This document shows positions 1 to 64,000 of a stretch of DNA of 64,000 nt, piece after piece. Position numbers and translations under genes: made by a program. The notes beneath the pieces were generated by a model. It was not told the origin of the DNA and ran no database searches. It saw nothing but the letters and a program-made list of their open reading frames with translations. This DNA is from an uncultured Prevotellaceae bacterium (GTDB taxonomy: Bacteria > Bacteroidota > Bacteroidia > Bacteroidales > Bacteroidaceae). Where the stretch lies: positions 186,001 to 250,000 of the forward strand of contig OMXS01000003.1 in NCBI GenBank assembly GCA_900315095.1, given 5' to 3'. How positions within the stretch are numbered: the stretch's first letter is position 1; every line of letters begins with the position of its first letter.

Positions 1-118
1 CGTAAATCCATCCTGCTATTTGCTTGCCTGTGAATGCAGGCATTCCGAGACTGCCGACCACTTCTTTCAGCTCGTCTACGGTCAGTCCTAATAGCGGTAG
101 TTTCTCTTTACTGTCCAT
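1..118 (-). CDS. rlmN: RlmN, 23S rRNA A2503 methyltransferase (N-terminal fragment)
   Basis: Only the first 39 codons lie in the window; the gene continues off the left edge. The translation begins MDSKEKLPLLGLTVDELKEV and continues with the G(M)PAFTGKQIAGWIY motif, the conserved N-terminal helical part of the radical-SAM enzyme RlmN, which methylates A2503 of 23S rRNA and A37 of some tRNAs. The radical-SAM CxxxCxxC motif would lie outside the window. The start is fixed by the promoter just upstream. Confidence 0.85.
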   Translation of the reverse strand, partial: MDSKEKLPLLGLTVDELKEVVGSLGMPAFTGKQIAGWIY

Positions 119-139
119 AAATAATGGAAATATCGGTTG

Positions 140-170
140 CAAAGTTACGCTTTTTTCCTGTAATTTACAA
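140..170 (-). promoter_or_regulatory. rlmN promoter
   Basis: On the minus strand TAACTTTG (147-140) is preceded by TTG (170-168) at 20 nt, the Bacteroidetes primary-sigma promoter arrangement. It lies about 20 bases upstream of the rlmN ATG. Confidence 0.7.
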
Positions 171-254
171 TTAATCATTTGTTTTTTGCATATTATGACA
201 ATGAAGATTATTTAACGTTGAATGTAAATTAATGAAAAAAAACATCAAAAAAAC

Positions 255-285
255 TTGCGTATATTAAAAAGTCTTTATACTTTTG
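255..285 (+). promoter_or_regulatory. Promoter of the beta-barrel protein gene
   Basis: TTG at 255-257, a 20-nt spacer and TACTTTTG at 278-285 match the Bacteroidetes promoter. The implied 5' leader is about 115 nt, AT-rich and without an evident Shine-Dalgarno sequence. Confidence 0.7.
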
Positions 286-408
286 CACCCGAAAAGTAAT
301 GGTAATTACATTCTTTATTCCTATAAATTAGAATATAAGTAATGTAAGGTACAAGACAAAATGATGAGTATTAATAAATAATTATGTCAAATTAAAAAAC
401 TAAGTAAG

Positions 409-999
409 ATGAAAAAGTTATTTATGATTGCTGCCATGATGGTGGCTACGTTGAGTGTTAGTGCTCAGGAGGCAGGACAGATGTTCATCAAACCTATGGC
501 AGGTGGAACATTTTCAACACTTGTTGGTGATGTAGATGATGTAAAAGGCAAGATTGGACTCGTAGGAGGTGCAGAGTTTGGATACAATATCAATGAGACA
601 TTCGGTATCACAGCTGGACTTCTCTATACTATGCAGGGCTGCAAGGATAAGGATGTAGACGCGAATTTTAACCTCGACTATATCAACGTTCCTGTTCTGG
701 CTAATGTATATGTTGCCCCAGGTTTGGCATTGAAGGCAGGTCCTCAGATTGGATTCTTGACCCGTGCAAAACTCGACGATGTTGACATGAAGGACGTATG
801 TAATACTATTGACTTCTCCATTCCTGTAGGAGTTTCTTATGAAATTAGTGACTTTGTGATTGATTTCCGTTACAATATCGGTATCACAAGCGTTTCAAAG
901 AATAAGGAAATAAAGGCTGATGTTATAGAAATTGAAAGTGATAGGAAAACTCGCAACAGCGTTTTTATGCTGACTGTAGGTTATAAGATTCCATTCTAA
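409..999 (+). CDS. Outer-membrane beta-barrel protein (PorT/OmpW-like)
   Basis: This 196-residue protein has a cleavable signal peptide ending ...SVSAQ at residue 20. The rest alternates polar and hydrophobic residues in short strands with Gly-rich turns (GAEFGYNINETFGITAGLLY) and ends in an aromatic residue (KIPF), as expected of an eight-strand outer-membrane barrel of the OMP_b-brl/PorT-like group common in Bacteroidetes. The specific role is unknown. It is a single-gene unit with its own promoter and two hairpin terminators downstream. Confidence 0.75.
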   Translation: MKKLFMIAAMMVATLSVSAQEAGQMFIKPMAGGTFSTLVGDVDDVKGKIGLVGGAEFGYNINETFGITAGLLYTMQGCKDKDVDANFNLDYINVPVLANVYVAPGLALKAGPQIGFLTRAKLDDVDMKDVCNTIDFSIPVGVSYEISDFVIDFRYNIGITSVSKNKEIKADVIEIESDRKTRNSVFMLTVGYKIPF

Positions 1000-1011
1000 T
1001 AATAAAAAATT

Positions 1012-1047
1012 AAGCATTCGATAAACTATCTGGTTTATCGAATGCTT
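1012..1047. terminator. Strong 15-bp hairpin after the beta-barrel gene
   Basis: AAGCATTCGATAAAC and GTTTATCGAATGCTT pair perfectly around a 6-nt loop, 13 bases after the stop codon. The U tract is weak, so it may protect the 3' end as well as terminate. Confidence 0.7.
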
Positions 1048-1059
1048 TAGTTTACCAAT

Positions 1060-1103
1060 AATGGTAGGCACCCCAATAATGAAGAGTGCCACCATTGTTT
1101 TTT
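1060..1103 (+). terminator. Second hairpin with U tract
   Basis: AATGGTAGGCAC pairs with GTGCCACCATT (one bulged base) and is followed by GTTTTTT. It is a rho-independent terminator backing up the preceding hairpin and insulating the next gene. Confidence 0.7.
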
Positions 1104-1146
1104 GTGTACACCAAATGGTCTCTTTGGCAATCAATATGTACCCAAG

Positions 1147-3063
1147 ATGAAAAAGTTTATTTTATTTCAGTTAGTCCTTCTGCTGTCGCTTCGTGCGCTA
1201 GCCGATGGGACTGTTTCGTTTGAAACACGACAGGTGCCCGTAAACCGTGGCGGTGAGGATGGTGGCACCGTCACTTTGCGTTTTTATGAAGACATGCCTT
1301 CGGTTCCATACATCTCTGTGGCCGATTTCCAACAGCTGATGCTCCCCGGCACCACTATAACAGTCAGTAAGACGGGTGAGGGAGAGTATCTCCTCGAGGG
1401 GCCGTTGGCCAAAGCCACAGTAAACATTACCAGCGATCAGTTCTCGTCAGACGACTACATGAACTTCACCAACCTGATGGGACAGGTACAGGAGGGGATG
1501 GACAATGTCGGTGGCGCCAGTGCACCCTTCTTACGCTATAACCATCAGGAGTTGACACCAGCCTCCGCTACAGTCTCTTTCGACTTCAGTAAGTACGGCA
1601 TCGACCTGCGCGGCGACGATACGGCCGTGTATTTCCCTTTCGCCACCATCTCAGATATCTTTTGTGATACCGATTTCCACGTTGCCAGCTATAACGGTGA
1701 GAAGGTGGTGGTGTTGACAGGTGATTCGAACAACAATGTTGCCGTTTTAGAGCCAGAGAATGCCAAGAGATTCCTTGAGACGGAGAACCGCAATGAAGAC
1801 ATGGCTGCTTTCTGCTACGCAGAGTTGTGCTTCGTCATCGACCACTTCTATGGCATGCCAGGACGCTCTCCTTTGGAGAGTGGCATCCAAAGCGAAGGAC
1901 TGGACAAGACCCTCGACACAGCAGAAAATGGACCACTTATCAAACAGCTGATCAAAAGCACCAATATGAGCGATTACTTCATCGGCATGAAAAGCCTGCA
2001 GGTGCTGCTCGCTGATGGAGGACATACCAGCCTTATGGTTGATTTGGGCATCTATATGGCTACGCAGGCTGATGGAGACAATTCTGCAGCTCTCGAAAAA
2101 TGGAAGGAAACGAATGAAATAATTAAGGACAAATATCCCTCCTTGTACCAACCGCTGATGGAGCAAGTCGAAGCAATAGAAAATAATGATGAAGCATATT
2201 TCGAATTTGCTCGTCCGACCACGTCCGATGAATACTATTACAAGGAAGGCGATACGGCCTATTTGATGTACAATTCGTTTGGTGATATAAACGAAGATGC
2301 ATGGAAAGAATACTACGAGGGAGGTTGCGAAGGCGAGACACCGGCCATTGATGAAGGGTACTTAGGTGACCTGAGCGTGGTGCTTGATGCGCTGAAGCGG
2401 GCAAATGAAGACCCGGAGGTTAAGAACTTTGTGGTTGACTTGTCGACTAACACCGGTGGTGATTTCGACGTGTTGATGGCCATGTCGGTACTTATGGGCG
2501 GACCGAACTATTACTACAGCGAGAACATCGTGACCGGGCAGCGGCAGAAAATATACTATGACGTGGATTGCAACTTCGACGGCGTTTTTGATGAAAATGA
2601 TAAGGATGTGAAGTACGACCTTAACATCGCTGTACTCATTTCCAAAATATCTTTTTCTTGCGCCAACCTACTCCCCTCGCTGATGAAGGACACGGGATTC
2701 CCCGTCATCGGTGAAAGGAGCGGCGGTGGCGCATGTGCCGTACAGCCATTCATCACCCCGGAAGGAATGCAGTTCCAGATATCATCTGCCCGTGCCCGTC
2801 TGACCAACGATAAGTGGGAAAACATCGATACCGGCATAGAGCCCAACTATGTTGTCGATGTTGCGGAAGGCTACGATGCTTTCTATGATGTTTCTGCCAT
2901 CAGTGACATCATCAATAACCACTATAACACGGATCCTACGGGTATCCTTTATGTCATCAACCGTGACAACAACCACGAGTATTATGACTTGTTCGGCCGC
3001 AAGCTTGCAGGTCCTCCCGCCAAGGGAATATATATTGTGGATGGCAAGAAGGTGGTCAAGTAA
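1147..3063 (+). CDS. Secreted S41-family (C-terminal processing type) peptidase
   Basis: The start is placed at the ATG at 1147 because the signal peptide (MKKFILFQLVLLLSLRALA) begins there; the open frame extends 45 nt further upstream without a signal. The protein is 638 residues. The C-terminal half carries the S41 fold: VVDLSTNTGGD strand-turn, then SFSCAN holding the presumed catalytic Ser, then GERSGGGACAVQPF. The last residues (YDLFGRKL...GIYIVDGKKVVK) resemble the C-terminal tails of Prevotella secreted proteins handled by type IX secretion. It is probably a periplasmic or surface protease. No PDZ motif was recognised. Confidence 0.75.
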   Translation: MKKFILFQLVLLLSLRALADGTVSFETRQVPVNRGGEDGGTVTLRFYEDMPSVPYISVADFQQLMLPGTTITVSKTGEGEYLLEGPLAKATVNITSDQFSSDDYMNFTNLMGQVQEGMDNVGGASAPFLRYNHQELTPASATVSFDFSKYGIDLRGDDTAVYFPFATISDIFCDTDFHVASYNGEKVVVLTGDSNNNVAVLEPENAKRFLETENRNEDMAAFCYAELCFVIDHFYGMPGRSPLESGIQSEGLDKTLDTAENGPLIKQLIKSTNMSDYFIGMKSLQVLLADGGHTSLMVDLGIYMATQADGDNSAALEKWKETNEIIKDKYPSLYQPLMEQVEAIENNDEAYFEFARPTTSDEYYYKEGDTAYLMYNSFGDINEDAWKEYYEGGCEGETPAIDEGYLGDLSVVLDALKRANEDPEVKNFVVDLSTNTGGDFDVLMAMSVLMGGPNYYYSENIVTGQRQKIYYDVDCNFDGVFDENDKDVKYDLNIAVLISKISFSCANLLPSLMKDTGFPVIGERSGGGACAVQPFITPEGMQFQISSARARLTNDKWENIDTGIEPNYVVDVAEGYDAFYDVSAISDIINNHYNTDPTGILYVINRDNNHEYYDLFGRKLAGPPAKGIYIVDGKKVVK

Positions 3064-3109
3064 CCCTTTCGATAAATAATTAGAAAGCGAGAAAACGTTT
3101 TTGCAATTG

Positions 3110-3255
3110 TTACAGACGGTTTGTAATTGTGTTACAAGCCGTCTGTAATGTTTTTACAAACCGTTTGTAATGTTGTTACAAGCGGCTTGTAATAATATTC
3201 CAAGTGCTTTGGAAAAGTCTGGAAAATTATTCCAGAGATTTTTAAAGCTCTGGAA
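3110..3255. repeat. 22-bp-period array of 17-bp palindromes
   Basis: Four palindromes of the form TTACA-N7-TGTAA start at 3110, 3132, 3154 and 3176, exactly 22 bp apart. A fifth with a changed word, TTCCAAGTGCTTTGGAA, follows at 3198, again at 22 bp. Two further hairpins (TCTGGAA/TTCCAGA and TTCCAGAG/CTCTGGAA) overlap at 3218-3255. The array lies between the convergent 3' ends of the S41 protease and the DUF6078-like gene. Confidence 0.9.
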
Positions 3256-3277
3256 TGGCTTTGTATAAAGGTTTTTC

Positions 3278-3700
3278 TCAGTATTGTAATTCTGTCTTGT
3301 AGTTGTCGAAGACAGGCTCTTCGGAATAGCCATATTTACGGAACAGACGTGCGATGTACTGCTGTTCGGAGGGAGTGATGGGCAATGTGCCGTTGCGGCG
3401 AAGGTAGTATGAACCGTTGCCGAAATGCTCGCGGAGTTCGTTTCGCATTGCAGCGATGTCTCGTGCAAGAACGTTGTCGAAGATGTGGAGCATGCCGTAG
3501 GCAAGTTGTACGGGAGTGTTCGGGGCATAATAGGTGCAGTTCGTCTCGTTGAATCGTGCTGGATTCACGGCATTCACGACGTTGTCTTTGATGTAGTTGC
3601 CTTGTGCCACGATGCGGTGCAGGCATGTCTGAGCCTTTGAGCAGTTGTCGTTGAAGCATAAGAGATAGTGCTCAGGCACTTCATAGAGTTCGTTTTCCAT
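3278..3700 (-). CDS. DUF6078-like conserved hypothetical protein
   Basis: This 140-residue protein has no signal peptide or membrane segment. It has an N-terminal Cys cluster (CFNDNCSKAQTCLHRI) reminiscent of a small metal site, then a helical region. It resembles a family of Bacteroidales proteins of unknown function annotated as DUF6078; I assign this from memory of the N-terminal Cys pattern, so the name is uncertain. It stands alone on the minus strand with its 3' end facing the palindrome array. Confidence 0.55.
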   Translation of the reverse strand: MENELYEVPEHYLLCFNDNCSKAQTCLHRIVAQGNYIKDNVVNAVNPARFNETNCTYYAPNTPVQLAYGMLHIFDNVLARDIAAMRNELREHFGNGSYYLRRNGTLPITPSEQQYIARLFRKYGYSEEPVFDNYKTELQY

Positions 3701-3838
3701 AGTGTTTGCTGTTTTCTTGGATTGCTAAAATGCTGTTAGTTAGTGACTTTTAATGTTTTTTAGAAACAGCGAAGGCGCGGTTTTCTTCTTGTCACCGCGC
3801 TTTCGCTATTATGTGTCATCAGTCTTTCGGACGTTTGA

Positions 3839-5857
3839 CTATTGTTTTTTCTCGCTTATCTGGCGCTCTATGTCGCGTGCAAGGCTGAGGTTCTCCTCTC
3901 CGAACTCGTCAAGGCGTGTTATGCCTCGGGCAATTTGCGACAACTGAGATGTGTCGAGGTCGCCCTCGGCAATCTGTTCCTTGAGGTATGAGAGCAAAGC
4001 ATGAACGTCGTCGTTGCTCACCTTATAGTTCCAGTTAGCAGCCTCCTCGAAAGACACGCGCTGGGCTTTCTTGTTGCCTGCACAATCCATTGGTATTATC
4101 TCTACATCGGGATGCTGCTTGTGAATCCTGTTCAGCTTGCTGATGTTGTCGCGGAAGGAGTTCACCAGATAGCCCAGGCTGACGAAGCGGTTTGTCTGCT
4201 TTCCCTTGCTGATAGAGTTCTTGAAGCATGTCAGTAGGTCGTTATACACCATCATTACGGTAATATCTTTGAATCCCTCTTGCTTCGCTTGTTCTATTAC
4301 GTTTTCAAGACGGCTCTGTCCGTTAAGTGATGACTCGAACACCAGTCCCACTTTGCTGAGGTCCATTTGCTTCATAACGGTGCTCTTGCCGCTTGATGGC
4401 GAGCCGGTAACAATGAAGAGACTCTTCTTTCCGAGGTTAGCAGCCTTGTGCAGCATCTCGGTGTAGAGAGTGTCAACAAGCATCTTCTCTGCCTTGCGAT
4501 AGTCGCCCACGTTGGCACCATAATAACCTATCGGGCGGAACACGTTGCGCAGTTCATCGAGGTCGAGAGAGTTACCAGCCGTTCCGAGATACTTATCCAT
4601 GAGTTGGGTGAGTCGTGGACGAGTCCATTCAACGGCAGCATCGCGAGTCAGGATAGGCTGCGGCGACTCGATGGTATATTGCGAAGGATACTTATTGATG
4701 CGGTTATAACGGCGTATTTCCATCAGTTTCTCCTGTGCGAAATATGAGTCGCCAGGCATCTGATAGCGGGCGTTGCCTGCCGGGTCAACCTTAAATAACA
4801 TCTGAGATGCCTCGCCAAGGTCAACGAACGTGACCCATCCGCGTGGTGAGAGATAGTAACCCTCGTCGCCATCTACCGCATTCACGAGGCAGTTGGTGTC
4901 CCACATTCGCTGTCCGGTGTCGCATGTATAGTGGGTATAAACAGCCTTTATGGGGTTCCTTTCTGTTGTCGAGAGGTCTGCAAGCACATCCTTTGGAGAG
5001 TAATCCATAAGGTCTCCGATGTTACTTGGCGACATTATGATATCCACATCTTTTGGAAGGTTGTTGTAGAAAACCGCAGCCTGCTTCGATGCCGCGCGCA
5101 TGTTATAGCCTGAAAGACTGTCGCCGGCCTCGAAACGGCCTGATTGTATATATACCGCCTTTACCTTCTTGCCGAAGAGGTCGACGCCTTTCTCTTTGGA
5201 ATATTCGTCTGCTCCCGACTCGAAAAGTTGTGCTATGGTGGTCATGAAACCAATAGCCACCACCGTGATAGACTTGTCTTTTGCCTCGCTGAGCAGTTTG
5301 CGATATAGCTTATAGCCCTCCATGCATTTGTTCTCATCGAACGAACGCTTGAACATCGGGTTGCCGTGAACGTCCTTGAGGTCGCAGATGCCGTTGTAAG
5401 GAATGAAACATCTGGGGTTCTTCACGCCGTTGCGCTCCAGTCCTACGGGCACGTTGGGATGGCCATAGTAGGTGTTGAATATGTCCACAACGCCAGCATT
5501 CTTGGCACCTTCGCGGTCAACAATGATTCCCTTGAGGTCAACGCGCCCCTCATCCATGAAGTGGTTGATCATCATAAGGGCAAAAAGGTCATCGGTAGAG
5601 CTGCCAAAGTCGGCATCAAGAATAAGGTTTATAGGTTGGATTTCATCCGACCTTTCCCTTGCCTCGGCATAGCCAAACGAGTTTTGGACTCTGCTCTCGG
5701 CTGCATGAAAACGTTCTGCCTTCTGCGCCTTCGGCATGTTCGGCGAATTGTTCACTACTTGCTTTGTGCTGCTGCACGACGCTATTCCTATCGCAATGAC
5801 AGCCACAAAGAGGCTTAGTGAAAGCCCGAAAAGTTTCTTCTTTAATGTAGTTTTCAT
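3839..5857 (-). CDS. Lipoprotein fusing nucleoside-hydrolase-like and zeta-toxin-like kinase domains
   Basis: The 672-residue product begins with a lipoprotein signal (lipobox ending IAS-C28). Residues about 76-380 resemble inosine-uridine nucleoside hydrolases: LDADFGSSTDDLFAL corresponds to the Ca-binding DxDxGxDDxxAL motif with two extra residues, followed by FMTTIAQLFE and a late acidic segment. Residues about 460-672 form a P-loop kinase with Walker A GSPSSGKST at 485-493 and helices resembling zeta-toxin kinases. A membrane-anchored, exported ATP-using kinase would be unusual. Residues about 60-74 (FGYAEARERSDEIQP) are encoded by a repeat that also occurs just upstream of the gene. Each domain call is moderate; the fusion is read directly in one frame. 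Confidence 0.65.
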   Translation of the reverse strand: MKTTLKKKLFGLSLSLFVAVIAIGIASCSSTKQVVNNSPNMPKAQKAERFHAAESRVQNSFGYAEARERSDEIQPINLILDADFGSSTDDLFALMMINHFMDEGRVDLKGIIVDREGAKNAGVVDIFNTYYGHPNVPVGLERNGVKNPRCFIPYNGICDLKDVHGNPMFKRSFDENKCMEGYKLYRKLLSEAKDKSITVVAIGFMTTIAQLFESGADEYSKEKGVDLFGKKVKAVYIQSGRFEAGDSLSGYNMRAASKQAAVFYNNLPKDVDIIMSPSNIGDLMDYSPKDVLADLSTTERNPIKAVYTHYTCDTGQRMWDTNCLVNAVDGDEGYYLSPRGWVTFVDLGEASQMLFKVDPAGNARYQMPGDSYFAQEKLMEIRRYNRINKYPSQYTIESPQPILTRDAAVEWTRPRLTQLMDKYLGTAGNSLDLDELRNVFRPIGYYGANVGDYRKAEKMLVDTLYTEMLHKAANLGKKSLFIVTGSPSSGKSTVMKQMDLSKVGLVFESSLNGQSRLENVIEQAKQEGFKDITVMMVYNDLLTCFKNSISKGKQTNRFVSLGYLVNSFRDNISKLNRIHKQHPDVEIIPMDCAGNKKAQRVSFEEAANWNYKVSNDDVHALLSYLKEQIAEGDLDTSQLSQIARGITRLDEFGEENLSLARDIERQISEKKQ
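5639..5713. repeat. Coding copy of a duplicated ~75-bp segment
   Basis: This segment inside the nucleoside-hydrolase/kinase gene resembles 5877-5953 upstream of the same gene. Shared blocks include TTTCATCCGACCTTT, GGCATA, TCTGCTCT and GAAAACG in the same order. It encodes residues about 49-73. Confidence 0.6.
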
Positions 5858-5876
5858 AATAGTATTTTAGTTGTTG

Positions 5877-5953
5877 TATTTCATCCGACCTTTTCTCGCC
5901 AAGGCATAACTCGAATACCTTCAGTTCTGCTCTTATGGCTTATCGAAAACGTT
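5877..5953. repeat. Intergenic copy of the duplicated ~75-bp segment
   Basis: This copy lies just upstream of the lipoprotein gene, whose ATG is at 5855-5857. It matches 5639-5713 imperfectly, with TTTCATCCGACCTTT the best-kept block. Confidence 0.6.
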
Positions 5954-6073
5954 GTATTTATTTTCCATTTGCAAATGTATGAAAAAATATCTGTGTTGCC
6001 AAATATTTCAACCTTTTTCGTGATGTAGTGAGTATTTTTGTTTGGCGACTAACTTTTCTTTTAAAAGAGAATT

Positions 6074-6100
6074 AATTATCAGATAATTTTTTTATCTTTG
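6074..6100 (+). promoter_or_regulatory. Promoter and likely operator of the toxin-antitoxin pair
   Basis: TATCTTTG at 6093-6100 fits the -7 element. Immediately upstream is a perfect palindrome AATTATC-A-GATAATT at 6074-6088, placed in the promoter spacer where the antitoxin or toxin-antitoxin complex would be expected to bind for autoregulation. Confidence 0.5.
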
Positions 6101-6126
6101 CAACCGAGTAATTAAATAGCATAAGT

Positions 6127-6330
6127 ATGAAACAACTGACAGTATCTATCGAAGATGCATCGATGCTTGAACAGATAAAGCAGGCTATCAGTTTGCTGCG
6201 TGGTGTCACGTCAGTCTCGTTGAAACGACAGCGCAAAACAGGTATGGAACGTGCTATCGAAGACATTGATAATGGACGTGTTTATGAAGCAAGCAGTGTT
6301 GAGGAGCTAATGAATCAATGTAAGTCATGA
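6127..6330 (+). CDS. Antitoxin of a YafQ-type toxin-antitoxin pair
   Basis: This 67-residue protein has an N-terminal beta strand (MKQLTVSIED) and helices typical of small ribbon-helix-helix or RelB/DinJ-like antitoxins, and a flexible acidic C-terminus suited to wrapping the toxin. Its stop codon overlaps the toxin start (ATGA, 6327-6330), so the two are translationally coupled. It would neutralise the downstream ribonuclease and probably repress its own promoter. The family is assigned mainly from context. Confidence 0.7.
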   Translation: MKQLTVSIEDASMLEQIKQAISLLRGVTSVSLKRQRKTGMERAIEDIDNGRVYEASSVEELMNQCKS

Positions 6331-6617
6331 AGTATACGCTTCGATACACAGGCGAATTCAAGAGATCGTTGAAACGTTGCCTTAAACGAGGATATGACGA
6401 GCGACTGCTAATAGATGCTCTTAACATCCTCGCTGCAGAAGGTTGCTTGCCAGAAAAGTATCATCCGCATATTCTTCATGGACAGTATGAAGGATTTTGG
6501 GAGTGCCACATTGCCCCTGATTGGTTATTGGTGTGGATACAGAACGACCTCGAACTAGTCTTGCTGATGACTAATACAGGTACTCATTCCGATCTTTTTG
6601 GAAAGAATAGAAGATGA
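6327..6617 (+). CDS. YafQ-family mRNA interferase toxin
   Basis: This 96-residue protein belongs to the RelE/ParE superfamily, YafQ branch. The sequence runs KYTLRYTGEFKRSLKRC, then LPEKYHPHILHGQYEGFWEC, then HIAPDWLLVW and finally the signature NTGTHSDLFGK. In YafQ, His residues in the HxxxPL, HxxPDW and THxDLF segments form the RNase site; the equivalents here are KYHPHIL, HIAPDW and THSDLF. It would cleave mRNA on the ribosome when free. It appears intact, full length and operonic with its antitoxin. Confidence 0.88.
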   Translation: MKYTLRYTGEFKRSLKRCLKRGYDERLLIDALNILAAEGCLPEKYHPHILHGQYEGFWECHIAPDWLLVWIQNDLELVLLMTNTGTHSDLFGKNRR

Positions 6618-6627
6618 AATGTATTAA

Positions 6628-6660
6628 GAAAGGAGGCTTTTAATGAAATGCCTCTTTTTT
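6628..6660 (+). terminator. Terminator of the toxin-antitoxin operon
   Basis: GAGGC (6633-6637) pairs with GCCTC (6650-6654), with flanking A/T pairs, followed by TTTTTTC shortly after the toxin stop. Confidence 0.65.
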
Positions 6661-6721
6661 CTTGTATGATACATTTGTTTCATCATGTTTATTGCATACC
6701 TTTAAGTTTTATTCTTAAAAT

Positions 6722-6752
6722 TTGCTTGTGTTAGAATTAATGTCTATATTTG
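6722..6752 (+). promoter_or_regulatory. Promoter of the glycosyltransferase/SpoIID fusion
   Basis: TTG at 6722-6724, a 20-nt spacer and TATATTTG at 6745-6752. The leader is about 20 nt. Confidence 0.65.
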
Positions 6753-6777
6753 CGGAAAAATAGAGAACAACTCAAAA

Positions 6778-9700
6778 ATGAGACAAAGAATAGATTGCTT
6801 CCTGCCATGTCAGGATTTCGGTGACCTCGAAACGACGGTGATGAACCTCAGGGGCAGCAATATAGTGAACAGGATATTCCTTATGGTGGCGGAAGGTAGT
6901 GCCAGCAAGATGGCAGTTCCTGAAGGCTGCGACATCATAGAGATAGACAACATGCAATCGGCAGCCACGATACGCAAGATCGGGGCACATGCCAAGGCGG
7001 GCTATTCTCTGATTGTGATGAAGTCATCGCCCCTTCAGCTGGGACTTTATGCAATGCAGCGTCTCGAGTGTGTGGCTCGAGAGACTGGTGCAGCGATGGT
7101 TTTCAGCGACCGTTATCAGATGGAAGACGGAAAGCAACTGTTGCATCCGGTTATCGATTACCAGCAAGGCAGTCTCCGAGACGATTTCGATTTCGGTTCT
7201 GTAGTGCTTGTTGACACAAGGCTTCTGCTTTCTTTCCTTAGTGAGAAGCCTGATTCTGAGTATCTTTATGCCGGTTTCTACGAGCTTAGACTTTATCTAA
7301 GCCGTCATGGAGAGCTGTTCCATCTCAATGAACCTCTTTACACAGAGCACGAGGAAGACCTCAGAGCGAGTGGTGTGAAGCAGTTCGACTATGTCAACCC
7401 TGCCAACCGTCAGGTGCAGATAGAGATGGAACGTGCCGTCACGGAGCATCTTCGCGAGATTGGTGCGCTGGTGGATACGAGTGCTTATACGGTGCCCGAC
7501 TTCAACGAACAACACTTCGACTTCGAGGCATCGGTGATTATTCCCGTGCGCAATCGTGAGAAAACGATATGCGACGCCGTAGATAGCGCATTGTCACAGA
7601 AGGCGAATTTCAAGTATAATGTTATCGTTGTGGACAATTTCTCCACAGACAAGACCACCGAACTTCTTGACGCTTACACCGACGAAAGACTGATACATAT
7701 AGTGCCAGACCGTACGGGGCTGGGCATAGGAGGATGCTGGAACGTTGCTGTTAACGACTCGCGTTGCGGTCGTTTTGCCGTGCAACTCGACAGCGATGAC
7801 CTTTATTCATCGCCCACGACGTTGCAACAGATAGTGGATGCGTTCCGCCAGCAGCGTGCCGCAATGATCGTCGGGAGTTACCGCATGTGCGACTTCGACC
7901 TTAACACTCTGCCGCCAGGACTCATCAGTCATGCGGAATGGACAGACGAGAATGGTCCTAACAATGCCTTGCGTATCAATGGTTTAGGTGCACCGCGTGC
8001 TTTTTTTACTCCTCTTTTACGACATATAAAACTGCCAAACACCAGTTACGGCGAGGATTATGCTATGGGATTGGCGTTCAGCAGGACGTACCGCATAGGC
8101 AGAATTTTCACAGAACTATATCTCTGTCGCCGTTGGGGTGGCAACAGCGACGCTGCTCTAAGCACAGAGAAGATAAATGCAAATAACCTTTATAAAGACC
8201 GTTTGCGCACAATAGAACTCAAGGCGCGACTGCAACAGAATTCGCGCGGGGCAGAAGAGAGGCGTGACGGTTCGCTGGTAAGGTTTTTCCTGCGCCAGAT
8301 AGACACGTGGGATGAGGCACGACTGCACTTCAAGGAATTGCAACAGGTTAAGACACGCGACCTGCTTGCAGATGGTTTGGCGATAAAGGTGCAGTTCAAT
8401 CCCGCACGAATGGTGTCAACGGGTGCAAAGATTGACAAGACTTCAATCAAGGAACGTCCGTGTTTCCTTTGTGAGAAGAACCGTCCTGCCGAGCAGATGT
8501 CTAAGAAGATAGACTCTCGCTTCGAGTTGCTTCTCAACCCGTTCCCTATTCTTCCGCATCATTTCACTATCCCTGCGCTTAAGCATCAACCGCAGACGAT
8601 ACAGGGAAACTATGGTGAAATGCACAAGATTCTGGAGCGTTTCCCCGACCTCATGGTGTTCTATAACGGTCCGCGTTGCGGTGCCTCGGCTCCCGATCAC
8701 ATGCATTTCCAGGCGGGTTCGCCAGGAGTGGTGCCGTTGCAGGCGGAGTGGCAGCGACTGTCACGCACCCTTACGCCTGTGTTAACGTTGAATAACGACG
8801 AAGGAATATGGACCGTTGACGAGTACATCGTGCCTGCGGTGCTCATAAAGAGCAAGTCGCAGGAGGCGGGCGAGCGTCTGTTCCGTAAATTATATAAGGT
8901 TATGCCCGTTGCTAAGGGCGACTCGGAACCAATGATGAACATACTGAGTTGGCGCAGCGGTGACGACTTCCTTTCTGTGGTTTTGCCGCGACGCAAGCAC
9001 CGCCCCGACTGTTATGGCAATGAGAATGACGGGCAAATGATGATTAGTCCGGGCGCTCTTGACATGGCTGGCCTTATCATTACTCCGCGACAACAGGACT
9101 TTGAACGTATTACAGCGGCTCAGGCAGAGTCTATATTAAAAGAGGTGGCACTAGATGAGGCGTCTTTCGACGATATCATAGCCACCCTTAAGAATAGTCT
9201 TTCGTCATCGCAGCAAGACACAAAGATGAAGAAGGAACCCACAGTACAGGTGGGAATAGTTAGTGCAGAGAAGATAACATTCTCGCTAAACAAAGCCTAT
9301 TCTGCCAAGGGAGAGACTCTTGAGGGTAGGCAGGAGGTGGAATTCTGCGAAGGAGGAATACTGTGGAACGGAGCCCAATACCGTGAACTGGTGTTCAAAC
9401 CTATGGAACAGGGAGCCTCGTTCTCTATTAGTGATGTCACCATTGGTAAGGAATTCCATTGGGAGCGCAAGCAGACGCAGACGTTTCTCGGCTCGCTGAA
9501 ACTTGTGGTTGAGGCAGACAAGATATGCGCAATTAATGAATTGCCAGTTGAGAGCTATCTTGCCAGTGTCATATCGAGTGAGATGAGTCCTTCTGCAAGC
9601 ATCGAGTTGCTCAAGGCACATGCCGTTATCTCGCGCTCGTGGTTGCTTGCCCAGATGAAAAAACGTGCCGACCGCAATGAGGAGAAAGGTGCTTTCTTCT

Positions 9701-10470
9701 CGTTTGTGAAGAAAGATGACGAGCTGATTCGCTGGTACGACCGCGAAGACCACACCATTTTTGATGTTTGTGCCGACGACCATTGCCAGCGCTATCAAGG
9801 CATCACGAATGCCTCGAAACCAAATGTGGTAGAGGCATTGCGGGCCACTCGTGGTCAGACACTAATGTATGACGATGAGATATGCGATGCGCGCTTCTCC
9901 AAGTGTTGCGGTGGTGTGACAGAGGAGTTCCAGTATTGCTGGGAAGATGCACCCAAACCGTACCTCAAGTCGATAGAGGATGCGGCATCTCCCGGTAGCG
10001 AACCGTTCTGCAAAACACATGACAAGGGCATTCTGGCGCAAGTGCTTAATGACTATGATCTTGAGACAACAGACTTCTTTGAATGGACTGTGGAATACAC
10101 CGAGGAGCAGTTGCGCAGCATAATTGAGAAGAAACTGAAGATAAGTCTCGGCACGATACTCGACCTTCAACCCCTTGCTCGTGGTAAGAGTGGCCGCATC
10201 TGGCGACTGAAAATCGTTGGTAGCGAGGGCTCATTCATCATCGGCAAGGAACTGGAGATTCGTCGCACACTAAGCGAGAGTCATCTACTCAGTTCATGTT
10301 TCGAGGTTGAAAAGACTGCTCAAAAGTTCATCCTCAAGGGAAAAGGCTGGGGACATGGCGTTGGCTTGTGCCAGATAGGAGCGGCAGTGATGGGAGAAAA
10401 CGGTTATACTTACGACCAGATACTGCTACATTATTATTCTAATGCGGAAATAAAGAAACTATATCGTTGA
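6778..10470 (+). CDS. Glycosyltransferase - DUF4922 - SpoIID/LytB trifunctional fusion protein
   Basis: This 1230-residue cytoplasmic-looking protein has no signal peptide. Residues 1-235 are a GT-A-like domain. Residues about 252-470 are a GT2 glycosyltransferase ([10 protein letters not shown], then QLDSDD as the nucleotide-sugar metal motif). Residues about 540-800 are DUF4922, an ATP adenylyltransferase/HIT-like domain with PCFLC and DHMHFQ (about residue 640). Residues about 915-1230 are SpoIID/LytB, with [15 protein letters not shown] and the terminal [18 protein letters not shown]4922 suggests nucleotide-sugar phosphorylase chemistry; SpoIID domains act on denuded peptidoglycan glycans. 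A long form of this fusion occurs in Bacteroidales, but how cytoplasmic and cell-wall activities coexist is unclear. The stop codon lies in a GTTGAGCG repeat. Confidence 0.8.
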
Positions 10471-10494
10471 GGGTTGAGCGTTGAGGGTTGAGCG
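10465..10494 (+). repeat. GTTGAGCG word repeat at a stop codon
   Basis: The sequence after 10465 iterates GTTGAGGGTTGAGCG, and the TGA stop of the preceding gene is inside the first unit. Related words (GAGCGGTGAGCG) continue to about 10563. No other gene was seen before the next start at 10618. Confidence 0.8.
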
Positions 10495-10617
10495 ATGTGT
10501 GTTCTTTTAGTCGCTTCGCTTGGTAAAAGCGCCTTTGCGGGTCGAGTGGAGCGGTGAGCGAGGTTGGATAATGTGTTGCATAACTATAAGTAGATTATTC
10601 TAACATTGTATTTTATT

Positions 10618-10983
10618 ATGGATGTTTTCTCGTATAGAAATCTAAGAGTCTATCAAGGTGCTTTGCAACTTGTTACTTCTATATATAATATCTTAAAGTC
10701 ATTTCCTGTGGAAGAACGCTATGGTCTTTCAGACCAGTTGCGCCGTGCTTCTGTTTCGGTTCCATCTAACTTGGCAGAGGGTAGCAGCAGATTCTCGCGC
10801 AAAGAACAAATTCACTACATAGAACTTTCGTATGGTTCACTTCTGGAAGTTATGTGTCAGATTGAGATTTCGCATAATCTTGGATATGTAAATGATGATA
10901 ATTTTAATGCAATAGAGTCAGATGTAATGGTATTGGCAAAACAGTTGTCTGGATTAAGAACATCTATGCAATCATCAATATAA
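10618..10983 (+). CDS. Four-helix bundle (S23/IVP-like) protein
   Basis: This 121-residue helical protein is of the 23S rRNA intervening-sequence (S23) four-helix bundle family: FSYRNLRVYQGALQLV, YGLSDQLRRASVSVPSNLAEG and ELSYGSLLEVMCQIEI are hallmark segments. The ATG at 10618 is preferred because family members begin M-x-x-F/Y-R-x-L-x-V; the frame stays open 12 nt upstream. The molecular role of free-standing members is unknown. It sits between two genes flanked by GTTGAGCG repeats. Confidence 0.8.
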   Translation: MDVFSYRNLRVYQGALQLVTSIYNILKSFPVEERYGLSDQLRRASVSVPSNLAEGSSRFSRKEQIHYIELSYGSLLEVMCQIEISHNLGYVNDDNFNAIESDVMVLAKQLSGLRTSMQSSI

Positions 10984-11027
10984 ATAGGAATTGGAAATAA
11001 CTAGAAACGCATAATTTGATTAACAAC

Positions 11028-12368
11028 ATGGATAAATCCCGCTCAATAATGAACAAATCACGCTCAACACTCAACGCTCAACGCTCAACCAAGAGATCCC
11101 CGTGGGCTTGGGTTCCAACGTTGTATATTGCTGAAGGACTGCCGAATGTCGTTGTTATGGCTGTGGCCGTGGTGATGTATATGCAGTTGGGGATGAGTGA
11201 TAGCGAGATAGGTCTTTACACTAGTTGGCTCGGTTTGCCGTGGGTAATCAAACCTTTCTGGAGTCCTTTTGTTGACCTTTACAAGACGAAACGTTGGTGG
11301 GTGCTGGCAATGCAGATACTTCTTGGGTCGTCACTAGCCGGTGTTGCTTTCACTTTGAATGCCTCATTCTGGTTTCAGGGCACTATGTTCTTCTTCTTCC
11401 TTATGGCATTCAGCAGTGCCACGCACGACATCGCAGCCGACGGCTATTATATGCTGCAGCTCGATGACCATGACCAGGCATGGTATGTAGGCATCCGTAA
11501 TACTTTCTATCGTCTTGCCGTAATCTTTGGAAACGGTGTTCTGGTGCCAATAGCAGGCGTTCTCCAGTTGGAGTTCCGCGACCAAAAAGCCTTTGCATGG
11601 AGTCTCGTGTTCTATGGCTTGGCAGGACTTTTCATTGCCTTTTGGCTCTATCACGGCTTCATTATGCCACGACCTGCAGAGGATAAGCCAGGAAAAGCAT
11701 CGGCACGAGAGGTTTGGAATGGACTTGTCAAGATGCTCAAGACCTTCTTTACCAAGTTCCCCGCGAAGCAAGTGGCGTTTGCTATGCTATTCTTATTGCT
11801 TTATAGATTGCCCGAGGCGATGTTGACGAAGATGACGGCAACATTCCTTTTGCGCCCGAATTCAGAGGGAGGACTTGGTCTAACGCCCGTTGATTTTGGC
11901 TTGGCTAACGGCACTGTGGGTTTGATAGGATTAACCTTAGGCGGTATTGTCGGAGGCATGCTTGCAGGAAAAGACGGTCTGAAGAAGTGGTTCTGGCCTA
12001 TGGTGTGTGCCATAACGCTACCCGACATCGTCTATGTATGGATGAGTTTTGCCATGCCTTCAAGTCTTTTTGTTATTAGCACCTGTCTTTTTGTGGAACA
12101 GTTCGGCTATGGTCTTGGCTTCACGGCCTTAACCCTCTATATGCTTTACTACTGCAAGGGAGAGTTTAAGACCTCGCATTACGCCATCTGCACAGGCATT
12201 TCATACCTCGGACTTATGCTTCCAGGCATGATTTCGGGTTATCTGAAAGACGCAGTAGGCTACAGCACGTTCTTCATCATCGTGATGGGACTCTGTGCTA
12301 TTACATTCCTTGTTTCTGCCTTCGTGAAAATTGACCCTTCGTTTGGAAAGAAAACTGATGAGCGTTGA
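11028..12368 (+). CDS. AmpG-like major facilitator transporter
   Basis: A 12-helix MFS transporter resembling AmpG muropeptide permeases: WVPTLYIAEGLPNVVV, then LGLPWVIKPFWSPFVDLYKTKRWWV. Substrate not determinable; anhydromuropeptide import is one possibility. The first 21 residues before SPWAWVP consist of three related heptads (MDKSRSI, MNKSRST, LNAQRST) encoded by a 21-bp tandem duplication built from CGCTCAAC words, so the native start may have been replaced. ATG codons at 11028 and 11049 and a TTG at 11016 are alternatives. The stop codon is inside the next GTTGAGCG repeat. Confidence 0.75.
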   Translation: MDKSRSIMNKSRSTLNAQRSTKRSPWAWVPTLYIAEGLPNVVVMAVAVVMYMQLGMSDSEIGLYTSWLGLPWVIKPFWSPFVDLYKTKRWWVLAMQILLGSSLAGVAFTLNASFWFQGTMFFFFLMAFSSATHDIAADGYYMLQLDDHDQAWYVGIRNTFYRLAVIFGNGVLVPIAGVLQLEFRDQKAFAWSLVFYGLAGLFIAFWLYHGFIMPRPAEDKPGKASAREVWNGLVKMLKTFFTKFPAKQVAFAMLFLLLYRLPEAMLTKMTATFLLRPNSEGGLGLTPVDFGLANGTVGLIGLTLGGIVGGMLAGKDGLKKWFWPMVCAITLPDIVYVWMSFAMPSSLFVISTCLFVEQFGYGLGFTALTLYMLYYCKGEFKTSHYAICTGISYLGLMLPGMISGYLKDAVGYSTFFIIVMGLCAITFLVSAFVKIDPSFGKKTDER

Positions 12369-12467
12369 GCGCTGAAGATGGAAGGTTGAGCGTTGAGCGT
12401 TGAGCGGAAATAGTTCTGTTATTAATACAAACTACGCTCAACGCTCAACCTTCAGCGCTCAACCCTC
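12359..12467. repeat. GTTGAGCG inverted repeat between convergent genes
   Basis: Repeats at 12369-12399 and their inverse at 12435-12458 form a stem of about 24 bp with one 7-nt bulge. The stop codons of both the AmpG-like gene (12366-12368) and aguB (12459-12461) lie in the repeat words. It probably acts as a bidirectional terminator. Confidence 0.85.
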
Positions 12468-13370
12468 ATCAATATAACGTCTTGTTATATCAACGTATTC
12501 ATCGATACGGCGGTCGCGAAGGAACGGCCACCAACGTCGTACGTTCTCGCTGCGCTCAAGGTCGATGTCCACTACAAGTGACTCTTCTTCATTTTCAGAG
12601 GCGCGATAATGCAGTTCACCCTGCGGTCCTGCGATGAACGATGAGCCCCAGAACTGTATTCCAGGTTCTGTTCCGCTGTCTCCTTTGCTGTTTTCAGGTT
12701 CTGTTGGTTCCCATCCTACACGGTTCACAGCAATTACGGGCAGTCCGTTGGCTACTGCATGACCGCGCATTACCGTTGTCCATGCCTCACGTTGCCGTTG
12801 CTGTTCTGCTTCGTCGTCGTGCGCATCATAGCCGATGGCTGTGGGGTAGATAAGTATTTCTGCACCTTGAAGTGCCATAAGGCGTGCTGCCTCGGGGTAC
12901 CACTGGTCCCAGCATACTAGGACTCCCAATGTTCCCACACTTGTCTTGATGGGGTGGAAACCAAGGTCACCAGGTGTGAAATAGAACTTTTCATAATATG
13001 CAGGGTCGTCGGGGATGTGCATCTTGCGGTATTTACCCGCTATGGTGCCATCTTTCTCTATGACAACTGCTGTGTTGTGATAGAGTCCTGGTGCCCGTTT
13101 CTCGAATAGAGATGTGACGATGACAACCCCGAACTGCTTTGCCAACTCGCCAAAGAAACCTGTAGAAGGACCGGGTATTGGCTCTGCGAGGTCGAAGTTA
13201 TTTACGTTTTCTGTCTGGCAGAAATAAAGAGAGTTGTGCAGTTCTTGCAGTACTATGAGCTGTGCTCCGCGCTTGGCGAGGTCGCTGATGCCCTCTGCCA
13301 ACCTTAACATATTCTGCTGAATATCAGCAACATTGTGTTGTTGCAGTATTCCTACTTTAAGTTCTCTCAT
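12459..13370 (-). CDS. aguB: N-carbamoylputrescine amidohydrolase
   Basis: This 303-residue nitrilase-superfamily enzyme converts N-carbamoylputrescine to putrescine, CO2 and ammonia. The catalytic triad is visible: Glu in LQELHN, Lys in KYRKMHIPDD, Cys in VLVCWDQWYPE. QWYPE and YPTAIGYDAHDD are typical of the AguB branch. It lies 35 bases downstream of aguA on the same strand, so the two form an agmatine-to-putrescine operon. Its C-terminal codons (DEG-stop) run into the GTTGAGCG repeat. Confidence 0.92.
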   Translation of the reverse strand: MRELKVGILQQHNVADIQQNMLRLAEGISDLAKRGAQLIVLQELHNSLYFCQTENVNNFDLAEPIPGPSTGFFGELAKQFGVVIVTSLFEKRAPGLYHNTAVVIEKDGTIAGKYRKMHIPDDPAYYEKFYFTPGDLGFHPIKTSVGTLGVLVCWDQWYPEAARLMALQGAEILIYPTAIGYDAHDDEAEQQRQREAWTTVMRGHAVANGLPVIAVNRVGWEPTEPENSKGDSGTEPGIQFWGSSFIAGPQGELHYRASENEEESLVVDIDLERSENVRRWWPFLRDRRIDEYVDITRRYIDEG

Positions 13371-13405
13371 ATTGTATTTGTTGTTTTTCTTTTCTTATAC
13401 GGTAA

Positions 13406-14512
13406 TTAAAACTGCATTTCCTTTGGGATTTGCATCGTGCAGCAATGTATCGAACCATGCTGTCGAGTGATAATGGTGCTGTCTATGGGCACCATCTCGT
13501 GGTCGGGGAATGCCTTTTGCAATGTTTCCAACGCCTTCGCATCATTTTCAGGCTGTCTGTATGTCGGCACAAGCACCGCTCCGTTGATGATGAGGAAGTT
13601 TGCATAGGTTGCCGGCAACCGTTCTCCGTCGTAGTATATGGGGTTGGGGAAGGGTAGTGGCATCAGCTTATAAGGTTTGTCTTCAGCCGTTCTCAGCCCC
13701 TTAAGTTGCTTTTCCAGCGCCTTGAAGTCCTCATAGTGCTCGTCATTGGGATTGTCACACCTTATATATAATAAGGTATCGTGCGCGCAAGGACGCACAA
13801 TGGTGTCGATATGTCCGTCGGTGTCATCACCGATAAGTTGTCCGTGGTCTAACCAAACGATGCGGTTGGCACTCAGCATTTGGCGAAGTCGCTTGTCTAT
13901 TTGTTCCTTTGTAAGAGGTTGGTTGTGGTGTGGTGCCAGCAGGCATGATGTTGTTGTGAATATCGTTCCTTGCCCGTCACTCTCTATTGAACCGCCTTCC
14001 AGTACGAAGTCGATGGTTTTGTAGTTGAATGTTGAGTGTGGAGCATTGAGCGGTGTTTGATTATTATCCTGGCAATTGTCGCTCAACGCTCCACGCTCTT
14101 CCGTCAACCATTCAATTACTCCTTTGTTTATGGCATTGTCTAACCGCGCATCGAATTTCTCGCCCCATCCGTTGAAGCAGAAATCGAGCAGCAACGGTGT
14201 ACCGTCAGCATTGCGCAGAGTGATGAAACCGTGGTCGCGAGCCCAGGTGTCGTTGGTGGGCAGTTCTACGATGCGCACGTTCTGCATCATCTGTTTGCCA
14301 AGTCTCTCGCTCAGCATAGCGCACGTTTCCTCGGCATGTGGAGTCACCACAAGCAGTCGCTCGCGCCTTGCGATAGCCTCTGCCATTTGCAGATAGGTAT
14401 CGCAAATCTCGTCAAGATATGGCGCCCAGTCGGTTTCTGCGTGCGGCCATGTAAGCATCACACCGCTCTGTGGTTCCCATTCGGCAGGCAGAACAGCCCT
14501 TTTCATGTTCAT
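13406..14512 (-). CDS. aguA: Agmatine deiminase
   Basis: A 368-residue peptidylarginine-deiminase-fold enzyme converting agmatine to N-carbamoylputrescine. LPAEWEPQSGVMLTWPH, NDTWARDHGF, FVLEGGSIESDGQGT and the C-terminal QHGSIHC with the nucleophilic Cys are diagnostic. Start chosen at 14512 (MNMKRAVLPAEW); 14506 is equally possible and upstream residues do not match the family. An extra segment between LTEERGAL and NYKTIDFVLEGG is encoded by a GTTGAGCG-type inverted repeat (14038-14094), apparently an in-frame insertion. Confidence 0.92.
   Translation of the reverse strand: MNMKRAVLPAEWEPQSGVMLTWPHAETDWAPYLDEICDTYLQMAEAIARRERLLVVTPHAEETCAMLSERLGKQMMQNVRIVELPTNDTWARDHGFITLRNADGTPLLLDFCFNGWGEKFDARLDNAINKGVIEWLTEERGALSDNCQDNNQTPLNAPHSTFNYKTIDFVLEGGSIESDGQGTIFTTTSCLLAPHHNQPLTKEQIDKRLRQMLSANRIVWLDHGQLIGDDTDGHIDTIVRPCAHDTLLYIRCDNPNDEHYEDFKALEKQLKGLRTAEDKPYKLMPLPFPNPIYYDGERLPATYANFLIINGAVLVPTYRQPENDAKALETLQKAFPDHEMVPIDSTIITRQHGSIHCCTMQIPKEMQF
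14038..14094. repeat. GTTGAGCG-type hairpin inside aguA
   Basis: GTGGAGCATTGAGCG (14038-14052) and CGCTCAACGCTCCAC (14080-14094) pair at 14 of 15 positions around a 27-nt loop. It is in frame and lies just before the conserved LEGGSIESDG segment of agmatine deiminase, where family members have a short linker. Confidence 0.8.
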
Positions 14513-14727
14513 CTTTCTTGTTTCTTTTATCCTACAAAAGTAATCATTTGCTGCTGAATTGCCAAAAAAAAGTGCCAAAATCGGTCAAAATGTCATGTTG
14601 AGACATCCTAATACGTCATTTTATATCATTTTTGTCGAAAAGTGGCATTATGTCATTGACATACGTCAAAACGTTTGACGTGCGTCAAAAATTAAATGTT
14701 TAAGTGGCGTTTTTTGCCCTCTTTTTA

Positions 14728-14757
14728 TTGCTAGAATTGTCAAAGGCATTAATTTTG
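14728..14757 (+). promoter_or_regulatory. Promoter of the small-peptide locus
   Basis: TTG at 14728-14730, a 19-nt spacer and TAATTTTG at 14750-14757. The rest of the aguA-to-peptide gap (14513-14727) shows no gene; it contains scattered ACGTCA/TGACGT-like words around 14605-14690 (ATACGTCA, ACGTCAAAACG, GACGTGCGTC) that could be an operator. Confidence 0.65.
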
Positions 14758-14869
14758 CACCCGGAAATACAGAGAATGTCCAGCGCGGGATATAGAGAAA
14801 TATAAGGTAAAAAGATTAGAAAGGTAAAAGGTTAAAAAGTAAAACATTAAAAAGGAAAGGATAACAAAG

Positions 14870-14977
14870 ATGAGAAAGATTAGAAGAATAGCAGATGAGT
14901 TGCGCAAGAGTTGGCAGGAGTCAAGCCGCGTTATCTGCGAGAATAGAAAGAATCTTCCGGCATCAGCGCTCGTATAA
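14870..14977 (+). CDS. Putative 35-residue basic peptide
   Basis: ATG at 14870 opens a 35-codon frame beginning MRKIRRIADELRKSW and ending PASALV. It is preceded by a purine-rich stretch with AAAGGATAACAAA, a leader repeated before the next small frame. It lies between a good promoter and a terminator, which supports expression. The peptide is Lys/Arg-rich and probably helical; function unknown. Confidence 0.5.
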   Translation: MRKIRRIADELRKSWQESSRVICENRKNLPASALV

Positions 14978-15090
14978 CCACATAAGGTATTAAGTAAAAA
15001 GGTAAAGGAAGATTGTAAAAGGATAATGAAAGGGTGAAAGAAAGGAAGAAACAAAAGGTAGAAAGATTAAAGTAAAGAAAGGATAACAAA

Positions 15091-15195
15091 ATGAAGAAGA
15101 TTGTAAATAAAGTATTAGACAGCAAGAAGTTTAACAAGTATTGCGTGAACGTTTTGAGAACGTATAACATGGGACGAGTAAATATGCCGGTATAA
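15091..15195 (+). CDS. Putative 34-residue basic peptide
   Basis: ATG at 15091 opens a frame beginning MKKIVNKVLDSKKFNKYC and ending RVNMPV. The upstream AAAGGATAACAAA leader matches that of the 14870 peptide, and both ends share a short hydrophobic tail before TAA. It closes before the terminator at 15219. Function unknown; it may be a paralogue-like companion of the first peptide. Confidence 0.5.
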   Translation: MKKIVNKVLDSKKFNKYCVNVLRTYNMGRVNMPV

Positions 15196-15218
15196 CATAG
15201 GGCAGAACATATATGGAC

Positions 15219-15263
15219 AGACCAGTTTCGGATGCATAGCAAACGAAATTGGTCTGTTTTTTT
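15219..15263 (+). terminator. Terminator of the small-peptide locus
   Basis: AGACCAGTTTCG (15219-15230) pairs with CGAAATTGGTCT (15244-15255) and is followed by GTTTTTTT. Confidence 0.85.
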
Positions 15264-15292
15264 GCAGTTAACGGAAAAAAGTATTATCTTCG
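15262..15292 (+). promoter_or_regulatory. Promoter of the NUC1 nuclease gene
   Basis: TTG at 15262-15264, 20 nt, then TATCTTCG at 15285-15292 (one change from TAnnTTTG). Only 8 bases separate the box from the ATG, implying a very short or absent leader. Confidence 0.5.
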
Positions 15293-15300
15293 CAAGCGAT

Positions 15301-16152
15301 ATGGACAAGAAAATAATCTCAATAATGTTTGTGGCGGTGATGCTTGTTATGGCGTCGTGCCGCGAGAATGCAAAGCAGCCCGTTGCCCAGCAGGAGCAGG
15401 ACGGGCAGCAGGAAACGTTTTACGACAATTCGGCCAATTCCGGCGTAGACAAGCAAAAGCATAAGAAACAGTCGAAAAACCTTGAACTCCCGGCACGTTC
15501 GAAGGGTGGAGACGAGATAGTGCTCCATAGGAAAGGCTATACCGTATCTTACGACAAGCATCTCAAGACACCGCGATGGGTGGCTTGGCACCTAACAGCC
15601 GACCATGCCTCAGGTGATGTTGAGCGCCATGAAAACCTGTTCCATGATGACCTTGACGTGCCATCGCCGCGTGCAACTGACAACGACTACTTTAACAGCG
15701 GTTTCGATCGCGGCCACATGTGTCCGGCAGGCGACAACAAATGGAACCGTGATGCTATGAACGAGACGTTTCTTTTTACTAATATTTGTCCACAAGTGCA
15801 TGGCCTGAATGCCGGTGCTTGGAACGACCTTGAACTGGCTTGCCGTAGTTGGGCGCGCAAATATGGCGACGTATATATCGCTTGCGGCCCGATATATGAG
15901 GACACTCCGCGCACCATTGGCCGCAATCGAGTGGCCGTTCCCACAGCTTTCTTCAAGGTAATACTATGCATGCGCGGACAGGGTGCACCAAAGTCCATCG
16001 GTTTCATCTATCCCAATGCCTCCACCTCTCGCAAAATGTTCTCCTACGCAATGTCTGTTGACGAGGTGGAGCGCCGTACAGGCATCGACTTCTTCACCAA
16101 TCTTGAAGACAACACCGAGGAAACGGTGGAGCACGAGCGCGGTTATTTCTAA
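15301..16152 (+). CDS. DNA/RNA non-specific endonuclease lipoprotein (NUC1 family)
   Basis: This 283-residue protein begins with a lipoprotein signal (VMASC). The nuclease domain carries the beta-beta-alpha-metal motif FDRGHMCPAGDNKWN (His as general base) and the metal-binding Asn segment FLFTNICPQVHGLNAGAWN. It would degrade nucleic acid from the periplasmic or outer-membrane face, for example for nutrient recovery. Start moved to 15301 from an open frame beginning 69 nt upstream because the signal peptide begins here. Confidence 0.88.
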   Translation: MDKKIISIMFVAVMLVMASCRENAKQPVAQQEQDGQQETFYDNSANSGVDKQKHKKQSKNLELPARSKGGDEIVLHRKGYTVSYDKHLKTPRWVAWHLTADHASGDVERHENLFHDDLDVPSPRATDNDYFNSGFDRGHMCPAGDNKWNRDAMNETFLFTNICPQVHGLNAGAWNDLELACRSWARKYGDVYIACGPIYEDTPRTIGRNRVAVPTAFFKVILCMRGQGAPKSIGFIYPNASTSRKMFSYAMSVDEVERRTGIDFFTNLEDNTEETVEHERGYF

Positions 16153-16326
16153 TGAAATGCAGCACGATGATAGCAACTTGCTAATTATCATGTGAATTAG
16201 TGACATGCTATTAGCAACGGAGGATTGCTGAATTGGTTAAAAAAGAATAAAAAACGGGTGAAAAGGGAGCGGTGAACTGCTCTTCTCGCAACTTTTAGTT
16301 AACTTTGCACTCTAAACTCACAAGAC

Positions 16327-17130
16327 GTGAAAATAATAGAAGTGCTGCGTGCCCTTGAACGTTTCGCGCCTCTGCCCTTGCAGGAAAGTTTCGATAATGC
16401 TGGCTTGCAAACGGGATTGACAGAGACGGAAGTATCAGGGGCATTATTGTGTCTAGACGTTACCGAGGCTGTGGTGGCAGAGGCTGTTGCCACAGGCTGT
16501 AACCTTATTGTAAGTCATCATCCCCTCATTTTCCACCCGCTGCGTCAGATTTCTGGCGGCAACGACGTGCAAAGAGCTGTTATGATGGCAATTAAGAACG
16601 ACATTGCTGTGGTGAGCATGCATACTAATATGGACAATGCTCGCGGCGGCGTGAACTTCAAGATTGCCGACAAGATGGGGTTGGAGAAGTGTGTCTTCTT
16701 CGGGGAACGCAAGTGCGCCACCGCTATTGACGGCACCGAGGTGCAGGGAGGCAATGGTGTTATAGGCTCTCTAGCGAAACCTATGGCTGCCGATGACTTC
16801 ATCAAGATGCTAAAGTCGCAGTTTGACGTAGAGTGCGTGCAGGCTAACCAGTTGCTGCGCCGCAAGATAGAGCGCGTGGCTGTGTGCGGAGGAGCAGGTT
16901 CGTTCATGCTCGGCGATGCCATAAAAGCGGGTGCCGATGCCTTCGTTACAGGTGAGATGCACTATCATGAGTACTTTGGTCACGACCAGGAGATACAGAT
17001 TGCTGTGATTGGACATTTTCAGAGCGAGCAATACACAAATGAAATCTTCCGCGAGATAATAGAGAAGGAATGTCCGGGAGTAAAGACTCTGCTCACCAAG
17101 ACATGCACCAATCCTATTCTTTACTTGTGA
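16327..17130 (+). CDS. Nif3-like dinuclear metal-centre protein
   Basis: A 267-residue NIF3/YbgI-family protein, GTG start. IIEVLRALERFAPLPLQESF and NAGLQTG open the domain; SHHPLIFHPL and HTNMDNARGG provide the metal ligands, with H/E near the end (IGHFQSEQ). The physiological substrate of this family is uncertain. The promoter box TAACTTTG lies at 16300-16307, giving a leader near 14 nt. The zinc-ribbon gene follows, a common pairing in Bacteroidetes. Confidence 0.85.
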   Translation: MKIIEVLRALERFAPLPLQESFDNAGLQTGLTETEVSGALLCLDVTEAVVAEAVATGCNLIVSHHPLIFHPLRQISGGNDVQRAVMMAIKNDIAVVSMHTNMDNARGGVNFKIADKMGLEKCVFFGERKCATAIDGTEVQGGNGVIGSLAKPMAADDFIKMLKSQFDVECVQANQLLRRKIERVAVCGGAGSFMLGDAIKAGADAFVTGEMHYHEYFGHDQEIQIAVIGHFQSEQYTNEIFREIIEKECPGVKTLLTKTCTNPILYL

Positions 17131-17206
17131 AATAACAGTATAAACCATAGGCCCTCGCCCCCGTTGCGGCCTTCCCTGAGAGGGGAATATGTGGGGGGAC
17201 ATAATT

Positions 17207-18040
17207 ATGGCAAAGAAAGATCCAACAGACTTGTCGGTAGAGGAGAAACTGAAAGCGCTCTACCAGCTGCAAACAACATTGTCGTCGATAGACGAGAAAC
17301 GCGCCATTCGCGGCGAACTGCCACTCGAGGTGGACGAACTGGAGGATGAAATAATCGGTCTCAACACACGCGTGGAGCGCATAGAGGCTGAAATTCAGGA
17401 GTTCCAGGATGCTATAGCACAGCGCAAACAGGAAATTGCTGTTGCCGAGCAGAGCATCGAGCGCTACAAGCATCAGCTCGACGAGGTGCGCAACAACCGT
17501 GAATATGACACTCTGAGCAAGGAGATTGAGTTCCAGGAACTGGAGGTTCAGCTCTGCAATAAGAGGATACGCGAGGCGATGGTGAAAATCGACGAGAAGA
17601 AGCAAGACCTTGAGAAAAACAAGGAAATCATCAAAGATCGCAACATCACTCTTGAGGAGAAAAAGGGCGAACTCGATGAGATTATCGCTGAAACACGCAC
17701 AGAAGAGGACCGCCTGAAGCTGAAGGCAAAGGAACTGGAGGTTAAGATTGAACCGCGACTGCTCACCAGTTTCAAGCGCATCCGCAAGAACGCGCGCAAC
17801 GGTCTTGGCGTAGTTTACGTGCAGCGTGACGCTTGCGGCGGTTGCTTCAACAAGATTCCGCCACAGCGACAGCTTGACATTAAGATGCACAAGAAGATTA
17901 TTGTGTGCGAGTATTGTGGCCGTATCATGATTGACCCAGAGCTTGCGGGCGTGAAACTCGATGCTCCGGTAGCAGAGGAAAAGCCAAAGCGCAAGCGCGC
18001 AATACGCAAGAAGGCAGAGGAAAAGCCTGCTGAGGATTAA
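17207..18040 (+). CDS. Coiled-coil C4 zinc-ribbon protein (DUF164/CdsZ-like)
   Basis: This 277-residue protein has a long coiled coil (about residues 20-190) followed by a C4 zinc ribbon with CGGCFNKIPPQRQ and CEYCGRI, and a Lys/Ala-rich tail. It belongs to the family of the chlamydial CdsZ and HP0958-type proteins, which act as scaffolds or RNA-associated factors. The ATG at 17207 fits the family; six in-frame codons upstream are unlikely to be used. Co-transcription with the Nif3 gene is likely, the 76-bp gap holding a CCCC/GGGG word repeat (CCCTGAGAGGGG). Confidence 0.85.
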   Translation: MAKKDPTDLSVEEKLKALYQLQTTLSSIDEKRAIRGELPLEVDELEDEIIGLNTRVERIEAEIQEFQDAIAQRKQEIAVAEQSIERYKHQLDEVRNNREYDTLSKEIEFQELEVQLCNKRIREAMVKIDEKKQDLEKNKEIIKDRNITLEEKKGELDEIIAETRTEEDRLKLKAKELEVKIEPRLLTSFKRIRKNARNGLGVVYVQRDACGGCFNKIPPQRQLDIKMHKKIIVCEYCGRIMIDPELAGVKLDAPVAEEKPKRKRAIRKKAEEKPAED

Positions 18041-18070
18041 TCCAGCGTAATCATCTGGTTTTCAATACAT

Positions 18071-18158
18071 GCAAAACCGCTTAACAAAGTTATTAACATA
18101 GTCGAACAAAGTTAATAAGATTGTTCAACAAAGTTAATAACTTTGTTAGGCGGTTTGC
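18071..18158. repeat. 22-bp-period AACAAAGTTAWTAA array with outer inverted repeat
   Basis: AACAAAGTTA recurs at 18083, 18105 and 18127, exactly 22 bp apart. The outer ends GCAAAACCGC (18071) and GCGGTTTGC (18150) plus the first and last AACAAAGTTATTAAC/GTTAATAACTTTGTT pair to close a long stem. It lies between convergent genes and may terminate both. Confidence 0.85.
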
Positions 18159-18247
18159 CGTTCCTTACATTCTCATTTATATACTTTTGGGCTCCAACTG
18201 CATATTAGTTGGCGTTTTACTTGTCGTTTCTTGTTCTCGTGCATGCC

Positions 18248-19198
18248 TCATTTCAACTTTCCGTTGCGGTATTCCCAGAGTTCAAGGGAGTTGATGATGT
18301 TCTGCCACAACACGTAACAGCCGGCTCCAACGGAGGCAACGGGGTTGAGATACATATAAGCCACCCAGATGCTTAGTGCGGTGTTTTTCTGGAAAAGAGC
18401 CTGCCCGGAGTTAATTTTCTCGCCGAAACGGGTGCCTATGGCGCGTCCGATGCCGAACTGTATGAAGCACATGATGAGCGAGAGCAGGGCAATCATGAGC
18501 AGCAACGACAACGATGCATTGCTGTGAACGATGTTCTTGACCGTTATACCGGTGGTTATCGACAGCGAAACGCCCCAGAAATAGAAGCCGAGATTAGGCT
18601 TAGAGACAATCCATTGGTGCAAAGAGTGCATGTAATGGCGTATCAGATAGCCCAGAACGAGCGGTAAAATGAGCACCATTGCCACTTTTTCCAGAATGAT
18701 GAAAAAAGCCTGAAGAAACGTGATGTGTGCCTCGTGCTCGAGCAAGGGGAACACGGCAGGAATCATAAGTGCCGATGCAAACGATGAAATAAGGGTGAAG
18801 GTAGTCATCGTACTGATGTTTCCGCCCAGTTTGCCTGTAACCACAGGGGCTGCGGATGCAGACGGTCCAATGACGCAGGTGAGCACTCCTTCCCATAGAA
18901 TCTTCTGCTCCATATTATCGCCAACAAAAAAAATGATGCCCACATTGGCCGCAACAAGCACTATTTGTGCCACGAGTACCCACAAATGCCAGCGGTGGGG
19001 GCGCATCTGGTGGAAGTCAACCTTACAGAAAGTGACCAGCAACGTGAGGAATACAAAGAACGGGAAGATGACGTCGAACACCGGTCCGAACCAGTTGCCT
19101 GCGGCATCCAGCGCAGGAACATAATAGAAAAGGAGGTAGCACAGCGTTCCGAGAGCGATGGCTACAGGCAGCGTCCAGTCTTTAAGAAACCTAAGCAT
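18248..19198 (-). CDS. Bile acid:sodium symporter (BASS)-like transporter
   Basis: A 316-residue polytopic membrane protein with about nine to ten helices. The segment ILWEGVLTCVIGPSASAAPV with a Gly-Pro-Ser/Ala-rich break and the later KNTALSIWVAY resemble the discontinuous helices of BASS-family carriers. Substrate unknown. Its ATG directly follows the TAG of the small gene at 19199-19378, so the two are translationally coupled. Confidence 0.65.
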   Translation of the reverse strand: MLRFLKDWTLPVAIALGTLCYLLFYYVPALDAAGNWFGPVFDVIFPFFVFLTLLVTFCKVDFHQMRPHRWHLWVLVAQIVLVAANVGIIFFVGDNMEQKILWEGVLTCVIGPSASAAPVVTGKLGGNISTMTTFTLISSFASALMIPAVFPLLEHEAHITFLQAFFIILEKVAMVLILPLVLGYLIRHYMHSLHQWIVSKPNLGFYFWGVSLSITTGITVKNIVHSNASLSLLLMIALLSLIMCFIQFGIGRAIGTRFGEKINSGQALFQKNTALSIWVAYMYLNPVASVGAGCYVLWQNIINSLELWEYRNGKLK

Positions 19199-19378
19199 CT
19201 ATTCCTCTGTTATGTCTATCAGTTGATAAAACGGGTTCTGCACGTCCTCAGGGAAATAGGCCTTGCCGTCGTCGTCGACCCAAACGGCGATGCCACATTG
19301 CACCGCAGGATGGTCCTTAGTGAGGTGTACAGGCTTCTCAACGCCCGTTATGATGTTTCTCATTATTGCCTTTTTCAT
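19199..19378 (-). CDS. Small conserved-looking protein coupled to the BASS transporter
   Basis: This 59-residue frame begins MKKAIMRNIITGVEKPVHLT and ends PFYQLIDITEE. It has a plausible beta-rich core (AVQCGIAVWVDDDGKAYFPED). Its TAG touches the transporter ATG (19199 and 19198). The family is not recognised. It is shorter than common gene-finding cut-offs and easily missed. Confidence 0.65.
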   Translation of the reverse strand: MKKAIMRNIITGVEKPVHLTKDHPAVQCGIAVWVDDDGKAYFPEDVQNPFYQLIDITEE

Positions 19379-19422
19379 TCTATTTCTTGTTTTATTTGTT
19401 GTAATTCATTGCTTTTTGCCTG

Positions 19423-19872
19423 CTAAAGTGCCGTATATTCTGGTATTTCAGGCAGGAAAGTGTAGGTGTGTTTCTCGTAATCCATACGGCAGCAGATGTG
19501 CTGGAGTCCGTTGGAAACTATGAGATAATCCACATGAAGCAGCATGTTGTATGCCGTAATCTGGTCGAAAACGTGCTGGGTGAGCTGTATCGTGGGTGCC
19601 TTATACTCGATAATCATAATCGGTTGCGCCTCCTTATTATATATAATGGAGTCACAACGCAGGCGTTTCTCACCCACCCGAAGTTCCACTTCGTTAGCCA
19701 TAAGTCCGGCAGGGTAGCTCTTATGCTCGGCAAGGAAGTGCATGAAATGCTGGCGCACCCATTCTTCGGGTGTCAAAGCAACGTATTTTCGGCGCAGAAA
19801 GTCGAAAATATGGGGCTTGCCATCCTTTTCTTGAATTTTTATTTCGTAATCGGGTAGGTTTAATCGAAACAT
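19423..19872 (-). CDS. HsdR N-terminal-like PD-(D/E)xK nuclease-fold protein
   Basis: A 149-residue stand-alone copy of the type I restriction HsdR N-terminal domain (HSDR_N_2). RRKYVALTPEEWVRQHF is the characteristic opening; Asp in LRCDSIIY and Glu/Lys in IIEYKAP form the PD-ExK catalytic set. Bacteroidetes carry this small protein next to holA, so it is more likely a housekeeping factor than part of a restriction system. Start at 19872 is chosen because the upstream extension (85 codons) is antisense to holA and unlike the family. Confidence 0.78.
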   Translation of the reverse strand: MFRLNLPDYEIKIQEKDGKPHIFDFLRRKYVALTPEEWVRQHFMHFLAEHKSYPAGLMANEVELRVGEKRLRCDSIIYNKEAQPIMIIEYKAPTIQLTQHVFDQITAYNMLLHVDYLIVSNGLQHICCRMDYEKHTYTFLPEIPEYTAL

Positions 19873-19877
19873 TTTAT

Positions 19878-19927
19878 TAACTTTGTATCCCAAATCTTTG
19901 TATGCCAATAATGGCAGCGCAAAGATA
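19878..19927. promoter_or_regulatory. Divergent promoters for holA and the HsdR-N gene
   Basis: Plus-strand TAACTTTG at 19878-19885 would serve holA; minus-strand TATCTTTG at 19927-19920 would serve the HsdR-N gene. The two transcripts would overlap for a few tens of bases at their 5' ends. Confidence 0.55.
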
Positions 19928-19956
19928 CTCATTTTAAAGGAAACAAACGAAGAATT

Positions 19957-20985
19957 ATGGCAGAAAAGAAGTCGTCGGTATCTTTCGATAGCGTGATGCG
20001 CGACCTCAGGGCGGGCAAATACGCACCCATCTACATCCTGATGGGCGAAGAACCGTATTATATCGACCAGATTTGCGACTTCATTTCTGAGCATGCGCTG
20101 CGCGAAGAGGAGCGCGATTTCAACCAAACTGTTGTCTTCGGTGCCGATGTTACGGCAGCTCAGGTGGCTGATATGGCGCGCCGTTATCCTATGATGGCTG
20201 AGCGTCAGGTAGTTATAGTGAAAGAAGCGCAGGCGCTGAAAAACTGGGAACAGTTAGAGCATTACGTTGAAAAACCGCTCCAGAGCACCGTTCTCGTCAT
20301 CTGTCATAAGAACGGAACCATAGACGGAAGGAAGAAAATAGTTCCGATGACGCAGAAAGTGGGGGTGGTGTTCACCAGCAACAAGAAACGCGACCAGGAT
20401 CTGCCTCCGTTCGTGGAGGCTTATCTCAAACAATACGGAATAAGCATTGACAATAAGTCTTCGCAGATGATAGCCGACCATATCGGCTCTGACCTCAGTC
20501 GTATGACTAGCGAGCTCGACAAGCTTAGGCTCTCGTTGAAGGAAGGGGAGAAATCAGTAACGCCCGAAATTGTTGAGAAGAATATCGGCGTAAGCAAAGA
20601 CTATAATCCTTTTGAGATGCGCAATGCCATTGTGAACAGAAACGTGGAGAAGGCCAACAGGATAATGAAGTATTTCTGCAGCAACCCGAAGTCGGGTGGG
20701 CCTTATGTCATCTTGCCACAGCTCTTCAGCTATTTCCAAAATCTGATGATAGCATATTATGCTCCCAACAAAAACAACGACCAGGCTATGGCACAATACC
20801 TGGGGTTGAGAAGTGGGTGGGCTGCCCGTGACTATCTTACCGGATTAAGAAATTACTCGGGTAGGAAAGTGCTCGAAATAATTTCAAAAATAAGAGAAAC
20901 GGACTCCCAAATTAAGGGTATAGGAAAGGGAAATGCCACCGATTCTGACCTGATGCAGGAACTCGTTTTCTTCATTTTGCATTAA
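19957..20985 (+). CDS. holA: DNA polymerase III delta subunit
   Basis: This 342-residue clamp-loader subunit opens the sliding clamp in the replicative holoenzyme. The N-terminal AAA+-like domain shows YAPIYILMGEEPYYIDQI and the delta-type ERQVVIVKEAQ; the C-terminal region ending LMQELVFFIL is the collar domain. Length fits the family. It ends at a strong terminator overlapping the stop codon. Confidence 0.92.
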   Translation: MAEKKSSVSFDSVMRDLRAGKYAPIYILMGEEPYYIDQICDFISEHALREEERDFNQTVVFGADVTAAQVADMARRYPMMAERQVVIVKEAQALKNWEQLEHYVEKPLQSTVLVICHKNGTIDGRKKIVPMTQKVGVVFTSNKKRDQDLPPFVEAYLKQYGISIDNKSSQMIADHIGSDLSRMTSELDKLRLSLKEGEKSVTPEIVEKNIGVSKDYNPFEMRNAIVNRNVEKANRIMKYFCSNPKSGGPYVILPQLFSYFQNLMIAYYAPNKNNDQAMAQYLGLRSGWAARDYLTGLRNYSGRKVLEIISKIRETDSQIKGIGKGNATDSDLMQELVFFILH

Positions 20986-21014
20986 AAATCGCCACGAAAA
21001 ATGGCGATTTTTTT
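20985..21014 (+). terminator. holA terminator
   Basis: AAAATCGCCA pairs with TGGCGATTTT around a 7-nt loop, followed by TTTTTC. It starts at the stop codon. Confidence 0.9.
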
Positions 21015-21762
21015 CTAGAATCACGTTTTTTCAAGACATGATTTTTTAGCGTAATCCCTATTGTTTTCAATGAGTTTGGAGAAAAACTCCTCTCCATTTT
21101 GGGGCATATTTTTAAGCATTTTGCCGCCAGTTCATAAATCACTCGTTTTTATCGAAAAAACGATAATTTAGAGGTGAGGAATTTACCCTTCACATTCTTT
21201 TGCATTTGTAGATGTAAACTTTTAAATCAAAAATATCAAACATTTAAACCAAATGTTACATTTTAAAATCCTAAATATATCTCTTGTGAATACGATATCA
21301 CATAGTTGAATTTGTGTTTTGATTTAAATACCAAAACATTTAAATTGTAAATAACAATTTTATTCATCACGTTTTATTGTTTCATAACTTACTATCACTC
21401 AGTTATTTAATTATAATTTATATAGTAAACACTATAATGTATTCTGGTGTTTAATCATCTAAAACTGCATAAATGGCCGCTTAGAGAATTTTGCATCATA
21501 AATAACTAAATAACAGTCAATATTTTATGAAATCCCTATAAATAAGGGGTTTGTAACGATTTAATACCCTAAATTTACATTTGTATTTATAAATCAACAT
21601 CTTTAAAAATACAAATTAAAGATTCAAAAGTTTAAATTTAAAAACCGATAGTTTGAAATTTAAAATATTTCTTCAAATGTTTGGATGTTTAAATATTTTG
21701 CTTTACCTTTGTAAACCGAAAGAAAAATCGCCAAAATTGGCAAAAAATTGACTCGTTAGTAA
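21015..21762. other. 750-bp AT-rich non-coding block upstream of the XRE regulator
   Basis: No plausible gene is visible on either strand. The block is rich in (A)TTTAAA(T) words, e.g. CATTTAAA, GATTTAAAT, GTTTAAATTTAAA and AAATTTAAA between about 21219 and 21700, and contains small hairpins (TTATCG/CGATAA near 21149; AAATCCCT/AGGGGTTT near 21532). The promoter of the XRE gene is at its right end: TTG 21681-21683, 20 nt, TACCTTTG 21704-21711. Confidence 0.6.
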
Positions 21763-22236
21763 ATGAAAGACAGAATTCGACTGGTTATGGAGAGCCAGCA
21801 TATGACTCAACAGACGTTCGCTCAGTTCATAGGAATTTCACCTGCGGCGCTGAGCAGTATCTTCAATGGTCGCACCAATGCAACACTAAACACCGTTGAG
21901 GCTATAAAGTCAAAATTGCCGTTGCTCAATAGCGACTGGTTGCTCTTCGGTAAAGGCAAGATGTATGATGATGCATCACAAGATGACTCTACTGCCACCC
22001 CAACGGTTCAGCAACCTGGTGAACAGATGCTGGATTTTAACGACCAAGACACAAACGGTACGGTCTATCCATCCCAACATGCACCTGTTGGTGGTGTTAA
22101 TCGTGCCCAACAGGTGACTCAACGGCAGGTGGTAAAGCCTGAAATTAAATATGCAGAGCGTCCTCAGAGGCATATAACTGAGATAAGAGTCTATTTTGAT
22201 GACCTCACCTACGAGAGTTTTGTGCCCAAGAAATGA
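21763..22236 (+). CDS. XRE-family helix-turn-helix regulator
   Basis: A 157-residue DNA-binding protein with an N-terminal XRE domain (RIRLVMESQHMTQQTFAQFI, then GISPAALSSIFNGRTNATLN) and a helix ending LNSDWLLFGKGKMY, a pattern shared by conserved Bacteroidales regulators. The Gln/Thr/Pro-rich middle is disordered and the C-terminal EIRVYFDDLTYESFVPKK is conserved-looking. It is probably autoregulated through sites in the long AT-rich upstream block (inference). Confidence 0.82.
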   Translation: MKDRIRLVMESQHMTQQTFAQFIGISPAALSSIFNGRTNATLNTVEAIKSKLPLLNSDWLLFGKGKMYDDASQDDSTATPTVQQPGEQMLDFNDQDTNGTVYPSQHAPVGGVNRAQQVTQRQVVKPEIKYAERPQRHITEIRVYFDDLTYESFVPKK

Positions 22237-22282
22237 CAATGTTTCTTTGTTAATAATATATGAATAATCATTTTTGAGACTG

Positions 22283-22365
22283 TTACAAGCCGTTTGTAAT
22301 GCTATTACAGATGGCTTGTAATGTCTTTACAGATGACTTGTAATCGTGTTACAAGTCGCTTGTAA
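22283..22365. repeat. Second 22-bp-period palindrome array
   Basis: Palindromes TTACA-N7-TGTAA start at 22283, 22305, 22327 and 22349 (the last three with TTGTAA right arms), exactly 22 bp apart, the same word and spacing as the array at 3110. It sits between the XRE gene and pyrK. Confidence 0.9.
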
Positions 22366-22448
22366 TGTTTAATGATGCGGCTAATTTCTTTGTCATTAGT
22401 CATTATTTCTCATTTTTTTTGTCTAATTTTGCCGAAAAATTCAGGCAA

Positions 22449-23222
22449 ATGAAGAAATACATACTTGACTTAACGGTTTCTGAGGTGTGCAGGATTAACG
22501 ATAAGTATGTGCTTATCAAACTGACACATGCAGAGAAACTGCCCCCTATGGTACCCGGACAGTTTGTCGAGGTGCGCGTAGATGGCTCGCCCACAACGTT
22601 CCTTCGCCGTCCTATTTCAATTAATTTCGTTGATTATGACAGTAACGAACTGTGGCTTCTCGTGGCTGCTATTGGTGACGGAACACGCCGCTTGGCAGAA
22701 CTGAAAAAGGGCGAAACAGTCAACTGCGTGTTGCCTCTGGGACGCGGTTTCACCATTCCTGAACAGCGCGATGCACGTTTGTTGCTCGTTGGTGGCGGCG
22801 TTGGTGTTGCTCCATTGCTTTATATGGGCAAGGTTATGCGTGACCGCGGAATGGAGCCCACGTTCCTTCTCGGTGCCCGCAGCGCCTCTGATTTGCTGCT
22901 CCTTGACGAATTCCGCAAGTATGGTCGTGTGCTCATTACCACAGAAGACGGTACTGCTGGAGAGCGCGGTTTTGTTACCAACCACAGCGTATTGGGTGAA
23001 GAACGTTTCTCGCTTATAAGCACCTGCGGTCCTAAGCCAATGATGATGGCTGTTGCCCGCTATGCTGCTAAGGCGCAGATAGAATGCGAAGTGAGTCTTG
23101 AAAACATGATGGCATGTGGCGTTGGTGCCTGTCTTTGCTGCGTTGAAGACACTACCGAGGGCAATGTGTGCGTCTGCAAGGAGGGTCCGGTGTTCAATAT
23201 CAGGCAGTTGAAGTGGAACTAA
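22449..23222 (+). CDS. pyrK: Dihydroorotate dehydrogenase B electron-transfer subunit
   Basis: This 257-residue FAD/2Fe-2S protein passes electrons from orotate synthesis to NAD+. FLRRPISIN is the FAD motif, LLLVGGGVGVAPLLYM the NAD motif, and CGVGACLCCVEDTTEGNVCVC supplies the four [2Fe-2S] cysteines. The ATG at 22449 fits the family; the frame extends 28 codons upstream without similarity. TAATTTTG at 22424-22431 is the likely -7 element. pyrD follows after 54 nt as its catalytic partner. Confidence 0.92.
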   Translation: MKKYILDLTVSEVCRINDKYVLIKLTHAEKLPPMVPGQFVEVRVDGSPTTFLRRPISINFVDYDSNELWLLVAAIGDGTRRLAELKKGETVNCVLPLGRGFTIPEQRDARLLLVGGGVGVAPLLYMGKVMRDRGMEPTFLLGARSASDLLLLDEFRKYGRVLITTEDGTAGERGFVTNHSVLGEERFSLISTCGPKPMMMAVARYAAKAQIECEVSLENMMACGVGACLCCVEDTTEGNVCVCKEGPVFNIRQLKWN

Positions 23223-23276
23223 AGTTGTTTTGGAGTTATGAAGTGACTCTTTTACTCCTTATAATATAAATAAGAT

Positions 23277-24188
23277 ATGGCAAATATAAGCGTAAAGATA
23301 GGTGATTTACAGTTGAAGAACCCTGTGATGACGGCTTCTGGAACCTTTGGATATGGTCCTGAGTTTGCAGATTTTGTACCTCTCGAAGAGATAGGAGGAA
23401 TTATCGTGAAGGGCACGACTCTTCATCCGCGTCAAGGCAACCCATACCCCAGAATGGCTGAAACGCCACAAGGGATGCTCAACTGTGTGGGCTTGCAGAA
23501 CAAGGGGGTTGACTATTTCTGCGAACATATCTATCCTGAGGTAAGCAAGATAGACACTAATATAATTGTTAACGTAAGTGGTTCAAGTATAGACGATTAT
23601 GCCGAATGTGCCGCTCGCATCGACGCTTTGGAGAAGATACCGGCTATAGAACTCAACATCTCATGCCCTAATGTCAAGCAGGGCGGAATGGCATTCGGTG
23701 TTACCTGCGATGGCGCAGCTAGCGTTGTGCGTGCCGTTCGCGAGCGTTATCATAAAACGTTGATAGTCAAGCTGTCGCCTAATGTTACGAGTATTGCTGA
23801 CATTGCTAAGGCGGTCGAGGCTGAAGGGGCAGATAGTGTGTCGTTGATAAACACGCTTATGGGAATGGCTATAGACATTGAGAAGCGTCGTTCGCTGCTT
23901 AGCATCGGCACAGGCGGGCTCAGCGGCCCTGCTGTAAAGCCCGTGGCGTTGCGTATGGTGTGGCAAGTGGCTAAGGCTGTCAAGATACCTGTTGTTGGAC
24001 TTGGTGGCATCTGTAACGCCCGCGATGCAATAGAGTTCCTTATGGCGGGTGCAACGGCAATAGAGATAGGCACGGCCAATTTCCTTGATCCACAGGTTAC
24101 AGTAAAGGTGGCTCGCGGTATCAGCGACTGGCTCGATGCCCACGGATGCCATAATGTAAGTGAGATTATCGGTGCTTTAGAGGATTGA
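23277..24188 (+). CDS. pyrD: Dihydroorotate dehydrogenase, class 1B catalytic subunit
   Basis: A 303-residue FMN enzyme oxidising dihydroorotate to orotate in pyrimidine synthesis. [13 protein letters not shown] opens the barrel, NISCPNV carries the class 1 catalytic Cys, and [20 protein letters not shown] is the FMN phosphate-binding segment. Heterotetramer with PyrK, encoded immediately upstream, which makes this the NAD-linked 1B type. Confidence 0.95.
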
Positions 24189-24235
24189 TATTTGAAAAAT
24201 ACCTTTTTGTGGTATTCGAGAATTAAAGAGCATAG

Positions 24236-24322
24236 GAGTTTAGACAACCCTTTTTAAGTGTGAGAAGTTATATCTGACGCTTATGGAAACTGACCTAATT
24301 GTCTAAACTCTTATATTTTTTT
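24236..24322 (+). terminator. Long-loop inverted repeat after pyrD
   Basis: GAGTTTAGACAA (24236-24247) pairs perfectly with TTGTCTAAACTC (24299-24310) across a 51-nt loop and is followed by TTATATTTTTTT. It may be a terminator for pyrD or a processed 3' structure. Confidence 0.5.
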
Positions 24323-24339
24323 GCTCCCTTTATTTCCAA

Positions 24340-24370
24340 ACAAAAAGAGGGCGGCCAAACAGCCGCCCTC
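24340..24370 (-). terminator. aroC terminator
   Basis: On the minus strand GAGGGCGGC (24370-24362) pairs with GCCGCCCTC (24355-24347) and is followed by TTTTTG. It lies about 130 bases after the aroC stop; the stretch 24371-24500 between them shows no gene or other signal. Confidence 0.85.
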
Positions 24371-24500
24371 AACCAACACAAAAACTAAATTAGACTTAAT
24401 TGACAGTCGTGATTTTCACAAACCTCCGCTGTCGAGTGCAAATTTACTAATATTTATTTTATCTGCAAATAATTTCCCCTTTTTTTAACATAATATAGAC

Positions 24501-25592
24501 TTAGGGAGCAATTTTCACAGTTTTTGCAATCAAATAATGGTCGAGAATGGTGATGGCTGCCATCGCCTCCACTATAGGGACCGCTCTTGGAAGCACACAG
24601 GGGTCGTGCCTTCCACGTGCCTTTAGTATTGTCTCGTTCCCATCTAAATCGATGGTTTGTTGTTCTTTCAGAAGCGTTGCCACCGGTTTGAATGCCACTC
24701 GGAAGTAAATGTCCTGTCCGTTGCTTATTCCGCCTTGTATGCCTCCGCTGTGGTTTGTTAGTGTTTCAGGTCTTTCCGTACTGCTGTTGTAGCCCTTGAA
24801 GATGTCGTTTTGCTGGCTGCCGCGCGTCAAAATACTGTCGAAACCGTTACCATACTCAAATCCTTTAGCGGCATTAATGCTAAGCATAGCAGCGCCAAGG
24901 TCGGCATGAAGCTTTCCGAACTCTGGTTCTCCGAGTCCTACAGGACATCCTTTTATTACGCATGTTATGACGCCTCCCACGGTATCTCCTTCGGCTTTTA
25001 CCTCGGCAATAAGCTGTTCCATTTGCCTTGCCTTGTCCTGGTCGGGACATCTCACGATGTTGTCCTCAATCTTAGAGAGGTCATATCGGGTGTAATCCTT
25101 ATCTAACGCGATGTCTGCCACTTGGGAGGTGTAGGCACATATCTTGACACCTATCTGACGCAAAGCCAGTTTTGCCAGGGCTCCTGCCACGCAACGACTT
25201 ATAGTGATGCGTGCAGACGAGCGTCCGCCGCCGCGATGGTCACGCACTCCATACTTGTTATAATAGGTAAAATCGGCATGGGAAGGTCGGAATAGGCAGC
25301 GCATGTTCTCATAGTCTTGCGAGTGTTGGTTGTCGTTGCGGACAATGAAACCGATGGGAGTTCCTGTTGATTTCCCCTCGAAGACACCGCTCAGCAGTTC
25401 CACGCTATCGTTTTCCTTACGGTCGGTGGTGATGTGGCTCTGTCCTGGCCGCCTCCTGTTCAGTTCCGCCTGTATAAACTCTAAGTCGATGTCGATGCCA
25501 GCCGGCATGCCGTCAACAACGCCGCCTATAGCCTCACCATGGCTTTCGCCAAAGGTGGTGAGCGTGAAAATATGACCAAAAGAATTGCGCAT
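24501..25592 (-). CDS. aroC: Chorismate synthase
   Basis: This 363-residue FMN-dependent enzyme makes chorismate from EPSP, the last shikimate-pathway step. [14 protein letters not shown], the RPGQS segment, [20 protein letters not shown] and GRSSARIT, and the C-terminal [17 protein letters not shown] are signatures. The reading frame starts directly after the GAGTTAG word repeat, whose last unit (AGGAAT) is close to the ATG. It feeds the aromatic operon at 37-42 kb. Confidence 0.97.
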
Positions 25593-25594
25593 AT

Positions 25595-25638
25595 TCCTAA
25601 CTTCTAACTCCTAATTTCTAACTCCTAACTCCTAACTC
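25595..25638. repeat. GAGTTAG word repeat between slyD and aroC
   Basis: On the minus strand (G/A)AGTTAGGA-type words are iterated about six times and fill almost the whole gap between the slyD stop and the aroC start. Confidence 0.85.
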
Positions 25639-25641
25639 AAA

Positions 25642-26229
25642 TCACTTGCAACCGCCACAACCGCAGTCGCCATTTTTGTTGCAACCGCCTTCTCCGCCGT
25701 TGCAACCACCTCCGCAACCGCCACATCCTTCACCGCTCATCTGTGCTATGAGACTCTGGATTTCCTCAGTGGTCGCCTCGCGGTTCTCAACGACGTGACC
25801 GCTGAATTTCAGAGACTTACCAGCAAGAGGGTAGTTGAGGTCTACCTTAACATGGTTTTCTGTAACGTCAACTATTGTGGCCTGGAATCGCTGTCCTTCC
25901 TCGTTCATGAGTGGAACAACGGCTCCCGGGAATATTCTTTTATTGTCGAAATGACCGTCAATCATAAAAATATCGCGCTCAAGTTCCACTACTGCCTCCT
26001 CGTCATGGTCTCCGTAAGCATCCTCTTTAGCAATGGTTATCTCGAAATTCTCGCCATTCTGCTTGCCAACAAGGGCTTCCTCGAATGCAGGAAGTACCAT
26101 TTCGAAGCCGCTGAGGAATCTATATGGTTCTTGCTCTGTTGCCTCTTCTATGAACTCTTCCTTGCCGTTTTCAATTGTATAGAGCTTATATGCCACAGCA
26201 ATATACATGTTCTTTGTTTTCTCTTCCAT
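25642..26229 (-). CDS. slyD: SlyD-like FKBP-type prolyl isomerase with metal-binding tail
   Basis: This 195-residue protein has an FKBP domain with an inserted chaperone flap (SlyD type: YRFLSGFEMVLPAFEEAL, EDAYGDHDEEAVVELERDIF) and a Cys/Gly-rich C-terminus (GCGGCGGGCNGGEGGC and CGCGGC), expected to bind Ni or Zn. It acts as a cytosolic folding factor and possible metal chaperone. Start at 26229 or the later ATG at 26208. The minus-strand box TAACTTTG (26264-26257) gives a leader near 25 nt. Confidence 0.88.
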   Translation of the reverse strand: MEEKTKNMYIAVAYKLYTIENGKEEFIEEATEQEPYRFLSGFEMVLPAFEEALVGKQNGENFEITIAKEDAYGDHDEEAVVELERDIFMIDGHFDNKRIFPGAVVPLMNEEGQRFQATIVDVTENHVKVDLNYPLAGKSLKFSGHVVENREATTEEIQSLIAQMSGEGCGGCGGGCNGGEGGCNKNGDCGCGGCK

Positions 26230-26392
26230 TTTACTTGTTTTTATTCATTATGGGTGCAAAGTTAACGAAAATATTCGACAAACGTTGAAAAAAGGAACAA
26301 AAAGACAATTAAAGGTATTTGAACGTATCACGTTTTCTTTTGATTTACGTCAAATAATAGTGCTGTTTGCGCAAACAGTAAGCAAAAAGCCA

Positions 26393-26565
26393 TTGTGAGT
26401 TTGAATTTGTTACTAACTTTGCACCCGAAATCAAGAGCATCCCCACTGCTCTAAACCGTGTGAAACGGTAATAATATAGAAAGGGATAACATTTTAATAA
26501 TAAACAGGTTGAGGCACAGTGTGGGGTATATGCCAAAAACCATAGAATAAATTAATTAATAAATT
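26393..26565 (+). promoter_or_regulatory. Promoter and structured 140-nt leader
   Basis: TTG at 26393-26395 and TAACTTTG at 26414-26421 (18-nt spacer) form the promoter. The leader holds two small hairpins, AGAGCA/TGCTCT near 26434-26452 and CCGT/ACGG near 26457-26469, before an AT-rich run into the start codon. The preceding stretch 26265-26392 shows no gene. Confidence 0.5.
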
Positions 26566-26928
26566 ATGAAAAAGATTGTTTTAACAGTAGTGGCAATGCT
26601 TAGCATGACTATGGCATTTGCAGAGGGTGAGAATGTGAACAACACAAACGAGATGGAGGCTTATACAATCTCTATCAACACCAAGAAACTTAGTGAGACC
26701 CTGGGTCTTAACCGTGACCAGGCAGAGGCAGTGGCAGACATCGAGAAGAACTTCAGCGCTGCTATGATGAACATTGGCCAGGCTAATAAGGAGTCACGTC
26801 CAGAGATGCTCCAGAATGCTCTGAAGACCAACCTAGGTTACATGCACTCAATTCTCAACGACAAGCAGTATCGCAAGTATCTGCTGTTGCTCAACATGAC
26901 TCTCACAAACCGTGGATTGAACTTCTAA
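26566..26928 (+). CDS. Small secreted helical protein, unknown
   Basis: This 120-residue protein has a signal peptide (MKKIVLTVVAMLSMTMAFA). The mature part is helical, with LSETLGLNRDQAEAVADIEKN and LQNALKTNLGYMHSILNDKQY, a layout like Spy/CpxP-type periplasmic proteins (LxLxxxQ followed by LxxxQ), though similarity is too weak to assign. The long structured leader and dedicated terminator suggest a separately regulated, abundant protein. Confidence 0.6.
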   Translation: MKKIVLTVVAMLSMTMAFAEGENVNNTNEMEAYTISINTKKLSETLGLNRDQAEAVADIEKNFSAAMMNIGQANKESRPEMLQNALKTNLGYMHSILNDKQYRKYLLLLNMTLTNRGLNF

Positions 26929-26949
26929 AAATAGAAATCCTGTATATTT

Positions 26950-26983
26950 CCCTGCTTCTGTCAAACAGAGGCAGGGATTTTTT
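26950..26983 (+). terminator. Terminator of the small secreted protein gene
   Basis: CCCTGCTTCTG pairs with CAGAGGCAGGG around TCAAA, followed by ATTTTTT. Confidence 0.9.
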
Positions 26984-27047
26984 ATGAAATAACATTTGCA
27001 TGTCTCGCTTTTTTTCATTTACTTTGCATGCGTAAAACCATTGGCCA

Positions 27048-29264
27048 ATGAAAAGAGCGTTGCTGATACTTTTCACTACTCTTATAGTGCTCCCCTCTAT
27101 AGCACAGCAGGTGGCATCTAAAAAGATGTCCGCCATGGTGCGAATGGTGGCAAATATAGAGAATAATAATCATGTTCGCTCTTTAAATAAAGCAAAAGTT
27201 ATTGCTTTTGAGAATACACCTTCTTTATGCGCTTTTGTTCGGATAAAAGGTGATGCTGATGCTATTTTTAATAGGTATGGGTGCCGTCGTCTTGCAACTT
27301 TTGGCGACATATATATTGCAGACATTCCTGTGGGAAGTCTTAATGCTATGGCGTGCGAGCGTAATGTGTTGCGCATAGAGGCGTCGCCGTCAAGAACAGG
27401 AATGCTGGAGAGGTCGTCCTCCGTTGTAGGAGCAGACAAAGTGCATGCAGGAACATCGTTGCCACAGGCATTCACAGGTGCTGGAGTTGTTGTTGGAATT
27501 GTTGACATTGGGTTCGACCTTACCAACCCTAACTTCTATAATGAAGACCAGTCGCAATACAGGATAGTGCGTTTCTGGGACATGCTTTCCACCGACACTA
27601 TCGGCAGCGATAAGTATGTTGGTGCCGATTACACTGCAAAGGACGAGATACTCGCCTACCAGCACTCCCGCGATGGTCTGCTTTTCGGGCATAGTGCGCA
27701 TACGCTTGGCGCTCTTGCCGGCACGGGATATGGCACCCCATATCGCGGAATGGCATACGAGAGCGAGATAGTGGCAACGAGCAATGCCGTCACAAGCGAT
27801 ACTGTATTTATAAAAAAAGAAGACCGCTATAAATATACCTCTGCGACGGACGCACTCGGTTTCAAGTACGCTTTCGACTATGCCGAGTCACAGGGTAAAC
27901 CTTGTGTGGTGTCGTTTAGCGAAGGTGGTTCGCAGGCACTCGACTCAGACGAGCAGTTAAACTATGAGGTGCTGCGTCAGATGACTGGTCCTGGACGGAT
28001 AATAGTGGCCTCTGCGGGCAACGAAGGACATTATCAGAACTATATTTATAAGGCTGCGGGCACTCAAGGGCAGGGCACCTTCGTTTTGGGAAGCTCAGAC
28101 AAGGTGCTGTTCCGTGCTTCTACAGATGGCGATTTCACGCTTCGTTTTAATGCTTATGACGATGCGAAGAACGCCGTTAGTGTGGAATATTCGTTCTCAG
28201 ACATCCTTGCAGATGCCGACTCTCTTATCAATGACACCGTTGTTTTTTACGGTAGGGAATATGCTATTGCGCTTGGTGCCTATCCTAATGTCTTTCAGGA
28301 GAACCGCGTGATGCTCGACGGTATGCTGAAGTCGCTTGACGGCGAGTTAGGCCATGTCACCCCAGTCTCCATGCAGTTGCTGGGACTGGAGTCAGATGTG
28401 GAATTGTTCCGTATTTCAGGATTGTTTTTAGGCAGTAGCACAGACCCGTCTCTAAACAATGCGGTGAAGTCACACACCATCAATGCCCCCAGTAGTGCGC
28501 CTGCTGTGATATGCGTCGGAGCGTCCACCTATTGCCCCAGATATACTAACTATTGGGGAGATGAGCAAGAGAATTACGACAAAGAGGAGGGCGTGATAGC
28601 ATACTATTCCAGCAGAGGACCTACCTACGACGGGCGCATTAAGCCAGATGTAGTGGCACCAGGAACGAACATCATGACCACATCTAGCAGTTTCGTTTAT
28701 GAAAATACACCATATCCCGCATCAACTGTGGCGTTGAGTGAGTTCAACGGGCGCACCTATCCTTGGCTAGCAACACAGGGAACATCGCTCTCGACACCTA
28801 TCGTTGCGGGCTGCATAGCATTGTGGCTGCAGGCAGATCCAACGCTTACTCCCGATGATATCATAAACCTTTTCCGTGAGACATGCAATCATCTGGACGC
28901 CTCTCTTACCTATCCTAATAATATATATGGTTATGGCGAGATTGACGTTTATCGCGGATTGCTGCACATTCTCGGTATCGACGGCATTGAAGGCATCTCA
29001 CAAGAGCAACCGCGTGGTGTCACTTTCGCCCTTGAAAACGGTTCACGGTTGCGCATTTCGTATAAGCGAACAACAGAAGCATCTACTCAGTTGCGCATCT
29101 ATAATACTGCAGGCACCCTTCTGCTCACTCAGCAACTCCCTTCAGGACAAGAGTCATCGCTTGTGGATATGTCGTCGCTTCCCGCTGGAGTATATGCAGT
29201 TCAGCTCACATCGTCAGACCCGATGGTGTCCGGCTCAACTCTTGTACGTATTGTTGAGCGCTGA
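27048..29264 (+). CDS. Secreted S8 (subtilisin-type) serine protease with T9SS tail
   Basis: The 738-residue product has a signal peptide, a prodomain-like region to about residue 130, and a peptidase S8 domain: Asp in VVGIVDIGFD, His in FGHSAHTLGALAG, Ser in QGTSLSTPIVAG, with the oxyanion region VASAGNEG. A large insertion separates His and Ser regions. The last about 80 residues (LRIYNTAGTLL...LPAGVYAVQLT) form a type A T9SS sorting domain, so export to the surface is likely. The final codons GTT-GAG-CGC-TGA belong to the GTTGAGCG repeat, which adds V-E-R to the tail. Confidence 0.88.
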   Translation: MKRALLILFTTLIVLPSIAQQVASKKMSAMVRMVANIENNNHVRSLNKAKVIAFENTPSLCAFVRIKGDADAIFNRYGCRRLATFGDIYIADIPVGSLNAMACERNVLRIEASPSRTGMLERSSSVVGADKVHAGTSLPQAFTGAGVVVGIVDIGFDLTNPNFYNEDQSQYRIVRFWDMLSTDTIGSDKYVGADYTAKDEILAYQHSRDGLLFGHSAHTLGALAGTGYGTPYRGMAYESEIVATSNAVTSDTVFIKKEDRYKYTSATDALGFKYAFDYAESQGKPCVVSFSEGGSQALDSDEQLNYEVLRQMTGPGRIIVASAGNEGHYQNYIYKAAGTQGQGTFVLGSSDKVLFRASTDGDFTLRFNAYDDAKNAVSVEYSFSDILADADSLINDTVVFYGREYAIALGAYPNVFQENRVMLDGMLKSLDGELGHVTPVSMQLLGLESDVELFRISGLFLGSSTDPSLNNAVKSHTINAPSSAPAVICVGASTYCPRYTNYWGDEQENYDKEEGVIAYYSSRGPTYDGRIKPDVVAPGTNIMTTSSSFVYENTPYPASTVALSEFNGRTYPWLATQGTSLSTPIVAGCIALWLQADPTLTPDDIINLFRETCNHLDASLTYPNNIYGYGEIDVYRGLLHILGIDGIEGISQEQPRGVTFALENGSRLRISYKRTTEASTQLRIYNTAGTLLLTQQLPSGQESSLVDMSSLPAGVYAVQLTSSDPMVSGSTLVRIVER

Positions 29265-29328
29265 GTGTTGAGCGAAGTTAGTTTTAATTGTCTTTTGTCG
29301 CTCAATGCTCATCGCTAACCTCTCAACG
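29253..29328. repeat. GTTGAGCG repeat at the S8 protease stop
   Basis: GTTGAGCGCTGAGTGTTGAGCG, with the stop inside, is followed after about 25 nt by the inverse CGCTCAATGCTCATCGCT and CTCAACG, making an imperfect hairpin downstream of the gene. Confidence 0.8.
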
Positions 29329-29354
29329 TTATAAAAAACCATTATTTTTAGGTA

Positions 29355-29385
29355 TTGCACGAATTCTGTTTTCCTTTTAACTTTG
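29355..29385 (+). promoter_or_regulatory. Flavodoxin promoter
   Basis: TTG at 29355-29357, 20 nt, TAACTTTG at 29378-29385: a consensus Bacteroidetes promoter. Confidence 0.8.
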
Positions 29386-29428
29386 CACCCGAAAAAGTCA
29401 AACAATTAATTTTTAACGAAAAAGGAAA

Positions 29429-29926
29429 ATGGGAAAGACAATAGTAGTTTACGGTTCTTCTACCGGAACATGCGAGGCAATCGCAGGAAAAATCGCAGAA
29501 AAACTCGGCGTTGAGGCAATTAATGTTTCTGACCTCACCGCAGACGTTATCGCAGAGAATGACAACCTGCTCATCGGCACTTCCACATGGGGTGCAGGAG
29601 AGTTGCAGGACGACTGGTACGATGGTGTTGACACGCTGAAAGGTGCCGACCTTTCGGGCAAGGTGGTTGCAGTTTTCGGCTGTGGCGACTCAGCAAGTTA
29701 TAGCGACACGTTCTGCGGTGCTATGAAGGAGCTCTACGATGCAGCAAAGGCTGGCGGCGCAACTGTCGTGGGCGAGGTAGACATCGACGGTTACACCTTC
29801 GACGACTCTGACGCTGTTGTTGACAATAAGTTTGTGGGACTTGCCCTCGATGACATCAATGAGGACGACAAGACCGACGGCCGCATCGACGCATGGCTGG
29901 AGCAGATTAACGGAAGCCTGAAATAA
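29429..29926 (+). CDS. fldA: Flavodoxin
   Basis: This 165-residue FMN electron carrier has the phosphate-binding loop YGSSTGTCEAIA, then STWGAGELQDDWYDG for the isoalloxazine ring and VAVFGCGDSASYSDTFCGAM. It is a long-chain type flavodoxin, likely substituting for ferredoxin. The DUF2023 gene follows after 3 nt, a pairing regularly seen in Bacteroidetes. Confidence 0.95.
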   Translation: MGKTIVVYGSSTGTCEAIAGKIAEKLGVEAINVSDLTADVIAENDNLLIGTSTWGAGELQDDWYDGVDTLKGADLSGKVVAVFGCGDSASYSDTFCGAMKELYDAAKAGGATVVGEVDIDGYTFDDSDAVVDNKFVGLALDDINEDDKTDGRIDAWLEQINGSLK

Positions 29927-29929
29927 TTA

Positions 29930-30298
29930 ATGAATATGAAAGCTGAGGTGATGCCTATAGACATGAAGGTGCTCATGAACCACATTTATGAGTATAAGAA
30001 AGGAGTGCGCAATATGGTGCTCTTCACCTTCAACAAGCGATATGAGGAGTATGCGCTCCGCCGTCTTGAGCGTCAGGGCATCAACTACATTGTTCAGCCC
30101 GTGGGCAACGACAGGCTGAACCTTTTCTTCGGCAAACGCGAGTGTCTTGATGCCATCCGCGTTATGGTCACACGACCGCTCAACCAGCTATCTCCCGAAG
30201 AAGACTTCATTCTCGGAGCGATGTTGGGCTACGATATATGTGCGCAGTGCGAACGCTATTGCGAGCGAAAGTGTCGCAGGTGCAAGCAGGCGCAGTAG
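29930..30298 (+). CDS. DUF2023 protein, flavodoxin-associated
   Basis: This 122-residue protein has the DUF2023 pattern: [51 protein letters not shown] and a C-terminal cluster of six Cys ([15 protein letters not shown]), which could bind a metal or an iron-sulfur cluster. It is coupled to flavodoxin with a 3-nt gap. Function unknown; context suggests a role in flavodoxin electron transfer or assembly. Confidence 0.85.
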
Positions 30299-30478
30299 TA
30301 ATGAACCCCCGATAACTATAAATGATGGAATGTAAGTAATAAACTTTTTAGAATCTTGTTCGCTAAATAAAATTCATAATGTTTTTGTATAATAAGCAGG
30401 GGCGGCTCGTGAGAGTCGCCTTTTGTGTGCAATACGCTTTCTTTATGTTGATAAATAATTATCAAAGTGAGTTTTTTC

Positions 30479-30509
30479 TTGCAGATATCAAGAAAAGTTG
30501 CTATCTTTG
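30479..30509 (+). promoter_or_regulatory. Promoter of the DUF4359-like gene
   Basis: TTG at 30479-30481, 20 nt, TATCTTTG at 30502-30509; the leader is only about 15 nt. Confidence 0.7.
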
Positions 30510-30530
30510 GCGCGTAAATATTTGAACATC

Positions 30531-30815
30531 ATGAAGAAGACCTTATCTATCATTGCCACTGTGCTGGTGATTCTGGCTGTGGCTTGCTATTTCTTTAACC
30601 CAAGCAGGGCGCGCCATATTGACGCCATAACAGAGCATTATGCAGAGTTGCTTAACAGTGATGCCCAGGTGGTTGTTGACGCCCGTTCTTATTCTCGTGT
30701 GGTGCTTAACCATGCGCTTGAGTATAACAACTATTATGTATGCAGCAGCAGCAAGATGCTTGGCGAGCCGTTGTCCTTCGGCATCCTCGGCTATGTCTTT
30801 GTGCTGGACAAGTAG
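30531..30815 (+). CDS. Small membrane-anchored protein (DUF4359-like)
   Basis: This 94-residue protein has one N-terminal membrane helix (TLSIIATVLVILAVACYFF) followed by NPSRARHIDAI and a short extracytoplasmic domain ending NNYYVCSSSK...SFGILGYVFVLDK. This arrangement resembles proteins annotated DUF4359; assignment is tentative. Start at 30531 rather than 33 nt upstream because of the promoter position. Confidence 0.6.
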   Translation: MKKTLSIIATVLVILAVACYFFNPSRARHIDAITEHYAELLNSDAQVVVDARSYSRVVLNHALEYNNYYVCSSSKMLGEPLSFGILGYVFVLDK

Positions 30816-30829
30816 GATTTTAAGAGGGA

Positions 30830-30950
30830 GTTAGAAGGAGATAGAGGGAGAAAAAAGGAGATAGAGGACAAATGTTCCGTTGCATTTGCGGCGAGAAAAC
30901 CGCACAACGCCATTTGTCCTCTATCTCCTTCTACTTTTTTTATCTCCCTC
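30830..30950. terminator. Long hairpin made of GGAGATAGAGG words between convergent genes
   Basis: GGAGATAGAGGACAAATG (30857-30874) pairs perfectly over 18 bp with 30911-30928. The loop itself folds (CGTTG/CAACG, GCGG/CCGC), and flanking GGGAGAAAAAA/TTTTTTTATCTCCC extend the stem. It probably terminates transcription from both sides. Confidence 0.8.
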
Positions 30951-30953
30951 CTT

Positions 30954-31364
30954 TTACGGCATCAGCAGGTCGAAGAAGAGCAGTGCTGCCGCTGTGGCGC
31001 GCGGCACTCCTTGTGCCTTGCCGCAGTATGAGCCGCCACGGTCGTAAACGCTGCCGTCGCTTCTCACCTCACCCTTGTATGAACCGCCGCGGTCGTATAC
31101 TTTTCCGTCGCTGGTTATCTTGCCGCAGTACGAGCCGCTACGGTCGTAATAACTGCCGCTGCTTATCTTTCCGCGATACGAGCCGCTACGGTCGTAGATA
31201 TACCCGTTGCTTCTCACCTCGCCCTTGTACGAGCCACTGCGGTCGTATATCTTTCCGTTGCTGTCCACCTTTCCCTCATACGAGCCGCTTCTGCTGTAAA
31301 TGCTTTGTCCGAAAGAGAGCATCGGAACCAGCGCTAATGCCATCATCACCAATAGTTTTTTCAT
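30954..31364 (-). CDS. Secreted protein of tandem ~14-residue SGSY repeats
   Basis: This 136-residue protein has a signal peptide (ending LSFGQ) followed by about seven repeats of the form DRSGSYxGKVxSNGxIY. The repeats start near residue 20 and end near 115, then a short hydrophobic tail (AAALLFFDLLMP). The regular Tyr/Gly/Ser pattern suggests a small beta-solenoid or adhesive surface structure. Family not recognised. The DNA repeats are well conserved, so copy number could vary. Confidence 0.7.
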   Translation of the reverse strand: MKKLLVMMALALVPMLSFGQSIYSRSGSYEGKVDSNGKIYDRSGSYKGEVRSNGYIYDRSGSYRGKISSGSYYDRSGSYCGKITSDGKVYDRGGSYKGEVRSDGSVYDRGGSYCGKAQGVPRATAAALLFFDLLMP

Positions 31365-31489
31365 AAGCCAATATGTTTTCTTTGTTATACTTTTGTTTAT
31401 TTATTAGATTCTTTTCTCGTCTAATCGTTTAATTCTGCTGCAAATATACAGAAAAATCTTGGTAACCACATTCCATGCGCAATAAAAAT

Positions 31490-31520
31490 TTGGAAGTTTG
31501 GATTCTTTTTAATAAATTTG
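31490..31520 (+). promoter_or_regulatory. Promoter of the M48 lipoprotein gene
   Basis: TTG at 31490-31492, 20 nt, TAAATTTG at 31513-31520. The 115-nt leader contains an 18-codon open frame (31533-31589, starting ATGATGAAAGAC) and a hairpin CAGGTC/GACCTG near 31571-31609. Whether the short frame is translated is unknown. Confidence 0.6.
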
Positions 31521-31643
31521 CAGCGTATATATATGATGAAAGACAAAGGTGAAAGTCAGGAGGAGAATGCCAGGTCGGAAATCATATGAATGTCTAATGC
31601 ACAGACCTGCTTTTGCAATTAAAAGTAACTAATAATATAAGGT

Positions 31644-32459
31644 ATGAAAAAGACTAGTTTTATTATTCTTATGCTTGCGGCAATGCTGCTGGCATCGTGT
31701 GGAACAGCATCTAAGGTGCCCGTCACGGGCAGAACCCATCGCCTTTCAGTGACCGACGAGTATATGCTCAGCCTGAGCACACAGCAGTACGGCGAGTATA
31801 TGAAGAAGGCAAAGCCCTCTACCAACCAGGCCAACACAGCCATGGTGAAGCGTGTGGGCCAGCGTCTGGCTAATGCTGTGGAGACTTATCTGCGCAATCA
31901 CGGCTTTGCCAACGAGGTGAAGAACTTCAAGTGGGAGTTCAATCTTGTTCAGGACCAGCAGGTAAATGCTTTCTGCATGCCTGGCGGTAAGATCGTGGTG
32001 TACGAGGGCATTCTCCCTGTAACCAAAGACGAGGCGTCGCTTGCCATCGTGCTGGGGCATGAGATAGCCCATGCTGTGGCAAAGCACTCGGCAGAGCAGT
32101 TGAGCAAGGCGCAGCGTGCACAGACGGGACTAGCCATTGGCGGTGCGGTGCTCTCTTCTGTTGCCGGTTCTGAACTGGGACAGCTGGGAACACAGGTGGC
32201 AAGCTACGGCATACAGTTGTCACAGCTGAAATATTCGCGCGACAACGAGAGTGAGGCCGACCACATGGGACTGGTATTTGCTGCAATGGCGGGATACGAC
32301 CCTGCAGTTGCGGTGACCTTCTGGCAGCGTATGGCTCAGAGTTCCACCGCTACTACAGCCTCATGGCTCAGTTCTCACCCGAGTGATGCAAAGCGTGTCA
32401 AGGACATTCAGGGATGGCTGCCGGAGGCACAGCAGTATTACAAAGGTCTTAAGAAATAG
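31644..32459 (+). CDS. M48-family zinc metallopeptidase lipoprotein
   Basis: A 271-residue lipoprotein (lipobox LLASC) of the LoiP/BepA-like group of M48 peptidases, which act in the periplasm on misfolded envelope proteins. The HExxH motif is in LGHEIAHAVAKHSAEQ; the third ligand Glu is in NESEADHMGL; the preceding QVNAFCMPGGKIVVYEGIL is the usual edge strand. The HExxH gene at 32469 follows in the same direction. Confidence 0.92.
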   Translation: MKKTSFIILMLAAMLLASCGTASKVPVTGRTHRLSVTDEYMLSLSTQQYGEYMKKAKPSTNQANTAMVKRVGQRLANAVETYLRNHGFANEVKNFKWEFNLVQDQQVNAFCMPGGKIVVYEGILPVTKDEASLAIVLGHEIAHAVAKHSAEQLSKAQRAQTGLAIGGAVLSSVAGSELGQLGTQVASYGIQLSQLKYSRDNESEADHMGLVFAAMAGYDPAVAVTFWQRMAQSSTATTASWLSSHPSDAKRVKDIQGWLPEAQQYYKGLKK

Positions 32460-32468
32460 TCCGTTGCA

Positions 32469-32957
32469 ATGAACCTGCTCACAGCCATAATAAAAGCAAA
32501 GCGCCCGAGCAGGATTAAGGACATGCCGGCGCTGGTGAATACCTTCCTCTGCAGGAAGGGATTCTCCGGCATAACGCTTTTCGGACGTATCTTCACCAAC
32601 GAGCAGGGCATAGCCGACTATCTGAACGCTCGCAACTCGGTGATGAAGAACCACGAGATGATACACCTGAGACAGGCGCAGAACACGGCGAACAACTGGC
32701 TGTGTTTCTACGCCCTCTATGGTTACTACTGGCTGAAGGGCGCGTGTCTCAACCGCAAGCGCAAGAATCTTGCCTATTATCTCAACCCCTTTGAGATGGA
32801 GGCATACATTCACGAGGGCAATCTCCGCTATCTTGAGCAGTTCGAGAAGGGAGCACCGGGGTGGCGCGAGTACCGTCGCATGAGCATCCCCAAGCGTTAC
32901 AGGCTGATGATGAAGAAGGGTAAGATACCTGGCCCGTCAAAAAGTGGATGGAGGTGA
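32469..32957 (+). CDS. Small HExxH-containing protein, putative metallopeptidase
   Basis: This 162-residue protein has no signal peptide. It contains NHEMIHLRQAQ, an HExxH-type zinc site, and downstream NPFEMEAYIHEGNLRYLE, whose Glu could be the third ligand. Such short proteins are conserved in Bacteroidales but uncharacterised. It lies 9 nt after the M48 gene, suggesting co-expression. The stop codon TGA lies at the start of the AATTAAGA repeat. Confidence 0.65.
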   Translation: MNLLTAIIKAKRPSRIKDMPALVNTFLCRKGFSGITLFGRIFTNEQGIADYLNARNSVMKNHEMIHLRQAQNTANNWLCFYALYGYYWLKGACLNRKRKNLAYYLNPFEMEAYIHEGNLRYLEQFEKGAPGWREYRRMSIPKRYRLMMKKGKIPGPSKSGWR

Positions 32958-33019
32958 GAATTAAGAATTAAGAGGTGAGAATTAAGAATTACGCATTACG
33001 CATTAAGAATTACGCATTA
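32955..33019. repeat. GAATTAAGAATTACGC word repeat
   Basis: TGAGAATTAAGAATTA and ATTACGCATTA words are iterated from the stop codon of the HExxH gene to a few bases before the NfeD start, filling the gap completely. Confidence 0.85.
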
Positions 33020-33024
33020 TAAAA

Positions 33025-33480
33025 ATGGGAATAATAGATTATTTCACTCAAAATCTGTGGCAGTTCTGGGCAATCATGGCCTTCCTGCTGCTTATACTGG
33101 AACTTACAAGTGGTGATTTCTTCATCCTTTGTTTCGCCATTGGTGCTGCGATAACAACGTTGCTGTCGCTCACGGGCATGGGCTTTCTGTGGCAGTTGCT
33201 GCTCTTTGCAGTCCTCTCCGTGCTGTGCCTGTTCTTCGTGCGCCCTGTGATGTTGCGCTATTTCCACCGCAACGACCCCGACCGCAAGAGCAATGCCGAC
33301 GCCCTGATAGGACAGGAGGGTAGGGTGAGCGAGACCATCGTTGCCGACGGTTATGGCCGCGTGGCTATTGACGGTGACGATTGGAAAGCCGTTTCTGCCG
33401 ACGGCCGCGAGATTGCCAAGGGCAGCAAGGTGCGTGTGGTCAGCCGCGACAGCATCATCATTACCGTGGAGAAAGAATGA
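33025..33480 (+). CDS. NfeD-family membrane protein
   Basis: This 151-residue protein has two to three membrane helices (WAIMAFLLLILEL, FAIGAAITTLLS, LLFAVLSVLCLFF) and a C-terminal OB-fold domain with LIGQEGRVSE and GYGRVAIDGDDWKA, typical of short NfeD proteins. NfeD partners SPFH/stomatin proteins in membrane microdomain quality control; the SPFH gene follows. The terminal KE-stop (GAAAGAATGA) merges into the GGAAGAATGA repeat. Confidence 0.88.
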   Translation: MGIIDYFTQNLWQFWAIMAFLLLILELTSGDFFILCFAIGAAITTLLSLTGMGFLWQLLLFAVLSVLCLFFVRPVMLRYFHRNDPDRKSNADALIGQEGRVSETIVADGYGRVAIDGDDWKAVSADGREIAKGSKVRVVSRDSIIITVEKE

Positions 33481-33648
33481 AAAGAAGGAGGAATGTGGAA
33501 GGAAGAATGAAGAAGGAAGAATGAAGAAGGAAGAATGAGGAAGGAGGAGGGAGGAAGGAGAACGCCTTCTTGTAAAGGACATTAATAAGTTATCAGAGAA
33601 TATTTCTGTTCTCCCTCCTCTCTCCTCCTTACTCCCTCCTCCCAAAAC
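33471..33648. repeat. GGAAGAATGAA / GGAGGGAGGAAGG repeat and inverse
   Basis: GAAGAATGAAGAAGGAAGAATGA words run from the NfeD stop to about 33562; the pyrimidine-rich inverse (CTCCCTCCTCTCTCCTCC) follows at about 33610-33645. The two halves can pair as a long imperfect stem between nfeD and the SPFH gene. Confidence 0.8.
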
Positions 33649-33668
33649 AATAAAAAAACATCATAATT

Positions 33669-34634
33669 ATGGAATACATGAATACAACACTTATTGTGAT
33701 TATCGTGATAGTGCTGCTGGCACTGTTACTCGTGAAGAAGAGTCTCGTCATCATCTCTCAGAGCGAGACAAAGATAGTAGAGCGACTGGGACGTTACCAT
33801 GCAACGCTGCAGCCGGGTATCAACATCATCATACCGTTCTTCGACAAGGCGAAGGAGATTGTGACGCTGCGCAACGGACGCTACACATACAGCAATTCCA
33901 TCGACCTCCGCGAGCAGGTGTACGACTTCGACAAGCAGAACGTTATCACCAAGGATAACATCCAGATGAAAATCAACGCACTGCTCTATTTCCAGATCGT
34001 TGACCCCTTCAAGGCGGTGTATGAAATCAATAACCTGCCCAACGCCATCGAGAAACTGACACAGACAACGCTCCGTAACATCATCGGAGAACTGGAGCTC
34101 GACCAGACGCTGACATCACGCGACACCATAAACACCAAGCTGCGTGCCGTGCTCGACGACGCCACTAACAAGTGGGGTATCAAGGTGAACCGCGTCGAAC
34201 TGCAGGACATCACACCGCCCGAGAGCGTGCTCAATGCCATGGAGAAGCAGATGCAGGCAGAGCGTAACAAGCGTGCCACCATCCTCACCAGCGAGGGACA
34301 GAAGCAGGCTGCCATACTGCAGTCGGAGGGAGAGAAAACCTCTACCATCAACCGCGCCGAGGCAGACAAGCAGCAGGCTATCCTGCGTGCCGAGGGAGAG
34401 GCAACAGCACGCATACGCAAGGCAGAGGCAGAGGCCATCGCGATACAGAAGATTACCGATGCCGTGGGACAGAGCACCAACCCTGCCAACTACCTCCTCG
34501 CACAGAAATACATCCAGATGATGGAGCAACTCGCTCATGGTCCGCAGACGCGCACCGTTTACCTGCCTTACGAGGCCACCAACCTCCTCGGCTCCATCGG
34601 TGGCATCAAGGACTTGTTTAAAGCAGCAGAGTAG
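33669..34634 (+). CDS. SPFH/band 7 (stomatin-like, QmcA type) membrane protein
   Basis: A 321-residue protein with one N-terminal membrane helix (TLIVIIVIVLLALLLV), an SPFH domain (VERLGRYHATLQPGINIIIPF, TKDNIQMKINALLYFQIVDP, RVELQDITPPESV) and an Ala/Glu-rich coiled coil (AEADKQQAILRAEGEATARI). It oligomerises in membrane microdomains, with the upstream NfeD protein as probable partner. Confidence 0.92.
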   Translation: MEYMNTTLIVIIVIVLLALLLVKKSLVIISQSETKIVERLGRYHATLQPGINIIIPFFDKAKEIVTLRNGRYTYSNSIDLREQVYDFDKQNVITKDNIQMKINALLYFQIVDPFKAVYEINNLPNAIEKLTQTTLRNIIGELELDQTLTSRDTINTKLRAVLDDATNKWGIKVNRVELQDITPPESVLNAMEKQMQAERNKRATILTSEGQKQAAILQSEGEKTSTINRAEADKQQAILRAEGEATARIRKAEAEAIAIQKITDAVGQSTNPANYLLAQKYIQMMEQLAHGPQTRTVYLPYEATNLLGSIGGIKDLFKAAE

Positions 34635-34636
34635 CA

Positions 34637-35722
34637 ATGAAGAAAATATGTATCGTGGCTGGAGCACGGCCAAATTTCATTAAGGTGGCACCGCTCATCC
34701 GCGCCATCGACAAGACCGACGATATCTGTTACCGTCTCGTATATACCGGCGCGAGCGACGACCCCACTCTCGAGGGCACACTCTTCAGCGACCTCCAGAT
34801 AGCGCGCCCCGATGTCTTCCTCGGTGTCGACTGCGTCAGTCTCAATGAAATCACAGGAAGGGTGATGAGCGCCTTCGAGGTTTATCTGCAGGAGAACCCT
34901 GCCGATGTAGTCATCGTTGTCGACGACCTCGCGTCCACTATGGCTGCCGCTATCGTGGCTAAGAAGCAGGGCGTCAAGCTGGCACACCTCGTGGCAGGCA
35001 CCCGCTCTTTCGACATCAAGATGCCAAAGGAAATCAACCGTCTCGTCATCGACGGACTTTCCGACCTCCTCTTCACCGCAGGCATGAGCAACAACAGCAT
35101 CACTAACCGCGAGGGTACAGAGCAGAGCCGCGTCTATATGGTGGGAAATATCCTCATCGATAACCTCCGCTTCAATCACAACCGCTGGCAGCGTCCCCAG
35201 GTGTTCGACACCATGCAGTTGCGCGAGGGCGAATATATCGTCTTCACTCTAAACCGCAAGGCACTCCTTGCCGACCGTCTTAACCTGCAGTCCATGCTGC
35301 AGTCGGTGGTCGAGAAGTCGGGTGGTGTGCCTGTCGTGGCATCCCTGCGCGGCAAGGCGAAGGAGGTGGTGGAGCAGTTGCTTGCCAATATCGACGGCGG
35401 CAGCCGTGTGAGCATCATCGAGCCGCTGGGCTATCTCGAGTTCGGCTACCTCACGCTCCATGCCCGTGGCATCATCACCGACTCCGGCAATGTTGCTGAG
35501 GAGGCTACGTTCAACGGCGTGCCGTGCATCACCCTCAACAGCTACACCGAGCATATCGAGACCGTGAAGGTAGGCACCAATGTCCTCGTGGGCGAAGATG
35601 CCGAGCAGCTGGCACTTGCCGTCGAGACCCTTGTGGGTGGCCGCTGGAAGCAAGGCAACATCCCCGACCGCTGGGACGGCCGTTCCGCCGAGCGCATCGT
35701 CAGCATACTGCTCAACGCCTGA
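34637..35722 (+). CDS. WecB-like UDP-GlcNAc 2-epimerase homologue with altered active-site motifs
   Basis: A 361-residue GT-B-fold protein. The frame of the family is clear (CIVAGARPNFIKVAPLIRA, VYMVGNILIDN, IITDSGNVAEEATFNGVPCI). However, several usual active-site motifs are changed: HVEAGLRS is HLVAGTRS, the HRREN motif is FTLNRKA, and the HGD element is VVDDLAS. It may have lost epimerase activity or act on another substrate. Its ATG is 2 nt after the SPFH stop, so it is co-translated with that gene. Confidence 0.75.
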   Translation: MKKICIVAGARPNFIKVAPLIRAIDKTDDICYRLVYTGASDDPTLEGTLFSDLQIARPDVFLGVDCVSLNEITGRVMSAFEVYLQENPADVVIVVDDLASTMAAAIVAKKQGVKLAHLVAGTRSFDIKMPKEINRLVIDGLSDLLFTAGMSNNSITNREGTEQSRVYMVGNILIDNLRFNHNRWQRPQVFDTMQLREGEYIVFTLNRKALLADRLNLQSMLQSVVEKSGGVPVVASLRGKAKEVVEQLLANIDGGSRVSIIEPLGYLEFGYLTLHARGIITDSGNVAEEATFNGVPCITLNSYTEHIETVKVGTNVLVGEDAEQLALAVETLVGGRWKQGNIPDRWDGRSAERIVSILLNA

Positions 35723-35767
35723 GGTACAAAGGGGAAAGACTAGACAGAAATTATAATAATTAGTATA

Positions 35768-35905
35768 ACACTACTGTCCGGTTAAATCTTTGAAAAGATT
35801 CGAAACCTTTGAATGCCCAGAAAACATCAAATGATTCTCACATTTTATGAATGAAAGTGTTGATGAGCGATGACTCCCATTAGAGCATACATTAACTTTG
35901 TTTAT
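35768..35905. mobile_element. Possible insertion-sequence end or MITE remnant
   Basis: The stretch beginning ACTACTGTCCGGTTAAAT resembles, from memory, ends of IS4-type elements in Bacteroidetes. No transposase frame or matching second end is visible, so this is weak. The rest of 35723-35979 holds a palindrome GACTCGCATGAGTC (about 35913) and two possible -7 elements, TAACTTTG at 35893-35900 and TACTTTTG at 35939-35946. Confidence 0.22.
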
Positions 35906-35979
35906 CCCCAAAGACTCGCATGAGTCGAAGTTTTTATCTACTTTTGCAGAAATAAATAGACAGATAAATCGGAATTATT

Positions 35980-36183
35980 ATGAATAGGCTGAAGCTTCTT
36001 AGATTCCTTTTTGCCCTTTCCGTTTTGCTTGCGGTGTTTTTTGGCATTTTGCTCATTGTCAAGGATATGACGGACGGTGTACTTGGCAGAATAGGGCTGT
36101 GGTGTGGATTTATCTCACAACTACTTCTTGCAGTGGTTATGTATTCTGAGATAAGAAAGGCAAAGAAGGGACAGAACAACTAA
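35980..36183 (+). CDS. Small two-helix membrane protein
   Basis: This 67-residue protein has two predicted membrane helices (FLFALSVLLAVFFGILLIV and LWCGFISQLLLAVVMY) and a basic C-terminus (RKAKKGQNN). TACTTTTG at 35939-35946 is a plausible -7 box. Family and function not recognised. Confidence 0.6.
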   Translation: MNRLKLLRFLFALSVLLAVFFGILLIVKDMTDGVLGRIGLWCGFISQLLLAVVMYSEIRKAKKGQNN

Positions 36184-36263
36184 ACTCCAAGGAAGAGAAA
36201 AGAAAGATGTAAGTGACGTTTTGATGCCAAAATGGGGTAAAATGAATATACCTCTCCTAAAAG

Positions 36264-36296
36264 AAAAATAGAAGACCCGTACGAGTCTTCTATTTC
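36264..36296. terminator. Bidirectional terminator
   Basis: AATAGAAGAC pairs with GTCTTCTATT around CCGTACGA, with A and T runs on the two sides, between convergent genes. Confidence 0.8.
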
Positions 36297-36322
36297 CCTT
36301 TTTATCATTCCCTTTTTAGTTC

Positions 36323-37195
36323 TTACAACTGGCTCTCACTCTTTGAGAACGTGTCACCCTGACGCAGGTCACCCGTCTGCAATCCCAGTTTCAGCCATTT
36401 CATGCGCTGAGCAGATGTACCGTGAGTGAAGCTCTCAGGCACGCTGCGTCCCTGCGCCTTCTCCTGCAGGTAGTTATCACCTATCTGGTGAGCGCACTGT
36501 ATAGCCTCCTGAAGGTCGCCGTCCTCCAGCGAGCCGAACATCTTCTGCTCGTAGTGACCCCATACGCCCGCGTAGAAGTCAGCCTGCAGCTCTATCCTCA
36601 CGCTCAGCTTGTTCTGGTCCACCTTGTTCATTCTCGACATCTGTGCGTGCGCCTTGTCCAGCGTCTTCAGCAGGTGCTGCACGTGGTGTCCCACCTCATG
36701 CGCTATCACATAAGCGTAGGCGAAGTCACCGTCCGCACCCAGCTGACGTTTCATGGAAGTGAAGAACGAGAGGTCTATATACAACTTCTCGTCGGCAGAG
36801 CAGTAGAACGGTCCCACCTGTGCGTTGCCCTGTCCGCATGCCGTCTGCACAGCACCCGTGTAGAGCACCATTGTAGGAGCGCGATACTCTCCCAGTCCAT
36901 TCTCCTTGAACACCTGAGTCCACACGTCCTCCGTGCTTGCCAGCACCTTCTTCGAGAACGCCGCCAGTTCCTCCTCCTCCTGGGTGAACTCCCTGTCCGT
37001 CTGCTCTTCCACGCCGCCGCCCGTGATCATCTGTGTTCCCACGTTCTGAATCACGTCGCCGAGGTTACCGCCCGAGAGGAAAGTGATAATAGCAATGAGG
37101 ATAATACCTCCAATACCCATGCCGGCTTTTGCGCCGCCGCTCATTCTTCGGCGGTCGTCCACGTTGCCGCTTTCTCTTCTTCCGTCTAATTTCAT
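36323..37195 (-). CDS. Neutral zinc metallopeptidase (YpfJ family)
   Basis: A 290-residue single-pass membrane protein of the putative neutral zinc metallopeptidase family. The N-terminus reads MKLDGRRESGNVDDRRRM, then a helix GIGGIILIAIITFLSGG; the catalytic motif is VIAHEVGHHVQHLL and the third ligand probably Glu in RIELQADFYAGVWGHY. The promoter TAACTTTG is at 37239-37232 on the minus strand, directly after the end of the next upstream gene. Family function is unknown. Confidence 0.9.
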   Translation of the reverse strand: MKLDGRRESGNVDDRRRMSGGAKAGMGIGGIILIAIITFLSGGNLGDVIQNVGTQMITGGGVEEQTDREFTQEEEELAAFSKKVLASTEDVWTQVFKENGLGEYRAPTMVLYTGAVQTACGQGNAQVGPFYCSADEKLYIDLSFFTSMKRQLGADGDFAYAYVIAHEVGHHVQHLLKTLDKAHAQMSRMNKVDQNKLSVRIELQADFYAGVWGHYEQKMFGSLEDGDLQEAIQCAHQIGDNYLQEKAQGRSVPESFTHGTSAQRMKWLKLGLQTGDLRQGDTFSKSESQL

Positions 37196-37244
37196 ATTCT
37201 TATAGAATTAATTGTTTGATAAATTATGGCACAAAGTTACAATT

Positions 37245-38333
37245 TTAATCTGAAACTTCCAAATTAAATCGCACTACAAGCGGCAAATGGTCGCTGAAAC
37301 CCTCGCTGTACCGCCTTCCGCGGTAGTTCCTCGCCGGTGTCAGTCCCCCGTATCTCCCGTCCTCCTCCATCAGGAAATGCTCGTCGGCGATGCGTGCCGC
37401 CGCCACCCTCCGTGCCATCGTCTCCGTCGCCATCACATGATCTATGCTGCGCCACTCCCCCTGGAACTTATAAGTACCCTTTGCCCCGTTGCTCCCTCGC
37501 GCCTCCCGGGTGATGTTCTGCATGCCGTGACGGTACAGCAGTTGCGGTGCCTCGTTGTCATGATAGTCGTTGAAGTCGCCCGCCACTATCACCGCCGCCC
37601 CTGGCGTTACGGTGCATATAGAGTCGATATGTGCCGCCAGCGTCTCTGCCACCCTCACCCTGTGCTTCCGTGTGGCGCGTTCCCCGCCGTACCTGCTTGG
37701 CGCATGCACCACGAACACATGCAGCGTGTCGCCGTTTGCCGTCATCCCTTTAGCATACAAGATGTCGCGTGTCGGGCGCATCCCCACTAGTGGCATCACC
37801 CTTATGCTGCCGCTGCTGATGAGACGGAACGTGGTGGGGCAGTAGAGCAGCGCCACGTCTATGCCCCTTCTGTCGTTGCTCTCCGTCATCACATAGTCGT
37901 AGCGTGCCTTGCGCAGCAGCGACCTCCTTGTCAGGTCGTGCATGCACGAGTCGTTCTCCACCTCGCACAGCGCCACGAGGTCAGGCAGTCGCCATCCTGT
38001 GCTGTCCTCCCCGCATGCTATTATCTCCTGTCCTATGCTGTTCAGTTTCCGCCAGTAGCGTCGTTGTGTCCAGTGCCTATCGCTCTCCGCAGTCCATTCC
38101 CTGTCCTCCTTCAGCGAGTCATGCCTTGTGTCGAAAAGATTCTCGCAGTTCAGTTCCACCACCGTGAACGGCGTTGTTCTTGGGTGATGGGTGCTTGGTG
38201 TTTGGTGATGGGTGTCAGACACCATTTCCTGTCCGCATGCTATGGAGCACACGGCAAATAACAATGTGGTTAGCCAACATATATTACCTAAATGCCAGCA
38301 CCAAACACCCCTTATCCAGCACCTGTCACACAT
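37245..38333 (-). CDS. Exported endonuclease/exonuclease/phosphatase-family protein
   Basis: A 362-residue protein with an N-terminal hydrophobic export segment (ICWLTTLLFAVCSIAC). The EEP fold is evident: ELNCENLFDTRHD, ALCEVEN (metal Glu), VIVAGDFNDY (DFN motif) and the terminal FSDHLPLVV (SDH motif). It could be a nuclease or a phosphoesterase. The ATG lies 5 nt after the tyrA stop, making it the last gene of the aromatic operon. Residues 8-20 and 40-52 are encoded by GGTG(A/T)TGGGTG-type word repeats. Confidence 0.82.
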   Translation of the reverse strand: MCDRCWIRGVWCWHLGNICWLTTLLFAVCSIACGQEMVSDTHHQTPSTHHPRTTPFTVVELNCENLFDTRHDSLKEDREWTAESDRHWTQRRYWRKLNSIGQEIIACGEDSTGWRLPDLVALCEVENDSCMHDLTRRSLLRKARYDYVMTESNDRRGIDVALLYCPTTFRLISSGSIRVMPLVGMRPTRDILYAKGMTANGDTLHVFVVHAPSRYGGERATRKHRVRVAETLAAHIDSICTVTPGAAVIVAGDFNDYHDNEAPQLLYRHGMQNITREARGSNGAKGTYKFQGEWRSIDHVMATETMARRVAAARIADEHFLMEEDGRYGGLTPARNYRGRRYSEGFSDHLPLVVRFNLEVSD

Positions 38334-38338
38334 GCCTG

Positions 38339-39133
38339 TTATTTCTTTATCTCTATGTCGCGCTTTACGTTGTTGCGTATCTTGGCGAGGTAGTTCTTCA
38401 TGCCCTCGGCGTCTTTGTTGTCGATGATCTCGAGGAGTTCCTTGAGTTCGGTGCGTATCTTGGCGACGTTCTCGCTGGTGTAGGGGTTGAAGAGGACCTC
38501 CTGCAGGAGGAAGTCGTCCTCGTTGAGCACTCCCTTGGCGATGCGCATGTGTCGCTTGAATGTTGTTCCGGGCGCGTCCTGGTGTTTCATGACGGCGGCG
38601 AAGACGAAGGTGCTGACGAAGGGTATGGAGAGGGAGTAGGCGACGGTGCGGTCGTGTTCCTCGAAGGAGTACTCGTAGATGTTGAGTCCCAGTTTGGTGT
38701 AGAGGTCCTTGAAGAAGAGCCGTCCTATGAAGTCGCCCTCGTTGATGATGATGGCGTTCTCCTCTGACAGTTGGTTGAGGTTGGCGAAGGTAGGACCGAA
38801 CATGGGGTGTGTGGAGGCGTAGTGCATGCCCGTTGTCTCGTAGAACTCCTTGAGTCCTGTCTTCACCGACGAGATGTCGCTGATGATGCAGTCCTTGGGG
38901 AGGTATGGTATGACCTCCTTGAAGGCTGGTATGGTGTATTTTACCGTCACGGCATTGATGACGAGCTCTGGCTTGAACTCGCGTATCTCCTCCAGTTCGG
39001 TGAAGCGCAGCGTGTTGTATGTGAAGCGCAGTCGTCTGGGGTCTTTCTCGAATACTGCTGTCTCGTGCTCGAAGCTGAGCAGGTCGAGGAAGAAGCTTCC
39101 CATCTTTCCTGCTCCTAATACTAATATTCTCAT
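38339..39133 (-). CDS. tyrA: Prephenate dehydrogenase
   Basis: This 264-residue NAD-dependent enzyme converts prephenate to 4-hydroxyphenylpyruvate for tyrosine. The Rossmann motif is LVLGAGKMGSFFLD; DISSVKTGLKEF and STHPMFGPT are TyrA signatures. It is shorter than proteobacterial TyrA because chorismate mutase is fused to DAHP synthase in the gene upstream. Fourth gene of the attenuated aromatic operon. Confidence 0.92.
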   Translation of the reverse strand: MRILVLGAGKMGSFFLDLLSFEHETAVFEKDPRRLRFTYNTLRFTELEEIREFKPELVINAVTVKYTIPAFKEVIPYLPKDCIISDISSVKTGLKEFYETTGMHYASTHPMFGPTFANLNQLSEENAIIINEGDFIGRLFFKDLYTKLGLNIYEYSFEEHDRTVAYSLSIPFVSTFVFAAVMKHQDAPGTTFKRHMRIAKGVLNEDDFLLQEVLFNPYTSENVAKIRTELKELLEIIDNKDAEGMKNYLAKIRNNVKRDIEIKK

Positions 39134-39143
39134 TGTTTCGTTT

Positions 39144-39280
39144 TTAGCCCCCTAAGTTAGGGGGTTGGGGGTCTGAACAAGCACATTTCAGACCGGTTTA
39201 GTGTTTGTATGGGTTCTGTGCTTGAGAACCGTGTGGTGTGAGGAGGTTCAGACCCCCAACCCCCTGACTCAGGGGGCTAA
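39144..39280. repeat. 35-bp inverted repeat inside the aromatic operon
   Basis: The arms 39144-39178 and 39246-39280 match at 33 of 35 positions when inverted. Each contains TTAGCCCCCT, AGGGGGTTGGGGGTCTGAAC. One arm starts 1-2 bases after the stop of the DAHP synthase gene and the other ends about 10 bases from the tyrA start. Confidence 0.9.
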
Positions 39281-39281
39281 G

Positions 39282-40346
39282 TCACTTGTTGATGATCTCT
39301 ATTTGCTGTCGCACGCTTTCCTCGTGTATTGCCTCGTAGATTTTCTTGATGAACTCAGAGTCCATGCCGCAGAGGGTGCCCTGTGCGCCGCGCTTGTCGA
39401 GAATCTCGTTGTAGCGTTGTGCCTGCAGCACGGTCATGTTATGCTCTTTCTTGTATTGTCCTATCTCACGGCACACGCGCATGCGCTTTGCGAGGACGTC
39501 CATCACCTGGTTGTCGAGCTCGTCGATCTGCTTGCGCAGTTGGCTGATGCCCTCGGTGGTGACGGTGTCGTCGCGTATGACGAGGAGAGAGAGGATATAG
39601 TCGAGCACATCGGGTGTTACCTGTTGCTTGGCGTCGCTCCATGCCTTGTCGGGGTCGCAGTGGCTCTCGATGATGAGTCCGTCGGCGCCGAGGTCCATTG
39701 CCTGCTGGCACAGCGGTGCTATGAGGTCGCGTCGTCCTCCGATGTGCGAGGGGTCGCAGATGATGGCGAGGTCGGGAATGCGTCGGCGCAGTTCGATAGG
39801 TATCTGCCACATGGGCAGGTTACGGTAGATGGTCTTGTCGTAGCTGGTGAAGCCTCGGTGTATGGCAGCCAGTTTCTTTATGCCTGCCCCGTTGAGACGT
39901 TCGAGAGCGCCTATCCACAGCTCGAGGTCGGGGTTCACGGGGTTCTTCACGAACACAGGGATGTCGATGCCGCGCAGCGCGTCGGCGAGAGCCTGCATGG
40001 CGAAGGGGTTGGCGCTGGTGCGTGCTCCCACCCACATGATGTCGATGCCGTATTTCATTGCCAGTTCGACGTGAGCGGGTGTTGCCACCTCGGTGGTGAC
40101 GAGCATTCCCGTCTCCTCCTTGACTTGCTTGAGCCACTGGAGAGCCGGTTCACCGTGTCCCTCGAAGCCCCCTGGCTTGGTGCGCGGCTTCCACACTCCT
40201 GCACGGAACATGTGGCATCCCTTCTGTGCCAGTTGCTTGGCTGTTTTCATCACTTGTTCTTCTGTCTCTGCGCTGCAAGGACCTGCTATGACGAATGGTC
40301 GTTTCTGGTCGCTTGGCAATTGGAGTTTTTCTAATTCAAGTTCCAT
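39282..40346 (-). CDS. Bifunctional DAHP synthase / chorismate mutase type II
   Basis: The 354-residue protein joins an N-terminal 3-deoxy-7-phosphoheptulonate synthase (residues 1-260: FVIAGPCSAETEEQ, FRAGVWKPRTKPGGFEG, IICDPSHIGGRRDLI) to a C-terminal AroQ-type chorismate mutase (about 265-354: ISQLRKQIDELDNQVMDVLA). It performs the first shikimate step and the chorismate-to-prephenate step, an organisation known in Bacteroidetes and some Firmicutes. Third gene of the aromatic operon. Confidence 0.94.
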   Translation of the reverse strand: MELELEKLQLPSDQKRPFVIAGPCSAETEEQVMKTAKQLAQKGCHMFRAGVWKPRTKPGGFEGHGEPALQWLKQVKEETGMLVTTEVATPAHVELAMKYGIDIMWVGARTSANPFAMQALADALRGIDIPVFVKNPVNPDLELWIGALERLNGAGIKKLAAIHRGFTSYDKTIYRNLPMWQIPIELRRRIPDLAIICDPSHIGGRRDLIAPLCQQAMDLGADGLIIESHCDPDKAWSDAKQQVTPDVLDYILSLLVIRDDTVTTEGISQLRKQIDELDNQVMDVLAKRMRVCREIGQYKKEHNMTVLQAQRYNEILDKRGAQGTLCGMDSEFIKKIYEAIHEESVRQQIEIINK

Positions 40347-40435
40347 AAAAGACTCACCCCCTGCCCCTCCCTGAGATGGAGGGGAGTAGAATGTTTGTGG
40401 GGGATATTCTACTGTGTTATTTTTTATTTTGTTAT

Positions 40436-40514
40436 TTCGTTGTTGTTATCGTTTTCGTTTTCGTTTTCGTTATCGTTATCGTCATCGTCATCGTTATCGT
40501 CATCGTCATTTCGT
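40436..40514. repeat. (CGTTAT/CGTCAT)n hexanucleotide tract
   Basis: About thirteen hexamers of the forms CGTTTT, CGTTAT and CGTCAT follow each other in the gap between the DAHP synthase and aminotransferase genes. The gap also contains CCCCTCCCTGAGATGGAGGGG near 40364-40385, GTTGAGCG words at its right end, and no gene. Confidence 0.9.
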
Positions 40515-40547
40515 GATAACGGGATTTCGGGATAACGGGGTTTTCGC

Positions 40548-40582
40548 TCAACGCTCAACGCTCATCGCTCAACGCTCATCGC
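40548..40582. repeat. GTTGAGCG repeat at the aminotransferase stop
   Basis: CGCTCAACGCTCAACGCTCATCGCTCAACG-type words on the plus strand; on the minus strand the aminotransferase ends S-V-E-R-stop inside this repeat. Confidence 0.85.
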
Positions 40583-41752
40583 TTTTACTCTTTCGAGTGC
40601 CTCCTTCATCTTCTCGTCCTTGGCGCAGAGGGAGATGCGGATGTAGCGTTTGCCGTTGGAGCCGAAGATGAATCCCGGTGTGATGAATACGCGCGCCTCG
40701 TGTAGCACACGCTCTGTGAGCTGCTCGGCATCGGCATAACGCTCGGGAATCTTTCCCCAGAGGAACATTCCCACCTGCTCGGGGTCGTACCGGCATCCCA
40801 GCACCCTCATTATCTCCTCTGCTATGACGCGGCGTCGGCGGTAGGTGTTGATGTTTGCCTCGCGGTGCCACTCGTCGCTGTTGTCGTAGGCCTCTGCTGC
40901 TGCGAGCTGTATTCCGCGGAACGTGCCGCTGTCGATGTTGCTCTTCACCTTGAGTATCCACGAGATGAACTGCGCGTTGGAGGCGCACAGTCCGACGCGC
41001 CATCCCGGCATGTTATGACTTTTCGACATGGAGTTGAACTCTATGCAGCAGTCCTTTGCCCCCGGCACCTGCAGCAGCGAGATGGGATGCTCGTTGATGA
41101 TGAAAGAGTAGGGGTTGTCGTTCACCACCACGATGCCGTGACGGCGCGCGAAGTCCACCAGTCGCTCGTAGGTCTTCATCAGCGCCGGTCCTCCTGTGGG
41201 CATGTTAGGGTAGTTGGTCCACATGAGTTTCACCTTTGTGAGGTCCATTGTCTCCAGCTGCTCGAAGTCAGGCTGCCATTGCTGGTCCTCGCGCAGGTCG
41301 TAGTTCACCACCTTGGCACCGAGAATCTTGCTCAGCGAGGTGTATGTGGGGTATCCCGGGTTAGGCACCAGCACCTCGTCGCCGGGGTTTACGAAGGCGA
41401 GAGTGGTGTGCAGTATGCCCTCCTTGGAGCCTATGAGCGGCTGAATCTCCGTTGCGGGGTCGAGAGTGACGCCGTAGAAACGCTTGTAGAAGCGCGCCAT
41501 GGCCTGTCGCAGCTCGGGTGTTCCCATCGTGGGCTGGTAGCCGTGTGCCGACGGTTGCTGTGCCACTTCGCACAGGCGGTCGATGGTCTTCTGCGACGGC
41601 GGCATGTCGGGGCTGCCTATGGCGAGGCTTATGATGTCCTTGCCCTCGGCGTTCATCTGCGCCACCTCCTTCAGTTTACGGCTGAAATAGTATTCCTGCA
41701 CCAGCGACAGGCGTTCTGCTGGCTTGATGTTAATGTCCTTCATATTCTCCAA
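40562..41752 (-). CDS. Class I/II PLP-dependent aminotransferase (aromatic pathway)
   Basis: A 396-residue fold-type I aminotransferase. LAIGSPDMPP and the PLP lysine in NSMSKSHNMPGWRVG are evident, with NPGYPTY and NYPNMPTG for cofactor and substrate binding, and the C-terminal YIRISLC Arg. In this operon it probably transaminates phenylpyruvate, 4-hydroxyphenylpyruvate or prephenate. Its start overlaps the pheA end by 23 nt (14 nt if the ATG at 41743 is used). The last codons come from the GTTGAGCG repeat. Confidence 0.9.
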   Translation of the reverse strand: MENMKDINIKPAERLSLVQEYYFSRKLKEVAQMNAEGKDIISLAIGSPDMPPSQKTIDRLCEVAQQPSAHGYQPTMGTPELRQAMARFYKRFYGVTLDPATEIQPLIGSKEGILHTTLAFVNPGDEVLVPNPGYPTYTSLSKILGAKVVNYDLREDQQWQPDFEQLETMDLTKVKLMWTNYPNMPTGGPALMKTYERLVDFARRHGIVVVNDNPYSFIINEHPISLLQVPGAKDCCIEFNSMSKSHNMPGWRVGLCASNAQFISWILKVKSNIDSGTFRGIQLAAAEAYDNSDEWHREANINTYRRRRVIAEEIMRVLGCRYDPEQVGMFLWGKIPERYADAEQLTERVLHEARVFITPGFIFGSNGKRYIRISLCAKDEKMKEALERVKAMSVER

Positions 41753-42560
41753 GTATTTTCATTTCTCTTGTTAATGGTGTTATGGCGTCGATGCTCTGGC
41801 GATAGCGTATGATGTCGTCGAAGGTCACATCGACATAGAACTTATACTCCCACTCGCGTCCTATTATGGGCAGCGACTGTATCTTCGTGAGGTTTATCTT
41901 GTAGAAAGAGAGTATCGAGAGCACCTGCGACAGCGAGCCCTCCTCGTGAGGCAGCGAGAAGACGAGGCTCGACTTGTTGGTCTTTGGCAGCGACCTGAGG
42001 AAGTCGGCCTTCAGGGGGTTGCACACCACGAGGAAGCGTGTGAAGTTATGCTTGTTGTCCTCTATCGTGTCCTCCAGTATGCGCATGCCGTGCATCTCGG
42101 CTGCCTCGCGGCTGCATATGGCTGCCCATCCACGGCAGTTCTGCTCCTTGATATACTGTGCCGAGCCTGCGGTGTCCTCAGCCTCCACCATCTTCAGTTC
42201 GGGGTGGTTGGCGAGGTAGTTGCGGCACTGCATCAGCGCCACGGGGTGAGAGTGCACCTCGTTCACCGTAGCCCAGTTGTCCTCGGGCAGACAGCAGATG
42301 CAGTGGCTTATGTGCAGTTTATGCTCTCCCACGACCGTCGTCCCCGACTGCTGCAGCAGTTCGTAGTTGTGCAGCAGGCTCCCCGCGATGGTGTTCTCTA
42401 TCGCCATCATACCAATGGCGGTAGGGTCGCGCTTGATGTTCTCGAACACCTGCTCGAAAGTGGAGCAGCAGATGAGCTGTATCTGCTCTCCCTCGAAATA
42501 CTGATGGGCGGCGATGTCGTGGAAGGAGCCCAACAATCCTTGTATTGCTATTCTTTTCAT
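41730..42560 (-). CDS. pheA: Prephenate dehydratase
   Basis: This 276-residue monofunctional enzyme converts prephenate to phenylpyruvate. IAIQGLLGSFHDIAAHQYF opens the periplasmic-binding-like catalytic domain; MMAIENTIAGSL and NFTRFLVV (the Thr of the TRF motif) are diagnostic. A C-terminal ACT domain (SSLVFSLPHEEGSLSQVLSI and the ESRP-like KIQSLPI) indicates Phe feedback control. First structural gene of the operon, its ATG 5 nt after the attenuator U tract. Confidence 0.94.
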   Translation of the reverse strand: MKRIAIQGLLGSFHDIAAHQYFEGEQIQLICCSTFEQVFENIKRDPTAIGMMAIENTIAGSLLHNYELLQQSGTTVVGEHKLHISHCICCLPEDNWATVNEVHSHPVALMQCRNYLANHPELKMVEAEDTAGSAQYIKEQNCRGWAAICSREAAEMHGMRILEDTIEDNKHNFTRFLVVCNPLKADFLRSLPKTNKSSLVFSLPHEEGSLSQVLSILSFYKINLTKIQSLPIIGREWEYKFYVDVTFDDIIRYRQSIDAITPLTREMKILGEYEGH

Positions 42561-42564
42561 ATTA

Positions 42565-42664
42565 TCAAAAATCCCGCCTCAATCATCTTGAAGCGGGACT
42601 TAAACGTATATTTCTTTTCGTTTGTTTTTCTTAAGTTGAAATCTACACGCAACTTCCCGCTTCA
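42565..42664 (-). promoter_or_regulatory. Phe/Tyr attenuator: terminator and competing antiterminator
   Basis: Terminator: TCCCGCTTCAA (42598-42588) pairs with TTGAGGCGGGA (42582-42572) around a 5-nt loop and is followed by TTTTTG (42571-42566), immediately before pheA. Antiterminator: TGAAGCGGGA inside the leader-peptide frame (42664-42655) pairs perfectly over 10 bp with TCCCGCTTCA of the terminator (42598-42589). The structures are mutually exclusive. Ribosome stalling at the Phe/Tyr codons upstream would leave the antiterminator strand free; completion of the leader would cover it. Confidence 0.88.
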
Positions 42665-42720
42665 CAGTTCCCTGCAAAGTAAAAGTAGAAGTAATAGAAA
42701 GATGCGTAAGACTTGTTCAT
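42643..42720 (-). CDS. Phe/Tyr leader peptide of the aromatic operon
   Basis: A 25-residue frame (ATG at 42720-42718, TAG at 42645-42643) reads MNKSYAS, then the control run FYYFYFYF, then AGNCEAGSCV. Four Phe and five Tyr codons, eight of them consecutive, make it a sensor of charged tRNA-Phe and tRNA-Tyr. The codons E-A-G include the antiterminator strand. It lies about 20 nt after the transcription start and is too short for usual gene finding. Confidence 0.9.
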   Translation of the reverse strand: MNKSYASFYYFYFYFAGNCEAGSCV

Positions 42721-42747
42721 TTCTCTATGTTTTATTTAACTCGGGTG

Positions 42748-42778
42748 CAAAAGTAAAACAAATTCGCGATATAAGCAA
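42748..42778 (-). promoter_or_regulatory. Promoter of the aromatic operon
   Basis: Minus-strand TTG (42778-42776), 20 nt, TACTTTTG (42755-42748). It is the only promoter seen for pheA through the endonuclease-like gene. Confidence 0.8.
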
Positions 42779-42835
42779 ACATTTTGATACTTTTTTTCAC
42801 CGAAAAATGAATTTCTGTCAAATCAACGCGGTTTC

Positions 42836-43573
42836 TTACCTCTTAATATACACATGAGCGAAGGAGGTCCATGCGCCGTAGAAGCCCATCTCTGGTCCCA
42901 CGATGTCGGTGATGATGCAGAAGCGGGGGAAGAACTCTGCGTGGAACTCGTAGTTGGCCTCTTCCTCAACGCCGGTCATGATGTTGTTGAAGAGTGCTCC
43001 CACGCCCTCGCCCTCCGCAATATTGGGGGCATAGACGGCGATATTGTATGCCAGTTTCTCGGCGCCCTTGATGGAGAACTCTGCTGTGCCACCGCGCTCG
43101 TCGCCCGTGATGTGGTCGTAAGAGAAATTGTATTTCTTGCCTATCTCCTTACGCGTTGCCGGTCTCAGCTGCCCTTTCAGGTCCTCGGGGTAGTCGATGT
43201 TTCCCGTGAGCACCATATCGTACTCAGTTTCCAGATGCTGCCATGTGCCGCTATATTTCGTGCCTTCTATCTTGAGAAACATGTTGCCGTTGATATGGCC
43301 GTTCTTCTGGTACTCGTAGAGGCTGACATATTTCCCGACTTCCTCCTCCTCGCCAGCGTTTCCCACAAGGAGAATGTACTCGGGCTTCTTAGCGTTGGGG
43401 TAGCGTATCCAGCCAGAGAGAAGACCGTCGTCGCGTCTCTCTATAAACACCTGCACGGGAGTCTTGCCCTTGTTCAGCGTTCCTTCCCATGCCTCGTAGG
43501 TAACGTTCTCCTGTGCCTTGACGCCGATGACAGCCATGAGGCACATCACAGTAATGATGATAATTCTTTTCAT
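42836..43573 (-). CDS. Secreted protein of unknown function
   Basis: A 245-residue protein with a signal peptide (ending GVKAQ). The mature part is beta-rich with WEGTLNKGKTPVQVFIERRD and GTKYSGTWQHLETEYDMVLTG, reminiscent of lipocalin-like barrels, and an extended C-terminus. Family not recognised. It ends about 60 bases before the aromatic operon promoter on the same strand. A pyrimidine-rich word repeat separates it from the TPR gene upstream. Confidence 0.6.
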   Translation of the reverse strand: MKRIIIITVMCLMAVIGVKAQENVTYEAWEGTLNKGKTPVQVFIERRDDGLLSGWIRYPNAKKPEYILLVGNAGEEEEVGKYVSLYEYQKNGHINGNMFLKIEGTKYSGTWQHLETEYDMVLTGNIDYPEDLKGQLRPATRKEIGKKYNFSYDHITGDERGGTAEFSIKGAEKLAYNIAVYAPNIAEGEGVGALFNNIMTGVEEEANYEFHAEFFPRFCIITDIVGPEMGFYGAWTSFAHVYIKR

Positions 43574-43596
43574 GATGTTTAGTTTTGCATTTGTCT

Positions 43597-43655
43597 TTTT
43601 ATCTCCTTCTATCTTCCTCTACCTCCTTCTATCTTCCTCTACCTCCTTATCTCTA
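43597..43655. repeat. CTCCTTCTATCTTCCTCTAC word repeat
   Basis: The 20-bp unit CTACCTCCTTCTATCTTCCT recurs two to three times, filling the gap downstream of the TPR gene stop. Confidence 0.85.
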
Positions 43656-43656
43656 A

Positions 43657-44508
43657 TTATCCAAACGGATTACTGTTCTTGTACGCCTGGCGCGTCTTCT
43701 CCTCGATGTCCTCCTCGTCGTTCTCTGGAGTCATCTCCTGAATCTTCTTCATGTCCTCGTCGTGTCCTTCCTTGTCGCCCTGCTCCAGTTTTATTGCGGC
43801 GCGCTCGCGGTAGGCATCTATCGAGAAGGGGTTCAGTTCAATGACGCTGTTGAAGGTTGCCATTGCCTTGTCGCTGTCACCCTTCGCCTTCTCCAGACGG
43901 CCGTTGAGCATCAGCACCTCCTCGGTCTCGCTGTATCTCTCCATAAGCCACGCAACATCCTCGGCGGCATCGTCGAGTTTCCCGTCGGCAAGAAGCGTCT
44001 CGCCGCGCAGCAGGTAGGCGTCGCCGTAGTCTTCGCGCAGGTTTATCGCCTTAGTAAGCATAGCCACCGCGTTAGAGGTGTCATTGAGTCCGATGCACGC
44101 TTGGGCATAGAGGTACATCAGTTCTGGCATGTCCTTGTCCACGAGCATTGCCTTCTCGCATGCGTTCGACATAGCGTTATAGTCCTCCATCATATACGCC
44201 ACGTTAGCCATTCTAATGTATATCTTCACGTTGTCGGGCTCCGTCTCGGCGAGTTTCTGCAGGTGTTCATAAGCCATCAGCAGGTCGCCCTGACGAATGA
44301 GAGCCTGACTCAGATAGTCGCGTGTCTCGGGATCGTCCTTTATCTTCAGCGCGTGCGTGAGGCATTTCACGGCATATTCCGTGTTTCCCTGCATCATCGC
44401 CTGCTTACCGTCATATTTCAGTACGTCGAAGTTATGCTCTTCAGTCTCTTTCTTGTCTTCTTCAGGAGTCTTTGGCTTGCTCCCGAACAGTGCTTTGAAA
44501 AAATTCAT
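43657..44508 (-). CDS. Tetratricopeptide repeat protein
   Basis: A 283-residue soluble protein with about six TPR units between residues 30 and 250 (e.g. YAVKCLTHALKIKDD, GDLLMAYEHLQKLAETEPDN, DKAMATFNSVIELNP) and an acidic tail. No signal peptide, so a cytoplasmic protein-interaction scaffold; partner unknown. The promoter box TATCTTTG on the minus strand is at 44546-44539. Confidence 0.85.
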   Translation of the reverse strand: MNFFKALFGSKPKTPEEDKKETEEHNFDVLKYDGKQAMMQGNTEYAVKCLTHALKIKDDPETRDYLSQALIRQGDLLMAYEHLQKLAETEPDNVKIYIRMANVAYMMEDYNAMSNACEKAMLVDKDMPELMYLYAQACIGLNDTSNAVAMLTKAINLREDYGDAYLLRGETLLADGKLDDAAEDVAWLMERYSETEEVLMLNGRLEKAKGDSDKAMATFNSVIELNPFSIDAYRERAAIKLEQGDKEGHDEDMKKIQEMTPENDEEDIEEKTRQAYKNSNPFG

Positions 44509-44657
44509 TTGCCTTAGGTGTCTATTTGTTTAGGGGTACAAAGATAAGTAAAAAATGCTGTATAACAGTGAAATTAAGTGTTAATCAAATAAAAAACACC
44601 GAAAAAGACTTAATAAGTTTTGGCGTTACGAAACTTCACGTTATCTTTGCCCACGAT

Positions 44658-45380
44658 ATGAGGAAACATCTTTTCATTATTATAATGGCGCTTTGCTGCA
44701 TCCAGATGCAGGCACAGGAGAACATCGTTTCAGACTTGGAAAAGCCTGCAGACACCTCCGTGCCCGCCAGCCTTCAGCTGTCACCCGTCACTCAAGGCTA
44801 CGCACTTTCACCAAGCGAAGTTGAGATAGAACAGCCAGCACCCGCCACCTATCACCCATCGCCCATCTCCCTTCCCTGGATGGGGTGGAGCAGAGGCTAT
44901 GGTGCTTTTATGGGCAGTCTTCACCCTGGTTTCAACGTCAGCCTCGGTGCAAGTGTCTTCGCCCCTATCGGCAAGCACCGCTCTGGAGGCGCAGGGTTCT
45001 CTCAGGACATCACCGCCGTATACGCTATGCCCCTCACCAACCGTCTCTCGCTCGCCGTGGGAGGTTATTTCAGCAACATCACTTGGGGGCATCATAGTTA
45101 TCGCGATGCAGGTGTCAACGCCATTCTCGGCTACCGTTTCAACGAGCATTGGGAGGCTTTCATCTACGGACAGAAGTCGTTCCTCAAGCCCGAGATGCCG
45201 CTGCCTCTATATTACATGCATGACGTGGGCGACCGCATCGGTGCCGCCGTGCGCTACACTCCTAACCACACGTTCAGCGTCACCGTCTCTGTGGAAGGCC
45301 GCTCCGAGCCCTCATGGCTCCCCACGATGCCCTTCGCCAACCGTTACAACGACTTCCCCTATGACGGAATGGACTGGTAG
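44658..45380 (+). CDS. Secreted/outer-membrane beta-barrel-like protein
   Basis: A 240-residue protein with a signal peptide (RKHLFIIIMALCCIQMQAQ). After a Pro-rich stretch (QPAPATYHPSPISLP, encoded by CACCCATC-type words) come alternating beta segments (FNVSLGASVFAPIG, RLSLAVGGYFSNITW, WEAFIYGQKSF) suggesting an outer-membrane barrel. TATCTTTG at 44642-44649 ends 8 bases before the ATG, so the mRNA would be nearly leaderless; this also decides the start over an open frame beginning 132 nt upstream. Confidence 0.68.
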   Translation: MRKHLFIIIMALCCIQMQAQENIVSDLEKPADTSVPASLQLSPVTQGYALSPSEVEIEQPAPATYHPSPISLPWMGWSRGYGAFMGSLHPGFNVSLGASVFAPIGKHRSGGAGFSQDITAVYAMPLTNRLSLAVGGYFSNITWGHHSYRDAGVNAILGYRFNEHWEAFIYGQKSFLKPEMPLPLYYMHDVGDRIGAAVRYTPNHTFSVTVSVEGRSEPSWLPTMPFANRYNDFPYDGMDW

Positions 45381-45495
45381 CGTTTGAGAATGAGTATGAA
45401 AAATGCATAAACTTATAATACTGCAACACAGCAACTTAAATAGTTTTAAAATATAACCAAATGTAGGTATTTTACTTAAAAATCTTTCAAAAAGT

Positions 45496-45526
45496 TTGGA
45501 GAGTAACTATTTTTGTTGTATATTTG
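45496..45526 (+). promoter_or_regulatory. Promoter of the small-peptide unit
   Basis: TTG at 45496-45498, 20 nt, TATATTTG at 45519-45526. Confidence 0.75.
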
Positions 45527-45549
45527 CACATGGGATAATGAGTCACGCT

Positions 45550-45606
45550 ATGTGCTCCAAGCTGACTAACTGTATAACTAAAAATCGGAAAGGAGCACCG
45601 ATATGA
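45550..45606 (+). CDS. Possible 18-residue leader peptide
   Basis: ATG at 45550 opens MCSKLTNCITKNRKGAPI-stop. Its TGA overlaps the ATG of a 4-codon frame (M-K-N-Y, 45603-45617), whose TAA is followed directly by AGGAGG and the 37-residue peptide frame. The chain suggests coupled translation or ribosome delivery to the last frame. Low information content; may be fortuitous. Confidence 0.35.
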   Translation: MCSKLTNCITKNRKGAPI

Positions 45607-45629
45607 AAAACTATTAAGGAGGCTATACT

Positions 45630-45743
45630 ATGAACATTAAGCCAAAATGCCACAACCAGGAAGACTTCGAACTCGACAATGTCTATAATGACGAGGATCG
45701 AATTTACAATGAGTCGTCCAACTCTACTATCTGGTACAATTGA
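45630..45743 (+). CDS. 37-residue acidic peptide with a strong Shine-Dalgarno site
   Basis: ATG at 45630 opens MNIKPKCHNQEDFELDNVYN and continues DEDRIYNESSNSTIWYN. AAGGAGG at 45616-45622 is a full Shine-Dalgarno sequence 7 nt upstream, which is rare in this window. Promoter upstream and a perfect 16-bp terminator downstream make it a dedicated unit. The precursor-like composition (acidic, ending aromatic W-Y-N) could suit a modified peptide, but no processing enzyme is adjacent. Function unknown. Confidence 0.6.
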   Translation: MNIKPKCHNQEDFELDNVYNDEDRIYNESSNSTIWYN

Positions 45744-45766
45744 TGAGATGATACTATGAATGAAAC

Positions 45767-45810
45767 AAACAACCGCGCCACAGACATCACAGTGTGTGGC
45801 GCGGTTGTTT
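45767..45810 (+). terminator. Perfect 16-bp terminator of the small-peptide unit
   Basis: AAACAACCGCGCCACA (45767-45782) pairs perfectly with TGTGGCGCGGTTGTTT (45795-45810); TGTTTTGT follows the stem. Confidence 0.88.
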
Positions 45811-45975
45811 TGTGCCCGTGCGCCACAAGCCATCCCTCGCCTCCCCATTAACCATCTTTCGCACTCTCATCAACCGCATCTGACTCCCTGAAACACGGCT
45901 GCTCTGCAAGCGAAAGGCATATCAAAGAACCTGTTGTTACCAGCAAAGAACCATAATCAGGAAAAGGCACTATTT

Positions 45976-46387
45976 GGTCACAGTCACACGGTCACGGTCA
46001 CATGGTCACAGCTGTGACCATGTGACCGCAGAGGAGATGCATCAGTCATATGATTTGTAACATGTTGATATATAGTCGTTTACAAATATGCCCCCACGAT
46101 GTTGCGAGTCATCAATGGTCACACGGTCACAGCTGTGACCATGTGACCGCAGAGCGAAGGAAATAAAGCATAATATGCATAAAATACTGATATACAAATA
46201 CTTATATCAATAATAGGATAATTTCTCTGCGTGATGAATGGTCACACGGTCACAGCTGTGACCATGTGACCGCAGAGTAGGGCAGAGTTTATATCTATAT
46301 AACTTATTGATTTACTGATATTTGCATCTAATAATTTATCCTGCTGAGGACCTAGAGGTCACATGGTCACAGCTGTGACCGTGACCG
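45976..46387. repeat. Array of four GGTCACA palindromes at ~120-bp period
   Basis: Near-identical 38-bp cores, GGTCACAYGGTCACAGCTG with its inverse plus GCAGAG, start at 45996, 46117 and 46240; a shortened fourth starts at 46357. Spacings are 121, 123 and 117 bp. The first has an extra run of GGTCAC half-sites at 45976-45995. The spacers are AT-rich and share words such as TTGATAT and TACAAATA. The fourth merges with the promoter module of the Fic gene. No gene was seen in 45811-46540. Confidence 0.92.
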
Positions 46388-46489
46388 TTTCCACATGACA
46401 TAAAACCATAACCAGATGCCAGTTTCGACATTATCATGAAAATATAACGAAAAGAGTTGGCGTTTACCAGATAATTTAGTATTTTTGCA
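46376..46489 (+). promoter_or_regulatory. Promoter module copy A (Fic gene)
   Basis: A 114-bp segment ending in TTG 46457-46459, 20 nt, TATTTTTG 46480-46487. It matches 47671-47784 at 104 of 114 positions without gaps. The well-kept upstream part (ACCATAAC, CGACATTATCATGAAA) is a candidate regulator site. Confidence 0.85.
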
Positions 46490-46557
46490 GATTAGATATA
46501 GTAATATAAATATTACAGGAATCAGCTGTTGACCTTTGAATGAAAGGAGAAAACGAT

Positions 46558-47589
46558 ATGTATATACCACCATTTACAGTAAGTTCAGAAGCTATCAACC
46601 TGATAGCAGAGATTTCCGGTCTGATAGAGCGCTACGCCATCCGTTTGGAACAGGAAGACGGTTTGCGGCTGCGAAAAGCAAATCGTATCAAAACCATCCA
46701 CTCATCATTGGCGATAGAAGGTAACACGCTGACAGAGGGCGAAGTGCGAGACATCATCGACGGCAAGAACGTGGTGGCTCCCATCAAACAGATTCAGGAG
46801 GTGAAGAACGCTATAGCCACCTATGAGCTCTATCCAACGCTGAATCCTTTCAGTGTAGAGGATTTGCTGAAAGCGCACGGCATGATGATGCAGGCTTTGG
46901 TAGAAGATGCCGGTAGATTCCGCCGTGGAGGCGTGGGAGTGTTTGGCGAACAAGGTCTTGTACACCTGGCTCCTCCTGCAGAAAGAGTTCCGATGCTGAT
47001 GAATGATTTGTTTGATTGGCTGAAAACGTCAAAAGACCATATGCTGATACGCAGTTGTGTGTTCCATTATGAATTTGAATTTATTCATCCGTTTATTGAC
47101 GGTAATGGCAGGACAGGACGTTTGTGGCAATCGCTGATATTAGGGAAACTTCACCCCATGTTTGAACATCTGCCCGTAGAGAACATGGTATATGCCAATC
47201 AGCAAGCATATTACGATGCCATCACTGCCAGTACAAAAGCTGCTCAGGCGGGACCTTTTATTGATTTCATGCTGGGCGAAATTTACAAGACGCTAAAGGA
47301 ACACCAGGGAGAAGAGCTTTCCATGACAGAAGTAGATCCTATAGATAAGGAGTTCGGTTTAAAATTCGGTGAAGAGTTCGGTATAAAGTATGGTATAAAG
47401 TTCGGTATAAATGACAAACAGCTTCTTTTATTGCTTAACTCCAACCCATCATTAACAGCCTCGGAAGCGGCAGAACGCATAGGCATGAGTCAGCGTGGTG
47501 TGGAGAAGTTGATGAAAAGACTTAAAGATATCGGCATTGTCAGCAGACAGGGCAGCCGGAAGAATGGATTGTGGATTATCAACAAGTGA
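46558..47589 (+). CDS. Fic-family AMP-transferase with C-terminal winged helix
   Basis: A 343-residue Fic/DOC protein. The N-terminal inhibitory motif SSLAIEGN (class II Fic) is followed by the catalytic loop HPFIDGNGRTGR (His base, Gly-Asn-Gly-Arg anion hole). Residues about 266-285 are five tetrapeptides FGLK-FGEE-FGIK-YGIK-FGIN encoded by a 12-bp tandem repeat; a winged helix (LTASEAAERIGMSQRGVEKL) ends the protein. It would AMPylate unknown target proteins. AAGGAGA 8 nt before ATG 46558 decides the start over 46540. Confidence 0.9.
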   Translation: MYIPPFTVSSEAINLIAEISGLIERYAIRLEQEDGLRLRKANRIKTIHSSLAIEGNTLTEGEVRDIIDGKNVVAPIKQIQEVKNAIATYELYPTLNPFSVEDLLKAHGMMMQALVEDAGRFRRGGVGVFGEQGLVHLAPPAERVPMLMNDLFDWLKTSKDHMLIRSCVFHYEFEFIHPFIDGNGRTGRLWQSLILGKLHPMFEHLPVENMVYANQQAYYDAITASTKAAQAGPFIDFMLGEIYKTLKEHQGEELSMTEVDPIDKEFGLKFGEEFGIKYGIKFGINDKQLLLLLNSNPSLTASEAAERIGMSQRGVEKLMKRLKDIGIVSRQGSRKNGLWIINK

Positions 47590-47670
47590 CGAATAACAAT
47601 AACCATAACATCATAGCGGAAGGTACACACCACTTTCATTATATATAATAGCAAAACAGTTACATTGATA

Positions 47671-47784
47671 TGACCGTGACCGTTTCCATAAGACTTAGAA
47701 CCATAACTAGATGCCTGTTCCGACATTATCATGAAATTATAACGAAAAGAGTTGGCGTTTACTAGATAATTTGGTATTTTTGCA
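47671..47784 (+). promoter_or_regulatory. Promoter module copy B (kinase fragment)
   Basis: The second copy of the 114-bp module: TTG 47752-47754, 20 nt, TATTTTTG 47775-47782. About 91 percent identical to copy A, with all spacing retained; it lies 70 nt upstream of the truncated kinase gene. Confidence 0.85.
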
Positions 47785-47853
47785 AGAGAAAACGAATCGC
47801 GAACATAGAATACGTATAAAAGTATTATCTTTGCATTAAATACATGAAAACCT

Positions 47854-48147
47854 ATGAATTATCCTTTAATATCAGAATACGTAGAGGCCATAAAGGCGGC
47901 AGAAGAGAACTTCGAGCAGTTGAACCATCTTCGTCCTGTATTGGATGAAGATGGAGAACCCATTATGTCAAGTGGCAACTTTGCTTTGGTCTTTAAGATG
48001 AAGGATGAACAGACTGGAAAACTGCATGCTGTGAAGTGCTTTTTGAAGGAACAGGAGGGTCGTGCAGAGGCCTATCGTATGATAGCAGAGGAACTGGAGT
48101 ATGTCAACAGCACCTTCCTCACGCCCATCAAGTCGCAGCGTGCCTGA
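47854..48147 (+). pseudogene. Truncated serine/threonine protein kinase (N-lobe only)
   Basis: The 97-residue frame begins MNYPLISEYVEAIKAAEENF and contains the glycine-rich loop SSGNFALVFKMKD and the ATP-binding Lys in HAVKCFLKEQEG. It stops after NSTFLTPIKSQRA, before any catalytic loop (HxD) or DFG segment, so only the N-lobe remains. In Bacteroidales this N-terminus normally heads a full kinase, often with WG- or LRR-containing partners. The promoter is intact. Probably a decayed gene. Confidence 0.72.
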
Positions 48148-48314
48148 CCCCGTGTGGCATGTTAACTTTATTTTGCATGAAGGGCTAAATTCGCGAAAAA
48201 GACAAATCACAGCAAATTTATTGTTATTTATGTGGTTGTTTCAAATTTATTGTGTATCTTTGTAGTCAAAACATAGTTTTTTTTATTGCACCCAATATAA
48301 AGAAGAAAAAGGTA

Positions 48315-49097
48315 ATGAAGGAACGATTTTCTAAAAGAATTGGACTACAGCCTGTAAATGCAGAAATAACAATAAGGTATGATGCGCCAGAAGAATTTCG
48401 GCAATACCTTTTCTTTGTCATGCAGAATTATGGACTTGGGCTGAAGAAAATACGTGAAGTAGTTTGTCTAGCATCAAAGCAGGCTCCCGATTCCAGCCAA
48501 TGGGGAGAGAATGACTTCATGAAGTCTGAAATAGAGGAAAAGATGGGCTCTTCCTTTTGGCCGTACATCTATGACCTTATTGAAATGTTTTATGACAAAC
48601 TTAATGCTTCGGAAAAGAAGGACTTCTCCGATTCTATTAATGAGTATTTCCTTATTCATGGTATTGGATGGAAACTATGCGAAGGCTCAATAGAATATCG
48701 AGGGGATGATATGTTTGAAAAAGACTTAGAGTTGGCTCAAGATGCATTGAAGGAGCGTCACTTGGACGATTCGAAAAGAGAGATTGTCGAAGCCGTCAAG
48801 GATATGTCTCGCAAGCCAGATCCCGACATAACAGGTGCAGTACAGCACTCGATAGCTGCCTTGGAATGCGTTTGCAGGAAAATCTCTGGTGATGAAAAGG
48901 ATACGCTCGGTGATGTAATCAAGAAACATCCAAATTTGGTTCCCCCACCACTAAATGAGGCAATTTCAAAAATATGGGGATTTTCATCTGAACAAGGGCG
49001 ACACTTGCGAGAAGGCCGTCCCCCTAAAATTGATGAAGCAGAACTTCTTGTTCATTTGTCAGCCTCTATTTGTTTATACTTGTCAAAGAATAATTGA
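48315..49097 (+). CDS. AbiJ-like protein with C-terminal HEPN-type domain
   Basis: A 260-residue protein. The N-terminal half (ERFSKRIGLQ, EEFRQYLFFVMQNYGLGLKKIREVV, FWPYIYDLIEMFYDKL) resembles AbiJ N-terminal domains, and the C-terminal half (TGAVQHSIAALECVCRKIS, LNEAISKIWGFSSEQGRHLREGRPPKIDEAELLVHL) the HEPN-like domain of abortive-infection AbiJ proteins. HEPN proteins are often RNases activated during phage infection. Promoter TATCTTTG at 48255-48262. Family by recall of sequence pattern; moderately sure. Confidence 0.5.
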   Translation: MKERFSKRIGLQPVNAEITIRYDAPEEFRQYLFFVMQNYGLGLKKIREVVCLASKQAPDSSQWGENDFMKSEIEEKMGSSFWPYIYDLIEMFYDKLNASEKKDFSDSINEYFLIHGIGWKLCEGSIEYRGDDMFEKDLELAQDALKERHLDDSKREIVEAVKDMSRKPDPDITGAVQHSIAALECVCRKISGDEKDTLGDVIKKHPNLVPPPLNEAISKIWGFSSEQGRHLREGRPPKIDEAELLVHLSASICLYLSKNN

Positions 49098-49145
49098 ATG
49101 GATACAAATGGATTATAAGTTCAAACACAACTAAAAGCTTGTATT

Positions 49146-50717
49146 ATGAATATATTTAGTGCTTTAGCAAAATATGTCCAGAACAAAATAGGGAGATTAA
49201 TGTATGATACGGATGGGAATGCCTATCTGTACGATACTAATACAAATGAGTTTAAAGATATTACTATATATCCTCAGGAAAAATTTAGGCCATATGTAAA
49301 TTTTGACTGGAGAGATCGGGACCGAGATGAGAAAATCAAAAAGTGGAAAGACTCTTTTGACAATATTCGTGTTTATAGTGTAAAGGTTGGTGAAGAAGTA
49401 ATAGATGGAGAAAATAAGCCCATTTTGCGCTATGGATTCATCAACGAGAAGGGCTATGCAATTACTCATGCTACATATGATAGAGTTGAGGCTTTTCAGA
49501 ATGGATATGCGAGGGTTTATGTAAAAGAACATTATTGTAATATTAATAGGCAAGGCCATCCTATGATGGACGGTAAACCCTTTTACAAGGCAGAATTTGT
49601 TTTCAATGCTAAAGATGGATTTATAATTTGTTGCACAGATGGGAAATATGGGTTAATTAATAAATATCACTATCAGTGTATACCATGTGAATATGATAGT
49701 TTGTCCTTATTGCCCATTTACGAATCAATAAAAAATTGGACTATTATACCAAGCGTCTGGAATGGTATAGATGTTTGTGCAGTAATGAAAAAGAACAGTG
49801 TAGATTATGTTGCTATATTAGATGGAAACTCTGTATGTAACATTATTGGTAATTTAGCTCCTAAATCCGTTCTTTTATCAGAAAAGTTTCTTGTTATTGA
49901 AGAGGAGGTCGCGAAAGATAACGAAACATTAACTAAAAAAGGCTTGCTAAATCGCGGGGGTAATAGAATTCTTAATAGTGAATATGATTCTATTGAGATA
50001 GTTGCAAGTAATATTGGCATTGTTACAAAAGACAATTTAAAACAACTTCTTTTTATTGGCGAGAAAGGGTTTAAAGTTTATATAGATAGTTGCGAGGATA
50101 TAAAATATGGCGAAGCTTATGATAAAGAACGCGGAATAAGATATTGTTATGCGTCAGTTAATGACCATGATTTCGTTTACTTGGAATATGAGGACAAGAA
50201 AGGGCTTCATTCAATGGAAGATTATGCGCCATTCTGTATAGATGACATATTTGAAGACAACTATGATAGTTTATATTTCTCATATAATGGTAAACCTAAT
50301 AACTATTTAGCTGTTGTCTATGGTAATAAAACAAAACTGGTAGATATATTTGGTAATGAAATCATGCCATTAGTCATACCTTCAGACTATTATGTCTTAA
50401 CAGATACATATAGCGAAGGAATTGTTGGAATATGTCTAGATGGAAGCCGACTCTTTAAGGAGTGCAGTTTTATTAATTCAGAAGGAAAGGTTTTGACAGG
50501 CTTTTCTTATTATCGCGTAGAAAAATTTGAAAACGGGAAAGCAAAGGTCAATTATAGTAATGAACATATTAGTGTTACGGAAGTAATAGATAAAGAAGGA
50601 AATATTCTAGAAAGAGAAAGTGAACCCAACGATTCGTGCCCTCCTGATAATACTTGGGCAGATATGATAGATGATGCTTATGAAGGAGATTCTGATGCAC
50701 GTTGGAATACGGACTAA
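49146..50717 (+). CDS. WG-repeat beta-propeller-like protein
   Basis: A 523-residue cytoplasmic protein without signal peptide. Repeated units like YGFINEKGYAITHATYDRVEAF, YGLINKYHYQCIPCEYDSLS and SFINSEGKVLTGFSYYRVEKFENGKAKV match WG repeats. The region is visibly more AT-rich than the core genes, a sign of transfer. WG-repeat proteins accompany kinases of the type seen broken at 47854. Possibly a sensor or scaffold; function unknown. Confidence 0.7.
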   Translation: MNIFSALAKYVQNKIGRLMYDTDGNAYLYDTNTNEFKDITIYPQEKFRPYVNFDWRDRDRDEKIKKWKDSFDNIRVYSVKVGEEVIDGENKPILRYGFINEKGYAITHATYDRVEAFQNGYARVYVKEHYCNINRQGHPMMDGKPFYKAEFVFNAKDGFIICCTDGKYGLINKYHYQCIPCEYDSLSLLPIYESIKNWTIIPSVWNGIDVCAVMKKNSVDYVAILDGNSVCNIIGNLAPKSVLLSEKFLVIEEEVAKDNETLTKKGLLNRGGNRILNSEYDSIEIVASNIGIVTKDNLKQLLFIGEKGFKVYIDSCEDIKYGEAYDKERGIRYCYASVNDHDFVYLEYEDKKGLHSMEDYAPFCIDDIFEDNYDSLYFSYNGKPNNYLAVVYGNKTKLVDIFGNEIMPLVIPSDYYVLTDTYSEGIVGICLDGSRLFKECSFINSEGKVLTGFSYYRVEKFENGKAKVNYSNEHISVTEVIDKEGNILERESEPNDSCPPDNTWADMIDDAYEGDSDARWNTD

Positions 50718-50804
50718 TTAAGATGTTAGTAAGAAAGCTTAAAGACTTTTGTTAGGTCCTAGTTAAAACGAAATAATTAAATTACTTTTGTAAGCAAAAA
50801 CAAA

Positions 50805-51092
50805 ATGATAGAGATGAAAATAGATAATCTTATCGTGATGAAGGCTCAGTTGGAAAGCTTGTTTGATATGTTATATATAGCCCAACGAATTAAGGATGGT
50901 AGGAGGCGCGAAAAGAGTATCAGAGAAGCAAGACAAGCAATCTCTGATTATTCTCAAACGATACCAACTGAAGTGATGAATCATTTTATTCGTGAGGTTG
51001 GAGCCAATGCTCTTAACTATCAGCATGCAGACGACATTTCTGAATGCATAAGTGTATTGGATAGTCTTATTAAGGAGCAAGATAAAAAGTGA
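50805..51092 (+). CDS. Small helical protein of unknown function
   Basis: This 95-residue protein is nearly all helical (LIVMKAQLESLFDMLYIAQRIKD, then basic DGRRREKSIREARQAI). TACTTTTG at 50783-50790 is a plausible -7 box. A second ATG three codons in is an alternative start. It lies between the WG-repeat and LRR genes and shares their AT-rich composition. Family not recognised. Confidence 0.55.
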   Translation: MIEMKIDNLIVMKAQLESLFDMLYIAQRIKDGRRREKSIREARQAISDYSQTIPTEVMNHFIREVGANALNYQHADDISECISVLDSLIKEQDKK

Positions 51093-51119
51093 TTATTAAA
51101 ACAAAACAAAGAACAAATA

Positions 51120-51965
51120 ATGAAGCATCAGTTTTTTTCAACTTCGGATTTGTATTTTAGCGAAGATAGTATCTATCTTCAAAAAAAATGGTATAAAGAA
51201 CTACATGATAAAATAGATGCAGGAGAAACGTCATTTTATGATGACTCAGAAGTAGATCCATTATGGGATAACCATAATGTTAAATATAGTCCAGATAGGA
51301 AAAGATTATTGGGATTTCCAAGTGACCTAGAAGAATATGATGTAAAAGAAGGAACTGAGATAATATTTGGAGTAGTGCCAAATTCCACTCTTGAGATAAT
51401 TACGATTCCTGATTCTGTCATTTGTATTATGGAAGATATTTTTTGTGGATGGGAAGATTTAAAAGAGGTTATTTTAGGTAATGGTCTAAAATTAATTGGA
51501 GATAGAGCCTTTGCAGGTTGTGGTTTTCAAGAAGTATTTATACCACAAAATGTGAAAATAATAGGAGAATCTTGTTTTTGCGAAAATGACAATTTGGAAA
51601 GTGTTTACTTACCTGCTGAATTAGAAGCGATAAGTGAAGATTGCTTTCAAGATTGTGAAAGCCTAAAAAACATATTTGTACCTAAAGGAAGCATTGAAAA
51701 GTTCAAAACTTTGCTACCTGAGAATGCTGACTTAATAACAGAAATTGAAGAAGCAGAGTGGAAAAAAATAGAATCAAGCAAGACATATAGCGGTTACGCC
51801 CTAAATCATAAGCTTGATAATAAATGGACTGCATTTAGAGGGAAGTTAATCTCATTGGATGAGGAAGAAGAAAATTATGAGGATCCTTTCATAAACCATT
51901 ATTCAGAAGAAGATGCGGATAACTTTTATGGAATGACTGATGGAATGAAAGGAGATTTATGGTAA
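51120..51965 (+). CDS. BspA-type leucine-rich repeat protein without signal peptide
   Basis: A 281-residue protein with BspA-like LRR_5 units at about residues 85-200 (LEIITIPDSVICIMEDIFCG, LKLIGDRAFAGC, QNVKIIGESCFCENDNLESV, LEAISEDCFQDCESLKNIFV). Most BspA proteins are surface adhesins; this one lacks any export signal, suggesting an intracellular role like the neighbouring WG protein. The acidic C-terminus is unique. Confidence 0.75.
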   Translation: MKHQFFSTSDLYFSEDSIYLQKKWYKELHDKIDAGETSFYDDSEVDPLWDNHNVKYSPDRKRLLGFPSDLEEYDVKEGTEIIFGVVPNSTLEIITIPDSVICIMEDIFCGWEDLKEVILGNGLKLIGDRAFAGCGFQEVFIPQNVKIIGESCFCENDNLESVYLPAELEAISEDCFQDCESLKNIFVPKGSIEKFKTLLPENADLITEIEEAEWKKIESSKTYSGYALNHKLDNKWTAFRGKLISLDEEEENYEDPFINHYSEEDADNFYGMTDGMKGDLW

Positions 51966-52116
51966 GTCAAAGCACCTGAGAAGAATAGATTTCTCTAAGG
52001 ATGTGATTCCAAAATTAGAGAACTGTAAGTTTCGGAATTTGTTGACATCACATATAGAACGCCTGAAAAGATTGGGGGTCATTGCACACGACGATTATTC
52101 TATAGCATTAATGTGA
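51949..52116 (+). pseudogene. Gene remnant without start codon
   Basis: Between the LRR gene and 52116 an open frame of about 55 codons reads KHLRRIDFSKDVIPKLENC and FRNLLTSHIERLKRLGVIAH before ATG-TGA. It has protein-like composition but no usable start and begins inside the LRR gene in another frame. It is probably the 3' end of a deleted gene. Family not identified. Confidence 0.4.
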
Positions 52117-52138
52117 ACTTATGGAAGAGAACAAATAA

Positions 52139-52327
52139 ATGCGATACACCCCTTACTATAATGACAGATGGCTGGTAAAGCATGGAATGAATGTGAGTCA
52201 TTACGTGATTATCGACGATGTGGACAATATGTTACCCGAACAGCAGGCCCATTTCGTTCAGACCAATCCGGAAGTGGGAATTACTATTGATGATACAGAT
52301 AGTATTATTGAAATATTTAATAAGTAA
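52139..52327 (+). pseudogene. C-terminal remnant of a HAD_SAK-type (RNA repair) HAD protein
   Basis: This 62-residue frame reads HYVIIDDVDNMLPEQQAHF and VQTNPEVGITIDDTDSII, matching the end of HAD domains found in Swiss Army Knife RNA-repair proteins (YVILDDDxDxLPEQxxxxVxTDPxxGLT). The N-terminal catalytic DxD half is missing, so the gene is truncated, although it retains an ATG. It lies 3 nt before the phosphatase gene, which it may once have accompanied functionally. Confidence 0.55.
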
Positions 52328-52330
52328 ACA

Positions 52331-53125
52331 ATGACAAACAGAATAATAGTTGTTCCAGATGTGCATGGTCGTCTTTTCTGGAAAGAACCTGTCAAGAAAT
52401 ACTTGGACGTTGTTGATAGGGTAGTGTTTATTGGGGATTATTTAGACCCTTACAACGATGAGGACGGACTGGCTGATGACATCTATCAAAACCTGATGGA
52501 AATCATTGCGCTGAAGCAGGAGAATATGGAGAAGGTTGTTTTGCTGAAAGGTAATCACGACCAGCACTATGCTTCGGAGTTGTTTAATGAACTTGCTGGC
52601 GGTACACGCCAAGACAGGAATAACTGGAACAGGAATCATGAGTTCTTCAAACAAAACAAGGACTTGTTCGGCATTATACATAAGGAGGAGGTTAATGGTA
52701 TTCCGTATATCTTCTCGCATGCAGGAGTTACGTTGTATTGGCTTAAGAAGGTGAATGATAACCTGTGGATGCTTCCAGATAATAAGGTTTCTATTGCTGA
52801 CCAGAACATCATAGACAGGATAAATATGATGGACGACGAGCATGAAGGGCAGGAACTGTTGTCTGTCATTGGCAACAGTCGTTCGTGGTTTGGCGAGAAG
52901 ACTGGCGGCGTGTTGTGGGCAGATGTAAATGAGCATTCCATTCCTGACGCGCCAGATGTTTACGACTTGAATCATGTTTTCCAGGTCTTCGGACATACAA
53001 GACTAAGAAAAGAAGGCAGTATGGTGGAGTGCGACAATCTCGCCATGATAGACTCACGCCAATGCTTTATCATAGATGGGAACAGGAAGGAAAGAATAAT
53101 GACAGTAAGAGAGTACGAGAAGTGA
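52331..53125 (+). CDS. Calcineurin-like metallophosphoesterase
   Basis: A 264-residue PPP-like phosphoesterase. Metal motifs are all present: VVPDVHGR (DxH), VFIGDYLDPY (GD), LLKGNHDQHY (GNHD), FSHAGVTLYW (H), and GHTRLRK (GHT). Such enzymes include protein phosphatases, Ap4A hydrolases and the phosphatase module of RNA-repair Pnkp. The HAD_SAK remnant upstream hints at RNA repair, but this is inference. It is intact and appears to end the accessory island. Confidence 0.85.
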   Translation: MTNRIIVVPDVHGRLFWKEPVKKYLDVVDRVVFIGDYLDPYNDEDGLADDIYQNLMEIIALKQENMEKVVLLKGNHDQHYASELFNELAGGTRQDRNNWNRNHEFFKQNKDLFGIIHKEEVNGIPYIFSHAGVTLYWLKKVNDNLWMLPDNKVSIADQNIIDRINMMDDEHEGQELLSVIGNSRSWFGEKTGGVLWADVNEHSIPDAPDVYDLNHVFQVFGHTRLRKEGSMVECDNLAMIDSRQCFIIDGNRKERIMTVREYEK

Positions 53126-53212
53126 AAAAAGAAAGAATTTGGCTAGTCAGGTGTCCTCGGAAAAACATGTGTCAAGAATTTCGACAAATGCGAAAAATAA
53201 TCTTCTAATATT

Positions 53213-53243
53213 TTGGCGGTTAGGAACTATTGAGTTATATTTG
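53213..53243 (+). promoter_or_regulatory. Promoter of the secreted acidic protein gene
   Basis: TTG at 53213-53215, 20 nt, TATATTTG at 53236-53243. Confidence 0.75.
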
Positions 53244-53266
53244 CACCGTTTTTTAAGTATTTAAGA

Positions 53267-53740
53267 ATGAAGAAGTTGTTTTTTGTGCTTGCCTGTATTT
53301 TGGCGAGCGTTTCTGTAAGTGCGCAGGATGTTTTAGGATTTCGTTTCGGCATGACTCAAGAGGAGGCAGCCGCCGTTTCGGTGGATTGCGACAGCATAAT
53401 GATTGACCAGGAAGCAAATTCGTTTGTTTTTCAAAATGTGGAGCATAATGGCATCGACTATGACCTTCTCATAGTACAGTTTGACGACGAAGACAAGGTG
53501 GCGACCATCATGCTGGGCGCAGAGGTTGAGGACATCGCCGAAGGCGCTGAACTGCAAAAGCAGATTATCGGGAACAATACCATCGTGGAGAGTGAGGACG
53601 ACGAGGATATCCGCGGTGCGAAGGTGTATTTCGTTGATGAGACCGGAGACGGAGAACCAGAGTATGTGTTGTTAATAACGCGTGACGAGATAGACCAGGA
53701 ACTCTCTGTAGTTGTCACCTATCCCTCGGCGTGGGACTAA
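53267..53740 (+). CDS. Secreted acidic protein, unknown
   Basis: A 157-residue protein with signal peptide (ending SVSAQ). The mature part starts DVLGFRFGMTQEEAAAV, a motif seen in small exported Bacteroidales proteins that resemble a two-strand repeat, followed by very acidic stretches (ESEDDEDIRG). Family not assigned. It is a single-gene unit with clear promoter and terminator. Confidence 0.6.
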   Translation: MKKLFFVLACILASVSVSAQDVLGFRFGMTQEEAAAVSVDCDSIMIDQEANSFVFQNVEHNGIDYDLLIVQFDDEDKVATIMLGAEVEDIAEGAELQKQIIGNNTIVESEDDEDIRGAKVYFVDETGDGEPEYVLLITRDEIDQELSVVVTYPSAWD

Positions 53741-53760
53741 AATAGAGATACAATATAATT

Positions 53761-53791
53761 AGGAGTGAGGAAATTTCCCCACTCCTTTTTT
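53761..53791. terminator. Terminator between convergent genes
   Basis: AGGAGTG pairs with CACTCCT, and inside it GGAAATTTCC is itself palindromic; TTTTTT follows on the plus strand. Confidence 0.9.
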
Positions 53792-53795
53792 ATTT

Positions 53796-54365
53796 CTAAT
53801 CCCTCAGCACTATCTTGCAATCGTCAAGACTTTCTACTGTGGCAAGGGCGCGGTAGAAGATACCTTCTTTTCTTATCCTCTCACCGCCATCCTGAAAGGC
53901 TTTCTCTATGATGAAGCCCATTCCTTCTATCGTTGCTCCTGCCTGACGCGCTAGATCAACCACTCCCATTGCGGCATTGCCGTATGCGAGGAAGTCGTCG
54001 ATGAAGAGGATGTGGTCGTCGCTCGTGAGATAATCGTTGCTGATGCATACCGTGTAGTTGCGGTCTTTGGTGAACGAGTGTATCGTTGAGACAAGCATAC
54101 GTTCCATCGTTTTAGGCACTTTCTTCTTGATGAAGACAACAGGAAGGCGCATAAGATAACCCACGAGGATAGCAGGTGCGATGCCGCTTGCCTCGATGGT
54201 TATAATCTTGTTGATGTTGCGTCCTTGGAATATCTTTACGAATTCCTCTGCTATTTGCATCATCAGCGTGGGGTCCATTTGATGGTTAATGAAACTGTCC
54301 ACCTTCAGTATTCCGCCAGGAAAGCACTTGCCATCCTGCATTATTCGCTCGTTCAGTATGTCCAT
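53796..54365 (-). CDS. xpt: Xanthine phosphoribosyltransferase
   Basis: A 189-residue purine-salvage enzyme joining xanthine and PRPP to make [23 protein letters not shown] is the family opening; [15 protein letters not shown] and the PRPP loop [14 protein letters not shown] are diagnostic. No purine riboswitch is recognisable upstream. Confidence 0.95.
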
Positions 54366-54409
54366 TAGTATTTCTTTCTTTGTGCTTAATGCTTAGTTTT
54401 AGAGTATAG

Positions 54410-54441
54410 TGTCAACGTTCATCGCTCATCACTCAACATTC
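54410..54441. repeat. GTTGAGTGATGAGCGATGAACG word repeat
   Basis: On the minus strand the words begin immediately after the TGA stop of the DUF4251 gene. This is the rightmost GTTGAGCG-type copy in the window. Confidence 0.75.
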
Positions 54442-54939
54442 TCACTCCATCTCTCCCGAGAAGGCTATTTGTTCGCGGTTGCGTGAGCGCACGTCGATGC
54501 TTGTGTTTCCGTTGTCAAAGATGGAGAGGGAATAGACGTAAGTGTCCTCATCGTTCTCTACTCCTATCTCTATCAGCGTCTGGTCTTTGCGTCCTTGACG
54601 TAAGTCATAGTAACTCATGATGCCGGTGAAATTGAGTGCTTTTCCTCCACCATAAGGAACAGAGTATGCACGTCCGAAATAGGGTAGGTAAGACTTGATG
54701 GTGTCGCCTTTTACCTCAAGGGAATAAAGTGTTGAGAGATGTCTTGCCGGCATGCGCATGGGATACATGCGGTCAACAATGATTTTGAAATCTCTGTTCT
54801 CGATGCCCTCGCGCACATGTTGCGCTTTGGCAGCTCTTATCTGCTCCTTCGTCATCTTTGTGCCGTCGGCATTATACATTGCCGTTGAACATGCGACGAA
54901 GGCCATTGCCGTTAGCAGGAACAGCATAATCTTCTTCAT
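54442..54939 (-). CDS. DUF4251 lipoprotein
   Basis: A 165-residue lipoprotein (lipobox AFVAC). The DUF4251 core is present: FKIIVDRMYPMRMPARHLS, YSLEVKGDTIKSYLPYFGRA and SVPYGGGKALNFTGIM. Likely periplasmic or outer-membrane anchored; function unknown. Its stop runs into a GTTGAGCG-type repeat. Confidence 0.85.
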   Translation of the reverse strand: MKKIMLFLLTAMAFVACSTAMYNADGTKMTKEQIRAAKAQHVREGIENRDFKIIVDRMYPMRMPARHLSTLYSLEVKGDTIKSYLPYFGRAYSVPYGGGKALNFTGIMSYYDLRQGRKDQTLIEIGVENDEDTYVYSLSIFDNGNTSIDVRSRNREQIAFSGEME

Positions 54940-54960
54940 GGCTTATCCTCCTTTCTTGTT

Positions 54961-55515
54961 CTATTTCTGTGCGTACTCTTTTCCTGGTTTGATGCACGGA
55001 GATACTATCTCGCCTGTACGAAGATAGTTGAAGCGTGGTTCAAAGAGAATAGGCTTACACTTGCCGTAGTCCACTTTGCCTTTCTCGTCGAGCATGTCTT
55101 CCTCGACATAGGTGTTCTTGACACGACAGATTAGCAGGTTCATGCCGTTATCGGTGTATGTGTCAAGCAGCTCGCACTCCATCACTACATCGGCATCGTC
55201 GATGATAGGCGCACCGAGTTCGCCCTTTGTCCATGCGAACACCTCACTCTTGTCCACCTTATTGCCGCTCACGATGCCAACATAGTCGGCGCGTTGCAGA
55301 GTATTGTCGTTGGTGAGTGCGATAGATAGCACCTTCTGCTCGTTAATTCCTTTGCATGTATAGTGAGTAGGTGTTACGCTCAGCGTCACGATATCCTGGT
55401 CGCCGATACCTACCCATGCTACTTCAAACCATGCAGGTTTGCCGTCAACCATTGCTCCCACCACAACTATCGGTGTGGGGAATGCTGCGTTGTATTTTCC
55501 TATGTTCTTTTTCAT
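54961..55515 (-). CDS. Flavin reductase-like FMN-binding protein
   Basis: A 184-residue protein of the flavin-reductase-like split-barrel family: NAAFPTPIVVVGAMVDGKP, then VTLSVTPTHYTCKGI and VMECELLDTYTDNGMNLLIC. It probably reduces flavin with NAD(P)H or binds FMN in a redox role. The NADPH-FMN reductase gene lies 25 nt upstream on the same strand, so the two may work together. Confidence 0.85.
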   Translation of the reverse strand: MKKNIGKYNAAFPTPIVVVGAMVDGKPAWFEVAWVGIGDQDIVTLSVTPTHYTCKGINEQKVLSIALTNDNTLQRADYVGIVSGNKVDKSEVFAWTKGELGAPIIDDADVVMECELLDTYTDNGMNLLICRVKNTYVEEDMLDEKGKVDYGKCKPILFEPRFNYLRTGEIVSPCIKPGKEYAQK

Positions 55516-55540
55516 AATTGTGAGTTTAAGGTGTTATGTT

Positions 55541-56155
55541 TTATCTTATGAAATGCATTGGCTGCCAAGGCTCGCGCTCAGGAGCTTCATCGCGGTTAAG
55601 CGACTTCAGCATCCAGGCCATGTTGTTGCCCAGCGTGCGCATGGTCTGCATTCCCTCGGTGTCAAGAGCAGCTTGTCCTTCCTCGCGACCGTATGCTATG
55701 TTCCAGTATTGCGATGTCACCAGAGGCATATTCATCATCTGGAATGGCATCTGTAATGTCTGGAATGCTGCCGTTGCACCTCCGCGACGGCATACGATCA
55801 CCGCTGCTGCAGGCTTGTTCTGCACGTCGGCGCCAGCGAAGAACATGCGGTGAAGAAGTGATATCACGCTTCCGTTAGGTGTACCGTAGTATGTAGGTGA
55901 ACCAACAACGAGGGCGTCGGCACCGTTCATCTTCTGTATCATCTCGTTACACACGTCGTCATTAAAGACACATTGTCCGTTGCCTTTCTTTCTGCATGTA
56001 CCGCATGCGATGCAACCACGAACCGCCTTGTTGCCAATCCATGCTATCTCGGTCTCAATGCCTTGTTCGTTCAGCGATTTTGCAACTTCGGAAAGTGCAA
56101 TGAATGTGTTGCCGTTCTTTCGCGGTGAACCATTAATTAATAGAACCTTGCTCAT
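55541..56155 (-). CDS. NADPH-dependent FMN reductase / iron-sulfur flavoprotein-like
   Basis: A 204-residue flavodoxin-fold protein with LLINGSPRKNGNTFIALSEV (FMN phosphate loop), the Cys cluster CIACGTCRKKGNGQC typical of iron-sulfur-flavoprotein-like members, and VVGSPTYYGTPNGSV. It would transfer electrons with FMN. It is likely co-transcribed with the flavin reductase gene downstream. Confidence 0.85.
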   Translation of the reverse strand: MSKVLLINGSPRKNGNTFIALSEVAKSLNEQGIETEIAWIGNKAVRGCIACGTCRKKGNGQCVFNDDVCNEMIQKMNGADALVVGSPTYYGTPNGSVISLLHRMFFAGADVQNKPAAAVIVCRRGGATAAFQTLQMPFQMMNMPLVTSQYWNIAYGREEGQAALDTEGMQTMRTLGNNMAWMLKSLNRDEAPEREPWQPMHFIR

Positions 56156-56261
56156 TACTCAGTAGTTTGTAAGTTTATTCTTGTCGCAAAGATAAGAAAA
56201 AATAGGCAACGCAGCAATAATCACTATGTAATTTAACGTAAGTTAGATATTTCGCATAGTG

Positions 56262-57392
56262 TTATTTCAGCTTGTCATAAACCTCATCAACTACAGGCTC
56301 ACACCACTCGTTGCTGGCTCCTTCCTGAACGTTGGTATGATATGTGAGATGCTGCATCCAACTGTCTTTTGCTGCACCGTGCCAATGTTTCATCTCGGCA
56401 GGGATGGCGATAACCACGCCTGGTTTCAGTTCGATGGCTGGCTTGCCCCATTCCTGATACCATCCGCGACCTGCGACGCAGATGAGCACTTGCACCTGTT
56501 TGTGATGAATGTGCCAGTTGTTGCGGCATCCAGGTTCGAAGGTCACATTGATGACACCGCCTTTCTCTGCCTCCATTGGTGCGAGATATGAGTTGCCGAT
56601 GAAGTATTGTGCGTAACCCGTGTTGGGATTGCCTATTGGGTATGGACTGTCAGCAATGCCCACATTGTTGTCTATCGCAAACTGACGCTCGTCTATTTGC
56701 TCGCTGAACACCTTTGCAATGGCCTTGCGGCAACGGGCTGCCTCGGTGATTCCTACGCTTGAAGCAAGAACCTCGGGAATACTCTTTATCTCGGCATCGC
56801 TGAGTCCCATGTTGCGTGCTCCTGCGACGTGACTCGTCAGCTGGGGATCAACACCCTCGATGCCGCTAAGTGCGGAGACGGTAACCAGTTCACGCTCGGC
56901 ATGTGTCAGCGTGTTGCGTGCGAAGATGTCGCCAAAGAGATGCGCTTTAAGATAATAATCAGTTGCAGGCGCAAAGGTGTAGTTGAAAGGTGTGCCTCCG
57001 CAGAGTTGCGTCTGCACCTCGGTGCCTTGTTTTAGTGCGTTGTAGTCTTTCGTCATAGGGTCTGCATCTTTTCCCTCAACGGTGGCTTTCCCAACCTTTT
57101 CGCGCTCTGCGATAACCTTCTGCAGAGTACCTAACCCGTTCAGACTACGCGGGAATCCCGTGTAGGCATAGAGTTGGCTCAATGCCTCTTTAATCTGATT
57201 TACTGTCAGGCCGTTGTCAAGGCCGCAGTCAATGGCTTTACTTAAATTATCAAGGTCGCCCTTTGCCTCAAGGCAGGCAATAGCAACCATACTTTGCTGT
57301 TGCTTGTTCAGTACCATATCGTTCTGTTTTGTTTGTGCTGTGATGCTCATGCATGATGTCATCACAGCTATAATAACCATTAATTTTTTCAT
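56262..57392 (-). CDS. Exported carboxymuconolactone decarboxylase-like / cupin fusion
   Basis: The 376-residue protein starts with a signal peptide (MKKLMVIIAVMTSCMSITAQ). Two CMD/AhpD-like helical domains follow (residues about 25-110 and 140-235; ERELVTVSALSGIEG), then a cupin (about 280-365; CRNNWHIHHKQVQVLICVAG, EMKHWHGA). CMD proteins often act as peroxidases or decarboxylases; the substrate is unknown. TATCTTTG at 57404-57397 lies only 4 nt before the ATG, implying leaderless mRNA. The open frame extends upstream but the signal peptide fixes the start. Confidence 0.8.
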   Translation of the reverse strand: MKKLMVIIAVMTSCMSITAQTKQNDMVLNKQQQSMVAIACLEAKGDLDNLSKAIDCGLDNGLTVNQIKEALSQLYAYTGFPRSLNGLGTLQKVIAEREKVGKATVEGKDADPMTKDYNALKQGTEVQTQLCGGTPFNYTFAPATDYYLKAHLFGDIFARNTLTHAERELVTVSALSGIEGVDPQLTSHVAGARNMGLSDAEIKSIPEVLASSVGITEAARCRKAIAKVFSEQIDERQFAIDNNVGIADSPYPIGNPNTGYAQYFIGNSYLAPMEAEKGGVINVTFEPGCRNNWHIHHKQVQVLICVAGRGWYQEWGKPAIELKPGVVIAIPAEMKHWHGAAKDSWMQHLTYHTNVQEGASNEWCEPVVDEVYDKLK

Positions 57393-57483
57393 GTTGCAAA
57401 GATAAGAATTATTTGCATAAATCCCAATACCATTTTTACTGAGATTAGTGCACTTTTTACGGAAAAAGCAATCCGTAGACAAT

Positions 57484-57517
57484 AAAAAACGGGCAATGGT
57501 TTCTTTCCAATGCCCGT
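57484..57517 (-). terminator. Terminator of the flavodoxin lipoprotein gene
   Basis: On the minus strand ACGGGCATTGG (57517-57507) pairs with CCATTGCCCGT (57499-57489) with one mismatch, followed by TTTTTATT. Confidence 0.88.
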
Positions 57518-57532
57518 GATATTTCTGATTAT

Positions 57533-58192
57533 TTATAAACCTAATCCATTAAGCCATTTCTCCACATCCTTTGTTGCCTTGCCTTCCTGTGCATCCTTAC
57601 CGCGAATGGCGAGACCCTCCTTGACGGTGGCATTGGGGAATGCAGCCTTCACGTCTTCAACGCAGTTGCCAAGTCCGCTGCCCTCATGAGTTGTGAAAGG
57701 AATGAGTGTCTTGCCGTTAAGGTCGTATTTCTTGAAGAAAGTGAACATCACTTGAGGGTATGTTCCCCACCAAACAGGACCGCCGATGAAGATAGTCTGA
57801 TATTGGTCGATGTTCTCCACCTCGCCTTTGAATGCTGGCATCTCTCCGTCCTGCTGTTCTTTCTTCGCCAGTTCTGTCAGAGGACCGTAAGCCATGTCGT
57901 AGTTCTTCTCTGCCACAATCTCAAACTGGTCGGCACCAGTCTTCTCTGCAATGATGTCGGCTATCTTCTTTGTGTTGCCCACTTTGATGTTTCCGACGGC
58001 GTAGTTGTCGCCAGCATGAGAGAAAAATACCACCAAGACCTTACCGTTCCCATTAACGGCGCTTGTGCTTTCAGACTTCGTTTGTTCTTTACTTGTTGAC
58101 TCTGGAGATGTTTCTCCTTTCTTGTTCCCGTTGCATGCGGTTGACGCCAGCAAGAACAGGGATGGTGCCAATAAATACTTCATCATTTTCAT
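57533..58192 (-). CDS. Flavodoxin-domain lipoprotein
   Basis: A 219-residue lipoprotein (lipobox LASTAC). After a Ser/Thr/Lys linker, the flavodoxin_4-type domain starts KVLVVFFSHAGDNYAVG, with IFIGGPVWWGTYPQVM and FTTHEGSGLGNCVEDV. Exported flavodoxins of this kind occur near CMD/cupin proteins in Bacteroidales, as here, suggesting an extracytoplasmic redox partner. FMN would need to be acquired in the periplasm. Confidence 0.85.
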   Translation of the reverse strand: MKMMKYLLAPSLFLLASTACNGNKKGETSPESTSKEQTKSESTSAVNGNGKVLVVFFSHAGDNYAVGNIKVGNTKKIADIIAEKTGADQFEIVAEKNYDMAYGPLTELAKKEQQDGEMPAFKGEVENIDQYQTIFIGGPVWWGTYPQVMFTFFKKYDLNGKTLIPFTTHEGSGLGNCVEDVKAAFPNATVKEGLAIRGKDAQEGKATKDVEKWLNGLGL

Positions 58193-58241
58193 ATTCGTAG
58201 GTTTTATTAATTGTACATTTTATCATTAGCATAGGGGGACG

Positions 58242-58928
58242 CTAGTCGTTTGTCATAAGCCACGCGAATGCTTTGGCGGTACGTCCGTGAGAGTCTTGGA
58301 AGTGGTTTCCGTTGTTCCACTCAAGAATAGTTCTTATGCCTTGCTTTTCAAACATGTCGTGCTGCGTGCGGATGCAGTTGCCCACTTGTGACATCACGGC
58401 ATTCTTTGTTTTTTCCTCTTTGTCGCCCAGACTTAAGTAGAACGATAATGCTTGAGGCTGGTTTGCCGATGCATAATCTATCCACCCCTGATACCATACA
58501 GAAGGCGAGACTGCAGCAATTCCGTAAAACATAGCCGTGTTATAGCCTGCCCAGAGAGAAAACAACCCAGCCAGCGAGTAACCTCCAAGAAGGCATTTCA
58601 TGCTGATTTCATCAAACAAAGACATCTCTATCAATGATGAAATGAGTTCGGTCGTGATGAATCCCAGCGTTTGGGCAGCACCGTCGCCGAAGGGTGACTT
58701 GCCAAATACCGCTGGTGCTGACCAGGGGGTCAGGTCTTCCTGCCAGTTTTTTACCTCAAAGGCAACAAGCGTGAATGCTTTTCTCGTTAGCGAGGCAATT
58801 GCCTCAACCTCCTTGTCGAGCACTTCGAGGTCGTGTTCATCAATAGGTTGAACCAGCAGGAACTCGGCCTTCTCACCCTCATATATGTGGCATTTGCGGT
58901 TTGCTATTAGAATATCAGTTTTCTTCAT
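58242..58928 (-). CDS. Alpha/beta-hydrolase esterase-like protein
   Basis: A 228-residue alpha/beta hydrolase related to the enterochelin-esterase/esterase D group. The nucleophile elbow is LLGGYSLAGLFSLW (Ser), followed by SVWYQGWIDY and the late His in WNNGNHFQD. No signal peptide. Substrate unknown. TATCTTTG at 58993-58986 on the minus strand is the likely -7 box. Confidence 0.72.
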   Translation of the reverse strand: MKKTDILIANRKCHIYEGEKAEFLLVQPIDEHDLEVLDKEVEAIASLTRKAFTLVAFEVKNWQEDLTPWSAPAVFGKSPFGDGAAQTLGFITTELISSLIEMSLFDEISMKCLLGGYSLAGLFSLWAGYNTAMFYGIAAVSPSVWYQGWIDYASANQPQALSFYLSLGDKEEKTKNAVMSQVGNCIRTQHDMFEKQGIRTILEWNNGNHFQDSHGRTAKAFAWLMTND

Positions 58929-59117
58929 CGTAACAGATTTGTGCAGAGACGGTCACATCGTGTTGTCTTCACATACTTTCGGCTGCAAAGATAAGGAAAA
59001 AATACATAACGCTTGTTTCTAAATTACGGTTATTTTTACCATAATTACTGCTTTTCAATATATAAGCAGAATCTTTATAACTAAAGAACTCGTACCAATA
59101 CATGGTGTTTGAGGAAG

Positions 59118-59155
59118 TAAAAGAGCATCAATGGATGTCCCAGAGATGCTCTTTT
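59118..59155 (-). terminator. Terminator of the metal ATPase operon
   Basis: On the minus strand AAAGAGCATC pairs with GATGCTCTTTT around a 15-nt loop, ending in TTTTAC, about 50 bases after the ATPase stop. Nothing else was recognised between 58994 and 59117. Confidence 0.75.
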
Positions 59156-59203
59156 AATGTCTCAAAGATGCTTTCTTGAAAAGCGAAAAGTGACGTTTCG
59201 CTT

Positions 59204-61144
59204 TTATACCTTTCTAACGTACATTGCGCGGATGGCATTCAGCACGGCCAGGATAAGTACTCCCACATCGGCGAAGATGGCAAGCCACATGTTGGCAATT
59301 CCTACAGCACCGAGAAGCAGGCACACCGCCTTGATACCGAGAGCCATGATGATGTTCTGCCACACTATGGAGAGAGTCTTCCGTGAGATGCGTATTGCTT
59401 TAGCAATCTTCATCGGGTCGTCGTCCATAAGTACGATGTCGGCTGCCTCTATTGCCGCATCACTTCCTAGTCCGCCCATTGCTATTCCAAGGTCGGCACG
59501 CGAAAGGACTGGTGCATCGTTGATGCCGTCGCCAACGAAAGCGGTGATGTTATGTGCCGTGTGTTGTGTGTCGGATTCCATTATTTCCACAAGTTTCGAC
59601 ACCTTGTCGGCAGGCAGCAGTTCGCTATACACCTTGTCAACGCCCAGACCGGAAGCAACTTCATCTGCCACCTTGCGGTTGTCGCCTGTGAGAATGACTG
59701 TTTGACTTACTCCAGCCTTGTGCATTGCCTCTATTGCCTCGGCAGAATGAGGTTTGACAACATCGCCCAGCACAATATGTCCCATGTAATTACCGTCGCA
59801 AGCCACGTGAACGATGGTGCCTGATGCATGGCAATGGCAGCACATCACACCTTCTTTCTCCATCAATTTCTTGTTGCCCACGCTTACCTTCTTGCCGTCA
59901 ACAAGGGCGGTGATGCCGTGACCGCTAATTTCTTGTATATCGCTGACGCGACTGTGGTCAATAGCCTTTCCATAAGCACGTTGCAAACTCTTGCTGATAG
60001 GATGGGATGAGGCGCACTCTGCCAATGCTGCCAGTTCTACAAGATGCCTTTTCTCTTCCTCGTCTGTCTTGTCGGCGTCATCGATATCGTGCATTGCAGT
60101 CACGTCAAAAACGCCGAGAGTGAGCGTGCCAGTCTTGTCGAGCACCACCGTTTTCACCTTTGCTAAGGTCTCCAACATGTTGGCCCCTTTCACCAATATG
60201 CCTTCACGGCTGGCACCTCCGATGCCTGCGAAGAATGAGAGCGGTATGCTGACAACCAACGCACACGGACAACTGATGACGAGGAATATCAGAGAGCGGT
60301 ATATCCATTGGCTCCACATCGGTTCGCTGCCCATGAAAACCATCCGCACTAATGGCGGAAGCAGCGCCAGGGCAAGTGCTGCGATGCACACCGCAGGGGT
60401 GTAGATGCGTGCAAAGCGTGTGATGAAGTCCTCCGAACGTGACTTGTGGGAGGCGCTGTCCTCAACAAGTTCAAGAATCTTTGACACCGTTGACTCGTCA
60501 AATTCCTTTGTGGTGCGCACTTTCAGTACACCCGTCATGTTGATGCTTCCACTTATTATTTCCTCGCCTTCGTGTATCTCCTGCGGCAACGACTCACCAG
60601 TTAGGGCAGAAGTGTTTAATGAAGAAGAACCTTCTTCCACGATGCCGTCGATAGGAACTTTCTCACCTGGCTGTACAATAATAATCTGTCCCACCTCCAC
60701 ATCATCAGGGTCAATGCGCTCCAGCGAACCGTCTTCCTGCTCAATATTGGCGTAGTCAGGACGGATGTCCATAAGTTTCGTGATGTCGCGGCGGCTCTTT
60801 CCCACGGCATAGCTCTGGAAAAACTCACCCACCTGATAGAAAAGCATCACGGCGATGGCTTCCAGATAGTCGCCGCTCTGTTCGTAGAGAGCCAGCGCGA
60901 AGGCACCGAGCGTGGCAACAACCATAAGGAAATTCTCGTCAAAGACACGACTATTCCTGATACCAAGCAATGCTTTGCGCAGGATATCGTAGCCAATGAT
61001 GAGATATACCACTATATAATACAACAGTCCATGCGCTACGTTGCCAAGTGGCAAAGCCGTAATATCGGGCAGCAATGCCAGCACGGCTGTGAGCAGCGCT
61101 GCCACGATGATGCGTATGAGCATTGTCCTTTGTTTCTTGGTCAT
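59204..61144 (-). CDS. P1B-type heavy-metal ATPase (Zn/Cd/Pb-type)
   Basis: A 646-residue membrane pump. The transmembrane metal site is SCPCALVV, the phosphorylation site DKTGTLT, the actuator TGES, and the hinge GDGINDAP. Six to eight helices are apparent. There is no N-terminal HMA domain; the separate 72-residue HMA protein encoded immediately upstream probably supplies it. ATG at 61144 (MTKKQRTML) is chosen; an in-frame TTG at 61162 overlapping the HMA stop is the alternative. Confidence 0.9.
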   Translation of the reverse strand: MTKKQRTMLIRIIVAALLTAVLALLPDITALPLGNVAHGLLYYIVVYLIIGYDILRKALLGIRNSRVFDENFLMVVATLGAFALALYEQSGDYLEAIAVMLFYQVGEFFQSYAVGKSRRDITKLMDIRPDYANIEQEDGSLERIDPDDVEVGQIIIVQPGEKVPIDGIVEEGSSSLNTSALTGESLPQEIHEGEEIISGSINMTGVLKVRTTKEFDESTVSKILELVEDSASHKSRSEDFITRFARIYTPAVCIAALALALLPPLVRMVFMGSEPMWSQWIYRSLIFLVISCPCALVVSIPLSFFAGIGGASREGILVKGANMLETLAKVKTVVLDKTGTLTLGVFDVTAMHDIDDADKTDEEEKRHLVELAALAECASSHPISKSLQRAYGKAIDHSRVSDIQEISGHGITALVDGKKVSVGNKKLMEKEGVMCCHCHASGTIVHVACDGNYMGHIVLGDVVKPHSAEAIEAMHKAGVSQTVILTGDNRKVADEVASGLGVDKVYSELLPADKVSKLVEIMESDTQHTAHNITAFVGDGINDAPVLSRADLGIAMGGLGSDAAIEAADIVLMDDDPMKIAKAIRISRKTLSIVWQNIIMALGIKAVCLLLGAVGIANMWLAIFADVGVLILAVLNAIRAMYVRKV

Positions 61145-61158
61145 GACGTGTATGCTTG

Positions 61159-61377
61159 TCAACTTATGACTTCAAAGTCTTGTTCCACTTTCTTAGCCAC
61201 CTTTATGACCTCTTTCATCACGGCTTCAGGGTCGGCATCGTCGTCGAACTCGATTTTCATTTTCTGTGTCATGAATACAACGCTTACACTCTTCACTCCT
61301 TTTACATTCTTAACTTCCTCTTCCACGAGGTTAGCGCAGTTGGCGCAGTCAACCTCAATCTTAAAAGACTTTTTCAT
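61159..61377 (-). CDS. Stand-alone HMA-domain metallochaperone
   Basis: A 72-residue ferredoxin-fold heavy-metal-associated protein: FKIEVDCANCANLVEEEV with the CxxC metal site and VKSVSVVFMTQKMKIEF. The DCANCA variant is typical of Zn/Cd-type chaperones. It ends just before the P-ATPase start and should deliver metal to it or serve as its detached N-domain. Confidence 0.92.
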   Translation of the reverse strand: MKKSFKIEVDCANCANLVEEEVKNVKGVKSVSVVFMTQKMKIEFDDDADPEAVMKEVIKVAKKVEQDFEVIS

Positions 61378-61426
61378 AATTACCTTATTTTATATGTGGA
61401 TTATCTTAATTTTCCTTTTCTGGGTG

Positions 61427-61461
61427 CAAAGTTAATACAAAAGAAATGCAACCTGGTTGCA
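61427..61461 (-). promoter_or_regulatory. Promoter and candidate metal-responsive operator
   Basis: Minus-strand TAACTTTG at 61434-61427 is the -7 element. Just upstream lies a perfect 15-bp palindrome TGCAACC-T-GGTTGCA (61447-61461), where the -33 region would be. This placement suits a metal-sensing repressor or MerR-type activator; no such regulator gene is adjacent. Confidence 0.55.
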
Positions 61462-61545
61462 AAGTGAATCATTGACAGTTTTTTCGGAAAAAGCTCTTAC
61501 TATCAAATAAAATGTATATCTTTGCCAAACGAAAGGGAAAACTAT

Positions 61546-62277
61546 ATGGGAGAAAAGCTGATACATCGCATCGAAGACATAGAGCAGATGGCATTGGAGA
61601 CGGGCTTTCTGCCGTTCTTCTATTGTGGTATTGACGGTCTTTCCATTGAAGAACACACGCCTCGTGAACTATGGTTTTCCGACGAGCAAGATGGTCCTTG
61701 GGAATGGAAAGGTCCTCTTATCGGCATGGGCTCTCTTGCTTATGGCAAGCTATATAACGGCAAGGCGGGTTTCGTGTCGCTTGAATGGTTGCCCGACCTG
61801 CTCAACTATAGGCGCTCATGCTACCGCTTTCCGTATAATGATGCGGAGCGCGAGGTGTTTGATACTGTAGTAAGCCATCAGACGATGCTAACGAAAGACA
61901 TCAAGCGCGAGTGTGGTTTCGTGCGGCCTCGTGCGCCTAAGCTTTCTCCGATGGAACGCGAAGCGCTATGTGACACGCCGCGTTCGCTATGGCCAAAGGG
62001 TGGGGAAGCGCGCAACCGAGGCTTTGAGACGATAATCACCCGACTCCAGATGTCGCTTCGCTTTGTTGTTGCCGACTTTGAATATAACTACGACCGCGAG
62101 GGGAAACGTTATGGATGGGGCGTAGCCCGATATACAACGCCCGAACTGATGTATGGCGAAGAGATGTTTATTACAGACCGTTCGCCAGAGGAATCATTGC
62201 AAAGAATCCTCAACCATCTAAAGAAAAAACTTCCCTATGCTGCCGAGTGGCAGATAGAGAAGATTATTGTTGGGTAG
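61546..62277 (+). CDS. AlkZ-related protein
   Basis: A 243-residue cytoplasmic protein beginning MGEKLIHRIEDIEQMALETG with the conserved run ELWFSDEQDGPWEWKGPLI, a pattern I recall from Bacteroidales proteins annotated as AlkZ-related (winged-helix DNA-glycosylase relatives); the assignment is from memory. TATCTTTG at 61517-61524 gives a leader near 18 nt and supports the ATG at 61546 over a TTG 24 nt upstream. Divergent from the HMA/ATPase operon. Confidence 0.55.
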   Translation: MGEKLIHRIEDIEQMALETGFLPFFYCGIDGLSIEEHTPRELWFSDEQDGPWEWKGPLIGMGSLAYGKLYNGKAGFVSLEWLPDLLNYRRSCYRFPYNDAEREVFDTVVSHQTMLTKDIKRECGFVRPRAPKLSPMEREALCDTPRSLWPKGGEARNRGFETIITRLQMSLRFVVADFEYNYDREGKRYGWGVARYTTPELMYGEEMFITDRSPEESLQRILNHLKKKLPYAAEWQIEKIIVG

Positions 62278-62289
62278 GATTTTACGCTA

Positions 62290-64000
62290 TTATAAACTAA
62301 CAACCTTATATTCTTTTCCCGCTTCCGTCTTCAAGTCGTACTCATATACTTTGCGGAGAGGAAGAAGGTCGATGCCTTTCAGCTCTTCAGACTTCAGCGG
62401 TTGCTTAATGTCTGCAGACATATAGAGAGGGTTAGGACAGTTTCCCTTGGCCGGTTTCAGACCTTTTCCCTTCAGCGGAACGTATGAACGGAGGCGCAGA
62501 GTGCCGCCGATGGTCGATTTAACGGTAGCCTCTTGCAACGTGCCATTCTGCCATTTTATGTCTGCGATGAACCCTCCGCGAGCACGAAGTCCCTTCACTT
62601 CTCCCTCGTTCCATGTGCTTGGCAGCGCAGGAAGCAGATGTACCGCACCGTCATGACTCTGCAACAGCATCTCGCAAATACCTGCAGAGCAACCGAAATT
62701 GCCGTCAATCTGGAATGGCGGGTGGGCATCAAAGAGGTTGGGATAGGTACGTCCGTCAGGATATTGTCTCGCAGAACGATCATTGGGCAATAGGTGCAGC
62801 ATGTTGTTTATTATCTTAAAGGCATGGTCGCCGTCAAGCATTCGTGCCCAGAAGTTGATTTTCCATCCCAGGCTCCATCCCGTAGCCATGTCTCCACGTT
62901 GCTTTAGCGTGTTGGCAGCAGCGGTGAACAGTTCGGGGTTTCGGAATGGTGAAATCTGGTTGGACGGGTAAAGTCCATAGAGATGAGATATGTGTCGATG
63001 CTCGTCTTTCGGGTCATCGCCATCAATTATCCACTCTTGCAATTGCTGATAACGACCTATCTGCATCGGAGGCAAGTTGCCGAGAGTCTCTTTCAACTTA
63101 TTAATATATGTTTTATCTTTTATTCCTAACACCTCAGTTGCGCGCAAGGTGTTGCTCAGAACGTCAAAGACAATCTGGTTGTCCATCGTAGAACCCGCTG
63201 TCACGGTAGTCCTCTTGCCCATCGGACCATGCTCTGGCGACACCGTTGGAACGGTCATTGTCCATCCATACTTGGGATGAGGCTGCATGTAATCAATTAA
63301 GAAGTCGGCTGCACCTTTCATCACATCATAGTTCTTGCGGAGGAAATCGCGGTCGCCGGTGAACAGGTAATGCTGCCAGATATGTGTGGTGAGCCACGCT
63401 CCTCCCGTTGGGAACATTCCCCATGTTGTGCCGTCTACGGGGCCTGCTATGCGCCAAAGGTCGGTGTTGTGATGCGCAACCCAACCACGACAGCCGTACA
63501 TCTGACGTGCCGTCTCGGCTCCCGTGTTGCTCAGGTCACGAATCATGTCGAAGAAAGGCATCTGCGTCTCGGCGATATTTCCTACGAGAGCAGGCCAGTA
63601 GTTCATCTCAGCGTTAATGTTGATGGTGTATTTTGAATCCCACGGAGCAAAGAGTTTGTCGTTCCAAACGCCCTGAAGATTGGCTGGCTGTCCGCCTGGC
63701 TGCGATGAGGAGATGAGCAGATAACGTCCGTATTGCATCATCAGGGAAACCATATCGAGGTCGATGGATTGCTGGTTGGCGGCAAAAGCGGCGAGTCGTT
63801 TGTCCGTTTCGAGTTCTGAGTTTTGGTTCTTTGGAAGAGTAAGTGAAACGCGGTCATACTGCTCGCGATACTTCTTGGTATGCTCGGCGAGCATTTGCTC
63901 ATATTTCTTTCCGTTGAAGGCAGCAACAGAAGTGTCGTTTTTCTTATGAGGATCGCCGCTGATGTCGTGGTAGTTCACATAGTTCGTGGCCGCCACGATG
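62290..64000 (-). CDS. Glycoside hydrolase family 95 (alpha-L-fucosidase type), C-terminal part
   Basis: About 570 codons in frame reach the right edge, so the gene start lies outside the window. The GH95 (alpha/alpha)6 barrel is clear: [55 protein letters not shown] and [20 protein letters not shown], with a C-terminal beta-sandwich ([13 protein letters not shown]). GH95 enzymes release 1,2-linked fucose from host glycans or galactose from plant polymers. Probably part of a polysaccharide-utilisation locus continuing to the right. Confidence 0.92.

Follow-up and report, generated by a model that had tools for sequence, protein, structure and literature searches.

A Probable Ribosome-Mediated Phe/Tyr Attenuator Upstream of pheA in Bacteroidia

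Introduction

The pheA gene of an uncultured Prevotellaceae bacterium (GTDB family Bacteroidaceae, order Bacteroidales, class Bacteroidia) is preceded by a small ORF with a run of Phe and Tyr codons and by an intrinsic terminator. Does this arrangement act as an attenuator and, if so, how widely is it kept? The locus lies in a window of 64,000 nt, the whole stretch of DNA that was analysed, from a source genome of 3.24 Mb. The best PheA matches among the named loci listed, from which nearer records are possibly absent, are those of Prevotella MAGs (84% identity). Classical features of an attenuator are present, namely a leader ORF with cognate codons, a terminator, and an antiterminator that is mutually exclusive with it. 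The element is very probably a ribosome-mediated transcription attenuator that senses the charging of Phe- and Tyr-tRNA and controls the Phe/Tyr operon, as judged from sequence comparison. This core reading of a preliminary description of the window is strongly supported by the class-wide comparison presented below.

In the proposed mechanism, scarcity of charged Phe- or Tyr-tRNA would stall the leader ribosome in the aromatic run. The leading edge of the stalled ribosome would lie just short of the antiterminator strand (strand 2), which would remain free and would pair with the 5' arm of the terminator (strand 3) once the latter is transcribed, so that RNA polymerase would read into pheA. 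With charged tRNAs the ribosome would reach the stop codon and cover strand 2, strand 3 would pair with strand 4, and transcription would stop. A hairpin between strands 1 and 2 may, while no ribosome occupies the run, either hide strand 2 or make RNA polymerase pause.

Loci and Definitions

The pheA gene was found in 80 of 101, 176 of 201, 80 of 198 and 258 of 296 genomes of four genome sets, and loci were taken from part of these (the best 30, 30, 8 and 30 matches, respectively, some of them repeated). A hand-picked spread of further loci (60 from the family, 40 from the order and 40 from the phylum) and at least 80 loci of named genomes were added. Of the 314 loci gathered, two with short upstream DNA and nine duplicates were removed, leaving 303 distinct ones. 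Families recur in this sample, so that counts of loci are not counts of independent events.

An aromatic leader is defined as an ORF of 8 to 60 codons with at least six Phe/Tyr codons within ten codons. The null expectation for such ORFs was taken from dinucleotide shuffles of the same upstream regions and from their antisense strands. Covariation was scored in alignment A2, which holds 54 regions of the window's own family with leaders of the EAG, EAV, EAE or KAG type, at most 190 nt long and at most 85% alike. Coverage by a ribosome at the stop codon was computed with an assumed E. coli-like footprint.

The Leader Region in the Window

The features of the locus are listed in Table 1. The promoter, the 25-codon leader ORF and its eight successive Phe/Tyr codons are found in the sequence as they had been described, and so is the perfect 10-bp complementarity between strands 2 and 3. 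The terminator and its tract of five U (42571-42567) also stand, but the tract ends 6 nt, not 5 nt, upstream of the pheA ATG (42560). Strand 2 is separated from the terminator by a linker of 56 nt.

Table 1. Coordinates of the leader elements and operon genes in the window.
Feature	Position	Strand	Basis and remarks
Promoter, presumed Bacteroidetes type	42748..42779	-	TTTG (42779-42776), 20 nt, TACTTTTG (42755-42748); read from sequence
Leader ORF, 25 codons + stop	42643..42720	-	MNKSYASFYYFYFYFAGNCEAGSCV; read from sequence
Control region, 8 Phe/Tyr codons in succession	42676..42699	-	read from sequence
Candidate strand 1:2 hairpin (protector or pause)	42660..42679	-	42679-42672 with 42667-42660, GGAA loop; A2 consensus fold
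Antiterminator strand (strand 2), within leader ORF	42655..42664	-	UGAAGCGGGA; read from sequence, pairing tests
Strand 3, terminator 5' arm, perfect 10-bp complement of strand 2	42589..42598	-	read from sequence, pairing tests
Intrinsic terminator (strands 3:4 + U5)	42567..42599	-	fold, covariation
pheA, prephenate dehydratase, first gene	41730..42560	-	PF00800 3.8e-55
Aminotransferase class I/II, second gene	40562..41752	-	PF00155 2.2e-58; listed start TTG, true start perhaps further in
DAHP synthase-chorismate mutase fusion, third gene	39282..40346	-	PF00793 and PF01817
tyrA, prephenate dehydrogenase, fourth gene	38339..39133	-	PF02153 1.1e-9

The TTTG/TAnnTTTG motif upstream of the leader is taken here to be a promoter of the Bacteroidetes type. 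Its spaced form TTTG-N17..22-TAnnTTTG precedes the leader in 125 of 178 regions of the own family versus 0.5% in shuffles, and it occurs in 19 of 41 regions of other families of the order, 14 of 39 of other orders of the class and 0 of 4 of other classes (shuffles across groups, 0-1.7%). Apart from the aromatic run of the leader, no Phe/Tyr run in any of the window's six frames exceeds five residues, and a single one reaches five.

The terminator hairpin (42599-42571) folds with -20 kcal/mol and a z-score of -5.61, a value equalled by none of 200 shuffles. In single-sequence folds of the leader before strand 4 is transcribed, the antiterminator forms whether the ribosome is absent or sits on the last Phe codon. 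With the ribosome at the stop codon the antiterminator is gone, and the whole fold has -10.4 kcal/mol versus -26.0 and -32.6 kcal/mol in the other two states; strand 3 is then not free, being paired weakly and with interruptions to leader RNA just 5' of the ribosome. The complete leader adopts the terminator fold in all four ribosome states tried, and the switch must therefore be kinetic, as is likewise the case in known attenuators.

The Downstream Operon

The preliminary description assigned five genes to the operon. The first four hold in the relatives, since tblastn finds the order pheA, aminotransferase, DAHP synthase/chorismate mutase and tyrA in 14 of 20 of them (L339 among these with wide gaps), but the fifth gene comes next in only three of the 20, the closest ones. 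The DAHP synthase gene or tyrA has moved, is undetected or lies elsewhere in the remaining six. The best NCBIfam match of the window's tyrA is a PRK08655 fragment under its cut-off. An operon that holds both pheA and tyrA fits the presence of Phe and Tyr codons in the leader. Because gaps of 215 nt and 148 nt precede the third and the fourth gene of the window, respectively, we infer rather than observe that the later genes are controlled by the element.

The gap between the second and third genes (40347-40561) contains short GATAAC/GACGAT-like repeats; in the close relative L328 the tblastn matches of these two genes are 30 nt apart. An inverted repeat with CCCCCAACCCCCT arms is found between the DAHP synthase gene and tyrA (39140-39290), its arms being the only two matches to this sequence in the window at up to one mismatch.

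Distribution of the Aromatic Leader

An aromatic leader precedes pheA in 266 of the 278 distinct upstream regions sampled from the class, versus 101 of 5,560 shuffles (1.8%) and 18 of the 278 antisense strands. In the own family it is found at 186 of 192 loci (31 of 3,840 shuffles, 14 antisense strands), in the other families of the order at 41 of 44 (27 of 880, 4) and in the other orders of the class at 39 of 42 (43 of 840, 0). The corresponding figure for other classes is 4 of 25 (7 of 500, 1). Since it is near-universal in the class sample and 21 of the 25 loci from outside the class lack it, the leader is a feature that belongs to the class. The four exceptions in other classes (L248, L254, L275 and L276) possibly reflect joint transfer of gene and leader, or a deeper descent.

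The class loci without an aromatic leader are L044, L093, L115, L117, L125, L134, L139, L170, L206, L297, L302 and L304. The last three belong to one family, in which three of the five upstream regions sampled lack the leader, either because it was lost or because a start is wrongly placed.

Phe and Tyr are each encoded two or more times in all 178 own-family leaders that are followed by a terminator, in 38 of 41 from the rest of the order and in 39 of 39 from the rest of the class. Trp codons occur in 9, 8 and 19 leaders of the same three groups. They are thus an addition often seen in other orders of the class (L250-L274, L301-L312), which would suit an additional response of the shared DAHP synthase step to Trp.

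A covariance model of the element detects one strong copy in the window's own genome (E 2.8e-25), the next hit having an E-value of 0.71 (150 of 831 candidates scored). A plasmid search with the element gave no matches.

Conservation of the Terminator/Antiterminator Switch

A terminator-like hairpin with a U-tract lies 3' of the control codons at 262 of the 270 loci with a leader, and the finder used detected none at the other eight. Pairing between the leader and the 5' arm of the terminator is better than in at least 95 of 100 shuffles of the same stretch at 250 of these 262 loci. Among 42 family representatives, exchange of leaders and terminator arms between loci gives poorer pairing than the native combination in 2,988 of 3,444 comparisons; in non-redundant sets this is the case in 2,136 of 3,120 (family), 2,612 of 2,964 (order) and 1,787 of 2,112 (class) comparisons.

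The position of the pairing is close to fixed. The first pair of the main helix is found 9-13 nt past the last aromatic codon at 206 of 262 loci versus 2,377 of 26,200 shuffles (9.1%) scored in the same way by the main helix, or 2,531 of 26,200 if the first pair of any helix is counted. In the own family, the spacer between the last control codon and the start of strand 2 has a median length of 11 nt. It shows a median absolute deviation of 1, 2 and 1 nt in the own family, the order and the class, versus 2, 10 and 6 nt for the distance from the stop codon; at the four loci outside the class the spacer is the more variable of the two (4 versus 0.5 nt). According to PMC4833913, as many as 12 nt downstream of a stop codon lie under the ribosome when that codon occupies its reading site. 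A footprint of this size would leave strand 2 just free when the ribosome stalls on the last control codon, and we infer that the near-fixed spacing reflects the ribosome edge.

Masking of strand 2 by the ribosome at the stop codon, which had been proposed for the window, is borne out there by position. With the assumed E. coli-like footprint an overlap of at least 4 nt is found at 205 of 262 loci, but not at all of them. Strand 2 also lies inside the leader frame of the window, as previously described, the window's leader being of the EAGS type. Within the ORF, frame 0 holds a GCGGGA-like strand 2 motif at 80 of the 178 own-family loci, frame 1 at 2 and frame 2 at 44; the motif lies at or after the stop codon in 16 and is absent as written in 36. 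Leaders of the window's type accordingly encode EAGS, others encode KRE or end before the motif. That strand 2 is read in different frames among genera shows conservation of the RNA, not of the peptide.

The preliminary description had suggested aligning the upstream regions of Prevotellaceae. The leader proved to be conserved beyond this group and the terminator covaries in A2, with 39 double-changed cells among the 54 sequences, a score reached in none of 500 shuffles. The antiterminator helix, however, shows no covariation in A2: 89.6% of its cells are paired, 489 of 500 shuffles reach its score, and the last two pairs at one end are broken in 14 and 20 of the 54 sequences. Strand 2 is nearly fixed within the own family. 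Given this near-fixity and lack of covariation, support for the pairing of strands 2 and 3 comes from comparison between families, from its position and from its excess over shuffles.

A Candidate 1:2 Hairpin Involving the Last Control Codons

In the layout first proposed there was no separate anti-antiterminator hairpin. The relatives make this doubtful, since they keep a hairpin at the end of the aromatic run whose 3' side overlaps the 5' half of strand 2. In A2, 99.3% of its cells are paired and 21 are double-changed, a number that none of 500 shuffles reaches. Covariation is mainly that of one pair: 20 of the 21 cells belong to the pair closing the loop (A-U in 29 and G-C in 19 of the 54 sequences), and four of the eight pairs are invariant. 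The loop is of the GNRA type in 30 of the 54 sequences. The evidence is weaker outside the own family. The local fold is better than in at least 95 of 100 shuffles at 116 of 178 own-family loci, 18 of 41 of the order and 6 of 39 of the class. Strand 2 would be masked at 142 of 178 own-family loci versus 65% of shuffles, while the values for order and class are lower than those of shuffles (three of the 41 order loci, with a spacer above 25 nt, were excluded from this test).

Counted from the end, the last three control codons of the own family are near-fixed as TTT (172 of 178), TAC (174) and TTT (165), and aromatic codons farther upstream vary at synonymous third positions. The hairpin could act as the 1:2 structure of the classical scheme, perhaps as a protector or a pause element.

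A longer helix of strand 1 was considered as a candidate and rejected, as its pairing in A2 holds in only 65.1% of cells and 48 of 500 shuffles are as good. Pairing of the strand 2 core with the upstream leader exceeds that of at least 57 of 60 shuffles at 2 of 178 loci in the own family, 5 of 41 in the order, 7 of 39 in the class and 1 of 4 in other classes, where 5% would be expected. A wider test, of the leader start against strand 2 plus the sequence after it, gave 69 of 178, 8 of 41, 18 of 39 and 1 of 4 at the same threshold. Own pairing of the longer strand 1 exceeds swapped pairing in 28,393 of 35,644 own-family comparisons. Overall, the compact 1:2 hairpin appears better supported by the sequences than the longer helix.

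A second small hairpin (A2 columns 76-87; GCGG-NNNN-UUGC or CCGU) falls in the 3' half of strand 2 and shows one-sided changes only.

Other Amino Acid Operons of the Same Genome

A clear cognate leader with a terminator close by was looked for in the hisG, ilvB/ilvD and thrA regions of the source genome and was not found in any of them. A small ORF before ilvD (MKHLRVVFVSNCLCFVKIFKYLLVIR; L320, 1244-1325) has six Ile/Leu/Val residues in ten, is not followed by a terminator and is probably due to chance. The trp operon region (L323, contig C50, reverse strand) has a leader with three Trp codons (MNKSVFAAWWWRYSRLEQS, 2923-2983) and a terminator from 3016. Antiterminator pairing of this trp leader does not exceed that of shuffles (188 of 300 as good).

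Alternative Explanations

The sequence features of the locus could be accounted for in other ways. Control could be exerted on translation, the hairpin blocking the pheA start until a leader ribosome opens it, with no transcription stop there. The short distance of 6 nt between the end of hairpin plus U-tract and the pheA start in the window would suit this. Across the loci, however, a U-tract comes after the hairpin (medians of 6, 7 and 7 T in the next 8 nt for the three main groups), and between 7 and 227 nt (medians of 29, 35 and 31 nt) separate the hairpin from pheA, which makes translational control improbable. A slightly smaller probability is given to an arrest peptide, in which free Phe or Tyr, and not uncharged tRNA, would stall the ribosome on a specific nascent chain. 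The aromatic run indeed ends in FYFYF in 100 and in YYFYF in 55 of the 178 own-family leaders, but the fixed codons at the end of the run can equally be explained by RNA pairing. The order and number of Phe and Tyr codons moreover differ among families, with Trp, Asn and Gly intruding, and the carboxyl-terminal part of the peptide shifts frame; what stays constant is aromatic content and RNA spacing.

That the ORF codes for a functional small protein that merely happens to lie 5' of pheA would fit the conservation of the leader sequence within the genus. The finding of the RNA motif in other frames or past the stop codon, together with terminator pairing above shuffles at 250 of 262 loci, renders this very improbable. 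Least credible of all, to the point of being negligible, is a chance association of an AT-rich ORF with an unrelated terminator: ORFs of this kind do occur in 1.8% of the shuffles of class regions, and 18 of the 278 antisense strands carry one, yet they are present on 266 of 278 sense strands, and chance would also have to produce the terminator z-score of -5.61, a perfect 10-bp alternative pairing and the near-fixed spacing. Ribosome-mediated attenuation of transcription thus remains the preferred reading.

Relation to Known Systems

The E. coli pheA attenuator provides the details with which the element was compared. A 2004 FEMS survey by Vitreschak and colleagues reportedly names a few Bacteroidetes cases of attenuation. 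The general scheme of the trp/his/phe-type ribosome-mediated attenuators of enterobacteria is given in PMC1183508. Like these, the present element has control codons for its own end products, an intrinsic terminator and a mutually exclusive antiterminator; its control codons adjoin or lie in the candidate strand 1, and its stop codon is placed for masking of strand 2 by the ribosome. It differs in having both Phe and Tyr codons, in its presumed Bacteroidetes promoter and in that, in the window, the antiterminator strand lies within the leader ORF. The Rfam model Phe_leader (RF01859) scores 17.5 bits (E 2.6; gathering cut-off 55), among chance-like matches, and a search of the whole window with Rfam 15 at gathering score gave no match to any family, T-box and riboswitches included.

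The statement that documented examples in Bacteroidetes are few needs to be qualified: such elements are not wholly undocumented, although no class-wide study was found in the literature as far as it was accessible. A putative attenuator of the B. thetaiotaomicron genes pheA > hisHb > aroAIb-aroQ > tyrA was listed in 2005 from Merino's website (PMC1173090, Table 7). Its gene order is identical to that described here and it is probably the same element. The accessible part of PMC1173090 lists the attenuator only; leader ORF, control codons and distribution are provided by the present analysis. Structured 5' elements without Rfam hits were reported in 2021 before pheA and other genes of Flavobacterium psychrophilum and other genera of Flavobacteriaceae (PMC9723704); for amino acid operons that paper sees 'strong clues' of attenuation through leader peptides. 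The likeness lies in a structured region before pheA without Rfam hits, its anatomy not being given in the section compared. The uORFC-13-1 motif before aroF of Acholeplasma, as presented in PMC8632094, similarly combines a Phe-containing uORF and a terminator 5' of an aromatic gene, but phylum, gene and structure are all different.

Small ORFs of B. thetaiotaomicron are called reminiscent of leader peptides in PMC7366714, in whose accessible text the word phenylalanine is absent. The main text of PMC2965389 has no word starting with Bacteroid, and PMC1262725 cites the survey by Vitreschak and colleagues. The literature searched, mostly outside subscription journals and accessible in part, contained no paper that deals with the distribution over the class, with the spacing or with the 1:2 hairpin. 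The element is unusual for its spread across the class, for a spacer of nearly constant length and for a hairpin in which control codons may take part.

Implications for Bacteroidota

Does the attenuator date back to the ancestor of the class? Descent from this ancestor (or spread together with pheA), with a ruler of about 11 nt between control codons and strand 2 and with the last control codons serving as strand 1, is a tentative reading whose chances we place just short of even. If it is true, the leading ribosome would have to keep close behind RNA polymerase throughout the class. Bacteroidota make little use of Shine-Dalgarno starts. Word searches of the literature, in the part accessible to them, turned up no test of transcription-translation coupling in this phylum. 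Attenuation by a leader ribosome needs close coupling, and the 266 of 278 upstream regions with an aromatic leader are thus comparative evidence that coupling works in Bacteroidota, for which the element offers a ready reporter. It would also be a natural sensor of Phe and Tyr in a major lineage of the gut and rumen.
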